Below are positions 1-64,000 of a stretch of 64,000 nt of DNA, piece by piece. The position numbers and the translations under genes were made by a program. Each line of letters begins with the position of its first letter. The stretch's first letter is position 1. The notes beneath the pieces were generated by a model. It was not told where the DNA came from, made no database searches, and saw only the letters and a program-made list of their open reading frames with translations. Origin of the DNA: Magnolia sinica (Eukaryota; Streptophyta; Magnoliopsida; Magnoliales; Magnoliaceae); contig NC_080588.1 in NCBI RefSeq assembly GCF_029962835.1, positions 65,620,001 to 65,684,000 on the forward strand, read 5' to 3'.

Positions 1-11
1 ATGGATATATT

Positions 12-23
12 ATTCTTTTCTTG
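12..23 (+). repeat. Left target site duplication of the LINE
   Basis: ATTCTTTTCTTG here is identical to 5,349-5,360. The right copy directly follows the poly(A) tail, as expected for an L1-type insertion. The first base could be shared with the tail, so the duplication is 11-12 bp. Confidence 0.88.
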
Positions 24-216
24 GGAAGCCATGGAAGCCGATGAAGGAGCACGCATCCCGTGCATCGTAGGAGCACTGAGCCTTTCGTACTCTAGCCCTG
101 TAGATACAAATGTCTACAGCTACTAAGCGGTAAGAGAAGCTTCATATCGCGAGACGCGTGGCCTTGAGATTCGCAATCGCAACACGTGTCAACCATCACT
201 TCACGCCCTCTTAGCC

Positions 217-1074
217 ATGCGGATGGAGGAGCTTCGACCACGTCACCCAAGCAATGCGGAGTTTTTTAGAGACCCGAAACGTCAGACCTGGATTTGTAAG
301 TATGGGCCGCGTGGCAAGTTCGGTGTATGTGCCGAAGGCTCGGAGGAGGATTGGGGAGTGTCAGTAGGGTCAGTAGTCAATTTCTCGTCAGATAAGTGTG
401 CCTCGGACCACACGAACCCAACAACTTTCGATCTTAACTAATCCTTATGCATTGACCCTCTTTTTGAACCTATTCTTCTGCCAATCTCTCGAGAAGCCTC
501 AGCGCCTTTTGCGGAGGAGTTCTCTCGTGAAGGTGAAACCCCTCTCTCGATCCATCCTTGGGTGACCTAGAAGATCACCTCGCCTCTGCGTCAATCGGGT
601 CCAAGCAATCCTCAGCCCCCCAATCCACACTGGTGGGCTAACCACGATCCATTCCTCACCACAGGAACGATGCCACTTATGTGGGAGGTAGAAGAATCTC
701 CCGATCTCGACTTCTGGTCGTGGAATTTGGAAAATTAGGATTCTCCAACCATTTCATTATCCTCTCCCATTTCTCCCAGAAGCGGCACGTCAGAGCTAGT
801 ACTAACCACTCTTTTTTAGGAGGAAAGCGTAGAAGGCTTCATTGAAGCAGAGCCCTTGCAGATTCGGGTAGGAAAAATATCAGAAGAGACGGAGAACACT
901 CAATTGATGAAGGTGGATGCTGACTCTCAGAGGGCCAAGTTGATTGACGTCATCCAAAGGAAAAAATGGATCAGAGATGCCATTGGACACGTGGGAAGAT
1001 CTTTAGGGCTATTGTTCGGGGACAGTCCAAAAGATTACATAGCCCTTTTCCAATGTGTTGAGACCCGAGGTTGA
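217..1074 (+). pseudogene. LINE ORF1 region, degraded
   Basis: Two short open stretches (217-441 and about 856-1,074) lie where LINE ORF1 (the RNA-binding, gag-like protein) is expected, between the 5' end of the element and the ORF2 start at 1,228. Stops and frame shifts separate them. I see no clear CCHC zinc knuckle or other diagnostic motif, so the assignment rests on position in the element rather than on protein similarity. Confidence 0.45.
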
Positions 1075-1302
1075 CCGTTACTAGGAACAAGATCTCCTAG
1101 ACAACATCCCTCTAGACCGAGCAGCAAGCAACAGGGAACTCCACAGCCTTACATCTACTCTCAGTTCATCCATTGGCTTCAAATTGGGAACAGAGAATGT
1201 AGGTAAAAGGGGCAGTTCGGTTTCTCTATGAAGTTCCTCTCGTGGAATGTTAGAGGAGTCGGGTTGAAGCAGAAAAGAAGACTCCTCAAAGACACATGCG
1301 GA

Positions 1303-1355
1303 CAAAACAATCCAGATGTTTTTTTTTTTTTTTAAAGGCAAAACAATCCAGATGT
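1303..1355 (-). mobile_element. Minimal poly(T) retro-insertion with 17-bp target duplication
   Basis: CAAAACAATCCAGATGT at 1,303-1,319 is repeated exactly at 1,339-1,355. Between the copies are 19 bases: a T run and then AAAGG. This is the structure expected of an extremely 5'-truncated minus-strand LINE or SINE insertion in which little more than the poly(A) tail was copied. The net gain of 36 bp keeps the reading frame but adds an in-frame TAA at 1,333. Confidence 0.75.
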
Positions 1356-4300
1356 GATTTGTTTCCAGGAGACAAAGGATTAAAATTTTACTGATCAGCT
1401 GATGGGCTCTCTTTGGAAGGCTCAAGATGCAAAATGGGTAGTGTTGGAGGCTACTGGTAATGCGGGAGGTATCCTAGTGGCGTGGAAATCATCTATATGG
1501 TCTCTCGACAATAGTTGGAAAGGAGATTTCTCTCTTTCAATTATTCTTAGAAACATCTCCTTCGACTTCTGTTGTCTTATTACCTTAGTCTACGGTCCTA
1601 ATTTGGAAGACAGTAGAAACGATTTCTGGGTGGAACTTAGTGCTACAAGTTGCAAATTTGACGGCTCATGGTGCTTATGTGGAGATTTCAATATAACGAG
1701 ATATGCCGAAGAGAAGTCCCACGACACCAAGGTTACTCTAGCAATGCGGACTTTCTCTTCTTGGATCAATGACCAAGAGCTAGTGGACCTTCCCCTGCTA
1801 GGCTCAAGATTCACCTAGACCAACGGGGGGTTGAAGCCGATTCTCTCCAAACTGGACAGATTTTTGGTCTCCACCGATTGGACTGAGTCATTTCCTTTAG
1901 TGTCCCAGTCGGTCCTTCCGAGAACCACATCAGACCACTGCCTGGTGATTCTTGCAGCTGAAGATCAAAGTTAGGGCTCGAAACCTTTCGGGTTCGAAAT
2001 TTCATGGCTGAAGATAGTAGGTTTCTCACAACTTATAAAAGAGTGGTGGTTTGGTTTTGAAGTGGAAGGCTATGCTAGTTTTAGGTTGAGCAGCAAACTG
2101 AAACTACTAAAGGAGAAGATTAAACAGTGGAGAGCGAAGGAATCGTGTATAAGGGCAAGGGAAATGGAATTGTTGTTGTCGAACCTGCAAGAAAATTGAC
2201 CTCAGTGTAGAAGGAGGTTCTATGTCAACAGATCAATTGACAAATAGAATTCAGATTATCCAAAATATTTCAGCTAGAGTGTTAGAAGATGAAATTGCTT
2301 GTAGACAACGCTCGCGGTCTAAATGGATTAGAGAGGGACAAAAACACAGAGTTTTTTCACAGCGTAGCCAGCACGCATCTTAGATACAACAGGAGCAATA
2401 GCATAGTGGTGAACGACATTCGCATTGAAGATAAAGATCAAATTGTGGAAGAGGCAATTAGATTTTTCAGCAACTTGCTCTAGGGAGAGGACTGGAAAAG
2501 GCCTGGTTTAGACCTCCTGCAGGTTGACAGGTTATTGGAAGCTGACGACAAAGATCTCGAGTCCCCTTTCTCATCGAAAGAAGTCAAGGTAGCAGTGAAC
2601 GCCTTAGGAGGAGATAAGGCTCTAGGGCCAGATGGATTCCCAATCCTATTTTTTAAGATGTTTCGGGAAGAACTTCAGAGTGACGTTATGGATTTCTTCA
2701 TCGAATTCTATGAAAGAGGGCATTTCTCTAAAGGGCTCGGGGCCTCTTTCATTGCATTAATCCCTAAATTTCCTGGTGCAGCTTGCTTTAAAGATTTTAA
2801 ACCGATAACTCTAATTGGTGGGCCATACAAGATCCTAGCAAAAATTATGGCATCTCGTTTAAAGAAGGTGGTAGAGAATGTTATATCTGGAAATCAGAGC
2901 GCATTCATTCCGGGTAGACAAATCATTGATAGTGCCTTAATAGCGTATGAATGTTTAGACTCCAGCCACAAATCCAAATCAAAGGGTATCCTATGCAAGC
3001 TTGATCTTGAGAAGGCATACAACCATGTGGATTGGGGCTTCCTTCAGTATATGTTATCTTGTATGGATTTCAGTGAGAAATAGAAAGGGTGGATAGGGGA
3101 GTGCGTGGGATCCACACACTTCTCTGTTCTTCTAAACAGCTCCCCAAAAGGCTTTTTCAAAAGCTCTAGGGGATTACGCCAAGGGGACCTGCTATCGCCT
3201 TTCCTTTTCCTTATAGTCGGGGAGGCTTTATCCAGAATGCTAATCAAAGGACAAGAAGAAGGTATTCTAAGCGGTATCAGAGTAAAGGGCATGGACAATC
3301 CGATTTCACATATTCAATTTGCGGATGACACGCTGCTATTCAGTGAAGCAAATCAGGAGAGGGTGAGCAATTTGTGCACAACGATCCTATGTTTTGAGGC
3401 AGTCTCCGGTTTGAGAGTTAACATGGCTGAAACCAAGATGTACGGGGTAAACATGGAACAGGAAGACATTAGATATTTCGCCGACTTCTTTAACTGTTCC
3501 ACAGGCAGCTTCTCGACCTCCTTCGTTGGTCTTCCATTGTGCATTGGAAAGCCTCCAAAATATCTTTGGGACAAGGCCATAGACAGATTCGAGAAATACC
3601 TTGCTAGATGGAAATGCAAATATTTATCGTTTGGGGGGTGTATCACCCTAATTAAGTCGGCTCTATCGAATCTCCTGTTACTTCATGTCCCTATTTAGAT
3701 GTCCTACCTCGGTCCTGGCTATCCTTGAAAAATCTAAACGTGACTTTCTATGGCATGGGAAAGAGGAGAAAAAGAAATCCCACTTGGTAAAATGGAAGGA
3801 GGTGTGCAAGCACATTCAAGAAGAAGGTGTTGGGATGAAAGTTCTCAAGACAATGAACTGGGCCCTTTTAGGAAAGTGGATATGGAGATTTGGGACAGAA
3901 CGTGGGAGTCTATGGAACAAGTTAATCAAAAGTAAGTATGGAAGCTCAACGGGATGCTAGTGGACCAAGGACTCTTCTTCTTATGGGGCCTCGGCCCTCT
4001 GGAGGGGTGTCCTATCCATGAAAAAGGAGGTCCTCAAAGGTATCGGTTTCGAAATTGGTAACGGAGAAAATGTTCAATTCTGGGAAGATACATGGGTGGG
4101 AGAAGTAGCTCTAAAAGTGAACTTTCCAAAAATTTTCCGCATCGCTCCAAACCAAGCCATATCAGTAGTAAAGTGTCTTTCATTAACCGGTGGGGATTTG
4201 GTATGGAATCTGGAATGTAGAAGAAATTTACAGGATTGGGAGATCGCAGAGTATGTGGCCCTCGATCGAATCTCCAAAAGTAAGCCGGATCTTTTTAGTG

Positions 4301-4726
4301 AAGACAGATTAATATGGAGGGCTGATAACTCCAGGTTATTCTCGGTTAAGTCATTTTACAAAATTCCGGTTAGCAATCCCTTCCCCGATGAAGAACCTAT
4401 AACAAACCAGATTTGGAACTACTCGGTCCCTCCTAAGATAGCGTTTTTTGGGTGGCTAGTCGGGAAAAAGGTGCTTACGGTTGACAATTTGAGGAAAAGG
4501 GGGGTGATCCTACCTAATGTGTGTCTATGTTGTATGGTGGATGAAGAGATAGTCGATCACTTGTTTGTTCATTGCTCCTATATAAATAAGATTTGGCCAA
4601 AAATCTTAAGTCCTTTCAGAATCAAATTGTCTTTTCCTGACACAACAGGTCGGCTGTTAAAGGTGTGGCACGATGTCAGCCTAGGAAAGCGAAGAACTCC
4701 AATTTGGAGAATAGCCTTTTTGGCAT

Positions 4727-5089
4727 GGTGTGTCGTAAAGGCCGTTATGTAAAGGTAATGGTGGCAACCATTACACATTATGGGGTCGTAAAGGCCGTAA
4801 CAACCGTTATGGAAGAAAATGACCCGTAATTGCTGTTAACGGCATGTTACGTCCCCTATAAAGGCCATAACAGCCCTGTAATTGTCTGTTATGGGGTAGA
4901 TACAGGTTTTCAATACTTTTTAATCAACATTACGGGGTAAATACAGGTTTTTCAGGGTTTTTTTTTTTTTTTTTTCAATAAAAAAAGAGACCGTAATGGC
5001 CGTTACGGGGGCCGTAACAGCTGTTACGACCCGTATCGTAAAGGTAACGTTGGTGGCCATTACGGCCACCATCACCGTTACAGAACACC
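4727..5089. mobile_element. MITE with GGTGT/ACACC termini inside the LINE
   Basis: This 363-bp stretch breaks the LINE ORF2 between its zinc-binding region and its WWAVWEERN tail. It is rich in GGCCGTTAC/GTAACGGCC-like words in both orientations and has imperfect terminal inverted repeats: the left end reads GGTGT, three bases, then GTAAAGG, and the right end reads CCGTTACAGAACACC. A T run at about 4,957-4,976 lies in the middle. The flanks share an imperfect duplication (GCCTTTTTGGC / GCCTTCTGGC). If that is the target duplication, removing one copy rejoins the ORF2 frame. Superfamily is uncertain; Mutator-like is possible. Confidence 0.65.
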
Positions 5090-5348
5090 TTGCCTTCTGG
5101 CTGTTTGGTGGGCTGTATGGGAAGAAAGAAATGGAAGAGGTTTCAGAAATGATTCCAAATCGGTCGAGCTTTTAGTGCGTAGAGCAAAACAGTTAATCTT
5201 AGAGTGGGCCGCAAATGTAGATAATCTAAAGGGATGTAATTTTCTTTTCCTTGGAGCTTAGGTGGTACACTTCCTCAGCGGCCCTGCTATTTCTGTATCT
5301 TTTTTCTTCTTTTAATATAAATTTTGTGATCCTTCAAAAAAAAAAAAA

Positions 5349-5360
5349 ATTCTTTTCTTG
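5349..5360 (+). repeat. Right target site duplication of the LINE
   Basis: Perfect copy of 12-23, directly after the poly(A) tract of the element. Confidence 0.88.
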
Positions 5361-5634
5361 TGAAGGACAATGGCAAAGAAAGAAATTTGTCTGTTTTACT
5401 CTCATTTTGGCGTGGCACTGGTAGTTGCCATGCCAAAATACCAGGTAGTTGCATTTGCATGTCCATTCTCCAAGCTCAACCTCCCAACTTTATAAATTTT
5501 GCTCAACACAGCTCCATATGTTCATATCATCATTTATGCAGAATATTTTGTAGCCAAACTGCTGGTTTTCCTTAGCTTCTTGTGTCTTTCCATGTAATAA
5601 AAATGCTTAATGAAATTTCACGGTACTGTAACAG

Positions 5635-8600
5635 GTTGATAATTTGCGTAAGCATGTTCGGGCATCCGGACTTGCTAAGAGAATTGATTTAGTGATTACT
5701 TCTCCTTTGCTAAGGTAACAACTTGGGAACATTTAAGATTCTTGTTTGGAACCATTTGAAATCAGTGCTTGCAATTGTGAATCTTTTTTGCAACATTACT
5801 ATCCTTTTTTCCTTTATCGAATGCATGCTACTTTAGTTTATGATTGCTTGCAATTCTGCTGCAGGACAATGCAAACAGCGGTGGGAGTCTTTGGTGGTGA
5901 CGGCTATGTTGATGGGGTGGATGTAGCTCCTTTAATGGTGGCAAATGCAGGGAACAGCAATCATTCTGCAATTTCAAGTTTAAATTGCCTGCCCTTTGTT
6001 GCAGTGGAAACATGCCGGGAACATTTGGTATGTGGAGGAATGATCACCTGCAGGCAAGATCGTGTGGAGCATTGAGTGTGGTCCAACTCAGGTATGCCCC
6101 ACCATGATGTTTTGATGATATCTATCTTGTCCATCAGATGTGTCACCTCAGAAAACCTCCTGGGGACCAAAAATCAATCAGATCCATGGCTCAGATGGGC
6201 CACAACACAGGGAACAAGATGAGACAGGATGCCCACTGTTGATTTGTGTGTGAGGCCCACCATATTGTATATAGTATCAAGACCATTCAGGTCATTCATC
6301 TGGCTTGGATGAACAAAAATTCATGAAGCTTTACAACTCCAGTGGGGCCAACAAAATCAATGGTGGGCGTCCACTCCCACCTTCCCTGTGTTGTGGCCTA
6401 CCTGAGTTTTGAATTGGTGTGGTTTTGGGGCCCAGGGGTTTTTATGATGTGAGACATCTGATGGACGGGATGGATGTCCTCACAATATCATGGTGGGGCC
6501 CACCTGAGTTTGACCGCATGAATGCTCCCTGCGGTCCTGCTCGCAGGTGAGAACCACTATTGGTATGCATAACGATTAAAGACTTTTTTTTTTTTTTTGG
6601 TGGTAAATAATTACAGGAAATATCTTAGAAATAGTTCTTCATATTCATAATCCATGCCCACAAGTGATTGAGTGGAAAACTACCCGATGGTAATGAACAC
6701 GATAGTAGGTAAATCTACCCATTATAGAGGAATGATTCACATGACTGGAACAAAGTCAAAACTAGAAAGGAACCTACATAAATGTGGTCTGCTCATAAAA
6801 TATAGAGCTCATGCCCATATCAACATCGACTAAGTATAGATTTTGTTTGCATGAGCTTTTGATGCCATTCATCATACAACAACACTAATCCTTGATAAGT
6901 CCATCTTGCTTCCAATGCATTATTCAATAATTCTCATCAACAACAAAAGCTTGTTATATGCCTCAAGCACTCCATATACAGGCCCTGTGTTTTTAACACA
7001 TTTAACAGACCCAAAACAGATGGCGGCAATAGAACTTTGCTAAGCCAAACTCATGGACAAGGAATACCATCTACACGCTACCACATGTGCCAGCACAGCC
7101 AACAGGTGCAATATCCAAGCCATCCATCAGTTGGGTCTCACTGTGTAGATTTCCTCTCCCAAAAATAAGTCTGGTCCATTCAGCAGGTGGGCGACAATGT
7201 TAGTAGCAGTTGGATGAGTAAGGAAACTTCAACCAAGTGTTTTTTTCTTCTTTTCTTTGTTCTTTTTCAGTAGTACATTTGCTTTGTAAACTGTCCCACT
7301 TGATGACTGGACTGACCTGATTCTTGGGAGAGAGCGTCTACATAATAATGAATGGATTGGATCTCAAACCAATGTGCTGTGCTGGCACATGTGGGATGTG
7401 TACACTTGTGGACTTAGCAAAGCTCTCTATTAGATTTGATGGATGGGTTTTGAATTTCACATTGTCAAAGTAAATGAAAACAATGGTAGATGAGAAGTTT
7501 CTATGATCTGATTTTCTTTTTGCATTTGATACATTGTGATTCTTTCTTTTGATTTCTTTCGACTGCAGGGAGTTCATCCGTGTGATAAGAGGAGAAGCAT
7601 AAGTGAATACCGTCCGCTTTTTCCTGCAGTTGATTTTTCACTGGCGAGTACCTTTTTGGCATTCATGATATAATTCTAAGGAGTAAACACGTTCTAGTTA
7701 TTATATCGAGAAATAACCTCTTTACAAATAGTGTTTCTGTCATCCTTATTTTCTTATAGAAGCATCATATAGAGTTTTGTTGTACTTCTGTTCAGATAGA
7801 GAGTGATGAAGACATTTTGTGGAAGGCTGACATTAGAGAGACAACCGAAGAAGTTGCAGCTAGGGGAAGGAAGTTTTTGAACTGGTGATACTTTTTTCAC
7901 TGTTATAACATAGCCACATAGGTTTGAAACTGCCATAGTCAATACAGAATCGTAATTGCAATTTTGAACTGAATTGATCATTTAGGCCCTCATAAAAATT
8001 AAAGCCTATGAAACTCAAATGCTGAATGTAGAACTCATCATCATCATCTAAAAGTCTTACACCTACTAATTGAGGTCGGCTACACAAATCCTATTATGCC
8101 ATTCCACTCTATCATGGACCATATCCTCAGTTAAACCGTAAGTCCTCAAGTATCTTCTTACCACCTCTACTCATAGCCTTTTGGGCCTTCTCCTTGCCGT
8201 TTTATAGCCTTTAACTTGAACCAACTCACACCATCTTACTAGTGCAGTTCTTGGTCTCTCTTGTTCATGGGCAAACCATGTTCCCTCATCTTTTTACCTA
8301 TTGGTTCTACTCCTAAGTTCCCTCGAATGAATTCATTTTTAATTCTATCCTTGTTTGGCCAAGAAAATCTCAACTAGAAAAATATATTCCTCAATCCTAA
8401 AGGGCATGTTTGGATTTCGAGGAATCTTGGTGTGGGAGGAAATCTCTATCATTATTTATTGATTATGTCCCTGGGGGCCTTGTTTGGATAGCAAATGAAA
8501 ATCTTATACGCATGTCACAATAGTCACCTCGTATCTTGTGCTTGAGAATCTGATGCAGGACAATTAACCACTTGCTCTAAAAGCTCGAACTATTAGAGCA

Positions 8601-11600
8601 TGGCGAATCAATCCCTTTATCTCATAGCCCAGGCCTCACATCTCATGGGTTAGGACCTCGGCCGAACCCCCTTCAAGGGCCCCAAATCACTTGGATACCG
8701 CCTCACATGAGCTAACCGCCTCACACGGGTGGGGCCCGACTCACACGAGCCGCCCACCTCACACGGGCCGCCTACTCCGAGTGTGCCCCTGTATCTCACA
8801 AGCAACCCCACTCAAGCCCAGTGTGAAAATGCCCTTGCATTAGAATCCAAACTATGGAAAGGGTCATATGATTGCTTGGTGGAGTACCTTTCCCGTTTCC
8901 TTGGGTTTCCATGCTTTTCCTCGTATCCAAACATTAAACCTCTCTAATGTTTCACCTTGAGCACCTTAGATGATCAATAAAACATATGTGAAGTTTGCTG
9001 AGGCATAATAATTTACAGGTAAGTGTAGCAAGGCAGCCTTTTTGAGGTAAATCATTTGAATTTGCCAATATTCAGATTACTTTCATGCTTCTTGTTTTCT
9101 GTTAGGAAATGTAACTCAATTGAGCTGATGCTTTTGCTCTTTTTTTTTTTTTCTTGTCAGTAACAAAGAGAGATTATTAAAAAACAAAAAGGGGGAAAGA
9201 TGCAAAGAAATGCCAAAGCATGGATAAGAGTCCCTAATACAAAGAGAATATCAATGAAACGACATCCTTGGGAGGTAGTTGTTGATACATTAGTCTATCT
9301 AGGGATAGCTAATGTCCATATTTCCATGGAACAGGAGCACATCCTTAACCCTTGAAAACAAAAGCTGGATTCCAAGGGGAGCACATCTCCAGGAAGCCCA
9401 AGCGATTTGCATCAGAAGAGTCATCCTCAACCATCAAAGGGCCACCTGCCCTACTAGTGAAAATCTCCACCCCAACTTTAATAGCCAACAACTTGCTCTA
9501 TTTGAATTTTCTGTCTCCACCCATAAAAGCTGAACTTAATATCATACTCACCCCTTGAAACACCCATGATAATTGTGTTGAAGTGATAAAGTCCCTTGAT
9601 ATACATTGATACACCACACTCTGACAGCTTAGGCTTTTGGAGTGAATGGTTGTTTGACTTGGTATCAGAGTGGAAGGTCCTATGTTCGAATCTCGAGAGC
9701 AGCAAATATGCCTCGCTCATATATTATTCTCCCACAGGGGGTCAGGAAAATCAGGTCCGGCCCAAGAACCGGGAAATTAAGCCCGGCCCTATTTATGGTG
9801 TGAGTGTCCCTCCACCTTCGTCAATATGTTCCCGTGCGGAGTTCCCACCTCGCACGTGTGGAGGAGTGTTGAAGTGATAAATTCCCTTGATATACATTGA
9901 TACACCACACTCTGACAGCTTAAGCCTTTGGAGTAAATGGTTGTTTGACTAACTGAGCCCCCCAGGTTAACCCAAGGAGCTCCTGTCAATGTTCCACCAA
10001 CTTGTAGGAGGTGGTTACCAGAATTTGGTTTTAAGGGAGGCATAGTCATAGATAACCCCATCCACTTACAAAGGAGACCAGAAATGGGGATTCCTTTGAA
10101 AATTTTCAGAGCAAAACCCAATTTACATAGGGAATCTTACTTTTGGCCAGTTGGGCCAAGCTTGATGTTTATTTTGAAACATTTTTTGTTCCTTTCCTTG
10201 TTCTCCACATGCTTGTGTATGAAAGCATTCTTCATAAGATCTTGCCTCAAAGCCTAGCCCACTATTCCAACCACACACAAGGTTCGTGATCAAACCCAGA
10301 ATGACCCAATTGCTCTCAAGAAGGCAAAGGAAGTAGGACCAGATAATTCAAGCGGTGATGAAGAGATGATTAATTGATTCTCCATTCTTTCAACACATGA
10401 AGCAAATGTTGGGAAGGGACCAATTTCTTCTTTGAAGATTATCGAGCATTAAAATCTTCTGTGTATTGGCAGGCCAAAAAATGCCCCCATGCGAGGGGGA
10501 GTGCAAGTCCCCAACACTTTCGTCCCATGGGGGCTTGGGAGTCACCACCAAGCACATTGACTTGAGGAAATGCTTAGAGGAGCTTCAAATTTTGAAGCGA
10601 GGGGCCCCTTTATGTTTATCCTTTTCAAAGGGGTATAGGAGCCCTGATTAAGAAAATCAATGAGTTCAACCGCCATGTCAATTTTGAAGTCTAACTGAAA
10701 TGAAGCAACCACACAATCTTATCACCCTCAAGTTCATAGGAATCTCTTACAAGGATGTTAATATGGCAAGGGAATAGAATCTAAGGAATCTCTCAGCAAG
10801 AGAATTTTCCTCGATTTGAAGGTCTTCCCCAAAAAAGGGACCCTTCAGCCACAACCCACCTTAAATGTCATGCCTCCCAATAATGGTTGACCCTTCTACA
10901 TACTCCGAGATTCCTTTCCATTTAAAACATCCCCTTCCCCTTATCACCACACCCACACTCCAACCTCCATCAATGTCCTTGTTTTTGAGCCTATAGGTCA
11001 TTTGAATGGTGCTTCTTTACACCTTGAGGACATGGCTTCAATCCAAGATATGTATGATATTGGTGTAATGCTCCAGTTCACCAAATGTACTTACAGACTA
11101 GTTGGATTGGGGACAAACTAGGGGAATACAAGGGATCGCAAAATTGTGATATAAGTGGATTGTAAATTGAAATCAAACACTGGGGAAGCAAACCCTCTGC
11201 ACTTTTTTTTTTTTTGAGAGAGAGAACAAAATTTTATTGAAAGACTTGCAAAGGCAAGAAAAGAATACAAAGAGCCCGAACAGGAAAACAAAGACAATAG
11301 CTGCCTAGGGGACTATGACACAAGCCTCCGAAGAAGAATAAGCCACATGATTTTCCTGATAGTAGCCTCAAAAGAGACTCTTTCGTTCTGAAAGCAACAT
11401 CCATTCCCAAATCCCCAAAAAGCCCAAAGCACTGCCATCAAGGTCAGCCTCCACCTACCCCACCCCCATGCCGTTCCTAAATCCCCAACCCTTTGCATTT
11501 GTTTGTTTTGTTAAAGAAAAGTTTTGGAAAATGCATTTCCTTTGCATTCGAAAGTGTTTGGGTTGCAATCTCGCAAAGGGAAACTTCTTTTCTCTCCAAT

Positions 11601-14600
11601 CTTGCCATTTAAAACATCACATAGTCAAACTCTTTTACCACCATTTAACTTTTTGAAAAAATGAAAAAATGAAAAAGGTTTTACTCCCTTGTTGAGGTGG
11701 GAAAGGCAAAGGCAAACAGTTTGATGAGGCATTCTCCACATCCCAAGCAAGTGGAAACATCTTGTTGCATAAACTAAATGCTTCCCTTAATTTACCTTCA
11801 ATCCAAACAGGCCATAAGTGCGATGACTGAATGACCTTCAACTAATAGATGACCTGAGAAGGACATTCTAAGTACCTCCATTCCTACCAAGAGCACTCCA
11901 GCTTATATTTAACTCTTAGAGGACCTGAAATAGGTATTTTGATTCTAATTTCTCCTTTGTTGTCTCCAACATGCCCCATATGTCTGCGGTCCCCAGAAGA
12001 CCCCACCTGCCCCTATGAGCTAATCATTGAATAACTTATGGAATGACCAATCTTGTCTCCTAGTTCTGGTTCTTCGAATGTTTCCTTTTTAGCTTTGTGG
12101 GACTGCCTGGGCCCATCTTTGTATTGGGAATTCTCTTCCCCTTCTCTGATTTTAATATATTTTCATTACTTTCTCAAGGGGGGAAAAATAATGTCTTTAG
12201 ATGTTTTATATATTAATTGAACATTGCCAGATGGATACGTTCAGCGATTTGTTATCAATTTCATTTCTTCTTCTTCTTTTATTTATTTATTTCATGTAGG
12301 TTGTGGACGCGCAAAGAAAAGGAGATTGCTATTGTTACCCATAGTGGATTCTTGTTTCATACCCTAAAAACGTTCGGAAATGATTGTCATCCCTTAGTTA
12401 AGGAAGAAATTAGCAAACAGTAAGTGTTCCATGAGGCATTTTTTGCTTTATCTATGATATTACATTTTCAATTTCTTAATTTTCTCTGTCAATTTTCCAT
12501 TGTTAAATAATCATTATGTTTCAGTAATTTGGTCCCGAGATTGGTACATCAAAATTGCTGCCTGTGAATGCAAAGCCTTAGTACATTTTCATTTCAAATA
12601 TTCATTGTACATTTTTACCATCATCTTTAACCAGGGCACATCTGTAATTATTGGATTAGAAAGATGACATGTTCATTTCGGTGTAGACACTCTTACAGAT
12701 GTGCATGCTACTTGTCGGCGTGACATTTTCTCAGTTTAGCACAAAACCAGGTTCACATAGAAGGCTTCGAGTTGGTGGCATGCAATAGAAAATTGACAAT
12801 ATTTGAAATAAATAAATAAATACTAATAATAGAAATGTGGAGATTCTCTGAATACTAAAAGCCCAAGCATGGAAAGATACAAAGACATGCGAAGAGATTG
12901 ATGTGAGGGCTAGAAATGCAACCAACAGACTTTCATGGCCACACATGATCATCTATCTCATTGGAGATGACAGCTGCCTTTAATGGATGTGGATAATCTA
13001 AATGAAGAACCTGTGATGACTCAATGAGTGTTGCTAAGATTGAATCGTCTTTGCCTCTCCACTTGTTCTTCTTTCCTTGTATTTTTGCCACATCTAATAA
13101 AGGCTGTCCATTTATCAGCACGATCATCGTCATGGTCCGTCCTAGTTACTTGGGGCCGCCTTAATTATCAGCGAAATTCAAATAGATGAGGGAATGATTA
13201 ACATACGGTAGTTACCATTTGGTCAAGCTGTGTGGGGCCACTGTTATGCACGAGTGCCATCCACACACACCACATGGTAGACCTTAGTATCAAAATCCAA
13301 ACTGATCCATTACTCAGGTCAGCCACACCAAAGAGCACAATGGGGGACATGGGGAGAGTGACCCCACCATAGAAACTTCCAGATGGAATGTGGGGTCCAT
13401 GGTGTTGTCTATATATTTATCCAACCCATCCATTAGGTGTGTCGCACTAGGATGAAGGGACACCAAAACTAAGGTGGGCCACACCATGTGAAAATAGTTC
13501 TTCTAGGTATGATTTTACATTGCCCTCTTTTGTGTTTCATACTTGAGTTTCGGATTAGGATGATTCTTAGTTGAACATGAGAAGGCTCACCAGATGCACG
13601 GTTTGGATTCCGCATAAACATCACTAGTGGCACCACGCAGCTCGAATGTATGCTATATCAACATTCCCCCATATGAAATACCATCCCTTTCCCTTTTTTA
13701 TAATCACCCTCATCTTTTATCATGCTCCAAGAACACATCATAAGCAAAACTCGAGCTTTACATGTGATTATATTTTGCTTATTGGCCTGATCAGACAGAC
13801 CTAACTAGAGTTTGCTCTTTTTCCTCATCTGCTCCACAGCTTTGCCAATTGTGAGCTCCGTTCAATGGTCATGGTCGATACAAGGTGAGCTTCTTCCACG
13901 AAACTTCTTCAAGAGCATTATTTCAAAGGAATTACATGATTCTCTACCCACGGATATGCATGATATCCTTGGGTGCTGAGCTTGTACAGGTGGGGTCTTT
14001 GTTTCAATGATCAATGTCATAGTTGTGTTTGGCCCCTTTCTGCATGTGGGAGGGCCCACAGACAATCCTAACCCCTTGACTGGCCTGCAGATTGACAGTT
14101 TAGAAAGAAAAAGAGAAAGAAAAGAAAAGAAAAAAAATCAAAGATTTGATGGCTAAGATATACCAATCCAGGATGTGGGCCCCATTAGATGAATGCCAAG
14201 ATAACTGAAAAATAGGCCCCACTTGTATGACGTTTAAACACAGGCCTGAGGGGCTTGCACATCATTCCTCCTTTTATTGATCTTTGCAGTTTCCACTTAG
14301 TTGTAATTCAATTCTAACCAAGGATTGGAAATTGGTTTCCTTAACTGTATCAGTCACCACTGAAACTGGGTCATATCACCCTGTATTGGGCCATTTCATT
14401 TATGGACGAAACCAGTTTGTATCAGGCGATTACAGACGATACTTCAAACCTTGATTCTGATTCAATATTTCTTCTACATGCAGTATGATCGGATTGGATT
14501 CCTCGACAACTAATTTTCCAGGAAAGATTCCTCAAGGACCCGATCTACCAAGTGATGTTGCACATGAGAAACACTCAGAGAAGGGAGGAGGGACCAATTA

Positions 14601-14601
14601 A
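5635..14601 (+). CDS. Phosphoglycerate mutase-like histidine phosphatase, 3' seven exons (5' part outside window)
   Basis: Exons: 5,635-5,714; 5,865-6,027; 7,569-7,643; 7,796-7,884; 12,300-12,419; 13,840-13,884; 14,484-14,601 (TAA). They join in frame into 229 codons plus stop with no internal stop. The protein resembles the plant phosphoglycerate mutase-like proteins (Arabidopsis At5g64460/At2g17280 type), single-domain phosphatases of the histidine phosphatase superfamily and probably soluble. Landmarks in order: SPLLRTMQTAVGVFGG, SSLNCLPFVAVETCREHLG, HPCDKRRSISEYRPLFPAVDF, and the second catalytic His in IVTHSGF (exon 5 of those seen), then NCELRSMVMVD. The first exon(s), with the catalytic RHG/VRHAQ motif, are not in the window and should lie left of the LINE. 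Introns are swollen by transposons (intron 4 is 4.4 kb). The third visible intron uses a GC donor. The true substrate of this plant group is not certain. Confidence 0.9.
6033..6559. mobile_element. MITE inserted exactly at a splice donor
   Basis: The 527-bp element is flanked by TTGGTATG at 6,025-6,032 and 6,560-6,567 (8-bp direct repeat). Its arms form imperfect inverted repeats: the left has TCACCTGCAGGCAAG, then GGAGCATTGAGTGTGGTCC and CAACTCAGGTATGCCCCACC; the right has the reverse order through GTGGGGCCCACCTGAGTTTG and GGTCCTGCTCGCAGGTGA. The 8-bp duplication spans the end of the preceding exon (TTG) and the intron start (GTATG), so the 5' splice site is duplicated on both sides of the element. 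An 8-bp target duplication suggests hAT or a related superfamily. Confidence 0.78.
7644..7795 (+). promoter_or_regulatory. GC-AG intron of the phosphatase gene
   Basis: The exon ends ...TTTTCACTG and the intron begins GCGAGT, ending TTCAG before ATAGAGAG at 7,796. Only this GC donor keeps the frame (DFSL then IESDED) expected for the family. The nearest GT, four bases further on, would shift the frame. GC-AG introns are a known minor class of U2-type introns. Confidence 0.75.
8406..8934. mobile_element. Possible MITE with ATGTTTGGAT termini
   Basis: Left end ATGTTTGGATTTCGAGGAA and the reverse complement of the right end ATGTTTGGATACGAGGAAAA agree over most of 20 bases, giving a 529-bp inverted-repeat-bounded unit inside intron 4 of the phosphatase gene. 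The GTTTGGAT theme is common among plant hAT and PIF MITEs. No convincing target duplication was found. The middle includes a CTCACACGGGC-type short tandem patch (about 8,690-8,770). Confidence 0.5.
9139..11160 (-). mobile_element. Antisense LINE fragment in intron 4
   Basis: A T run at about 9,139-9,152 followed by TTCTTGTCAG marks the poly(A) tail of a minus-strand LINE. Reading the minus strand, about 10,480-10,140 encodes a decayed reverse-transcriptase zinc-binding region (words like LDNLQRRNWSLPNICFMC, then WVILG), with stops and frame shifts. A TRIM element (9,576-9,950) has inserted into it. The 5' limit is not visible; I place it near 11,160, just before the next LINE tail. Confidence 0.6.
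9576..9950 (+). mobile_element. TRIM (terminal-repeat retrotransposon in miniature)
   Basis: Two near-identical direct repeats of about 84 bp (9,576-9,659 and 9,867-9,950), both starting TGTTGAAGTGATAAA and ending GGTTGTTTGACT, flank a non-coding centre of about 207 bp. Just inside the left repeat is TGGTATCAGAG (9,660-9,670), the plant initiator-Met tRNA primer binding site. Just before the right repeat is the purine tract GTGTGGAGGA (9,857-9,866). Flanks AATTG / AACTG may be a decayed 5-bp target duplication. It carries no protein, so it would depend on another element's enzymes. Confidence 0.85.
11204..11830 (-). mobile_element. Second antisense LINE 3' fragment
   Basis: The T run at about 11,202-11,215 followed by GAGAGAGAGAACAAAATT and TTATTGAAAGACTTGC is, on the minus strand, a typical plant LINE 3' end (short UTR, then poly(A)). 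No intact coding frame is left. The 5' limit is not visible and 11,830 is a guess. Confidence 0.45.
11940..12190 (+). mobile_element. Sense LINE 3' tail fragment
   Basis: GGGACTGCCTGGGCCCATCT and then TTTTAATATATTTTCATTAC (12,151-12,170) resemble a plus-strand LINE 3' UTR. The poly(A) run is missing or degraded to GGGGGGAAAAATAATG. This lies about 110 bp before exon 5 of the phosphatase gene. The start is uncertain. Confidence 0.35.
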
Positions 14602-16852
14602 GTGTAGATGGAATGTTGTGGAAATTGAATTTCACCATTGTACTAGACAGAAAAGCCATCTGTTACTTTCAGTCTTGGAAAATAGCATTTTGAGATGCCC
14701 ACTTAATACGCTGTTGTTACACAAATCTGAGATTATAGAGGTATTATAATCATTTGATTCTTTTTATAACAAGTTGGTGAAAATCAATTCGTCCGATCCA
14801 ACTAGATCCATGTAATTGGGTTGGAGAAATATACTTGTTTTCTTTTGGACTGATCATACATGTAATATGAAGTTCATATATACCTTTATATTTGATTCGC
14901 TCAGGAACATGCCTGTTAAATGTCATTTATACACAACGGATTCTGATTTCCAGTGTTTGGCTTTGTTTTAGCTTGTCTATGAGATCTTGAACCAGGGGCC
15001 TGCATGTTTGAAATGGTCACCGTTGAGTGAGATGATGTTTTCAATGATGGCCCATTTGGAAGATGGTAGTTCATTATCCTCGCTTGATGCATGATTTGAA
15101 GGGCCGTTTGCTAGAGAGACTAGCAACTCACCCGTCTGCCATGTTGCCTCCATGTACGTTGAATTTTATTTCTAACTGTCAGTTTTTTTTTTTAATACAA
15201 GTTTGATCTGATCAGCATACCAATCCTAATTTTGTTCCAATGATTGATGAAAATGTACTCGCATCAACATAGCCTATCAAAAGGAGACCTCAGAACAGTA
15301 TGCACATGTATATTAAAAAATGTGGACATTACTTGCAGGGCATGTGACCGATGCATGATCGACATATGTGACTCGTAGTGTGCTAAGGAAGCTTCTAAAG
15401 ATGTGCTGATGCTTGGTTCTTCGTAATCCAACTAATACACAACTAGGCTATCTTAAATTAAATAAAAAAGAAAAATTTTCTAAGGACATTTAAAATTTTC
15501 CCAAAGGCAATAAGAAATTAAGAACAAATAACGAAAAATTATTCATAATTAAAAGGCAATCGTACACATATGACATTATATGGTAAGGATTCCAAATCTT
15601 ATTGGGATGTGGCTGCTATGTAATCAAATATTCATGCGAAAACCATGACGAGTCCACTGACTTCCAAAAGCCTATAAAAGCAGCACCTGAAGACAAGCTT
15701 TAGGCTCTCGCCACAAATGATCAATTTCTCAATAAAGCAACCTTACTTATCTCTTGGTTTAGCTTTTTTAGGTTTAGTTACTTCACTTACGTCTAATCAT
15801 ATTGTAATAAGTTCGGAATCATTAGTTTAACTTAGAATCACTGATATTCAGCACATTGTTGCAGTACATATTAAGAGTAGGTTAAATATCCATGACTATT
15901 GTCGTCTAGTCCTTTGAATATCAAGTTCCTACTTGATAAAATATGAGTCACACCTTGCTGACTTCACACCACAACCATATGATATTTTCTACGGTCATTT
16001 TACTAACACAAGTCAATGTTAAGTATTTATTCTTCTCCTTTGCTTTATATATATATATATATATTATTTTTATTTTTTTTTAACCTTTAGTCGAAATAGG
16101 CTTTCTAGCCTTACTTTTAATCATATCCTATTCTTATTGTTTCACCGTGAAACTTGATACACTATTATAATTGAAAGATATTTCTTTAATTCCATGATAA
16201 AAATATCACATTATGAAATATTAACATTTCCTTTTTAAAATCATTTGATCGTTTAGACAATTAGTAGAGCTAATCTTCACATGTTTGGTTTTAATTCAGC
16301 TATTTCATGCCTGGGTTATAAGCATTTAATTGATTCAAGTCCAATATAACTTTGACATACTCATATACTAAATTTAATTGCATATGTTTGACTGAATTTG
16401 GGCTGTTCGTTATGCGTATAGCTATGCATTCAGATTGAACAACAACACTTCTAACCGTCCAACCGCTAGTCTGCAGATGCTCAGCTATCAATGGTCCGTA
16501 ACCAACAAACAAAATTCCTCAAATTGAATGGATAAGATCATTCAGTTTGTGTGATTTTTACGAGAGCTAGACTTTTTTTTTGCAGCCCCTGCCTATTGAA
16601 CGGTCTGGATCTTGTAGACGTGTCCCATGTTTGTATTATTTGTGACGTGTATTATTTTGGTTAGGGAATTGATATACAGACCTATCCTTCTTAATGAACA
16701 CCTCTTTTTTCTTCGTTTGGTAATACAATAGTGCAATATCGTACATTTCGAACGCATTTGTATTCATTTATCATCTGTTTAATACCTAATAATGAGAGGT
16801 TTGCCAAGCCCACACGTGTGCAAAAAAGCAAATGTACATGCCACACATGCTA
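14602..16852. other. AT-rich intergenic DNA downstream of the phosphatase gene
   Basis: This should include the 3' UTR of the phosphatase gene (first few hundred bases). I find no convincing gene. An AT repeat lies at about 16,046-16,064. No long ORF with recognisable protein similarity is present on either strand. Confidence 0.5.
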
Positions 16853-17254
16853 GCATGGCATGATAGGTCCGAGATCCAATCCATCCATCAGAGCGGCACC
16901 ACTATATTGATGCCCTAGAACAAGAATCTGGTTGATCCAGTGGACATATGGGCCACATTTTGCAAAACAAATGTACGGCTCTGATGGCTGAAGTTCTCTA
17001 ACCCATCCAATATTGGGTCCAACATGCTGAATGGACTGGGTTTTTTATTTTTAGGAAAACATTCACATGGTTGGACCCACATGATGGATGGAAATGGAAT
17101 ATGTCATGTTAGGAGGCGTGGTGTGTGAGCTTCACCACGTCAGTATCAAACTGACCTCATACGTGGCTGTTGGATTGTCTTTGGGTTTGGTGATCCACAT
17201 CTTATCCCATGTAGGGAGCGGATTCATGCAGCCTCGAAACTCACCCAATGCGGC

Positions 17255-17403
17255 TTCTTTTTTTTTTATTTTTTATACACACGCGCGCACGCACACACAC
17301 CCCACACACGCACGCCGTGGGATTTCACCACTGGTGGGTACTCGAACCCTTGACCAGGTGTTGAAACTCCTGGGAGTCTACCACCCGGGTAAGAGTAAGG
17401 ACC
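17255..17403 (-). mobile_element. SINE-like insertion with CA microsatellite, family member 1
   Basis: On the minus strand the body (17,403 to about 17,311) carries GGGTTCGAGTACCC, a good tRNA B-box-like promoter word, then a GT-rich stretch and an A-rich tail (poly(T) in + orientation at 17,257-17,275). The same body recurs at 47,036-47,163 with the same GT-plus-A tail, and partly at 24,712-24,801. Tandem copies 2 and 3 lack it at the same site. The A box is weak, so pol III origin is likely but not proven. Confidence 0.6.
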
Positions 17404-18244
17404 CTTGTTGGGCTTACCCTGATGTATGTATTCTATATCCACGCAGTTTATCTGTTTTTTTTAGGTCATTCTATACTATGATCCTAAAAATGAAGCAGAT
17501 CCAAATCTCAGGTGGACCTTACCATAATAAACAGTGGTGTTTGATAGTAAAAAACTTTTCACGGGCCACACAAGTTTCGGATCAGGTTGGTATTTGTTTT
17601 TTGTTTTTTCCATTCATCCAGATTTTTTTGACCTTATCAACAGATTAAAGGTTAAATAAACATTATATTGGGATGTAGGAAGTTTTTAATGGTGGGTTGT
17701 TCAATCACCACAGTCTCCTATGGTATGGTCCACTTGAGATTTAGATCTGCTTTATTTTTTTTTCTGGATTCATGCCCTAAAATGATACGAAAAAACAGAT
17801 GAACAGCTGAATATAAAATATACACTTTAAGGTGGACCTCAGGATAAGGGTCGCACCATCCTGGGTGAGGCCAGGACACACCTAATCGGCGATGCTATAC
17901 TACACGCAACCAGGCGGCTACCTAAAAATCTCTAATATAGGTACCAATTGATGGGGATGGAGATGCAGATTACATGGTGTGCCATACACCACCGACCTCG
18001 GTGGTGTGTTGACGTTACCAAATTTTATGGCCGCACCATGATATGGCAAAATGAATGAACGGTGTGGATATTATTGATAGGCGTTCAATCACCACACAGG
18101 TATACGATTGAAAAGGCTGGAAGCGTATTGGCTGGTGTACCACACACCAGCTATACAGCTGGTATATTAACGTCGCGAAATTATGTGGGTCCCATCATGA
18201 GGTATGTGTTATATTATCAAGTAGACCACACTGCGAAAAACTCT

Positions 18245-18378
18245 GGGGGATTGAACATCTACTATTGAAACCCTTTTGGGGGTCACAGGAGTTTTGGATC
18301 AATATAAAATTGGGGGATTGAACATCTACTATTGAAACCCTTTTGGGGGTCACAGGAGTTTTGGATCAATATAAAATT
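18245..18378 (+). repeat. Perfect 67-bp tandem duplication
   Basis: 18,245-18,311 (starting GGGGGATTGAACATCTACTA) is repeated without a mismatch at 18,312-18,378. It lies inside copy 1 of the tandem unit and is absent at the equivalent place in copies 2 and 3. Being perfect, it is a recent slippage or replication event, or an assembly artefact. Confidence 0.9.
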
Positions 18379-19162
18379 TGTTTTTCCTTTTCATCGAAGT
18401 CTTTGTGACCTTACCAATGATAATAAACGTTATGGTGGGCCTATGAATTTTTTAACAGTGACAATCATTATGTCCGCTTCTGTTTGTAGTGTGGTCCAGA
18501 TGATCTTTGGATATGATTCATTTTTGTATAATCCCTTGAGATGATCTCAAAAAATGGATGAAGGGTGTGTATATAATAAGTACATCACTGTAGGGGCCAT
18601 GTAACTTTGATCTCCTTTGAACACTTCGTACAACTCTGAGCTCAAGGAGCATCAGCGTTTGTCTTCGCATGACACATACCTACACCATCTATATACATGG
18701 TGTGTGGTACACACTGCCCAACCATTTTGACAGCTCATTTTAGGGCATGATCTCGAAAATGAAGCTAACCCAATTCTTAGGTGGACCACACCACGGGAAA
18801 AGTCATGATTGAATTCCCATCATTTAAAAATGTCATGGATTCTGCCAAATGTTTATTTGACATCCAACCCATCGATAAGGTCACAAAGACCTAGATGAAG
18901 AGACCACATAAATAACATCTTGATCCAAAGCTTTAGTGGCCCACAAGAAGTTTTTAATGGTCAATTGCCACTGTTTCCTATACCATGGTCCATTTCGAAT
19001 ATAGACCTACTTCATTTTTTGAATCATGCCCTAAAATGAGCTTTCAATATGGAAGGACGTCGTGGATGTAGTCCGATACATTACGATGGGCCCCACCGTC
19101 AAGGTCCCACCCACCTTAGTAGATCTGGGTTTTCCCTTCATCTGGCTCCGTGTAAGTGTAAC

Positions 19163-19421
19163 TAGAGGTAGGCAAAATAGATCCGATCTGGTGGATCCAA
19201 CTTGACCAGACCCGATCCGATTCGAACCGACGGTCTGGATCGGTCAGGATCAAGTTGGGTAACTCAGATCCGAATGAATTTCAAACCGAATTCGGATTGT
19301 GGTGGATCCGAACCGAAATCCGATCCGAATGGATTCAGATAGACCCGATCTGACCCGATCCGGAATCGGGTATTATATAAATACATTTTAGGTTTTTTAC
19401 CATAAACCTAAAAACGCTACC

Positions 19422-19465
<44 letters not shown>

Positions 19466-20180
19466 GCTCCAACCTCTGCCTCCTATGTCGATGGGTGTAA
19501 TGTCATTTGGAAGGTGACCCCGCACCAGCCAATTAGCTTGCGTCAAAGCTCTTTGGCCCACCATGATGTATTTTTAAATCCACACCGTTCAAAGCTCTCT
19601 CAAAGCTCTCACACACTATCAGGCATCAGGTATCTCTCTCTCATTCTCTCTCTATCTCTTATTCTCTCAAGTGCAGAAATTGGAGAGTTAGAGCTTCCAA
19701 TTTTGAGAGTTTTAGGGCCACTGATTTAGAGTTTTTATGGTTATAATTTTGGAGGTTTTAAGGCCACAAAAATAAGGTTTTTATGGCTATGATTCTGAGG
19801 ATTTTAAGAATTTTGTTTTGTGGATTTTAGGAGAGTATATAAATTTTAAGGCTTCTAGTGTAGTAAATTTGAGGGCCATGGAGATTAAAATTTTTGGGGT
19901 TTCTAATTTGTTGGATTGTAGATTCATGTAGTTTGAAAATTTTAGGAATTTTTATTGTAAAATATAAATCTGGACTGCATCGTGCCCAATCCGATCCGAC
20001 TCGGTTTTCCTGACTGAGTCGAAATCAGATCGGATCAGGCAATGCACATTTCAGATCGGTCCAAGTCAGATGACCCAGACTCGGTCCTGGATCGAATCGA
20101 GTTCGGGTCAAGCCATTAAGATTTCGGATCGGATCGAGTTGGACCTAATCCGATCCGATCCGGACTGATGCCCAGCTCTA
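19163..20180. mobile_element. hAT-like non-autonomous element A
   Basis: 1,018-bp element with ends TAGAGGTAGGCA and (right) TGCCCAGCTCTA, which are near-perfect inverted repeats. Flanks AGTGTAAC / CGGGTAAC look like an 8-bp target duplication with two changes. The subterminal arms are packed with GATCCGAT/ATCGGATC words in both orientations, as seen in transposase-binding subterminal regions of hAT elements. The middle holds a CT microsatellite (about 19,429-19,463). No transposase frame. The sites in tandem copies 2 and 3 are empty. Confidence 0.8.
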
Positions 20181-20251
20181 CGGGTAACCCTATGAATGTT
20201 GTGGATATATATACATGATGGTGGGCTATAAGAAGGTTTCAACAAGGACAT

Positions 20252-22354
20252 CATGGCATGATAGGTCTGTGATCCAATCCATCTATCGGAGCGGCACCAC
20301 TATATTGATGCCCTAGAACAAGAATCTGGTTGATCCACTAGACATGTGGGCCACATTTTGCAAAACAAATGTATGGCTCTGATGGTTGAAGTTCTCTAAC
20401 CCATCCAATATTGGGAATGGACCAAGTTTATTTTTAGGAAAACATTCACATGGTTGGACCCACATGATGGATGGAAAATGTCATGTTAGCACGTGTGGTG
20501 TGTGAGCTTCACCAAGTCAGTATAAAACTGACCTCATACGTGGCCATTGGATTGTCTATGGGGTTTGGTGATCCACATCTTATCCCATGTAGGGAGTGGA
20601 TTCGTGCAGCTTCGAGCTCACCCAATACGGTGCAGGTGCAGCCTTTGTTGGGCTCACCCTGATGTATGTATTCTATATCCACGCAGTTCATCTGTTTTTT
20701 CAGATCATTCTTCACTGTGATCTTAAAAATGAAGCAGATCCAAATCTCAAGTGGACCATACCATACGAAACGGTAGTGTTTCGACAGTAAAAAACTTTTC
20801 GTGGGCCACACAAGTTTCGAATCATGTTGATATTTTTTTTTTTTTGGTTTTTCCCCTCATCCAGATTATTTTGACCTTATCAACAAACTAAATGTTAAAT
20901 AAACATTATAGTGTGCCGTAGGAAGTTTTTAACGGTGGATTGTTCAACCACCAGTCTCTTATGGTATGGTCCACCTGAGATTTGGATCTACTTCATTTCT
21001 GGACTTATGTCCTAAAATGATATGAAAAAAATGGATGAACGGCTAGATATAAAATATACACTTTAAGGTGGACCTCAGGATAAGGGTCACACCATTTTGG
21101 TGAGGCCAGGAGACACCTAATTGGATCCCTCTTTTGTGATGCTACACTACACGCAACCAGGCGGCTACCTTAAAGTCTCTAATATTGGTACTAAGTTACT
21201 AACTGATGGGGATGGAGATGCAGATTGCGTGGTGGGCCAACTTCAGTGGTGTGTTGACGTCACCAAATTTTATGGCCCCACTGTGTGTGATCTGGCAAAA
21301 TGAATGGACGGTGTGGATATTATTAATAGGCGTTCAATCACCACATAGGTATACCATTGAAAAGGCTTGAAGGCTGGTGTACCACACATCAGCTATATAG
21401 CCGGTGTATTGATCGTCAGCAAGTTATGTGGGTCTCATCATGAGGTATGTGTTACATTATCAAGTGGACCACACTGAGAAAAGCTGTGGAGGATTAAACA
21501 TCTACCATTGAAACCCTTTTGGAGGTCATAAAGTTTTGGATCAATATAAAATTTGTTTTTCCTTTTCATAAACGTTATGGTGGGCTTAGGAATTTTTTAA
21601 CTGTGAAAGTCATTATCTCTGCTGCTATTTATAGTGTGGTTCAGTTGATCTTTAGATATGATTCATTTTTTTATAATGCTCTTAAATGATCTAGGAAAAT
21701 GGATTAATGGTGTGTATATAATAAATACATCACCATGGGGCCATATAACTTTGATCTCCTTTGACCCGTTCCGACAACTCTGATCTCGAGGAGCGTCAGC
21801 GTGCGTCTTCGCATGACACGTGCCTGCACCATCATATAGATGGTGTGTGTTAGACACTGTCCAACCATTTTGACAGCTCATTTTAGGGCATGATCACAAA
21901 AATGAAGCTGATCCAATTCTTAGGCGGACCACACCACGTGAAAAGTCATGATTGAATTCCCATCATTAAAAAACTTCATGGATTCCACCAAATGTTTATA
22001 TGACATCCAACCCATCGATAAGGTCACAAGGACCTAGATGAAGAGACCTCATAAATAAAATCTTGATCAAAGGCTTTTGTAGCTTATAAGAAGTTTTTTA
22101 TGGTCAATTACCACTGTTTCCTCTACAATAGTCCATTTTGGATATAGACCTGCTTCATTTTTTGAATCATGCCCTAAAACGAGCTTTCAATATAGAAGGA
22201 TGGCATGAATGTAGTCAGATACATTACGGTGGGCCCCACAGTCAGGGTCCCACCCACCTCAGTAGATCTTGGTTTTTCCCTTCATGTGTGACCCTATGAA
22301 GGTTGTGGATATATATACATCATAGCGGGCCATAGGAAGGTTTCAACAAGGACA
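20252..22354 (+). repeat. MITE-composite tandem unit, copy 2
   Basis: 2,103-bp copy of the unit beginning CATGGCATGATAGGTCTG and ending GGTTTCAACAAGGACAC. It lacks both the SINE-like and hAT inserts of copy 1: at the SINE site it reads CAATACGGTGCAGGTGCAGC, and at the hAT site CTTCATGTGTGACCCTATG. Confidence 0.85.
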
Positions 22355-24520
22355 CTATGGCATAATAGGCCCGTGATCCAATCCATCCATCAGAGCGGCA
22401 CCACTATATTGATGCTCTTGAACAAGAATCTGGTTGATCCAGTGGACACGTGGGCCACATTTTGCAAAAAAAATGTACGGCTCTGTTGGATGAAGTTCTC
22501 TAACCCATCCAATATTGGATCGCACAAGCTGAATGGACCAGGTTTATTTTTAGGAAAACATTCGCATGGTTGGACCCACATGATGGATGGAATATGTCAT
22601 GTTAGCACGTGTGGTGTGTGAGCTGCACCAAGTCAGTATAAAACTGGCCTCATACGTGGCTGTTGGATTGTCTTTGGGGTTTGGTGATCCACATCTTATC
22701 CCATGTAGGGATTGGATTCGTGCAGCCTCGAACTCACCCAATGCGGTGCAGGTGCAACCCTTGTTGGGCCGACCCTGATGTATGTATTCTATATCCACAC
22801 CGTTCATCTGGTTTTTCAGATCATTCTATACTATGATCCTAAAAATGAAGCAGATCCAAATCTCAGGTGGACCATACCGTAGGAAACAGCGGTGTTTGAC
22901 AGTAAAAAAAACTTTTCATGGGCCACACAAGTTTCGGATCAAGTTGATATTTGTTTTTTGCTTTTCCCCCTCTTTCAGATTTTTTTGACCTAATCAACCG
23001 ATTAAATGTTTAACAAACATTATAATGGGCCGTAGGAAGTTTTCAATGGTGGGTTATTCAATCACCACAGTCGCCTATGATATGGTCCACCTGAGATTGG
23101 GGATGGAGATGCATATTGCGTGGTGTGCCATGCACCACGGACCTCAGTGGTAGGTTGACATGGCCAAATTTTATAGCCTAATCGGTTCCCTCTTCTGTGA
23201 TGCTACACCTACACCCAGCCACGGTGGCTGCCTAAAAATCTCTAATATAAGTACTGACTGATGGGGATGGAGATGCATATTGCGTGGTGTGTCATACACC
23301 ACCGGCCTTGGTGGTATGTTGACATCACCAAATTTTATAGCCTAATCGGTTCCCTCTTATGTGATGCTACACCTACACCCAACCACGGCGGCTAATTAAA
23401 AATCACTAATATAGGTACTAACTGATGGGAATGGAGATGCATATTGCGTGGTGTGCAATACACCACCTTGGTGGTATGTTGACATCACCAAATTTTATGG
23501 CCCCACCATGATTTGGCAAAATGAATGGCAGTGTGGATATTATTGATAGGCGTTCAATCACCACACAAGTATACCATACAGCTGGTGTATTGAAATCAAC
23601 AAGTTCTGTGGGTCTCATCGTAAAGTTTGTGTTATATTATCAAGTGGACCATATTGCAAAAAGTTGTGGGGGATTGAACATCTACCATTGAAACCCTTTT
23701 GGGGGTCATAGAAGTTTTGGATCAATATAAAATTTGTCCAGGCCTTTGTGACCTTATGAACGAAAATAAACCTTATTGTACAAATTTTGTAACGATGAAA
23801 ATCATTATCTCCACTGCTATTTGTAGTGTGGTTTGATTGATCTTTGGATATGATTCATTTTTGTATAATGCTCTTAGATGATCTCAAAAAAATGCATGAA
23901 CAGTATATATAATAAATACATCACTGTGGGGCCATGTAACTTTGATCTCCTTTGAACCGTTTGTACAACTCTGAGCTCGAGGAGCGTGACACCATCTATA
24001 TAGATAGTGTGTGGTACACACTGTCCAACCATTTTGACAACTCATTTTAGGGCATGATCCCGAAAATGAAGCTGACCCAATTCTTAGGTGGACCACACCA
24101 CATGAAAAGTCATGATTGAATTCTCATCATTAAAAAACTTCATGGATTCCACCAAATGTTTATTTGACATCCAACCCATCGATAAGGTCACAAAGACCTA
24201 GATGAAGAGACCACATAAATAAAATCTTGATCCAAAGATTTTAGCCCACAAGAAGTTTTTAATTGTCAATTGCCACCGTGTCATGTACTATGGTCCATTT
24301 CGGATATAGACCTGCTTCATTTTTTGAATCATGCCCTAAAATGATCTTTCAGTATGGAAGGACGGCGTGGATGTAGTCAGATGCATTACGGTGGGCCCCA
24401 CAGTCAGGGTCGGCCCACTTCAGTAGATTTGGGTTTTCTCTTTATCCGGCTCTGTGTGACCCTATGAACGTTGTGGATATATATACATCATGGTGGGCCA
24501 TAGGAAGGTTTCAACAAGGA
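22355..24520 (+). repeat. MITE-composite tandem unit, copy 3
   Basis: About 2.17-kb copy beginning TATGGCATAATAGGCCCG. It contains a local 164-bp tandem triplication (23,101-23,505). Beyond 24,520 the sequence continues as the rest of an ordinary MITE (AAACTGCTTTTTGTGGTGTG) to about 24,690, showing that the unit boundary falls inside a MITE. Confidence 0.83.
23101..23505 (+). repeat. 164-bp tandem repeat, about 2.5 copies
   Basis: GGATGGAGATGCATATTGCG starts at 23,101 and 23,265, and its variant GAATGGAGATGC starts at 23,429, giving a constant 164-bp period. The repeat covers a MITE terminal region containing GCGTGGTGTGCC and CACCAAATTTTATAGCC. Confidence 0.85.
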
Positions 24521-24711
24521 CATCATTGTCAAACTGCTTTTTGTGGTGTGGTCCACTTGAGATTTGGATCCTCCTCTACGCAGATGCCCTAAAATTATCT
24601 CGAAAAATGGATGAACGGTGTGGATATAACACATATATATCATAGTGGAGCCCACAGAACTTAGTGATATCAACACACTACCGAGATCTATGGTGATGGT
24701 TGAAAACACTG

Positions 24712-24801
24712 TAGTGGGATTTCACCACCTATGGATACACAACCCTTGACCAGGTGTTGAAACTTCTAAGAGTCCACCACCTCAGCAAGATTAAGGATCC
24801 T
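24712..24801 (-). mobile_element. SINE-like fragment, family member 3 (partial)
   Basis: GGGATTTCACCACC, CCCTTGACCAGGTGTTGAAA and GAGTCCACCACC match the body at 17,311-17,403, without the A-rich tail. The B-box-like word is damaged (ACAACCCTTGACC). Confidence 0.5.
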
Positions 24802-25098
24802 ATGTTTAACTTTTCATAAGCATTCTCAATAGCTTGTTTTTTGAAATTATTTATTGTGAGTTAATTGTATAGTTTCTAAACAAAATATCAAATGGGTTTT
24901 TACGATTGCTAACTTATATATTGTGCAAAAATATTCGCAAGTGGTTAATGTAAGTAAGTCCGAAAAAAAAGAAGAAAAAAGAGCCTAAACCCAACACAAA
25001 AAGCAAAACGAGTAGGGATTTAAATGGTTCAGCTGTATACCTTATTTATGCGCAGTAACGTGCCCACTCCATGGGACGGTAACAAAGTCATTAAAAAT

Positions 25099-25263
25099 TA
25101 TAGGTGTACACGAGTTGAATTGACTTGGCATAGCCCGCAGCCAACCCTAACTTGAACTCTACTCAGCTTGCTCCTTGAGTTTGATTGGCTAACTCGGCTT
25201 GATTTGGTGAACAACTTGGACCAGCTTGAGTTGAGTTTTAGATTGTGAGACATTTTTTCAAAC

Positions 25264-25325
<62 letters not shown>

Positions 25326-25789
25326 TCAATCTCACACACTTCAAATGCAAATTAATAAAAATATTTTGCAAGCAAATCATCAAACACTCAGTGAACAGCG
25401 TTAGGATCAGGATTTCAGACAGTCTTATATCATAAAGTTTTTTTAAAAAAAAAAAATTGTTTTTTCAATCTTCCATCGAATAATTATTTCGAGAATACCC
25501 AGGGCAGTCCAAGAAAAAACACTTCGTTGATGCATTTCATCAAACACTCGGCAAACAACATCAACATCAAAATGACCAAATCACCAAACCAATTCGATCC
25601 GAGTCGATTCGAGTCGGGGTTCGAGCCTAGTCGAGTTGAGCTTGGACATGGTTGAACTCTACTTGAAACTTTTTCTAGCTTCAATTACCAACTCAATTCA
25701 GTCCAAATCCAATTTCAAGCTGAAGCGAGTCGAGCTTTTTTTAGCCGAGTTGAGTCAAGTGAGAGCTAACTCGACTGGTATACAACTAT
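25099..25789. mobile_element. hAT-like element with 9-bp direct repeat flanks
   Basis: ATTAAAAAT at 25,090-25,098 and 25,790-25,798 flanks a 691-bp unit with ends ATAGGTGTACAC and GTATACAACTAT (inverted). Its arms repeat GAGTTGAGT / CGAGTCGAG words in both orientations, a style known from plant hAT MITEs starting AGGTGTACAC. An (AT)n microsatellite of about 55 bp (25,268-25,322) and an A/T-rich centre separate the arms. A related unit without clear flanks lies at about 42,369-43,050. Confidence 0.75.
25268..25322. repeat. (AT)n microsatellite
   Basis: About 27 uninterrupted AT/TA units inside the hAT-like element. Confidence 0.95.
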
Positions 25790-25798
25790 ATTAAAAAT

Positions 25799-28114
25799 AA
25801 GAAAAATATAAATACAAAACTCACTACTCTCTCTTACTCATGCCAGCAATCCCACACGAAAGACCACTCTCTCTAAAAGATGAATTAATGAAATTCTCAC
25901 TCTTTATACATACTCTCCTTACAGAAATATCATAAGAGAGTGCATATGCTAAGGACCCATGAAAACTAAGCTTCAAACCATACACACACGTACATAAACA
26001 AGTAGGAAAGAGAACAGAAGTTGAAAGTAATAGACGTCAGCCTCTGTACATAAGGCACCGTCTCAACATTACCGTGATTCTAGAACCATGGCTCATACAT
26101 GCAGTCGGCACCATTGGTGCCAAATCAATGGCTTTGATGGCCTTGAAAAGTAGCCCAAAAGATGGCCCATTTCTTGGAATTTTTGCTCGTTTGTCATGTA
26201 GTATCAAGAAAAAATCATTTAGGAGCACAAAGTTTCAATGGCTTGTTCCAATTGATATACCAAACGTGAGCACTAACCATTTATATTTAATATTTTGATA
26301 TGACAATGAAAATTATTTTATTTGTGATCTGTGTAGTCCATGAGGTGACCGTGACGCCATATGCCCATTGGTGGAAAGAAAGGAAAAAAAAAAAACTGAT
26401 TGGCTCACTCATCAGGCGGGTCAACCGTATGCATGAAAAAAAGTGTAAGACTCTTATCAGGTGGGCTATACATGATCAGCAGTTTAGATCTGACCATTGG
26501 ATTATTTAGATTGAGCAATTAAGTGGGCCCTACTACAATTGTGATAATTGCAAATAGGTTTGGGGCGGGACGTTTGAACCACGGTTCGTATACACGGTTA
26601 ATTAAGCCGAATATGGAAACCTAGGGAAAACCCTAGAGGAGAGAAGTATGATGGATAAGCTTTTGCAGCATTCTTTTCTATAAATATATGTGTTAGTCCC
26701 TTACCAATAGAAGAGAGAAAACCCTAATCCCATTTTAGAGGTTCTCCTAAGTGGGTGAGGTACGGAATATCAAGATTCCCATCAGCTACATCGAGACATT
26801 AGGAATGTCTTCGTACTTCCTAATCAGGTACCCTTTAAGGTTATGGCATTAAATCTTCATTATTGATGTATAAACGATCTGCCAATTCCGCAATATAGAT
26901 CTAACAAAAAGATCCTTAGAGAGGCCAACCAATGGACCACAATTTTGCGGACATTGGGCCAACTGATGACTCAAATGCCTGATTTTCAGACAAATTGCAT
27001 GCCTTCTTGATTGAACCACTTATTTTACTATAATATTTCCCCGATGAACCACTTGAATCTAACTTCATCGTTCGGACGTGTCTTGTACAGATATTCTCTT
27101 CCCCACCTATCGGTTACCCGTTGTTGTTGTAATTTCCTACAAGGAAGTTTTCTAGTGTAAATTAGTTAATTAGTTTTCATCCTATGCCTTAGTGGCCCGC
27201 AATAGATATGAATTGGTTAATCGCCATTGTTTCTTATGGTTTGAAACAGCTGATATTCGGATTTCACAATCTTATGGATCAAGCCATAGAAAGAGTCATC
27301 AACACAGATGAATGATGGTGGAACTTGGCTATCCAAACACGCCCTAAAATTGAGATAGATCGAAATCTCATGCAGACCATATCATGAGAGAATAGTGGTG
27401 ATAGAACGCCCACCATTAAAAGCTTCCTAGGGCTAATTATAATGTTTATTTTGTTAGAATTTAGAAATATAAGAGTTTCTTGTACACAACGGAGGATAGA
27501 AGAAAATGATAACAAAACGATCAGATCTATCGGGTTCAAGACTCGACTTGAATAGTCAATTTCTCAAGACAAATTTGCTGCCCTTTTTTTGGAATTTCCA
27601 GCAAGTGCAAACGAAGGAAATCTGCAAATTGTCTTCAGGATACAATGAACTCTCAATCCGATTTTCAACACGAAAATTTGCACATTTAAGTGTTGAACAG
27701 ATCTCTAGTTTTGACACCGATATGCCTTAAGACGCTAAAAAAAAAAATCAGCAAGAGATCAGATCGAGAGTAATTGCATAGAAGATGATATAATCTCAAG
27801 GATTAAGAGTATTATCTTCTGGATTATAGTATCCAGGATTTATATTAATTGAAAGGTTATGGATTTCTTCTTGAAGAGGTACAAAAGTGCCTCTTTAAAA
27901 AATTCATACCCATTCACAGCAAATAATTGCCTTCCATCAAAGGACATGACTCTTTGTCCTATAGCAGTTATTTCTGTACCCATTCAGACAGAAGCAGTTA
28001 TCCAATAGGAAAAATTGTATCCACATAAGTGACACATGGCATAGGTGCCACATGTACAATCATGTCACAATTACTCTCAATTAGGAAAAAAAGGTAACAA
28101 AACATCAGGGTACT
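25799..28114. other. Intergenic DNA, no gene seen
   Basis: No ORF resembles a known protein. About 26,690-26,830 (TATAAATATATGTG, then GAGAGAAAACCCTAATCCC) looks like a promoter and leader of an LTR, but no second copy or ends could be found. MITE pieces occur near 26,320-26,520 and 27,260-27,430. Confidence 0.45.
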
Positions 28115-28333
28115 ATGGTCCAAAAAATTGAACCATGTGCCAAAAAGAATAAGGCTCTTATTGCTTCTTGCGACGATGCGCGAACGTGCGAAGTGCTAAG
28201 TGCGCCAAAAATTACCCAAGCAGCCCTACAGCTCATGCCACGCGTGCGCGGATGGTGCTTCATACCGTCCTTGAGGAGATTTGAACCCTGGTTGTATAAG
28301 CAAAAACCCATTCTCTTACCGACTGGCTATACA
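28115..28333 (-). mobile_element. tRNA-derived SINE
   Basis: On the minus strand an A box TAGCCAGTCGGTAAGAG (complement of 28,313-28,329) is followed at the right distance by a B box GGTTCAAATCTCC (28,275-28,287), both fitting RNA polymerase III promoter consensus. The non-tRNA part continues toward 28,115. There is no cloverleaf acceptor pairing, so it is a SINE rather than a working tRNA gene. Confidence 0.7.
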
Positions 28334-28620
28334 CACTATTTATGGAAAGTTTAAATAATTAATATATTTATTTACTTTCTAAAAATAATTTTTATTTTTG
28401 AAATTTATTTTTATTCTAAAAAACACAACATATTTGCCATCTAAGTCGTTGATTAAGTCGAGAAGACTTGGATGAAAGGAAAACACAAATATCAACTTCA
28501 TCTAAAACTTTTGTAGCCCCTAAATTATTTTTAATGCATGATGGCCGTTAATCAATATTATTTTATGTGGTGTGGTTTAGATGAAATTTAGATCTACTGT
28601 GCGAATTTTTGAACTCATGT
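28221..28620 (+). repeat. Duplicated segment, outer copy (SINE plus flank)
   Basis: This 400-bp segment matches 30,437-30,812 inside the copia element. Over the roughly 290 bp after the SINE I count about 11 differences (about 96% identity). The inner copy lacks about 24 bp around the SINE B box. Both copies end at ACTCATGT. Confidence 0.88.
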
Positions 28621-29150
28621 CTTGAGATAATCTAAAAAAATAAATGAACGTCACATGGATCACCGCAACACCTATAGAGCACTGGATCAATAGCTATTAA
28701 GAGTGTTGGTAGGCAATTCGCGTCCCAAACAAGCGGGCAAATGCAATTGTTGTCATATTCTCTTTTCTAAATTTCTAGCCGCCATATTCAAGGTATTTAA
28801 CAATGATAATGATGTTTGTAATGGTTATTTTTGTCACTGGAATTTGGCTATCAAATACAATTAATTAGTCATAGAGGTATGCCCATCGATGGACTTGCAA
28901 AGAAATAGAAAGATATAAACAACGGAGTATGTCGATAACAGTTGTGGACCATCTAATGCTTAAGTTAGGCTGGTAGGCTTGGATCAATGGCTTACAATCG
29001 GGTCTTTTTTTTAGCTTACCTCCCCTTATTTAGGGTATTTGTACTTATAAGGTCATTGGACAGTTCCAAAATCAGCCCAAATCCTTCTTTTCTAGATTCG
29101 GGGGAGATTCTTTGCAGATTTCTCATGGTCAACCTACTCAACTTGGGGTG

Positions 29151-29155
29151 TTATA
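29151..29155 (+). repeat. Target site duplication (left) of the copia element
   Basis: TTATA, identical to 38,011-38,015 on the other side. Confidence 0.9.
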
Positions 29156-30125
29156 TGTTGGAATATTTGGTTGAATTAAATAGGCTATTAAAAATCGAGA
29201 ACCAAAAAAGAAAAATAAAATTTTGAGAAAGAAAAACTTATTGAATTGAGTCGAGGCGTGACTGAGTCACTTGGCTTGAAATCGAATTTGCTCCCCTTAG
29301 ACAACGTCCCAAGTGCAACAAGTTTCCAAAGCAATCGACCTCCAGGATACAACGACTATGACCCGGTCTCAGCGATGCACTCACTGTACACGGGCTCGAA
29401 CCACTTGCAGTTTAATCCGAAAGTGCTGAGTTGACTTAACGATGAACTCAGTAGAAAAATGCTTAAAACCGAATATCAGAGAGCATTTTATAAGAGAAGA
29501 ATTTTTTGTATTTTTTTAAACTGGAATCAGTAGTCTTTATATAGACTCCGAAGTGGTGCATAAGCACCCTTTACAAAAGGTTAGGTCCGTTAGGTTTAAA
29601 CCCAAAAGGGGCAACCAACCGGAAGGGATGCATCTCTCTGGTTTAAAACGAAAAAGCGCAAATGTGAGTATACTCTCGCACATACAGTCCTGCGAGTACC
29701 CATACACACACCCACGCGAGTACACTCACACCGCACCCCCACCCGCACTCTCGCCCACGCCCAGCCTAGCCCGTCCAGTCCCGTCTCGTCCCGTCGCGTC
29801 GTGCACGCGCACACACACACGAACATGGACTCAGACTCGGACTCGGACTCGGCTCGGCTCGGCACGCACGCGCGCGTGTGGTCAATGACATAGATTAGAG
29901 CTATTGGCATAGCCCCCCCTCACAGGACCAAATTCACATGCCTCCTGAAAGGGGCTCAAGCCCTAGGCAAAAAGACTATCTTATATACAAGATAGTTTAC
30001 TTTGTCAAATCCGATATGGGACAAAACCCACAACTCAAAAGTACCACAACTTTTCAAAACTGGAGGAAAATCACCGAAAATTTAAAAATTCAAATTTTAA
30101 TATTATTTTAAAACAAAATATAACA
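29156..30125 (-). repeat. 3' LTR of the copia element
   Basis: 970 bp, starts TGTTGGAATATTTGG and ends AAAATATAACA (+ strand). Contains a CA/CG-rich low-complexity block (about 29,700-29,880) including CTCGGACTCGGACTCGG. Open frames within it are also present in the other LTR and are not genes. Confidence 0.93.
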
Positions 30126-30136
30126 ATCCCCCACAT
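30126..30136 (-). promoter_or_regulatory. Polypurine tract of the copia element
   Basis: Minus strand ATGTGGGGGAT immediately before the 3' LTR, the usual primer for plus-strand DNA synthesis in LTR elements. Confidence 0.8.
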
Positions 30137-30436
30137 GTTTTAAAATAAAACTCTTTTGGATTAAAGCGTAATAGTTATGCAATGGTGTCGGTGTCACCAT
30201 AGACTTGAACCGACATTAGAGCAAGCAAGATAGGTCTACAGGAATTCGGTGACACCATAGTCTTGAACCTGAATCCTTTTAATGTAGATCGCAAGTACAT
30301 GCCACTCACACAACTCTTCCTCTGCAAGTGATTCTACGGTTCGGTGCGTTTCGGCTACACACCATTACCTGAATTTCATGAGTGCTCTAGAGAATTCGCC
30401 TAGATTCTTATAGGAAGCGGCCTCCACCTCCACACG

Positions 30437-30812
30437 CAGCCCTACAGCCCATGCCACGCGCGCGCGGACGGTGTGAACCCTGGTTGCATAAGCAAAAACC
30501 CCTTCTCTTACCGACTGACTATACACACTATTTATGAAAAGTTTAAATAATTAATATATTTATTTACTTTCTAAAAATAACTTTTATTTTTGAAATTTAT
30601 TTTTATTCTAAAAAACACAGCATATTTGCCATCTAAGTCGTTGATTAAGTCAAGAAGACTTGGATGAAATGAAAACACAAATATCAACTTCATCCAAAAC
30701 TTTTGTAACCCCTAAATTATTTTTAATGCATGATGGCCGTTAATCAATATTATTTTATGTGGTGTGGTTTAGATGAAATCTAAATCAACTGTGCGAATTT
30801 TTAAACTCATGT
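30437..30812 (+). repeat. Duplicated segment, inner copy inside the copia element
   Basis: About 96% identical to 28,221-28,620 outside the element, including a SINE with A box (complement of 30,504-30,520) and a damaged B box. It lies between the copia 3' untranslated region and a nested LTR-like insertion. Confidence 0.85.
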
Positions 30813-32995
30813 GCAACGCCCTGAAAATCGGGGGTCGAGCACAAACTCGATTCCTGAGTTCCAACGCATCACTTATGCAACAAAGAAGATGATAATTAAA
30901 TGTTGTCCGTATTGGTGCATTAAACATGAGTGGGATTATACCAAAACAGCGTATCATACCCCAGAGACAGTTAAATCACGCAAGCAGAAGACTGTAATGA
31001 TGGATATAAAACATGTAAGTTGTGGCACGTCCCCAGAGTATAAACATCTCCCAGGTAAAATATTACAAATATTGTTTCAAAATACAAAATGTCAAAAATA
31101 TGAGAGCCCACTACAAGTATAACCCTGAAGCCCCGTTGATCAGAACGGTGTATATGAATCCGCCTAAATACTGCATATACGAGAAAGCATCTTCCTCGTC
31201 TTTGAAGTCTGGCTCTGCCTCGCCAGTCGGGTCTCCATCTGCAACTAAGATAGAGTCTGGTTGGTGTTTAAAACACCATCCCGTAACGTGGGAGTGAGTG
31301 ATCAACTCAGTGAAACAATAAAGCAAAGATTAATATGTTATCAATTTAGTCAAGCAGTAATGATAAAACAACACAATCAAACATCCTTAAGTACTCTGAT
31401 TAATGCAAGAATGGTATGTATAAATGATGTATGCCCTCACCTGCACTCCCTCTGCGATCTTCATCTAACGGTCACGCATGTCAGTCACTTCCTCGTGCTC
31501 TCTACTCAACGTCAAACGGCATATGTAGTGCGGTGGATGAAGGTGATTACCAAATTCTTATTAGTCTTTTTTCATACAGCAAGATTGGGAAGCTAAGGTA
31601 CCTCCCTTATATCAGTTCCCAAATGATGATCCATTCTAGGGTCGTCAGTTCTAGTAAATCTCATACGATGTTACGGTTATAGGTCGTTACAAAGGGCTTG
31701 TCACCTTATCCGTATAAGCCTAGTTTGTACTCTTGTTGCTACGGAAAGGCTCGTCGCCTCTACACAGTCTCAGAATATGCTCGAAGTCACTACAAATGGC
31801 TCGTCACCTTATCAATATAGGCCAATAACTCGAATACAGTGTCTCATACCACCGCATTCGGCTCACGAGGCTATGTTGCTCACTGGTCACTACGGGGAGG
31901 CTCGTCGCCCCAGCGTAGGCCGACAGCTCGACCACGGTGTCCCATACCACCATGTCTGGATGAGTCTTAGCGGATCGAGGTACCATGGTTAACGAAATTT
32001 TCAGTGGTAAGTTGGTACCTTAAGTTCAAGCAGTATCGTCCATACATGGTAAACATACATTGGGTCAATCGGATTACTTGACGAGTTCGACCAGTATGAG
32101 CGCACATCGAATTGATCGACATGAAGTGCACGAGCACTCCGTGTGGCCTAACCACTGTCGACAACTGAAGTACAGCTCGGACTCATCGAACACATCCTAT
32201 GGGGCGAAAGCGACCTTAGCCACCAAATCAGGGCCTGTTACCGATTGCCTGGACTATATCGTAGTCCCAAACATATCCAATTTCAACAAGTATTCATATG
32301 AAATAGTCAAAGCAGTAATAAACATATAATTCCAATTCTACAATCATTTGAGCATGTTATGAAGTACAACATACATAGGAATTCACACATGCGCATTTCA
32401 TAAGTAAAACAGACAATATAATATAAGTTGCATGGAGGAAATCATACACATAGTCAAGGTAGTTGAGAATCTTATCTCAACACTCATATAAAACACCTAA
32501 TGCCAAGTACTTACTCATTCAGACATTTTTACGAACACTTAGACTACACCTTTTTTAACATACACAACGTATGTTGGCCATAACGTATACTGGGGAAAAT
32601 CCTTTCTCCAAAGAGTTGTTATACATACAACTAGTATAAATACATGACAATTAATTATGGTAAACACACTTTTAAATTCCATACGTATACGATCCTTTCT
32701 ACAAATACATGGAATACACTAAACTCAATATAGTTCATATATATCTAAAACGCGAAACAAACATCGCATTTGACATGTGAAATAGCACCCACATCAATAA
32801 TAAACTATTAACCGACATTGAAAGCCTTGAAAATCATAACCTATGCGTTTATAGTCCGCACCTTTCGCCGATAGAATCGTAACGAACTTAGTTTAAAATC
32901 TAAGTCTTTGTCTACGGCACCGTAATAACCTATAACAGGGAATAAGTTAGCTAATTCATCTATTACACTAGTCGAAAACCCTAAAATAAGTTAGA
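30812..32995. mobile_element. Nested LTR-like insertion (possible solo LTR, gypsy type)
   Basis: The sequence begins TGCAACGCCCTGAAAATCGG, a start I associate with long Ty3-gypsy LTRs, and contains diverged repeats around GGCTCGTCGCC / GGCTCGTCACC (31,690-31,920). No gag or pol frame is seen. Copia RNase H resumes at about 32,996. No target duplication was found, so the right end and the solo-LTR reading are inference. Confidence 0.5.
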
Positions 32996-34854
32996 GTTAG
33001 GTTTTCTGACCTCAAAAAGTCAATAGATATGACTCCATCACGCAACATGTGTTTCACTATATTGTGTTTGAGTCTAATATGCTTGCTTTTTCCATTATAT
33101 ATTTTACTCTTTACTTTTGCTATAGCTGTTTAACAGTCACAATGAATAGACACGGCCGATACAGGCTTTGGCCACAATGGTATATCATCTAAGAGATTTC
33201 TAAGCCACTCGACTTCTGTTCCAGCCTTTTATAAGGCAATAAACTTGGATTTCATAGTCGACCGAGCGATACATGTCTGCTTGGTAGACTTTCAAGAGAC
33301 TGTTCCTCCACCCAAAGTGAAGACATATCCACTTGTAGATTTTGTCTTATCTGAATCATTGATCCAGTTAGCATCACTATATTCTCCTAATATAGCAGGA
33401 TCACCGATATAATGTAAACCATAGGCCATACTGCCTTTTAGGTATCTCGAAATCCTAGACAAGGCATTCTAATGCTCTTTTTCAGGGTTATGTGTATATC
33501 TATTTAGCCTTCCTACTGCAAAAGATATGTCTGATCTAGTGCAGTTTGTTAGATACATAAGGCTACCAATTATTCTGGAATATTTTAATTGAGATACACT
33601 ATTTTCTTTATTCTTCATGCGAGTCACACTATAATTATAAGGAGTACTGACAAGTAAACAGTTCAAATGGTTAAACTTTCTCAATATCTTTTCAATATAA
33701 TGAGATTGTGATAACATAATAACACAATTTTTTCTGATTACTTCAATATCCAAGATTATACTAGCCTCTCCTAAGTCTTTGATGTTAAACTTAGATGACA
33801 AGAATTTCTTAGTTGCATTAACTAATTTAATATTAGTTCCAAAAATAAGCATGTCATCAACATAAAGGCATATAATAACATAATCATTTTCAGAAATTTT
33901 ACTATATACACATCTATCTACATCATTTATATGATAACCATTTGATTTTAAAACACCATCAAATTTTTCATGCCATTGTTTAGGAGCCTGTTTTAAACCA
34001 TATAGTGATTTAATTAATTTACATACTTTATTTTCTTTACCTGATATCTTATAAACCTCAGGTTGTTCCATATATATTTCTTCTTCTAAGTCTCCATTTA
34101 GGAAAGTTGTCTTAATGTCCATATGGTGTTTACTATATACACATCTATCTACATCATTTATATGATAACCATTTGATTTTAAAACACCATCAAATTTTTC
34201 ATGCCATTGTTTAGGAGCCTGTTTTAAACCATATAGTGATTTAATTAATTTACATACTTTATTTTTTTTACCTGATATCTTATAACCCTCAGGTTGTTCC
34301 ATATATATTTCTTCTTCTAAGTCTCCATTTAGGAAAGCCATCTTAACTTCCATCTGGTGTACCACCAGTTTATATATAGAAGTTATCGCTATTAAGACCC
34401 TGATAGTAGTAATTCTAGTTACAGGGGAATATGTATCAAAGTAATCTATTCTTTCCTTTTGTTTAAATCTTTTCGCTACCAACCTAGCCTTAAACTTATA
34501 AATAGTCCCATCTGATTTTAGTTTCTTTCTAAACTCCCATTTACAGCCTATTGGTTTGTTTTCAGGTGGTAGGTTTACAAGTTTACAAGTGTTATTAGAT
34601 ATAATAGATTCTAACTCACCATTTATTGCTTCCTTCCAAAAGGTTGCATCTGGAGAGTTAATTGCTTTTATATAAGTTGTAGGAACATCTTCTACTAAGA
34701 AGGTGAAAAATCCATCTCCTAGGTTAGTTTCTCTTCTAACCTTAGTACTTTTTCTTGGTTGTATCTCTTCTACTACTTTCTCATAAGCATTTTTACTAGT
34801 AGACGCAATATCTGATTCATTGACTTCCTCTATTCCTATAGATTTAGATTTCAT
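32996..34854 (-). pseudogene. Copia reverse transcriptase and RNase H with a 231-bp in-frame internal duplication
   Basis: The open frame 34,854-33,469 starts before the reverse transcriptase (ATFWKEAINGELESI), then WKLVNLP-like and GCKWEFRKK, then LVAKRF. The fingers/palm block is duplicated: the first copy reads HQMEVKMAFLNGDLEEEIYM, the second HHMDIKTTFLNGDLEEEIYM, each followed by SLYGLKQAPKQWHEKFD. The single catalytic YVDDML box follows. The first copy has Glu at the catalytic Asp position of MDVK and the second has Asp. RNase H continues to about 33,000 (SYATSG-like KSTSGYVFTLGGG; KHIRLKHN) across three in-frame stops after 33,469, and is cut by the nested insertion. Confidence 0.88.
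33901..34362 (-). repeat. 231-bp in-frame tandem duplication within copia RT
   Basis: ACTATATACACATCTATC starts at 33,901 and again at 34,132 (period 231 bp = 77 codons). The copies differ at only a few bases over most of the unit, the largest cluster lying near the MEVKMA / MDIKTT codons. Confidence 0.9.
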
Positions 34855-35033
34855 AGGGAATACGTTTTCAAAGAACTTTGCATCCTTAGCTTCTATAATT
34901 GTATTAAGATCTGGAATATTATCCTTAGTTTTTAAAACTAGAAACCTTTAAGCCGCACTGTTTTGTGCGTAACCTATAAATACACAGTCGGTTGTTTTAG
35001 GACCTAATTTTCTTTTCTTAGTTTCAGGTAATC

Positions 35034-35700
35034 CTACTTTAGCAAGACACCCCCACACTTTAATATATTTGTAACTAGGAACATGATTCTTCCAAAGTTC
35101 ATAGGTGTTTGTTTAGAAGATTTAGAAGGAATTCTATTTAGGATATAACAAGCAGACAAAATTGTTTCTCCCCACATATTTGAGGGTAAGCCTGAACTAT
35201 TTAACATAGCATTCATCATCTCTTTTAGAGTTCTATTCTTACGTTCTGCCATTCCATTCTGTTTTGGTGTATAAGGAGCTGTAATTTCATGAACTATTTC
35301 ATTCTTTTCACATAATTCTCTAAATTTAGAAGATTCATATTCACCTCTTCTATCTGTTTTAAGTCTTTTAATTTTTATATTTAACTGATTTTCAACTTCA
35401 AGTTTGTATTTAGAAAAAATATCTAAAGCTTCATCTTTGTTTCTTAACAAATATACTCTAGTGAACCTAGAGTAGTCATCTACAAAAGTTATATAATACC
35501 TTTTTCCACATCTAGACATGTGATTTTTAAAATCACCTGAGTCACTGTGTATTAACTCTAATAGAACAGATGATCTTTCTATTTGTTTAAAAGGTTTTCT
35601 AATGAATTTTGATTTTACACATGTTTCACATTTATCGAATCATTCATTAGATATATTAGGTAATAAACCTAATCTTTTCATTTTCTTTAAAGATACTACA
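35034..35700 (-). pseudogene. Copia integrase
   Basis: Frame 35,519-35,034 holds the catalytic core with the D,D,E residues in FVDDYSR, KTDRRGEY and NGMAERKNRTL. The upstream zinc-binding H2C2 part (RLGHMN ... CETCVKSK, 35,700-35,560) is in the same region but after a stop. After 35,034 the frame shifts before the reverse transcriptase. Confidence 0.88.
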
Positions 35701-35723
35701 TTCATATGACCTAATCTACTATA

Positions 35724-36413
35724 TCATAAATAAAAAGATTCAACGATATAAACTGAACTGGATGCCTTTTTATTATTATCATTGGATACATTTACAATGA
35801 ATAAACCATCACTACAGTATCCCTTACCAACAAAAGTTTCATTCTTAGTCATTACAAGCTTATCTGAATCAAATATTAACTTGACACTAGCCTTATTGAG
35901 GAGTGAACCAGATACCAAGTTTCTTTTAATGTCAGGCACATGTAAGACATCATTCAACATTAGAGTCTTTCCAGAAGTGAGTTTCAGAAGTACTTTCCCT
36001 TTCCCTATAACTAGAGACGTTCTAGCATTACTCATGAACACCTGTTCATCATCTCCTGATACTTTGTAGAAGGTAAACATGCTACGATCCTTGCACACGT
36101 ACCTATTTGCACCAGTGTCTAGCACCCACTCCAAGTTGTTTACAAGGAAGACTTCTAACACCACAGCTACTACCCTGTCAGACTCATTACCTGTTTCTGT
36201 AAGATTAGCCTGCGGCTTATCTTTGTTTTTCTTAAGCCTGCAGGTTTTGACATGATGCACAGGCTTTCTATAGTTGTAGCAGTTTCCTTTTTTTCTTAAA
36301 TTGATTGTTTGCATTCTTCTTTTTGAGCCTGCATTTATTTGTATAATGTCCAGGTTTGCCACAGTTATGACAGTTGTCATTTTTCTTATTATTTGTCCGA
36401 CTTGATTCCACAA
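35724..36413 (-). pseudogene. Copia gag C-terminus and aspartic protease
   Basis: Protease motif VLDTGANRYVC with the catalytic Asp-Thr-Gly kept, then the LTSGKTLMLNDVLHVPDIKRN block typical of copia protease. A damaged second zinc knuckle (CYNYRKPVHHVKTC) lies before it. Confidence 0.85.
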
Positions 36414-37062
36414 GATTCGCCTTTGAATTTATCTCATTTTTATTTTCTTTTTGGTCCCTGATTCTATTAGCCTCCTCTATTCGTATGTGTAGGATAGTGG
36501 TTTCCAAAGAAACACCGTTCGTTTTATGTTTCATTCTATTCTTATATTCTTTCCAAGAGGGCGGTAACTTTTCTATTAGCGCTCCTGACAGAAACACTTC
36601 ATCCAACTTAATTCCTTCTGTCGATAGTTCGTGAACTAGACTTTGAAAATCGTGAATCTGATTTGTGACAGGTATATCGTCTGTCATTTCATAATGAAGG
36701 AAATTAGCAACTACATGTTTCTTAGCACCTGCATCTTCTAATATGTATTTTTTTCCAAAGTAGTCCATATGTCTTTAGCAGACACGTAAGAAGCATACAC
36801 ATCATATAGTTCGTTGGATAAAGAATTTAGAATATAGTTTTTACAATTATTTTCATCTGTTACTTCAGTTTGATTTGCTGGATCTATAGTAAATGATTCA
36901 GATAAAATGTATGAAACTTTCAGGGTAGTCAGAGCGAACATCAGTTTCTGTTTCCACCATTTAAATGATTGTCCAGCGAACGGTTCGATTTTGGCTAACT
37001 CAGCAGAAGCATTTACTGTTACTGTAGTATAGTCTATGTAATTCAACAAATTCGATTCAAGA
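36268..37062 (-). pseudogene. Copia gag (nucleocapsid), broken
   Basis: Two overlapping frames. 37,049-36,738 has the UBN2-type gag start AELAKIEPFAGQSFKWWKQK. 36,768-36,268 has the rest and an intact CCHC zinc knuckle CHNCGKPGHYTNKC. No ATG is found between the LTR edge at 37,062 and the gag similarity, and no initiator-Met primer binding site (TGGTATCAGAG) is visible there. Confidence 0.85.
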
Positions 37063-38010
37063 TTGTTGGAATATTTGGTTGAATTAAATAGACTATTAAA
37101 AATCGAGAACCAAAAAAGAAAAATAAAATTTTGAGAAAGAAGAACTTATTGAATTGAGTCGAGGCGTGACTGAGTCACTCGGCTTGAAATCGAATTTGCT
37201 CCCCTTGGACAGCGTCCCAAGTGCAATAGGTTTCCAGAGCAATCGACCTCCAGGATACAAAGACTATGACCCAGTCCCAACGGTCCACTCACTGTACACG
37301 GGCTCAAACCACTTACGATTTAATCCGAAAGTGCTGAATTGACTCAGCGATGAACTCAGTAGAAAAATGCTTAAAACCGAATATCAGAGAGCGTTTTATA
37401 AGAGAAGAATTTTTTATATTTTTTTAAATTGGAATCGGAATCGGTAGTCTTTATATAGACTCTGAAGTGGTGCATAAGCACCCTTTACAAAAGGTTAGGT
37501 CCATTGGGTTTAAACTCAACAGAGGCGACCAATCGGAAGGAATGCATCTATCTGGTTTAAAACGAAAAAGCGCAAGTGCGAGTACACTCTCGCACATACA
37601 GTCCTGCGAGTACCCATACACACACCCACACGAGTACACTCACACCGCACCCGCACCCACACCCGCACCCGCGCCCAAGCCCAACCCAGCCCAGCCCGTC
37701 CCGTCCTGCAAGCACACACGGACTCGGCTCGGCAAGGCACGGCACCGTTCCGCACGTGCACGCGTGTGGTCAATGGCATAGATTAGAGTTATTAGCATAG
37801 CCCCCCACAGGACTAAATTCACATGCCCCCTGAAAGGGGCTCAAGCCCTAGGCAAAAAGACTATCTTATATACAAGATAGTTTGCTTTGTTAAATTCGAT
37901 GTGGGACAAAACTCACAACTCAAAAGTACCACAACTTCTCAAAAATGGAGGGAAATCACTGAAAATTTGAAAATTCAAATTTTAATATTATTTTAAAACA
38001 AAATATAACA
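37063..38010 (-). repeat. 5' LTR of the copia element
   Basis: 948 bp, same ends as the 3' LTR. It is 22 bp shorter, mainly because the CTCGGA-type repeats differ. Confidence 0.93.
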
Positions 38011-38015
38011 TTATA
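38011..38015 (+). repeat. Target site duplication (right) of the copia element
   Basis: TTATA, directly after the LTR end. Confidence 0.9.
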
Positions 38016-39146
38016 GAGCTTGGGGCCCAAGTTCCTTACCTTGTGAGTCCTTGTCCCGTGTTTGTACATGGTCCAAGTGAGATGATTCTTTCCACACTAA
38101 AGCGTGTCTTTGGATAGCTCAGCTCCAAGGCTCATCTCAGAATGAGTTGCTTGTTCTACCTTCATCGAATGAGTTGCTTGCAATGTCTCCGGGCTCTTTG
38201 CTACAGCAACTCGAGCCATGTGTCTTGATACTCTGGTCACCTCAGCTTTGGGGCACCTTCCTCGTAGTCGATGGTTCCTTCATACTTACAATGGGGTTGT
38301 TCGATTTTTCCCACAATAATGATTGTACCTATGATTATAACATAGGATGTAATGAAAGTTAGGCCGTTAAAAAAATAAATAAATAAATAAATAAATAGAT
38401 AAATAAATAAATAAAAATCTTATATTGAAGCGGTAACGACTCATGCACTAGAATGGTTTGAAAAAAAATATATTGACGGCCTGGATACATATAGATAGAG
38501 TCATGCTCCCTGTGCACCTACGCACGTGCGCACCTTTGCACACGTGTCATGGGTGTCTAATCTGAACGGTCCATGTGATGCGGAATCCCATGAAACCCCA
38601 TGTGACAAAATTTCACCCTGATCTAAAATTCTGGTGGGCCATATCAAAGAGAAATGCAAATCAAGGGAGGAAACTGTTTTCATTTTTTATGGCCCATCAA
38701 AGTTTTAGATCAAAGTAAAACTTGGTCCTGGGGGGTTTTATAAGGTGCTGCTTCACATGAACGGTTCAGATTTTGGATCCACATCACGTATGATGGGTTC
38801 TCAAAAAAGTTCGTATGTAGTACGTACGAACTGGTTCGCAGGTGAGCGTTTCCGCATATAGATATATCAAGGTGGGCCCCACGATAACGGCCGCACCGTG
38901 TTGGGTGAGGCTGGGTCTCACCTGATCCACTCCCTCTTCTTTTATTTCTTTGCAGCAGTGGAAAATTAGAAGTTATGCTGCCCACGTGGTGGCACGTCTC
39001 ACACCCACGTGCTATGCGTCTCACACCCACGTGAATTCACACACATGCGTAAATGCGCGTGGGAATACCCAACTTACAGAGTCAACTCAGAATCGACCCG
39101 TGATCCACGTCAAACTGCTTCAAGATGCTGAAAAACCTGATGGACT
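38016..39146. other. Intergenic DNA with diverged MITE pieces
   Basis: 38,500-38,850 has inverted-repeat-like words (TGCACCTACGCACGTGCGC; ACGAACTGGTTCGCAGGTGAG) flanking a GGTGGGCC-type centre, probably one decayed MITE. 38,870-38,935 is a MITE end (GGTGGGCCCCACGATAACGG). No gene seen. Confidence 0.5.
38371..38417. repeat. (AAAT)n microsatellite
   Basis: AATA units with one GATA variant. Confidence 0.9.
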
Positions 39147-39613
39147 CCAACACCACTCAGCTAGCTGGTATCAAAGCCCCGTGGACCCACTGTTTTATCC
39201 ACGCCATCCATCAATTTTTCCAGCTCATTTCAGGGCACTAGCCCAAAAATGAAGCAGATCCAACACTCAAGTGGACTGGGCCACAGGAAATAGCGGGGAT
39301 TGAATGCTTACAGTTGAAAACATTTTGGAGCTAAAGAAGTTTCAGATCAAGCTGATATTTGTGTTTTCTCTTCATCCAGGTTTTTGTGACCTTATCAACA
39401 GGTTGGATGTCAAAGAAACATTACGGTGGGCCCTAAAAAGTTTTTAATGATAGACTGTCTTCATGTGGTGTGGTCTACCTAAGATTTGGGTCTATCTCAT
39501 TTTTGGGCTTATGCTCTAAAATGAGATGGAAAAATAGACACAGGGTGTGGATAAAATAGATACATCATGGTAGGCTCACTGAGCTTTGACATCAGCTATC
39601 TAGCTGGTGTTGG
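39147..39613. mobile_element. MITE with CCAACACC termini
   Basis: Left CCAACACCACTCAGCTAGCT and right AGCTATCTAGCTGGTGTTGG are inverted repeats bounding a 467-bp unit with the common body (GTTTTATCCACGCCATCCAT ... GGATAAAATAGATACATC). No clear target duplication. Confidence 0.65.
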
Positions 39614-41219
39614 GGTAACTACCCAAACCGTGTCCCCATCAGATGATCATATTTCCAACTATCTTGGACAATCTATTAAGCTGTCCTCTTGAAAACTTTG
39701 ATATTTGAGATCTTTTCCCATAGTAAATCTCACCTTTTACCCACTGGCTTTATCTTTACTTCTATGGCTAAACAACTAGTCCACTGCCGTACAGATTAAC
39801 TCTCAGTAGATGGAAATACCCTTGCTTTTATGGTGCCACTGTGGGACTCTATCTTGTCCTATGGTGGCACCCTCCGTTATCAAAAAAAGGGGACAGAGGC
39901 CGTAGCTAAAGATATTTGATTCATAGCCATTAAGATCTATCGCTACGGTTCTAATCCATAGCCATTACTTCTATAGTGAAAAGTATATACACTAACATAT
40001 GAAATTGAGTGAGCCTAATATAAAATTGAATGAGATTCAAATGAAATAGAGCGAGCTTTACATGAAATTGAGAGATTCTAATATGAAATCGATTGGGGTT
40101 CACATGAATGTATGTGGTCTATTCACGCTGTCCATCTGTTTTTCCATCTAATTGAAGGGGTTGAGCCCAAAATTGAAGCATATTCAAAGATCAAGTGGAT
40201 CATACTATAGGAAATAGTGGGAAAAATCATTTTCACCATTGAAACCTTGCTAGGCTGCATAGTGATGTTTTATTTGTCATCCAGTCTGTTCATAGACATG
40301 GATGAACAAAAAACATTGATACAAGCTTGATCCAAAATTTCTATGGCCCATAAGAAAATTTTTCAGTTTAGGTTTATGGTAATATAATCAAATATACTTG
40401 TAATGTGTGCTTTCTTTGATGGATGCGTCATTTTCATCCTTTATTGACAAATTAAAATGAAAACAAATAAGTAACGATTTGGTGGAATGACATTCTTATA
40501 TGAATAAGAGAAAAGATTTTAGAAAATGAGTTTTAGGTAGATGAATATTGTTATATGAAGATGATAGAATATTCTAAAAAATGGATTTTAAGTAGATGGG
40601 TATTGTTGTATGAAGATGAAAGAAGAATCTAAAAAATAGATTTTTGTAGAAGATGAGAGGAGAGAAGATTACAGAAAATGGGTTAGTAATGTAGCAGTAT
40701 TTTCGTCCAAAAAAAGTCAATGGTTTAATCTTGAAAAGTAAAGTTTGAGAGCATTTAAAGAAGCCGGTGGATGAAATGTAAAATTTACAATCGGAAAAAT
40801 CTCATGATATTTATGAGGCAGATACAAAACTCAAATATAGTATGCCATGATGATTAACAGTTACTGTTGAATTCTCGCTGGGGTCACAGAAGATTTAGAT
40901 CAAGCTAATATTTGTGTTTACGGTTCATTCAGGTCCATGTCACCTCATGAACCGGTTGGATGGTAATTAAAAGTCACAATGAGTCCAAGGAAGAGATCAA
41001 CAATAAGTGTCTTATCATTGCCGCTTCCTGTAAAATGGTCCACTTCAGCCTTCTAACTGTCTCATTTTTGGGCTTATTCACTAAAATGACATGGAAAAAT
41101 GGATAAATGGTGTGGGTAAAACTCATACATTACGGTTCCTCCCTTGGAGCCCATGTTCGTTCCGAGTTGGGATAGGCGGGGTTGTGCCGTATCCGCCGTG
41201 AATTCAGGTACACCCTGCG
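39614..41219. other. Intergenic DNA with MITE fragments
   Basis: Includes a MITE end at about 40,880-41,165 related to the next element. An internally repetitive A/G-rich patch at 40,490-40,690 has repeated GTAGATGAATATTGTTATAT-like words. No gene seen. Confidence 0.5.
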
Positions 41220-41675
41220 GGTTCCAAGATGGAACGGGCAGTGGCTCCGAAGGGCCACCATATAGTATGAGTTTTATCCACACCGTTCATCCATTTTTCC
41301 ATATTAAGGTATAATCTAAAAAAATAAAGCAGATACAAAGCTCAAGTTAACTACACAGTGGAGATTAAACAATTACCCTTGAAAACTCCTTGGGATCCGC
41401 AGAAGTTTTAGATCAAGCTTATATTCATGAGTTCACCTCATCCAGGTCCATGTGACCTTACAAGAAGGTTGGAAGGTAATTTACAATCACATTGGATTAT
41501 AAGTAGGTTTCAACGGTGGGTATCATTATCATTGCTCTTCCTTTAGTGTGGCCCACTTCAGCCTTATGTCTACCTATATTTTAAGCTTATAACAAAAATG
41601 ATATGAAAAAAATAAATGGACCATGTAGATAAAACCCATACATCAGGTGACCCCTTGGAGCCACTGCCCATTCAA
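41220..41675. mobile_element. MITE with GGGCAGTGGCTCC termini
   Basis: Left GGGCAGTGGCTCCGAAGGGC and right CCCCTTGGAGCCACTGCCC are inverted repeats bounding about 455 bp of the common body. A second, partial member of the same family ends just upstream (TTGGAGCCCATGTTCG, about 41,145), so two copies sit side by side. Confidence 0.65.
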
Positions 41676-43784
41676 AGCTTCGCACAGGCAGGGGCAGCAC
41701 CCCAATCCGCCGCGTTCCTATCAAAAGCCGCCCGATGTGGGATCGGCATGCAACTTGCTACTAGCTGTTGAAGCTTTGCCACTACTTTCTTGTACTGATG
41801 CTGTTATGGCCCACTTGATAAGCTTTCTCCAACAATATGGAGTTGCTACTTGCGTTCAAAGCCTCAACAGCAAAGTCATGTTATTTGCTAACAGTCAACC
41901 TCTTCATAAAGATTAGCTTTTCCGTCACTTTCTCATATGGTATTGCGCAGAAAATGTTAGGGTATTTCATAATCACGCCTTGTTTGGACACACATCATCT
42001 CTGGCAATTGAGGAATTGATTGTCAATATATTAATTCAATGTCGAAGTTTATTTTACTCATATATTCGATTTATATACTATTGAGACTTTGAATTTGCTA
42101 AAAAGAATTTAAATATTTGGGTGTGAGTTATCTTCCCTTAGCGTGGAGATGTTGGGTAGCTCATCATGCTATCAGTATACATGCTTTATTTGTCAATTTA
42201 TTAATAATTTATAGTGTTTGCGTGTTGTAAACGTACTGGTCGAAATCTCTATTGGAATCATTGTTATCGTCATGTTATTGTTGTTTTTCTCTCCTGGTGG
42301 TAATGTGCCGTTGCTATTCAGGCTGTTCCTGGTTTTTCATAATGGACTTTTATGTTACATATGATTAGCGTTGTACACAAACTGAGTTGGCTCGGTTAGC
42401 TTGATTGAACCGACTCGAATAAGCTCGACTTGGCTCAAAATTGGATTCGGACCAAATCAAGCTTAAATTTTTAGCTCGAAAAAATTTCAAACCAAGTTTA
42501 AGTTGGTTGAACTCAACTTGACTTGGTCAGTTGATATAAATATCAAATTTAAAAATTAAAAAAAATAAAAAAATAAAAAATAATAATAATAATAATAAAT
42601 GATCCCCATTTACATTTCTCTCAGGTATGAACAAGTGCCTTATCCTGACAACCCCTAAAGCCACTCATCCGCTCATCCGTCGATGACAACCTTTGGTTTG
42701 AGTTACAAGTTCGTCCATCACTATCTTGCTCACCCCGTCCGGCTGTCGTACCTTCTGATCCAAGCTCAACTCATCATTGTCCTACCCGTTCGTCCGATAA
42801 ACAATCAAACCCTTTCTCATTTTCCATTATATTTGGGCGACCATGTTGGCCATGACGGCCCGGCAAGACATTGTCCATGGATCAAAAGCACGAACTTGAA
42901 CTTGGCTTGAAAGAATGAGCTCGAACTCAGCTCGAGCCGGTCCCGACGGGACAGTCAAGCTCCAGGACCAAGCCGAGCTGAGTTAGAGCTGGGGTTGGCT
43001 ACTGGCCGAGCCGAGCTTTGCCAAGCTTGACTCGGTTCAACTTGTGTATAGTTTTAACTATGACGTGGGATTTGTAAGGTAATTTTACTCTTGTTTGGAG
43101 TCTTTTAGAATGATTTGTTAAAGACCTTGATTGATGGTTAGATGATTAGGATGTCAGGCTGAGTCATGGATGATTAGAGTTTGGTTCAAACCATGTCTTA
43201 GTTATCTTAAGTTGTGGGCCCATGTGCAAGTTATTATTCTATCACACTGATTCGATTTTATGGTCTTGCTAAATAGAAAGGACCAACTATTCAAGTGTAA
43301 CAACCTCCATCGCTGGATGACAAAATTGAAAAAGAAAGGTGAGCCGAGCTAACCACCCACAATTAAAATTTCAAATTTCCATGCTCATACGGCAGTTTAA
43401 ATTCTTACTTTCCGACTTCATGGACATGAAACTCAAAAATAGGAGGCCATTGTTATAGGAAAAATTGAACAGACCAATGATAAAGGAACACATCCGTGCC
43501 ATGGGGATGAATATATCAGTATGTGTGACCTTATGAATATATTGGATGGAAAATAAACATAATTCAATGTTTTAGGCTCATGCTCTAAAAATGATCTGGC
43601 AAATGAATCAAAGGTATGGATACAATGAAAGCATAATGTGGGTCCCATTTAACTTTGATATCCTTTGAACGGTTGGTACAACTTGGAGCGCGATGGGCGT
43701 CAGCGCTCGATATCACACTACACGTACCCACTCCAGACAGGTCGGAGGTGTGTAGTACACCAGCCAATCCGCTTTCAATTGCAA
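41676..43784. other. Intergenic DNA with a hAT-like unit
   Basis: 42,369-43,050 starts GTTGTACACAAACTGAGTTGG-like and ends CAACTTGTGTATAG, with GAGCTCGA/GCCGAGC words in both arms; it resembles the element at 25,099-25,789 but lacks clear target duplications. A TAA/AAT microsatellite lies at about 42,580-42,600. 43,480-43,780 is MITE-derived. No gene seen. Confidence 0.5.
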
Positions 43785-43793
43785 GGATAACAT

Positions 43794-44332
43794 AGAAACG
43801 GATTGGCTACTCCCCCTGACACCAGCCCATGGCTGGTGGTTGGTGCTATGTGGAGCCCACCATGATGTATTATTTTCATCCATTCCGTCCATCTATTTTT
43901 AAAAATCATTTTACGGAAGGAGACCAAGAATGAGGTATATCCAAATCTCAATTGGACCACATTACAGGAAACAGTGTCGAATGAGCGTTTACCATTAAAA
44001 ACATTTTGGGGGCCATAAAAGTTTTGGATTAAGCTGATTTTTGTTTTTTCTCTTCATCTGGGCCTGTATGACCTAATCAACAGATTGGATGTCAAATAAA
44101 CAGTACATTGGGCCTTAGGAGGATTTTAATGATGGATATCCAATCACTATTGTTTTTATGTGGTGTGGTCCACCTGATATTTATATAGCTCTCATTTTTT
44201 GGACCAAGCCATAAAATGATCGTAAAAAATGTATGAACGGAGTGGATGAAATATATACATCATGGTGTGGCCCACAGAGCACCGACCACCAGCCACGGGG
44301 CTGGTGTCAGGGGGAGTAGCCAATCCGTTTCC
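43794..44332. mobile_element. MITE-1 with about 53-bp terminal inverted repeats, upstream of the first xylosidase gene
   Basis: Left arm AAACGGATTGGCTACTCCCC then CTGACACCAGCCCATGGCTG (43,796-43,847) pairs with the right arm (44,278-44,330) over almost its whole length. The flanks repeat GGATAACA (43,785-43,792 and 44,333-44,340), giving an 8-bp target duplication, or 9 bp with one mismatch. The inner part is also an imperfect palindrome (CATCCATTCCGTCCATC ... ATGAACGGAGTGGATG). The size of about 539 bp and absence of coding sequence make it a MITE of hAT or Mutator type. It is about 0.7 kb upstream of the xylosidase start. Confidence 0.9.
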
Positions 44333-44340
44333 GGATAACA

Positions 44341-45030
44341 ACGTCCAACTCATCCTGACGTCGTAGTGAATCCGATCACGAAAGCCAATTGCATGGTGTG
44401 CCACACACGGAAGCGGATTGTATGGTGTGCCACACACCATTGTTCTCAGTGGTGTATTGACGTCACCAAGTTCTGTGAGTCCACCAAGATGTACGAGTTA
44501 CATCTACACCGTTCATCCATTTGTGAGATCATTTTAGGACATGTTCCGAAAAATTAAGGCAGATGCAAATCCCAAGTGGACCACATCACAAAACGACATG
44601 GGGATAGAAAGTCTACAGTTGTAAACTTTCCAGGGGCACAGAAGTTTTGGATCAAGCTGTGTTTTGGCTTCATCTAAGTATACGTGACATTATGAACATA
44701 TTGGATGAAAAATAAACATCATGGTGTGCCTAGGAAGGTTTCAACGGTGGTTGTCAGTGTCTCAAAACTTTCTGTGGTGTGGTCCATTTGAGCTTTGGAT
44801 CTACCTTAATTTTTGCCCCAATCCCTAAAATGATCTTCCAAAATAGATGAACCGTATGAATATAACAAATAAGTCATAGTGGGGCCCACAGAACTTGGTG
44901 ACGTCAACACACCACCAAGATCGTTGGTGGGGCACACCACGCAATCCGCTTCGATGATCTGACGATCATGATAACTATCGGTTGTATTACAAAAAGCCAC
45001 TCTCCCATCTCCAATCCAACTCCCTCCCAG
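44341..45030 (+). promoter_or_regulatory. Promoter region of xylosidase gene 1
   Basis: CAACTCATCCTGACGTC at 44,347 and ATTACAAAAAGCCACTCTC (about 44,985-45,004) correspond to CTAACTCATCCTGACGTC and ATTACAAAAAGGCCACTCTC upstream of gene 2. In gene 2 these blocks lie close together; in gene 1 MITE-2 separates them. The MITE also brings TGACGTCA-type words (44,459 and 44,900), which are known plant bZIP-binding cores. No clear TATA box. Confidence 0.55.
44410..44952. mobile_element. MITE-2 with about 65-bp terminal inverted repeats, in the xylosidase promoter region
   Basis: Left GAAGCGGATTGTATGGTGTG and right CACACCACGCAATCCGCTTC start a long imperfect inverted repeat that continues to GACGTCACCAAGTTCTG. 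Part of the left end is tandemly duplicated just outside (from about 44,380: GCCAATTGCATGGTGTGCC). It ends 78 bp before the ATG of the first xylosidase gene. No clean target duplication. Confidence 0.82.
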
Positions 45031-48000
45031 ATGGCCCATTGGAGAACAACCACCTTTCTCAAAATCCTCACCATCCTCTTACTCTCCGTATTCCACCCGA
45101 TCACAGCCGTAAAAACACCCACAGCAACAACTACAACGACAGAAAAACACCTACATCCAAAATTCCCATGCAAACCCCCCCACCAAAACGTATACCCCTT
45201 CTGCAACACCTCCCTTCCCATCGACACCAGAGCTCAATCCCTCCTCTCCCTCCTCACCCTCGATGAGAAGATCCTCCAACTCTCCAGCAAAGCTGGCCCC
45301 ATTCCTCGCCTTGGCCTCCCCGCCTACGAATGGTGGTCAGAATCACTCCACGGCATTTCCACAAACGGCTATGGTGTCAACTTCAACGGCACAATCCCCG
45401 CCGCTACCAGCTTCCCTCAAGTCCTCCTCACGTCAGCCTCCTTCAACCGGAGCCTCTGGTCTGCAATCGCCACTGCGATTGCAGTCGAGGGTAGAGCGAT
45501 GTACAATCTAGGTCAGGCCGGGCTGACGTTCTGGGCACCTAATATCAACATCTTTAGGGACCCCAGATGGGGAAGAGGGCAAGAGACACCTGGCGAGGAT
45601 CCGATGGTCACAGCAGCCTACTCGGTCGAGTACGTCAGGGCGTTCCAGGGGGAGTATTTGAGTGGTGGGTCCCAGAAGCTGATGTTATCTGCATGCTGCA
45701 AGCATTACACTGCCTATGATTTGGAGAGTTGGGGGAACTTCAGTCGGTATACTTTCAATGCTAAGGTAAAGAGGTTATCTTGGGTTCTTCTCTTATTACT
45801 GTCGTCGTTGGATTCTTTTTCATGTTCGTCTCTGTATTTCGATCGACGTAGTCAAGAACTACGTTTTATTTCGTTGATGTGTAGTGATCGTAGTAAAAAA
45901 TATTCTCCAATTTTCGTAAAATCTTGCAGAATCTTTTGAGAATTTTCGAACGAAGAGTTCCTTTATTTTGGGTTTTTAAGTTTTCAACCGTTAGACATCC
46001 GGAAGCGGATTGGCTAGTGTAAGAAGACGAGCACTGACGCTCCTCGAGCTCGGAGTTGTACGAACGGTTAAAAGGAGATTAAAGTTAAATGGTACCCAAA
46101 ATGACTTATTTATTATATCCACACTGTTCATCCATTTCTAAAGATCATTTTACAGCATGAGCAAATAATTTGTAGGTCTCACCGTAACATTTATTTTCCA
46201 TCTAATCTATTCGTAAGGTAAAAAAAGACATGAATGGAGAAGAAAAACAAATATTATATTGATCCAAAACTTCCGTGACTCCAAAAGAGTTTCAATGGTA
46301 GACGTTTAATCTCCACTGCTGTTTGTCCACGTGATCGGTCTTATTTTTCTACTCAAGCTTTACAATGAGCTCAGCAAATGTACTCATGGTTTGGATATAA
46401 CATATACCTCACAATAGGACCCCATGAAAATGGCGGCACCACTGCCGGACATGCAGACATGCAGTAGGCAGCGGCCACCAGTACTGCATGTTTCAGGGGC
46501 GGCGGCGCCACCGCCGGACAGGGGTAGTTTAGTCCGGCGGTACGTATTAGTTTGGGAAAGTAAAGTTTAGTTCCACGGAAAGAGTCCGGATCCTCTGTTA
46601 TCAGGTCAACAGAGAATTCCTGATACCCTAATTCTCATTAGTCCACGTCACTACTCACTAAAAAAATAAAAATAATAAAAAATAGCTTCGGACGCCAAAC
46701 CATTAGGGTAACAGGAATTCTCTGTTGACCGGACAACAGAGGATCCCGACTCCCACGGAAAAGCGCGTGGATAAAAAGTGGGATATATGGTCAGAAAAAA
46801 GTCTTTTCAAGGGTAAGTACTCTGTCGGCCGCAACTGAAATTATATGAACCAATCGTAGCCCTACGTAGGCTTAACTTTATGTTTGTGATAAATCCACCC
46901 CGTCCATCTGTTTTTTCATCCATCTGTTTCGTTAGAGTATTTTTGAAGTAGGTTTGCGTTCAAAGTGGGCCCCACGATTGCCCCAAGAAGTTCAACGGTT
47001 AGGTCCAATCCTACCGTTTCCTGTCGTGTAGCTCACTTTTTTTTTCCACACGCACACACACTATACACTCACGCTGGTGGAATTTCACCACCAATGGGCA
47101 CTCGAACTCTTATCGGGAGTTGAAACTCTCGAGAATCTACCACCCGGGGAAGAGTAAGGACCCGTTGTCGAGCAGCCTACCTATGGCCATGCCTTCAAAT
47201 GAGATGGCAAAACAGTTTTCTCGCAAAAATCATGGTAGCCGCCACCGTATATGGCTATGTACTAATTACACCTAACGCCGTCCACGCCCAAGGCTCAATG
47301 ACGCGATGGACCCAACGTCATCGTACGTGTGCCTACCTCGTGCGCCTACGTGGATGTTTGTGAGAAATCCACTCCATCCAACTGTTTTCCCAGTTCATTT
47401 TAGGGCATGGGGTAGATCCAATGCTCAAAGAAGTCCCATGATGTCCCAAGATGTCGTAAGGTGTTGTTCAATCTCACCATTTCCTGTCCTATGGCCCACC
47501 TGAGCTTTGGATCGTTCTTATTTTTGGACCCATACCTAGAGGTGGGCATAATGGACCCAATCCGACCTGACTCGGTACCGTTTCGAACAGAACCGGCGGC
47601 ATAGATCGGCCTGATCGAGTCTGTCCATCCAGATTCGATCGTTTTTCAGATCAAGTTCAGATAGCGGTGTATCCGGACAGAACCGATCCGAAAATCTAGA
47701 CCAAAAGAGTCTGAACCAACCCGGGGATGTAAATATCCCTCTATTTTACAAAATATCCCTATGTCTTTGGCTTTTCGTTTGACGCCAAAAAAATCCGCCC
47801 AACATACACTTAGCCCCCAACTCTCTCTCTATCTCTCTTTATATATGTCTTTCTCTTTATATCTCTTTCCCTTTCTGTTGAAGATGAAGGCGAGTAGAAG
47901 ACTAGTTAGATATGCGGTAGATCAAATACCTCTCTTTCTGCCGTTGGATTTTGGAGATTTCTCTGTTGGAGAGATATATACTGAGATATGATGGATAGTT

Positions 48001-51000
48001 GTGGATGGAAGAGAGAAAGAGAAAGAGACTGGTAGCAAACATTGATTGAAGAAGGTTGGCGTACCGCTATTCACAGGCGTCGTCTTGACAGCCAAACCTA
48101 AAGACAGAAGCAAATTGGCTAGTGTAATGTTAGCAAGTTCTGTGGCTCTAATCACAAGGTATGTGTTATATCCAAACCGTTAATCCATTTGGCAATATCA
48201 TATTAAGGGTTAGGACAAAAATAAAACAGATCTAACCATTAAGTGGACCACACTATGGAAAGCAGTGGGGTATTGAACGTCTACCATTGAAACCCTTTTT
48301 GGGTTCACAAAAGTTTTGGATCAACATGAAATTTGTTTGTCCACTTCATTCAAATCTTTGTGACCTTAAGAACAGATTGGATGGAAACGGAACATTATGG
48401 TGGCCCTACAAATTGTTTAACGGTGAAAATCCTCATCTCCACTGCAATTTATGGTGTGATCCAGATAATCTTTAGATCTATTTCATTTTTTTGGATAATG
48501 CTCTAAAATGATCTCTAAAACTAGATGAATGGTATATATATGATAAATACATCACTGTGGGGTCGTGTAACTTTGATCTCCTTTGGACTGTTCGTACAAC
48601 TCGGAGCTCAAGGAGCGCCAGTGCTCGTCTTCGCACGACATGTACCTACAGCAAGTACGTATAGTTGGCGTTAGCTATATAGCCTATAGTAGGCAGTAGT
48701 ACTTCTTGGAGCGCACTGAGTTACTACACTCTTATCGTACTGAGTAAACTAAGTTGGGCCCACCGCAAATGCATGTAGTTCATCCACGCCGTCCATTCGT
48801 TTTGCCAGATCATTTTATGGGTTCAACCCAAAATTGATGCATATACAAAGCTCAAGTGGACCATACCATTGGAAAAGGTGGAAGTATTGATTTCAACCGT
48901 TGAAAATTTTCTAAGGCCCTCAATGATGTTTACTTGTCATCCAACTTGTTCTTAAGATCCGAAAGACATGGATGAAGGGAAAACACAAATATCAGGTTGA
49001 TCTAAACCCTCTGTTGTCACCAAGAATTTTTCAACAGTAGATGTTCAATTCACACTATTTCCGGTTGGCGTGGTCCATTTGAGGCTTGGATATACTCCAT
49101 TTTTGGGGTAATACCCTAAAATTATATTTCAAAAGAGATGGACGAAGTGGATACAATGCATGAATGCCACTGGGGCCTACTGAGTTTATTTAGTACGCTT
49201 ACCGTACTGAGTTACTCGGTACGCAATCCGCTACCCTTCATACAAAGCTTCTTCAAGAAGCTGATTTCATGGGAGATATTTTATCCATTGAGTAAACTAT
49301 GTGGGGCCTGTCTTAACTTTTTTTTGGTTTATCCACACCGTCCATCAATTTTTTCAGATCATTTAAGAGATTCATGCTAAATTTTAAGGAGATCTAATAA
49401 TCAAGTAGATCTCACCATAAGAAATAGTGAGAATAATGATTTCCACACCGTTGACAAAAATGGACATCCAAACCTTGCCCAACCCAATCCGACTCAGTTT
49501 TTCTGACCGAGTCGGACTTGGATCGGTCCAGGTCAGCAGGGTTTAGGATCAGATTGGGTTAAAGGACCTGGACTCGGTCCCGGATCTGATCGAGTTCGGG
49601 TCAGGCCATGCCGAACTCGCACCTGGTCGAGTTGGGCCCAAACCGTTTCGACTCGGTCCGATGCCCAGCTCTACCCATACCCTTAAATGAGATGGAAAAA
49701 TAGATGAACAGGTGGATTTATCAAAAACATCAACCTCGATGTTTGTGCAAGACTAGCTTAGTTTTCTTTTTGTCTGCCCCACAAGAAGAAGATCCAGACC
49801 GTTCATTTGGAAAGAATCATCATGGATTGACCATATCCCCAAATTTGCATTCGTCTTAAGTGACATAGAGAGCAGAAACATTATGAGGCATGCAATGACG
49901 TGTGTGGGACCCAAAACCCCACGGAACGTGGACCCACCACGATTATTGTGAGAAATCCATCCCGTCCATCTGTTTTCCCAGCTTGTTTTAGGGACATGGG
50001 CCAAAAAATGAGGCAGATCCTGGGTGCAATGGACCGCACCAAAGAAACAGTGGGGATACTAACGCCCACCGTTGAAACCTTCTTAGGGCCCACCTGAAAC
50101 TCAGATCGGACTCATTTTTGGGCTTGTGGCTTAAAATGAGATGGAAAAATGGATGAACAACGTCGATCATACCCATACGTTAAAGTGGGCCCCATCGAAG
50201 CTCGTGCGGGATCACCCCTACCCCTTCGGGCGCGGATTAGATACTGACAAGGTCCGTATCCAAATCGCTGCTGAAGTGACGTCACCAAGTTTTGTGGACC
50301 CACCATGATGCATGTGTTGTATCCATACCGTCCATCCATTTGGAGAGATCTTTTTATAGCATGAGAAAAATAATGAGATAGATCTAAAGTTCAAATGGAT
50401 CCCACCATAGAAAACAGTGGGGATAGTGACATCCACCGTTCAAAACTTCTTAGGGGCCACAGAAGTTTCCCATCAAGCTTATATTTTTGTTTTCACTTCA
50501 TCTATCTCTAATGTTAACTTATGAATAGGTTGGATCTAAAAAAATACATCATGGTGGGCCCTATAAATGTTTCAATGGTGGGAGTGACTGATCACACGGT
50601 TTTCTGTGGTGGGTCCACTTGAACTTTAGATCTATCTCACTCTTTTTCCCATGCCATAAACCAATATCTACAAATGGATGGACGGTATGGGTACAACACA
50701 CGCATCATGGTGGGGTCCACAGAGCTTGGTGACGTCACTGCAGTAGCGATTTGGCTGCTAACCTTGTCAGTATCTAATCGCGCCCCTTCAAACGGGGTAT
50801 AATCGGTAAAATGCAGGACGCGGATTAGCTACTGAACTCGACAGTAGCGACTCTAGCTGCTGAAGTGACGTCACCACGTTCTGTCAGCCCAACCATGAAG
50901 TATGTATTGTATCCACACCGTCCATACACTTGGCCCATATCAAAGGCGGGGCACATACAATGGACAGTCCACATCAAAAGTGAGCTCCACATGATGGGCA

Positions 51001-54000
51001 ATAGACATTAAAGATGGGGCCCACATGGTGGACAGTTCATATCACCTATGGGCAATGGACGACATTAAAGATGGGGCCTACATGATGATGGGTCTAAAAA
51101 ATGGGTATTCCACATCAAAGGTCCACCCAAATAATGAACAGCCCAAATCCAAGGCAAGCCCTGCATGATGGACTTCCCACATTGAAGGTGGGGCCCACAT
51201 GATGCATGGTCCAAACTCAGGGTGGGCTCCACAAGATGAACAGTGTACATTGAAGGGGACCCCACATAATGGATGGTCCACATCAACAATCAACCCCTAA
51301 TGTTGAATGGCCCACATCCAAGGTGGGTCCCGCATGATTAATAGGCCCTATCAAATGTGGGCCCCACATGATGGATAGTCAACATAAAAGGTGGCTCCAC
51401 ATGATGGGCAGTGGATATTGATGGTGGGCCCCACATGAGGACAGTTCACGTCAAAGTTCGTCCCGTAATGATTAATGGTCCACATTCAGCCCACATAATG
51501 TAGGGCCCACTTCAAAGGCCACGCATTATGGATGATCCACATTAAAGGTGGGCCACTGCATGATGGACATGCCACATCAGAGGTGGGCCCCGCATGATGA
51601 ATAGCCCACATCGAAGTGGGCCTTGCAAGGTGGATAGTCCACATTGAAGGTAAGCCCTACACAATGGATGGTTCACATCGAAGAGAAGGCCAAGGTGGGC
51701 CCAACATGATGAACGATCCACATCAAGGGTAAGCTCCATGTAATGAAAGGTGGATATTAAGGTTGAACCAAACAAAATTAAAGGATAAGTTCTCATGTGA
51801 CATTAGAAACTAAACATACTTTTCCACTTTTGGTTGATTAGTATTTGTTTAGGGCCCGTTTGCATACCACCAAATAAGTTACTTTTTCTACTTAACAGCA
51901 GTGGATGAGTAACTTATTTAAGATAAGTAAGTTTGGTTTATGATCAATTATGAGTACGTTTTTATTTAAAGTTACTTAATCACACCAGTTTAATAAGTAA
52001 AAAATCAAAATAATACTTATGGCATAAGTAGCTTATCCTACGTAACTTTGGATCCAAACTCTCCCTTAACAAATGTACTTATATACTATATCCGTGGAAA
52101 CCAAGATAAGCTACTTGAGTAATGTTAGATGAGCTGTTGGACTTGTATAAGTGTGTGTGTGAGTGATCTAGGGTTCAATCCCTGGTAGTGTTACCTTATT
52201 ATTATTATTATCATCGAAATAAGCTACTTATGCATGCATAACACATACGCATTCAAGATAGGAATTTTTATTTTTGTTTTTTTGAAGGATTCATTCAAGC
52301 TTTAGTAATTATAATTCCAGCTAGTAACATGTAATCATGTTTTGTTCATCTCTGTTATTGTCAGGTGTTGAAGCAAGATATGGAAGACACATATCAGCCC
52401 CCATTTCGCAGCTGTATCGAAGATGGTGGTGCTAGCTGTTTGATGTGTTCCTACAATCAGGTAGATGGGGTGCCTGCATGCGCACGGCATGATCTCTTAC
52501 AGAAAGCTCGAACTGAATGGGGATTTAATGGGTAATTGATATTAATAAAAAGTGTTTATGTATATGCTGTTTTATGCAAACATGTACTGAAAATGATCAT
52601 GAATTTGCTGACTAATTTTTCAAATGAAAATACAGATATATCACGTCTGACTGTGATGCCGTTTCAATCATCTACAAAGATCAGAAGTACGCATCAAGTC
52701 CTGAAGATGCAGTTGCAGCTGTCTTGAAAGCAGGTTAGCATTGTTGCCTGAATTAAGAGGAGAGGAATTATACAATCCTTGACGGAAGGATATGGATGAG
52801 AGAGAGAGCAGTCCACATTTAACTGGATAAAAGCCAAAGATTGGATGGCTATGATCTTCCAACCTGGAAGTTTTTTGGGGCATGGTCCATCCAATATCGG
52901 GTCCTTAGATCAACAATCTCAATTACTGAGGGGATTCTATGTTAATCTGTATTGCAGAATTGACGGATCATTTATGCATCAATAACTAGGATTCAATGTC
53001 ACAACCTTAATTAAAGTGTATGTGATTGGGAAGACATTCCCAATTCTTCGATATAGCCCACATGAATTTTGATCTTTCACACCGTGCACCTTTAGGAGAA
53101 CCTCTCAATGGGAGTAGAGTGAGGAGACTAAGACATCTATTTATAGAAAAAAGGGCTACAGAAGCTTACCCTTCACATTCTCCCCTTTAGCATCTCTGCA
53201 TTATAGGATTCTATATCCATTTTAATAACCATATATAAGGACCACAGTTCAAGCGTCCTGCCCCAAACATATTTGCAACGACAACAACTGTAATGGGGCC
53301 CACTGAATTGCTCAATCTTAATAATTCAATGGTTAGATCTAAACCGATGATCGTTTGTGGCCCACCTAATAAGAATCTTACATACTATACATATAATAAG
53401 GTATAGGAATGTAGAATTCGTATGAAGTAAACATTGCCCAGTTAATTAATATAGTCTGTCATCTGAAATTTCCTTCCCGTCTTCTCCTTGTACCTGTAAG
53501 TTTTCTAAAATCCAAATAAAACTATCATCTCTATGAGCAGGAATGGATATAAACTGCGGAACGTATTTGCTTGAGCACACTCAGTCAGCAGTCGAAAAGG
53601 GAAAGGTTGGAGAAGAGGACATCGACCGAGCACTTCTTAATATCTTCTCAGTTCAACTACGACTCGGGCTTTTCGACGGAGACCCAAAAAAGCAGCAGTT
53701 TGGAAATTTAGGACCTCATGATGTATGTAATCAAGATCACAGAAAACTGACACTAGAAGCTTCAAGACAGGGGATTGTACTTCTTAAGAATGATAGGAAG
53801 TTCTTGCCACTGAAGAAGAACACAATCACGTCGTTAGCAATAATCGGCCCTGCTGCGAATGATACTAGCAATTTGGGTGGTGGCTACTCAGGTTTTAGAT
53901 GCATATATAGTAGCAAATTTCCATCGAATTGATTCGAGTTTTGTTGTTTTTAAGTTGTTGGGTTTTGAAATGTGCAGGTATTCCATGCAATCCGAAGAGT

Positions 54001-55837
54001 ATTTTTGAAGGACATAAGTCTTATATACAGAAGACACTGTATGCCTCTGGTTGCCTTGACGTGCCATGCAAATCTGATGATGGATTTGAAGAAGCTATCC
54101 ATGTTGCCAAAATGGCAGATGTTGTGGTTGTAGTTGCTGGGTTGGATCCAACTCAAGAATCTGAAGAACATGACCGGTTGAGCCTACTGTTGCCTGGTAA
54201 ACAGATGGATCTTGTATTGGCGGTTGCCCATGCGAGTAAAAGGCCAATCGTAGTGATCTTGATGGGTGGTGGCCCGCTCGATGTCTCATTTGCAAAAGAT
54301 CACCCACTAATTGCAAGTATTTTGTGGGTCGGATACCCAGGCGAAGCTGGCGGGAAAGCAGTTGCAGAAGTAATATTTGGAGAATTCAATCCAGGTTAGT
54401 ACCTTGAATTATGCCGAAAGATTTTAATACAGATGTAGAGCGGATTCAAGACACTTTCACGGCAAAGACGGACTAGAGAAGGCCCGATCGGAGGCGGAAA
54501 TGATCCGGACTATTAGAACCTTAAAACAATCATCTCGCAAACTGGAATGAGTTTTTCGACATATCATATATAATTTTGGGCAGAAGAAGCTACTTGACCC
54601 AACCAACCCTGATATGCCGGTTGCTCATGCCGGATTTGCGAGATTCCATTATATCAATAGTGAAAAGTCTAATTTCTTTTTATTTTTACTATAAATAGTA
54701 AGTTTTAGTTCGCATATAATTTTTTATCGTATTTGCAAGATTCCATCTTATCAACCGTCAAAATTCCAATTTATTTTTGTTTTTACTATAAATAGTAAGT
54801 TTTAGTTCACATGTAATTTTTTATCCTTTGAGTTGTAGGAGTCATGCCCAACATGAAAAGAGCTTATAAAACTTAAGAGAATAAGTTGGCCCATCCTAAT
54901 TGGACACTTAATATTTTTGGCAAAAAATCATGAAGTCTAGTAGGAATAATGGAGATCATTTATAAATAGTAAATTTAGTATTTATAGTAAGTCATGTTTT
55001 TAGGGTATTTGAGTTGGAGTTGGAGTTTGATTCCAGAACTCCATATAGCTCGTTATTTAAGGGATTGTAATTTCATATATATATATATATAAGTTATTAG
55101 AAATTATTTATACTTTTATCCCGGATATCTCCGTAGATATCCCATGAGTAAGACGATGAACCTCATCACGTCCTACTCTTTGTTAATTAGATACCCTTGA
55201 TAAAAGACACTTAATACAATCATGGAAATGTGAAACAGGTGGGCGGCTGCCAGTAACTTGGTATCCTGAATCATTCACTCATGTGGCCATGACCGATATG
55301 AGGATGCGGGCCGACCCTTCACGTGGGTACCCTGGAAGAACATACAGATTCTACAGAGGAGACGTGGTTTACAGATTCGGATACGGCCTGAGCTACTCCG
55401 AATACTATTACAAGTTCATATCAGCGCCTGATAGAATCAGCTTGTCAGGATCTGTTGTTGAGGCCAATCCAAATAACAGATTGGCATATGAAAGAAAAGA
55501 TGGGTTTGGTTACATCCACATTGATGACGTGGCATGCTGTGATGCTTTGAGGTTCAACATTCAGATCTCTGTAGTCAATAACGGCTATATGGATGGGTCC
55601 CATGTCGTCATGTTGTTCTCTAGAGCAGTTACAAAGCTCAAAGGCGCCCCACTGAAACAGCTGATCGGATTCAAACGCTTGAATACAGTGGCATACAAAG
55701 CTATTGAAACTAGCATTTTAATCGATCCATGCAAGCATTTTAGCATGGTGAATCATGCTGGATTGAGGGTGCTGTCTCTGGGAGCTCATGTTCTGATGTT
55801 GGAAGGTGTAGAGCATTCTATCTTTATTGAAACATAA
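45031..55837 (+). CDS. BXL6: Beta-D-xylosidase, GH3 family, BXL6-like (gene 1, complete)
   Basis: Exons 45,031-45,765; 52,365-52,531; 52,636-52,733; 53,541-53,891; 53,978-54,394; 55,239-55,837 join in frame to 788 codons plus TAA. GH3 enzymes of this group release xylose or arabinose from xylan and arabinoxylan side chains in the cell wall. Residues 1-28 form a hydrophobic signal peptide, then a Thr-rich stretch. The N-terminal GH3 barrel includes [43 protein letters not shown] (Lys224-His225) and the nucleophile Asp306 in YITSDCDA. The C-terminal GH3 domain carries the candidate acid/base Glu in [11 protein letters not shown] (about 511-513) and the GGGPLDVSF and [10 protein letters not shown] motifs, and a fibronectin III-like domain ends the protein. 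The start ATG opens the signal peptide and matches the start of gene 2. All splice sites are GT-AG. Intron 1 is 6.6 kb and full of transposons. The BXL6 clade call rests on the QE-type acid/base region and length. Paralogue follows downstream. Confidence 0.93.
45993..46440. mobile_element. Decayed MITE in intron 1 of gene 1
   Basis: Starts GGAAGCGGATTGGCTAGTGT, a relative of the MITE-2 end, then carries the usual body (TATATCCACACTGTTCATCC, CATTTTACAGCATGAGC). The right end is not clear. A GC-rich patch with repeated GGCGGCACCACTGCCGGAC / GGCGGCGCCACCGCCGGAC follows (46,431-46,530). Confidence 0.5.
46582..46752. mobile_element. 171-bp MITE with 50-bp inverted repeats and 9-bp target duplication
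   Basis: The left arm begins GAGTCCGGATCCTCTGTT and the right arm ends AACAGAGGATCCCGACTC; over 50 bases I count about 4 mismatches. The flanks are CCACGGAAA at 46,573-46,581 and 46,753-46,761, perfect 9-bp duplications, which is the Mutator-type length. The core of about 70 bp is A/T-rich. It lies inside intron 1 of gene 1. Confidence 0.92.
47036..47163 (-). mobile_element. SINE-like element, family member 2
   Basis: T run (47,037-47,045), CA-rich stretch, then the body TTTCACCACCAATGGGC, CTCGAACTC, GTTGAAACTC, CTACCACCCGGGGAAGAG and TAAGGACCC, the same order as at 17,255-17,403. The minus strand B-box-like word is GAGTTCGAGTGCCC. Inside intron 1 of gene 1. Confidence 0.58.
47537..49673. 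mobile_element. hAT-like element B with nested MITEs
   Basis: Ends TAGAGGTGGGC and GCCCAGCTCTA (one mismatch in 11) with perfect 8-bp flanks CCCATACC at 47,529-47,536 and 49,674-49,681: hAT hallmarks. It is the same family as element A (19,163-20,180), with GATCCGA-type arms and a CTCTCT tract in the middle (about 47,820-47,880). It is twice as long because at least two other MITEs (about 48,100-48,680 and 48,700-49,235) have entered it. No transposase. Inside intron 1 of gene 1. Confidence 0.88.
48700..49235. mobile_element. MITE nested in hAT element B
   Basis: Left GCGCACTGAGTTACTACACT, TCGTACTGAGTAAACTAAG and right TACTGAGTTTATTTAGTACG, CCGTACTGAGTTACTCGGTA give imperfect inverted repeats around the common body (CATCCACGCCGTCCATTCG ... 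AGATGGACGAAGTGGATAC). Confidence 0.6.
50228..50786. mobile_element. MITE-3 with about 60-bp inverted repeats
   Basis: Left GGGCGCGGATTAGATACTGA and right TCAGTATCTAATCGCGCCC open an inverted repeat reaching GTGACGTCACCAAG / CTTGGTGACGTCAC. The inner sequence is again palindromic (CCATACCGTCCATCCATTTG / AAATGGATGGACGGTATGG). No convincing target duplication. A left end of another member (GCGGATTAGCTACTGAAC) starts at 50,821 and runs into the minisatellite. Inside intron 1 of gene 1. Confidence 0.85.
50935..51765. repeat. Diverged minisatellite, about 34-35-bp unit
   Basis: About 24 imperfect copies of a unit close to GGTGGGCCCCACATGATGG + ATGGTCCACATCAAA fill about 830 bp. Spacing varies by a few bases and copies differ strongly. 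The unit echoes the GTGGGCCCCACC word of the surrounding MITEs, so it may have grown from a MITE end by slippage or unequal exchange. Inside intron 1 of gene 1. Confidence 0.85.
51840..52090. mobile_element. Small MITE with ATTTGTTTAGGG-type termini
   Basis: Left ATTTGTTTAGGGCCCGTTTG and the reverse complement of the right end, ATTTGTTAAGGGAGAGTTTG, are 17/20 alike. Interior AT-rich with AAGTAACTTATTT / AATAAGTTACTTTT words. Target duplication not identified. Confidence 0.6.
54431..55189. mobile_element. 759-bp insertion in intron 5 of gene 1
   Basis: Gene 2 has an 80-bp intron 5 reading GATTTTGATACCCTTG. Gene 1 reads GATTTTAATAC, then 759 bp, then GATACCCTTG, so the target GATAC was duplicated (one base now changed). 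A 5-bp duplication is usual for LTR elements, and a TATTTAAGG + GATTGTAATTTC word near 55,055 could be an LTR promoter, but the ends are not TG...CA. It contains a 97-bp tandem repeat (54,635-54,828) and an (AT)n run (about 55,074-55,091). Unclassified. Confidence 0.7.
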
Positions 55838-57085
55838 GAAGGTCAGTTTATAAGATTTGTTGTTTGGGGTATGTGAGTGTTGTAATTTCTTGTGACATGT
55901 ATTGCAGTTAAAATTGTATAATGTTGTTTATAAACCTTTCTTATCGCTTTTGGGCTAAGGGTTAGGTTAACCATGGCATCATAAATAAGTGCATTATTGG
56001 AACCATCCAAGTGTAAAATGTTTAATACACAGACCTCCATGTCAGAAAGTGCGGAAGTGTGAGCCCTCAAGATCTGACAGTTTGCATGATATGAAACCTT
56101 CATGAAGCTGAAGATTAACGCTCCAGATCCAGCGGCCCACCTATTCACTACTGGAGCAGATGGGTTTATTCATCCCTTTGATTCTATGGTATAAATGGCC
56201 CCAGAGTACGATCTATGGCTTAAATCGTCTCAATGACAAATTAAACGGATAAATTTCTATCCTTTTATAGGAAATAATGGGAGTTTGGATGAGACCATAA
56301 GTTATCAGTCTTATCCCTATCTTCCCATCTAAAATCAAATTCAAAGTTGAATTTGAAAACTAACTGAAAGGAAGAGGCCGAAAGAAGCCTAAACTCATGG
56401 GACCAACCCACTAGTGATTGCCCACCAGTGGACCCCACAAGCCTATCTCCAACACTCCATATTTAGAAACTAACTGCTGGTAGATGACTAGAGATAATTT
56501 AGAACAATGAAATGAAAGAGAATGTTCAGTGGCTACAATTCAACTCCAAAAATGAAATGTCAGGATCATTAGTCAATCATGATTATATAGAAATAAAATT
56601 TGTGGTATTATCAACAAAACGGATGATTTAAATGATCAGAACATCTCACAATGTGGGCCCCAACTGGTGGCGGTCCACAGGGAAAACTGAGTGACCACAT
56701 TGCAAAACGATTCTACTTTGAAAATTGAAATTACAATGATAAACTGGCTCTGAGAATGAGACCGGGTTGGAAATTTCTATGTGGTACTGTGGCTAATAGA
56801 TTGCAGGGTCCAATGGGGCTATGTTTCAGAGATTTAAAACATTGGTATGATAGAACTCACCTTGGATGGTGAGTAAATGAAAGATGGTCCATGTTAAAAG
56901 ATCTTATCCTAGAATATTTGGCCCTTTATTAGTTGAATAAAGACAGTCCATTTTCTCACCACCCATCCAAGGGTTTACGATTTACTTATGTAAAGATTTT
57001 TTGTGCATGGGCCATTCATAGTAGGTCCACAATGCCAATAGCTCGAATAACATTTTTGATCTATGAAACCAAAATGGAACTTTAC
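55838..57085. other. 3' flank of gene 1
   Basis: The first few hundred bases should include the 3' UTR. No gene is seen. Scattered MITE-like words (AATGTGGGCCCCAACTGG at 56,652) occur. Confidence 0.45.
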
Positions 57086-57520
57086 ACGCTCTCCACCAGA
57101 GTATAGTGGGCTTAACAAACTCTATGGGCCCCACTATGACATTTATGTCTTATCCGTACTGTTCATCCATTTTGACAACTCATTTTAGGGCCTGATCCAA
57201 AACAAAAAAGGCAGATCTAAATCTCAAGTGAACCACACCACAGGAAACGAGAGAATTACTTGGGTGCCACGGATGTCTTGGATCAAGCTGATATTTGTAT
57301 TTCCCCTTAATTCAGATCTATGTAATCTAATCAATGGGTTGGATAGCAAATAAACACTGCAGGGGCTTGGCTAGTTTTTAACGTCACGCATTCAATTGCC
57401 ACTATTTTCTTGTTGTGGGTCCACCTAAGATTTAGATCTTCTTCCTTTTTGTGTTCGTGCCCAGGGTATAGATCAAACAAACATATCATCGTGGAGCCCA
57501 ATCCAGTCTGATTATGAAAT
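57086..57520. mobile_element. Decayed MITE between the xylosidase genes
   Basis: The common body (CTTATCCGTACTGTTCATCC, TCATTTTAGGGCCTGATCC, GGATCAAGCTGATATTTG) in one direction, with a damaged right arm. Terminal repeats not clear. Confidence 0.5.
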
Positions 57521-57963
57521 TCATGTCTATCAATAGTATATTAAAATGTTGATTTCATTTAAAAGATGAAGTAAAACAGTCATCTTAGGATATAACGGCA
57601 CCCATCCTTTGTGGATAAGATCATATGAGGCTCCTTTATGACCTCATCCACAAAGGATAATGGGCGGGATTTTGAAGAAGTTTAAAAGCAGGTATTGGTT
57701 AAGGATGGGCGGGATTTTGAAGAAGTTTAAAAGCCCTGCCATCTGCTGTTCGAACGGACGTTGTTTGATCCCTCTTCCCTCAGATTGATGGACTTAAATT
57801 TTAATCATTTTATTTTTCTTTAATATGATTGTTTGAAAATTGGTGAAAGTATTGTTTAAAATCAAAACCCTAACAATAAACAAAGAATGAGATCCTTACA
57901 CTTAACAGAGAACCAAGACCCTACCCTTACAAGGCCAACTGCAAAATACAACCTCAAGTCAAT

Positions 57964-58570
57964 AGAGAATTAAGACCTTGTCCTTTGGACTATAGCCACC
58001 TTCAAAGTGACAACCAAGACCCAATCCTGTTCTCTGTTATCATGATTGATGGGGTTATGGTTCACAGTGACCCCTTATTAAGGTCATGATTCTAATTCAC
58101 AATTGCCTTTATAAGAACAAGGTCACAATTCTCTGTTGACCATAAGGTTATAGAGAATTGAGACCTTGCCCGTGGGACAATAGCCACCTTCAAAGTAACA
58201 AACAAGACCATATCCAGCACTCTGCTGTCACGATTGATAGGGTTGTGGTTGGCACTTACCCCCTAATTAGGGACATGATTCTATTTCACGGTTGCTTTTA
58301 TAAGAACAAGGTCTCAATTCTCTACTGCCTGTAGGGTTGTAGAGAATTGAGACCTTGTCCGTGGTACAATAGCCACCTTCAAAGTAACAACCAAGGCCCT
58401 ATCTAACCCTTTGTTGTCACGATTGATAGGGTTGTGGTCGGCACTTACTCCTAACAAGGGTCAAGATTCTAATTCACAGTTGCCTTTATATAAGCAAGGT
58501 CTCAATTATCTATTAACTATAGGGTTATAGTTCATAGTTGCCTTGTGAGACAAAGTCTCATATATCTGTT
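57964..58570 (+). repeat. 188-bp tandem repeat, about three copies
   Basis: AGAGAATT(A/G)AGACCTTG starts at 57,964, 58,152 and 58,341, giving periods of 188 and 189 bp. Each unit includes GCCACCTTCAAAGT, GATTGATGGGGTT-like and CAAGGTC(A/T)CAATTCTCT, the last being an inverted form of the unit start, so each junction can fold. The last copy is partial and diverged. Confidence 0.85.
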
Positions 58571-58599
58571 AACTATTTGGGTTGTAGTCCATGGGTTAC

Positions 58600-59070
58600 A
58601 TAGTCGCCTCTATTTTTAAAAAGAAAATTAAATATTTTTTTTAAAGAATGAAAATTAAAAAGAAGAATGACAAGACAAATGTACGTTATTTTATTTATTT
58701 GATATTTTTATTTTCTTTTTTATTTTAGAAATATTTTTTTCATTTATTAATTAATTTGAAGAAAAAGAAGAAAGTAAATTTATTTATTTATTTAATATTA
58801 TTCTTTTTATTCTCTTTTTACTTTTTAAAGAAGAAGAAAATATGGAAGTTATATTTTTCTTATTTATTTGTCTTTTTTTAAGAGAGAAGAAAATGGAAAA
58901 AACAAAAAAAAAAGTTATTTTATTTATTTGATATTTTTATTTTTGATTTTTTTATTATTTTCTAAAGGAGAAGAAAAAAAAAATATTAAAGGTGTTTTTA
59001 CATTTATTTTTCTCATTTTCAAGGGGGAAAAAAAAGGAACAAAGGGAGCAGGGGTATTTTCGTCTAAAAA
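58600..59070. repeat. AT-rich low-complexity tract with A/G-rich strings
   Basis: Long runs of T/A with AAGAAGAAAA strings (for example 58,760-58,780 and 58,826-58,840). The open frame at 58,868-59,086 is low-complexity (Lys/Phe/Ile only) and not a gene. Confidence 0.8.
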
Positions 59071-59214
59071 AGACACGATGCAATAAATGTCCAAAAAAAG
59101 GGTTTTGAAATTACCAATTCGGACGTTCGGTTGTAATAATCCCTTCTTTTGTCCATAGATAAAGACCTCTTATCTTTATCCTTACTGGTAAAACGGAAAA
59201 TTACAAGGGTAACC

Positions 59215-59349
59215 CTCTCTAACTCATCCTGACGTCACAAGACAATGACCACGGTCAAGATAACGATGATCAGAAAAATTACAAAAAGGCCACTCTCTTT
59301 TCCCATCTTACAGTCTTACTACTGACTTCAACCACAACCAAACAGCCAA
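59215..59349 (+). promoter_or_regulatory. Promoter-proximal region of xylosidase gene 2
   Basis: Contains CTAACTCATCCTGACGTCAC (TGACGTCA bZIP-type core at about 59,230) and ATTACAAAAAGGCCACTCTC, both matched upstream of gene 1, so they are retained from the ancestral promoter. No obvious TATA box. Confidence 0.5.
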
Positions 59350-62300
59350 ATGTCCCAATGGAGATCTACCTCATTCGTGAAAATCATCTCTCTCCTCTTC
59401 CTCTCTCTATCCCACACAACCACAGCCACAAAAACACCCACACCAACAACTACAACGACACCAAAACACCCACATCCAAAATTCCCATGCAGACCCCCCT
59501 ACCAAAACTCGTACTCCTTCTGCAACACTTCCCTTCCCATCCACACCAGAGCTCAATCTCTCGTCTCACTCCTCACTCTCGATGAGAAGATCCTCCAGCT
59601 CTCCAACAACGCGAGCCCCATTTCCCGCCTTGGCATTCCGGCCTACCAATGGTGGTCGGAATCGCTCCATGGAATCGCCACCAACGGCCCTGGCGTCACC
59701 TTCAACGGGACCATCCCTGCCGCCACCGGATTCCCGCAAGTCCTCCTCACGTCGGCATCCTTCAACCAGAGCCTATGGTCCGCAATTGCAGCGGCGATTG
59801 CGGTCGAGGCTCGCGCGATGTACAATGCGGGTCAGGCCGGATTGACATTTTGGGCCCCTAATATCAACATTTTTAGGGACCCCAGATGGGGAAGGGGCCA
59901 GGAGACACCTGGCGAGGATCCGACGGTCGCCGCCGCCTACTCGGTTGACTATGTCAGGGCCTTTCAGGGGGAGTATTTGGGTGGTGGGTCCCAGAAGCTG
60001 ATGCTCTCTGCTTGCTGCAAGCATTACACTGCCTATGATTTGGAGAGTTGGAGAAACTTCAGTCGATATACTTTCAATGCTAAGGTAAAACAGGCTGTCT
60101 TGGGTTCTTCTCTTATTACTGTCATTGGATTGTTTTTTTAATGCTTGTCTTTGTTTTTTGCTAATTCGTTGCAATGACAGTTGAATTTGGAAGAGTTACA
60201 ATATTAATTCGATAAGAAATGGATTTTATTCTGTTTTTATATTTCAATCGAATTCATCAAGAACTGCCTTCTGTTTCGATGATGAGTACCGATCATAGTA
60301 AGAAGATCGTCCAATTTCCATAAAATTTTCGAACGAACCCAAATCATGGATGAGCCAATGGTTGAGAGTTGCAGGGGATTGGCTGTTTCTAACCATTTGA
60401 TCTGTACACCTCTTTCCAGAACACTGCTCTAAGCTTTTGACTGTCCAAAAATAGCTGATGGACTGAACAGTTATGAACTTCCAGATGCAATTCCAGGCTA
60501 TGGTTCATCCAAGAGATGGGACATTAAAGTGGAGAGCCTGGTTCCATCGTCAAATTAAAGATTGTGGTGGGGGAACGGATATTTAAATGCATTCCTCTAT
60601 ACAATAATGTTTCTATTTTCAACTCTAGGAGGGGAAATGCAAGCTATTCTCTACTGTTATGGATGGATCAAGAGGTTGGTTTTTAATATGTTATTTTTTT
60701 GGGATTAGTATTAGTTTAGCAGCTTTATTCAACATTTTGATCCATTTAGAAACCTACCCATTGGGAGATAGTTTCAGTTAACGAGATTCATGGTTTGTTG
60801 GATGTTCGTCATTGCCCACCATCAGGGATTGGTAGCTTACACTGCCCGTTATGTCATGAGTGTGGGAGTAGGCATATCAGATCAACTATTAAAGTATGCA
60901 TATAGTTTCAGAGAAATTTGGATACTGAAACCTAAGCTAACATGTCCAAGATCTGGGATATTTGTGAGGTGTTCCTGTGTGTGTGAGACTAGGAATCAGG
61001 CCACCCAACTCTTCTGGTGGGCCAATACACTTGCGTTGAATCTGGATTGGTTGTCATTTTCAACTGCCTTTTTTTTTGCCATAAATGCGGCCCACTTTGT
61101 GTTGCTTCACAGTATGCATGTAGTTCAGAGAAAATCTATTTGCAGCACTGCATATCGAAACCCAAGCAAGCATGGCACACATGTCCAAAATCCATGACAT
61201 TTGTGAGGTGGGCCCATGGCAGGATGTGTCTTAGCCGAAGAATCGGGACACCCAATTCTTCTGGCAGGTCAATACAGGTGCATCGAATTGAAATTGTTGG
61301 TTTTCATTTTTAACTGTCTATTCTCTCATGAAGTCCACCTTGCGTTGCTTCAGAATTCAAGTAGAATATAACCAAGTCTGGAATTCACAGCAGTAAGAGA
61401 TTTCAGGCTAGAAATTGCTATTAACCTCTCTTGTTGATATGAAAAAAGATAGAATCATTTAACATCCCTAGAAGGTTTCAAATTCGACACGCTTTTGATG
61501 GGTCCGAAGAGTGCTTCAGTTTTTATACTTCTTACATTTATGCAATCATCTGTCTACAGAATAACAGTCGAAGATTGCATAACATAAAAGCATTCAAGCT
61601 TAGTAATTGTAATCATGTTTTGTCCTTCTCTATTATTGTCAGGTGTCGAAGCAAGATATGGAAGACACATATCAGCCCCCATTTCACAGCTGTATTGAAG
61701 AAGGCCATGCTAGCTGTTTGATGTGCTCCTACAATCAGATAAATGGGGTGCCTGTATGCGCACAGCATGATCTCTTAAAGAAAGCTCGAACCGAATGGGG
61801 ATTTGATGGGTAATTGACATTAAGAAAAATGTTTATATATTGTTTTATGTGAAGATGTACTGAAGATGATCATGAACTTGTGTGTAATTTCTTGAATGAA
61901 AATACAGATACATCACATCTGACTGCGATGCTGTTGCAATCATCTATGAAGATCAGAAGTACGCATCAAGTCCTGAAGATGCAGTAGCAGATGTCTTGAA
62001 AGCAGGTTAGCGTTGTTGCCTGGATTAAGATGAGAGGAATTATATGATCCTCAGCAAAAGGATATGGATGGTCTGGTTCTTAGTTTTTCACAAGTTGGGA
62101 CTTGGCTATCCAGTCCCTTGATCTGACTTACCCAACTGTCAATTGATCATGACCCAAAAATCTCCTTGGTGAGGAGAAGTCCTAACTTGTTGATTGGCGG
62201 CCTGAAAAAAGGAGATAAAGCGGCAGTCCTCGTTTAACTGGAAAAAGGCCAACGATTGGATGGCTATGATCTTCCAACCTGGAAGTTTTTTGGGGCATGG

Positions 62301-64000
62301 TCCATCCATTGTCGGGTCTTTAGATCAACAATCTCAATTACTGTGGGATAATATACATATCATCAGATATGGGATTGTGGAATTCATATGAAGGAAACAT
62401 GCTCAGTTAAATCTCGAGTCTGTCATCTGAAGTTTCCTTCCTGTCGTCTCCTTGCACCTGTAAGTTTTCTCAAATCCAAATGAAACTATCATCTCTATGA
62501 GCAGGAATGGATATCAACTGTGGAACATATTTACTTCGGCACACTCAGTCAGCAGTCAAAAAAGGAAAGGTTCGAGAAGAGTACATCGACCGAGCACTTC
62601 TTAATCTGTTCTCAGTTCAACTGCGACTTGGGCTTTTCGACGGAGACCCAGAAAATGAGCTGTTTGGAAAATTGGGACCTCATGATGTATGTACTAAAGA
62701 GCACAGAAAACTGGCACTAGAAGCGGCAAGACAGGGGATTGTACTTCTCAAGAATGAGAAGAAGTTCTTGCCACTGAAGAAAAAGATGGTCACATCGTTA
62801 GCTGTAATAGGCCCTACAGCCAATGCAACAAGCAATTTGGGTGGTGGCTACACAGGTTTGAGACGCATATATGGTAGCCTATTTCCATCGAATTGATTCG
62901 AGTTTTATTGTTTTTATGTTGTTGGGTTTTGAAATCTGTAGGTATTCCATGCAATCCGAAGAGTATTTTTGATGGACATAGGGCTTATATACAGAAGTCA
63001 TTGTATGCCTCTGGTTGCCTTAACGTGTCGTGCCAATCTGATGAAGGGTTTGAAGAAGCTGTCCATGTTGCCAAAATGACCGATGTTGTCGTGATGGTTG
63101 CTGGGTTGGATCTAACGCAAGAAACCGAAGACCATGACCGGGTGAGCCTACTGTTGCCTGGTAAACAGATGGATCTTGTATCAGCTGTTGCCCGTGCAAG
63201 TAAAAGGCCAATTGTACTGATCCTGATAGGTGGTGGGCCGCTCGATGTTTCATTTGCAAGAGATGACCCACTAATTGCAAGTATTATGTGGGTCGGATAC
63301 CCAGGTGAAGCAGGCGGGAAAGCAGTAGCTGAAGTTATATTTGGAGAATTCAATCCAGGTTAGTACCTTGACTTGTCCACAGAGATTTTGATACCCTTGA
63401 TGAAAGACAGTTGATGCAATCATGGAAATGCAAAACAGGTGGGCGGCTGCCAGTGACTTGGTATCCTGAATCATTCACTCGCGTCCCCATGAATGATATG
63501 AGCATGCGGGCTGACCCTTCACGTGGGTACCCTGGAAGAACATACAGATTCTATACGGGAGAGGTGGTTTACGGATTCGGATATGGCTTGAGCTACTCCA
63601 AATACTCTTACAAGTTCTTATCGGTGCCTGATAGAATCAGCTTGTCAGGATCTCTTGTCAATGCCAATCCAAATAACAGATTGGCGTATGAAAGAAAATA
63701 TGGGCTCAGTTACATCCACATTGATGATGTGGCATCCTGTGATGCTTTGAGGTTCTACATTCAGATCTCGGTGGTCAATAACGGCGATATGGATGGGTCC
63801 CATGTTGTCATGTTGTTCTCTAGAGCAGCTACAATGCTCAAAGGTGCCCCACTGAAGCAGCTGATCGGATTCAAACGCGTGCATACAGTGGCATACAAAG
63901 CTATTGAAACTAGCATTCTAATCGATCCGTGCAAACATCTTAGCATGGCAAACGATGCTGGATTGCGGGTGCTGTCTCTGGGAGCTCATGTTCTGATGTT
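59350..64000 (+). CDS. BXL6: Beta-D-xylosidase, GH3 family, BXL6-like (gene 2, 3' end cut by window)
   Basis: Exons 59,350-60,084; 61,643-61,809; 61,908-62,005; 62,505-62,855; 62,942-63,358; 63,439 to the window end. Exon lengths 735, 167, 98, 351 and 417 and all phases equal those of gene 1. The last exon is open for 562 nt and lacks about 37 nt to the expected stop. Signal peptide, KHYTAYD, nucleophile motif YITSDCDA, and the acid/base region [11 protein letters not shown] with GGGPLDVSF are all present, so it looks functional. Introns are compact (1,558, 98, 499, 86 and 80 bp). Like gene 1 it should be a secreted cell-wall enzyme acting on xylan-type glycans. It may be closer to the ancestral state, since gene 1 carries the extra insertions. 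Differences in the last exon (for example FYTGEVVYG versus FYRGDVVYR) show the paralogues are not very recent. Confidence 0.93.

Follow-up and report, generated by a model that had tools for sequence, protein, structure and literature searches.

The window analysed here is a stretch of 64,000 nucleotides of the Magnolia sinica assembly (C16:65620001-65684000), and it carries a gene of the histidine-phosphatase superfamily, whose plant family we take to be the one named 'phosphoglycerate-mutase-like'. Two of its coding exons, both on the + strand, frame the feature described here. The first (5865-6027) ends in ...GAACATTTG and has a paralogous exon on C11; the second (7569-7643) is in frame with 6027 and matches its paralogue at 85.8% over 106 nt. 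Joined, they read through the splice without a stop (...AVETCREHL|GVHPCDKRRSISEYRPLFPAVDFSL, i.e. ...ETCREHL|GVHPCDKRR...). The joined exon translations of the gene match PF00300 (E 4.3e-7) at residues 118-159 of 191, which are encoded by later exons, and with E allowed up to 0.1 a single solved chain came up, the phosphoglycerate mutase 9mmh, a weak match (E 0.071). Later exons of the gene (THSGFLFHTLKTFGNDCHP..., FANCELRSM...) lie at 12,280-13,900, 4-6 kb further on, and the gene therefore has several long introns. The next intron, at 7644-7645, starts with a GC donor, TCACTG|GCGAGT; the corresponding site of the C11 paralogue reads TCACTG|GTAAGT, a GT/GC difference between the paralogues. 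Ahead of an exon at 5635, a LINE-like element occupies about 600-4750 on the + strand and includes an open stretch resembling a reverse transcriptase (FADD motif recognized by eye); an earlier coding exon (VRHAQGIHNVEG...) is found upstream of this element, outside the window (L030 near 6942).

The border of the first exon is covered by an 8-bp sequence, TTGGTATG, composed of the last three bases of the exon and the first five bases of the intron (TTG|GTATG). Exact copies of it are present on the + strand at 6025-6032 and 6560-6567, 535 apart; the left copy forms the exon-proximal donor (junction 6027|6028) and the right copy a second donor (junction 6562|6563). Between them lies a 527-bp element (6033-6559, no strand assigned), the halves of which align in inverted orientation with 70.8% identity over 517 alignment columns. 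Its terminal bases read inward TGGAGGAATGATCACCTGC at the left end and TAGTGGTTCTCACCTGC at the right end, and a scan of its six frames found no open stretch of more than 48 codons. Short, non-coding, made of inverted repeats, flanked by a target site duplication (TSD) and represented by several copies in the genome, it has the properties of a miniature inverted-repeat transposable element (MITE), and more precisely of a non-autonomous foldback element that is hAT-like by TSD length and one terminus. The first-pass annotation had placed a MITE with these ends on an exon-intron border at 6027, its TSD duplicating the donor, and the exact repeat at both flanks, the foldback structure, the terminal bases, the open frame of the joined exons and the identical border of the C11 paralogue all agree with that description. 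A second foldback-like repeat lies in the same intron at 7031-7426 (arms AGAACTTTGCTAAG / CTTAGCAAAGCTCT; our scan found no TSD). Elsewhere in the window, a foldback at 43785-44340, with termini near GGAAACGGATTGGCTACTCCCC and 8-bp repeats GGATAACA, represents a different MITE-like family, and a 171-bp near-palindromic element is bounded by exact 9-bp repeats CCACGGAAA at 46573-46761. Within the 64-kb window the element itself has only short partial matches as further copies.

A protein search identified the paralogue on the minus strand of C11 (81% identity, query residues 1-60). Its exon border, ...GAACATCTG|GTATGTATTTG..., followed by GGAGTTCACCCGTGTGAC 1,542 nt further on, is the same as that of the target: at this position the paralogue has an intron of 1,542 nt with a single donor, CATCTG|GTATGTAT, and its border carries no element. 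The two intron starts align poorly past the donor. Because the paralogue has a same-place intron without the element at its border, the intron predates the insertion, which struck an existing intron once the two genes had diverged. The C11 paralogue is an empty-site-like comparison, distinct from an orthologous empty allele, and bears in this way on the empty site with a single copy of the repeat that the first-pass annotation expected: the paralogue has one donor (CTGGTATGT) and lacks the element at the border. A whole-genome duplication shared with Liriodendron was inferred for M. sinica (PMC10999834), and the C11 copy may stem from it. About 0.6 kb past the donor, the C11 intron (L029 near C11:8962506) contains a 94-nt segment that shares 74% identity with the right arm of the element; the two paralogues possibly carry related MITEs in this intron, inserted at different positions.

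We searched the M. sinica assembly (1,838,573,281 bases, 127 contigs) with the element. At least 83 matches were obtained, self-matches and inverted self-matches included, with 40 of 643 candidates scored, and among these 40 the closest copy apart from the element itself has 75% identity across query positions 1-525 of 527. Sixteen match regions were retrieved, and 7 of the 17 stretches (the target and 16 regions) make up the alignment used below, namely the target and L009-L014. The target is 88% identical to the majority of these seven rows, a majority that includes the target itself and the flanks. The family ends proposed at 6033 and 6559 are reproduced within about two bases by L009 and L010, while a different right end (TTTCGGTCACC) in L011 and L013 hints at subfamilies. 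Both ends are available for four other copies (L009, L010, L014 and a C17 copy in L020/L021), and their flanks were compared for 8-mers with 4 bp of play on either side. The best flanking pair has 7 of 8 matches for L010 (CTTTTAAC/TTTTTAAC) and for the C17 copy (TTTATATA/TTTATGTA); that of L009 lies half within the element and was thus not counted as a TSD; L014 sits in GT-type simple repeats, and its best 8-mer (7/8), four bases off the end, is uninformative. In the corresponding null, at least 7 matches were reached in 167 of 5,000 trials and 8 matches in 25 of 5,000.

These observations are best explained, with high confidence in our view, by the insertion of a MITE across the exon-intron border with duplication of the donor by the TSD, use of the left copy, and splicing of the element together with the intron. 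A non-autonomous, probably hAT-type MITE would have been pasted across the border, the cut leaving an 8-bp stagger over TTG|GTATG, and gap repair would have copied these 8 bp, so that the element is now flanked on both sides by the three final exon bases and the 5' splice site core. U1 would then bind the left copy, and the whole element would be removed inside the already existing intron, leaving the protein unchanged. We infer that it is the left donor that serves in splicing: from this TSD copy the coding frame stays open and matches the C11 paralogue. The element is expected to leave with the intron because TTG|GTATG still adjoins the exon in the left copy, and the gene can probably still be read correctly because the duplication left a usable splice signal before the element.

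hAT termini follow the pattern YARNG, which the right terminus of the element, TAGTG, fits; the left end, TGGAG, departs from it at position 2 (G for A), and the ends of the other copies vary. The 8-bp TSD by which hAT insertions are recognized is present at the target element as an exact repeat. Together, the length of the TSD and the TAGTG terminus favour a hAT-like element over a Mutator-like (MULE) one, and from them we infer the transposase type. It is doubtful that the element is instead a MULE-type MITE with an imperfect 9-bp TSD, although its long inverted arms would suit one and extending the repeat to 9 bp on either side costs one mismatch, giving TTGGTATGT/TTGGTATGC or TTTGGTATG/ATTGGTATG; with T at +6 in the paralogue, an original 9-bp TTGGTATGT with later decay on the right is conceivable. 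However, the exact match is 8 bp long, the ninth base differs on either side, and the right terminus is in line with the hAT pattern.

The relative strength of the donors was estimated from their ViennaRNA duplex with the 5' end of U1, by itself a crude guide, for the 42 GT sites of 5,996-6,640. The left and right copies agree at every position between -3 and +5, and their first difference is at +6, which is T in the left copy, where it is provided by the first base of the element (GTATGT), and C in the right copy. The left donor ranks 5 of 42 (-6.4 kcal/mol) and the right donor 19 of 42 (-4.2 kcal/mol), a value also obtained for the joined flanks; the paralogue donor, which has T at +6, reaches -7.3 kcal/mol. 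Given the T at +6 in the paralogue, either an older C gave way to the T of the element, or the right copy has since changed its T to C and the left donor owes no improvement to the element. The first rank belongs to a donor-like site in the right terminal repeat of the element, CGCAG|GTGAGA (6542-6552, + strand, junction 6546|6547), which at -11.3 kcal/mol is in about the top 0.2% of the 3,400 + strand GT sites of the window. CAG|GTATGC at 6091|6092 (-7.3 kcal/mol) and the GT sites at 6492 (-7.8), 6362 (-7.3) and 6031 (-6.4) likewise equal or exceed the left donor in pairing. The suggestion in the first-pass annotation that the right copy provides a ready alternative donor is thus not supported by its rank, and if any downstream donor is used, the pairing energies make the CAG|GTGAGA of the element likelier than the right copy. 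At the place equivalent to 6546|6547, AG|GT is found in 7 of 7 rows of the alignment, CAG|GT in 6 and CAGGTRAG in 3; L014 has two such stretches, and counted by the outermost, CTG|GTGAGC, these figures become 6, 5 and 2 of 7.

A single predicted fold places the left donor in a 9-bp hairpin formed with exon bases upstream of it; the energy is -9.8 kcal/mol for a 32-nt window and -8.1 for the joined flanks. When 6001-6620 is folded, the unpaired probability across the left donor is 0 to 0.22, and the right copy is more open. This hairpin need not block splicing, because a similar one is predicted before insertion. Nevertheless, with the left donor in a predicted hairpin and a much stronger donor-like site at 6546|6547, some leakage to downstream sites may occur. 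Real alternative splicing beside the normal event, from the right TSD or, more likely, from the CAG|GTGAGA of the element in some transcripts, would yield element-containing transcripts with a stop at 6073-6075, hence degradation or a truncated protein and a lower output of the gene. We consider this rather unlikely, and it can hold alongside the best explanation. In its favour, CAG|GTGAGA is the best of the 42 local GT sites, the left donor is moderate only and within a predicted hairpin, and hAT-like MITEs are described as forming MITE-containing isoforms in carrot genes (PMC8227079). Against it, the exon, which is 163 nt long with the left donor, would become 227, 682 or 698 nt long with donors 6091, 6546 and 6562, respectively, and would hold an in-frame stop: translation running past the left donor meets a TGA at 6073-6075 on the + strand (read-through frame ...EHLVCGGMITCRQDRVEH*), and all three donors carry the frame into it after VCGGMITCRQDRVEH. 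For the right copy this amounts to a frameshifting extension of 535 nt with a stop after 15 codons. Transcripts made from the downstream donors would be non-functional because each runs into this stop, and on the basis of the reading frame they should be substrates for decay. A more speculative and improbable idea is that the terminal repeat of this family holds a near-consensus, CAG|GTGAG-like donor pointing out of the right end whichever way the element lies (CAG|GTGAGA here, CAG|GTGATC in the other arm when reverse-complemented), with which copies inserted in or by an exon could supply their own donor, and that here three competing donors (left TSD, terminal inverted repeat, right TSD), held close by the hairpin of the element, would form a tunable switch between full-length and truncated products.

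That the 8-bp match is fortuitous and the foldback a mere intronic repeat is very improbable: only the shortness of the repeat speaks for it, random trials on the window produced an exact 8-mer repeat at two fixed places about 535 bp apart 8 times in 200,000, and 793 times in 200,000 with 5 bp of play in either direction at both ends, and the terminal motifs are common to genomic relatives. That the element created the intron, in the manner of an introner whose TSD supplies the 5' splice site, is hardly credible and was rejected, for although a donor inside the TSD is also described for some introners (PMC9860276), the intron of the C11 paralogue occupies the same position and its border lacks the element, and the acceptor (7568) lies about 1 kb beyond the element.

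In conclusion, the case is real and tidy and its mechanism ordinary; it is a new example of a known process and not a new system. It is a clean natural example of a gene tolerating a transposon where exon meets intron, since the element's own target duplication rebuilt the donor, and it permits a direct test of the choice made by the spliceosome between two donors that share their core and differ at +6 and in their surroundings. The current understanding of MITEs or of splicing is unchanged. In open-licence PMC text we found, by title or start of abstract, no description of a MITE duplicating a donor via its TSD, and among the papers listed in the same text for duplicated splice donors none concerned transposons by title. 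Insertions of Ds/Ac and of other transposons at splice sites are known from maize genes. The Ds/Ac cases share with the present one a hAT insertion near a splice junction and removal of the element by the spliceosome; they differ in that the present allele is the one carried by a reference assembly and has an undamaged coding frame. The hAT-like MITEs of carrot and Brassica nigra genes are, like this element, small, non-coding and located within genes (PMC7385995, PMC8227079), with 8-bp TSDs in the B. nigra families (PMC7385995) and a potential to form isoforms in carrot (PMC8227079). In contrast with them, the TSD here spans a 5' splice site, and the inverted arms are far longer than the terminal inverted repeats of 25 and 12 bp given for two B. 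nigra families (PMC7385995). Finally, introners resemble this element by having the donor within the TSD and by being spliced out whole (PMC9860276), but here no new intron arose, as the same-place intron of the C11 paralogue, without the element at its border, indicates, and the acceptor is not at the element.
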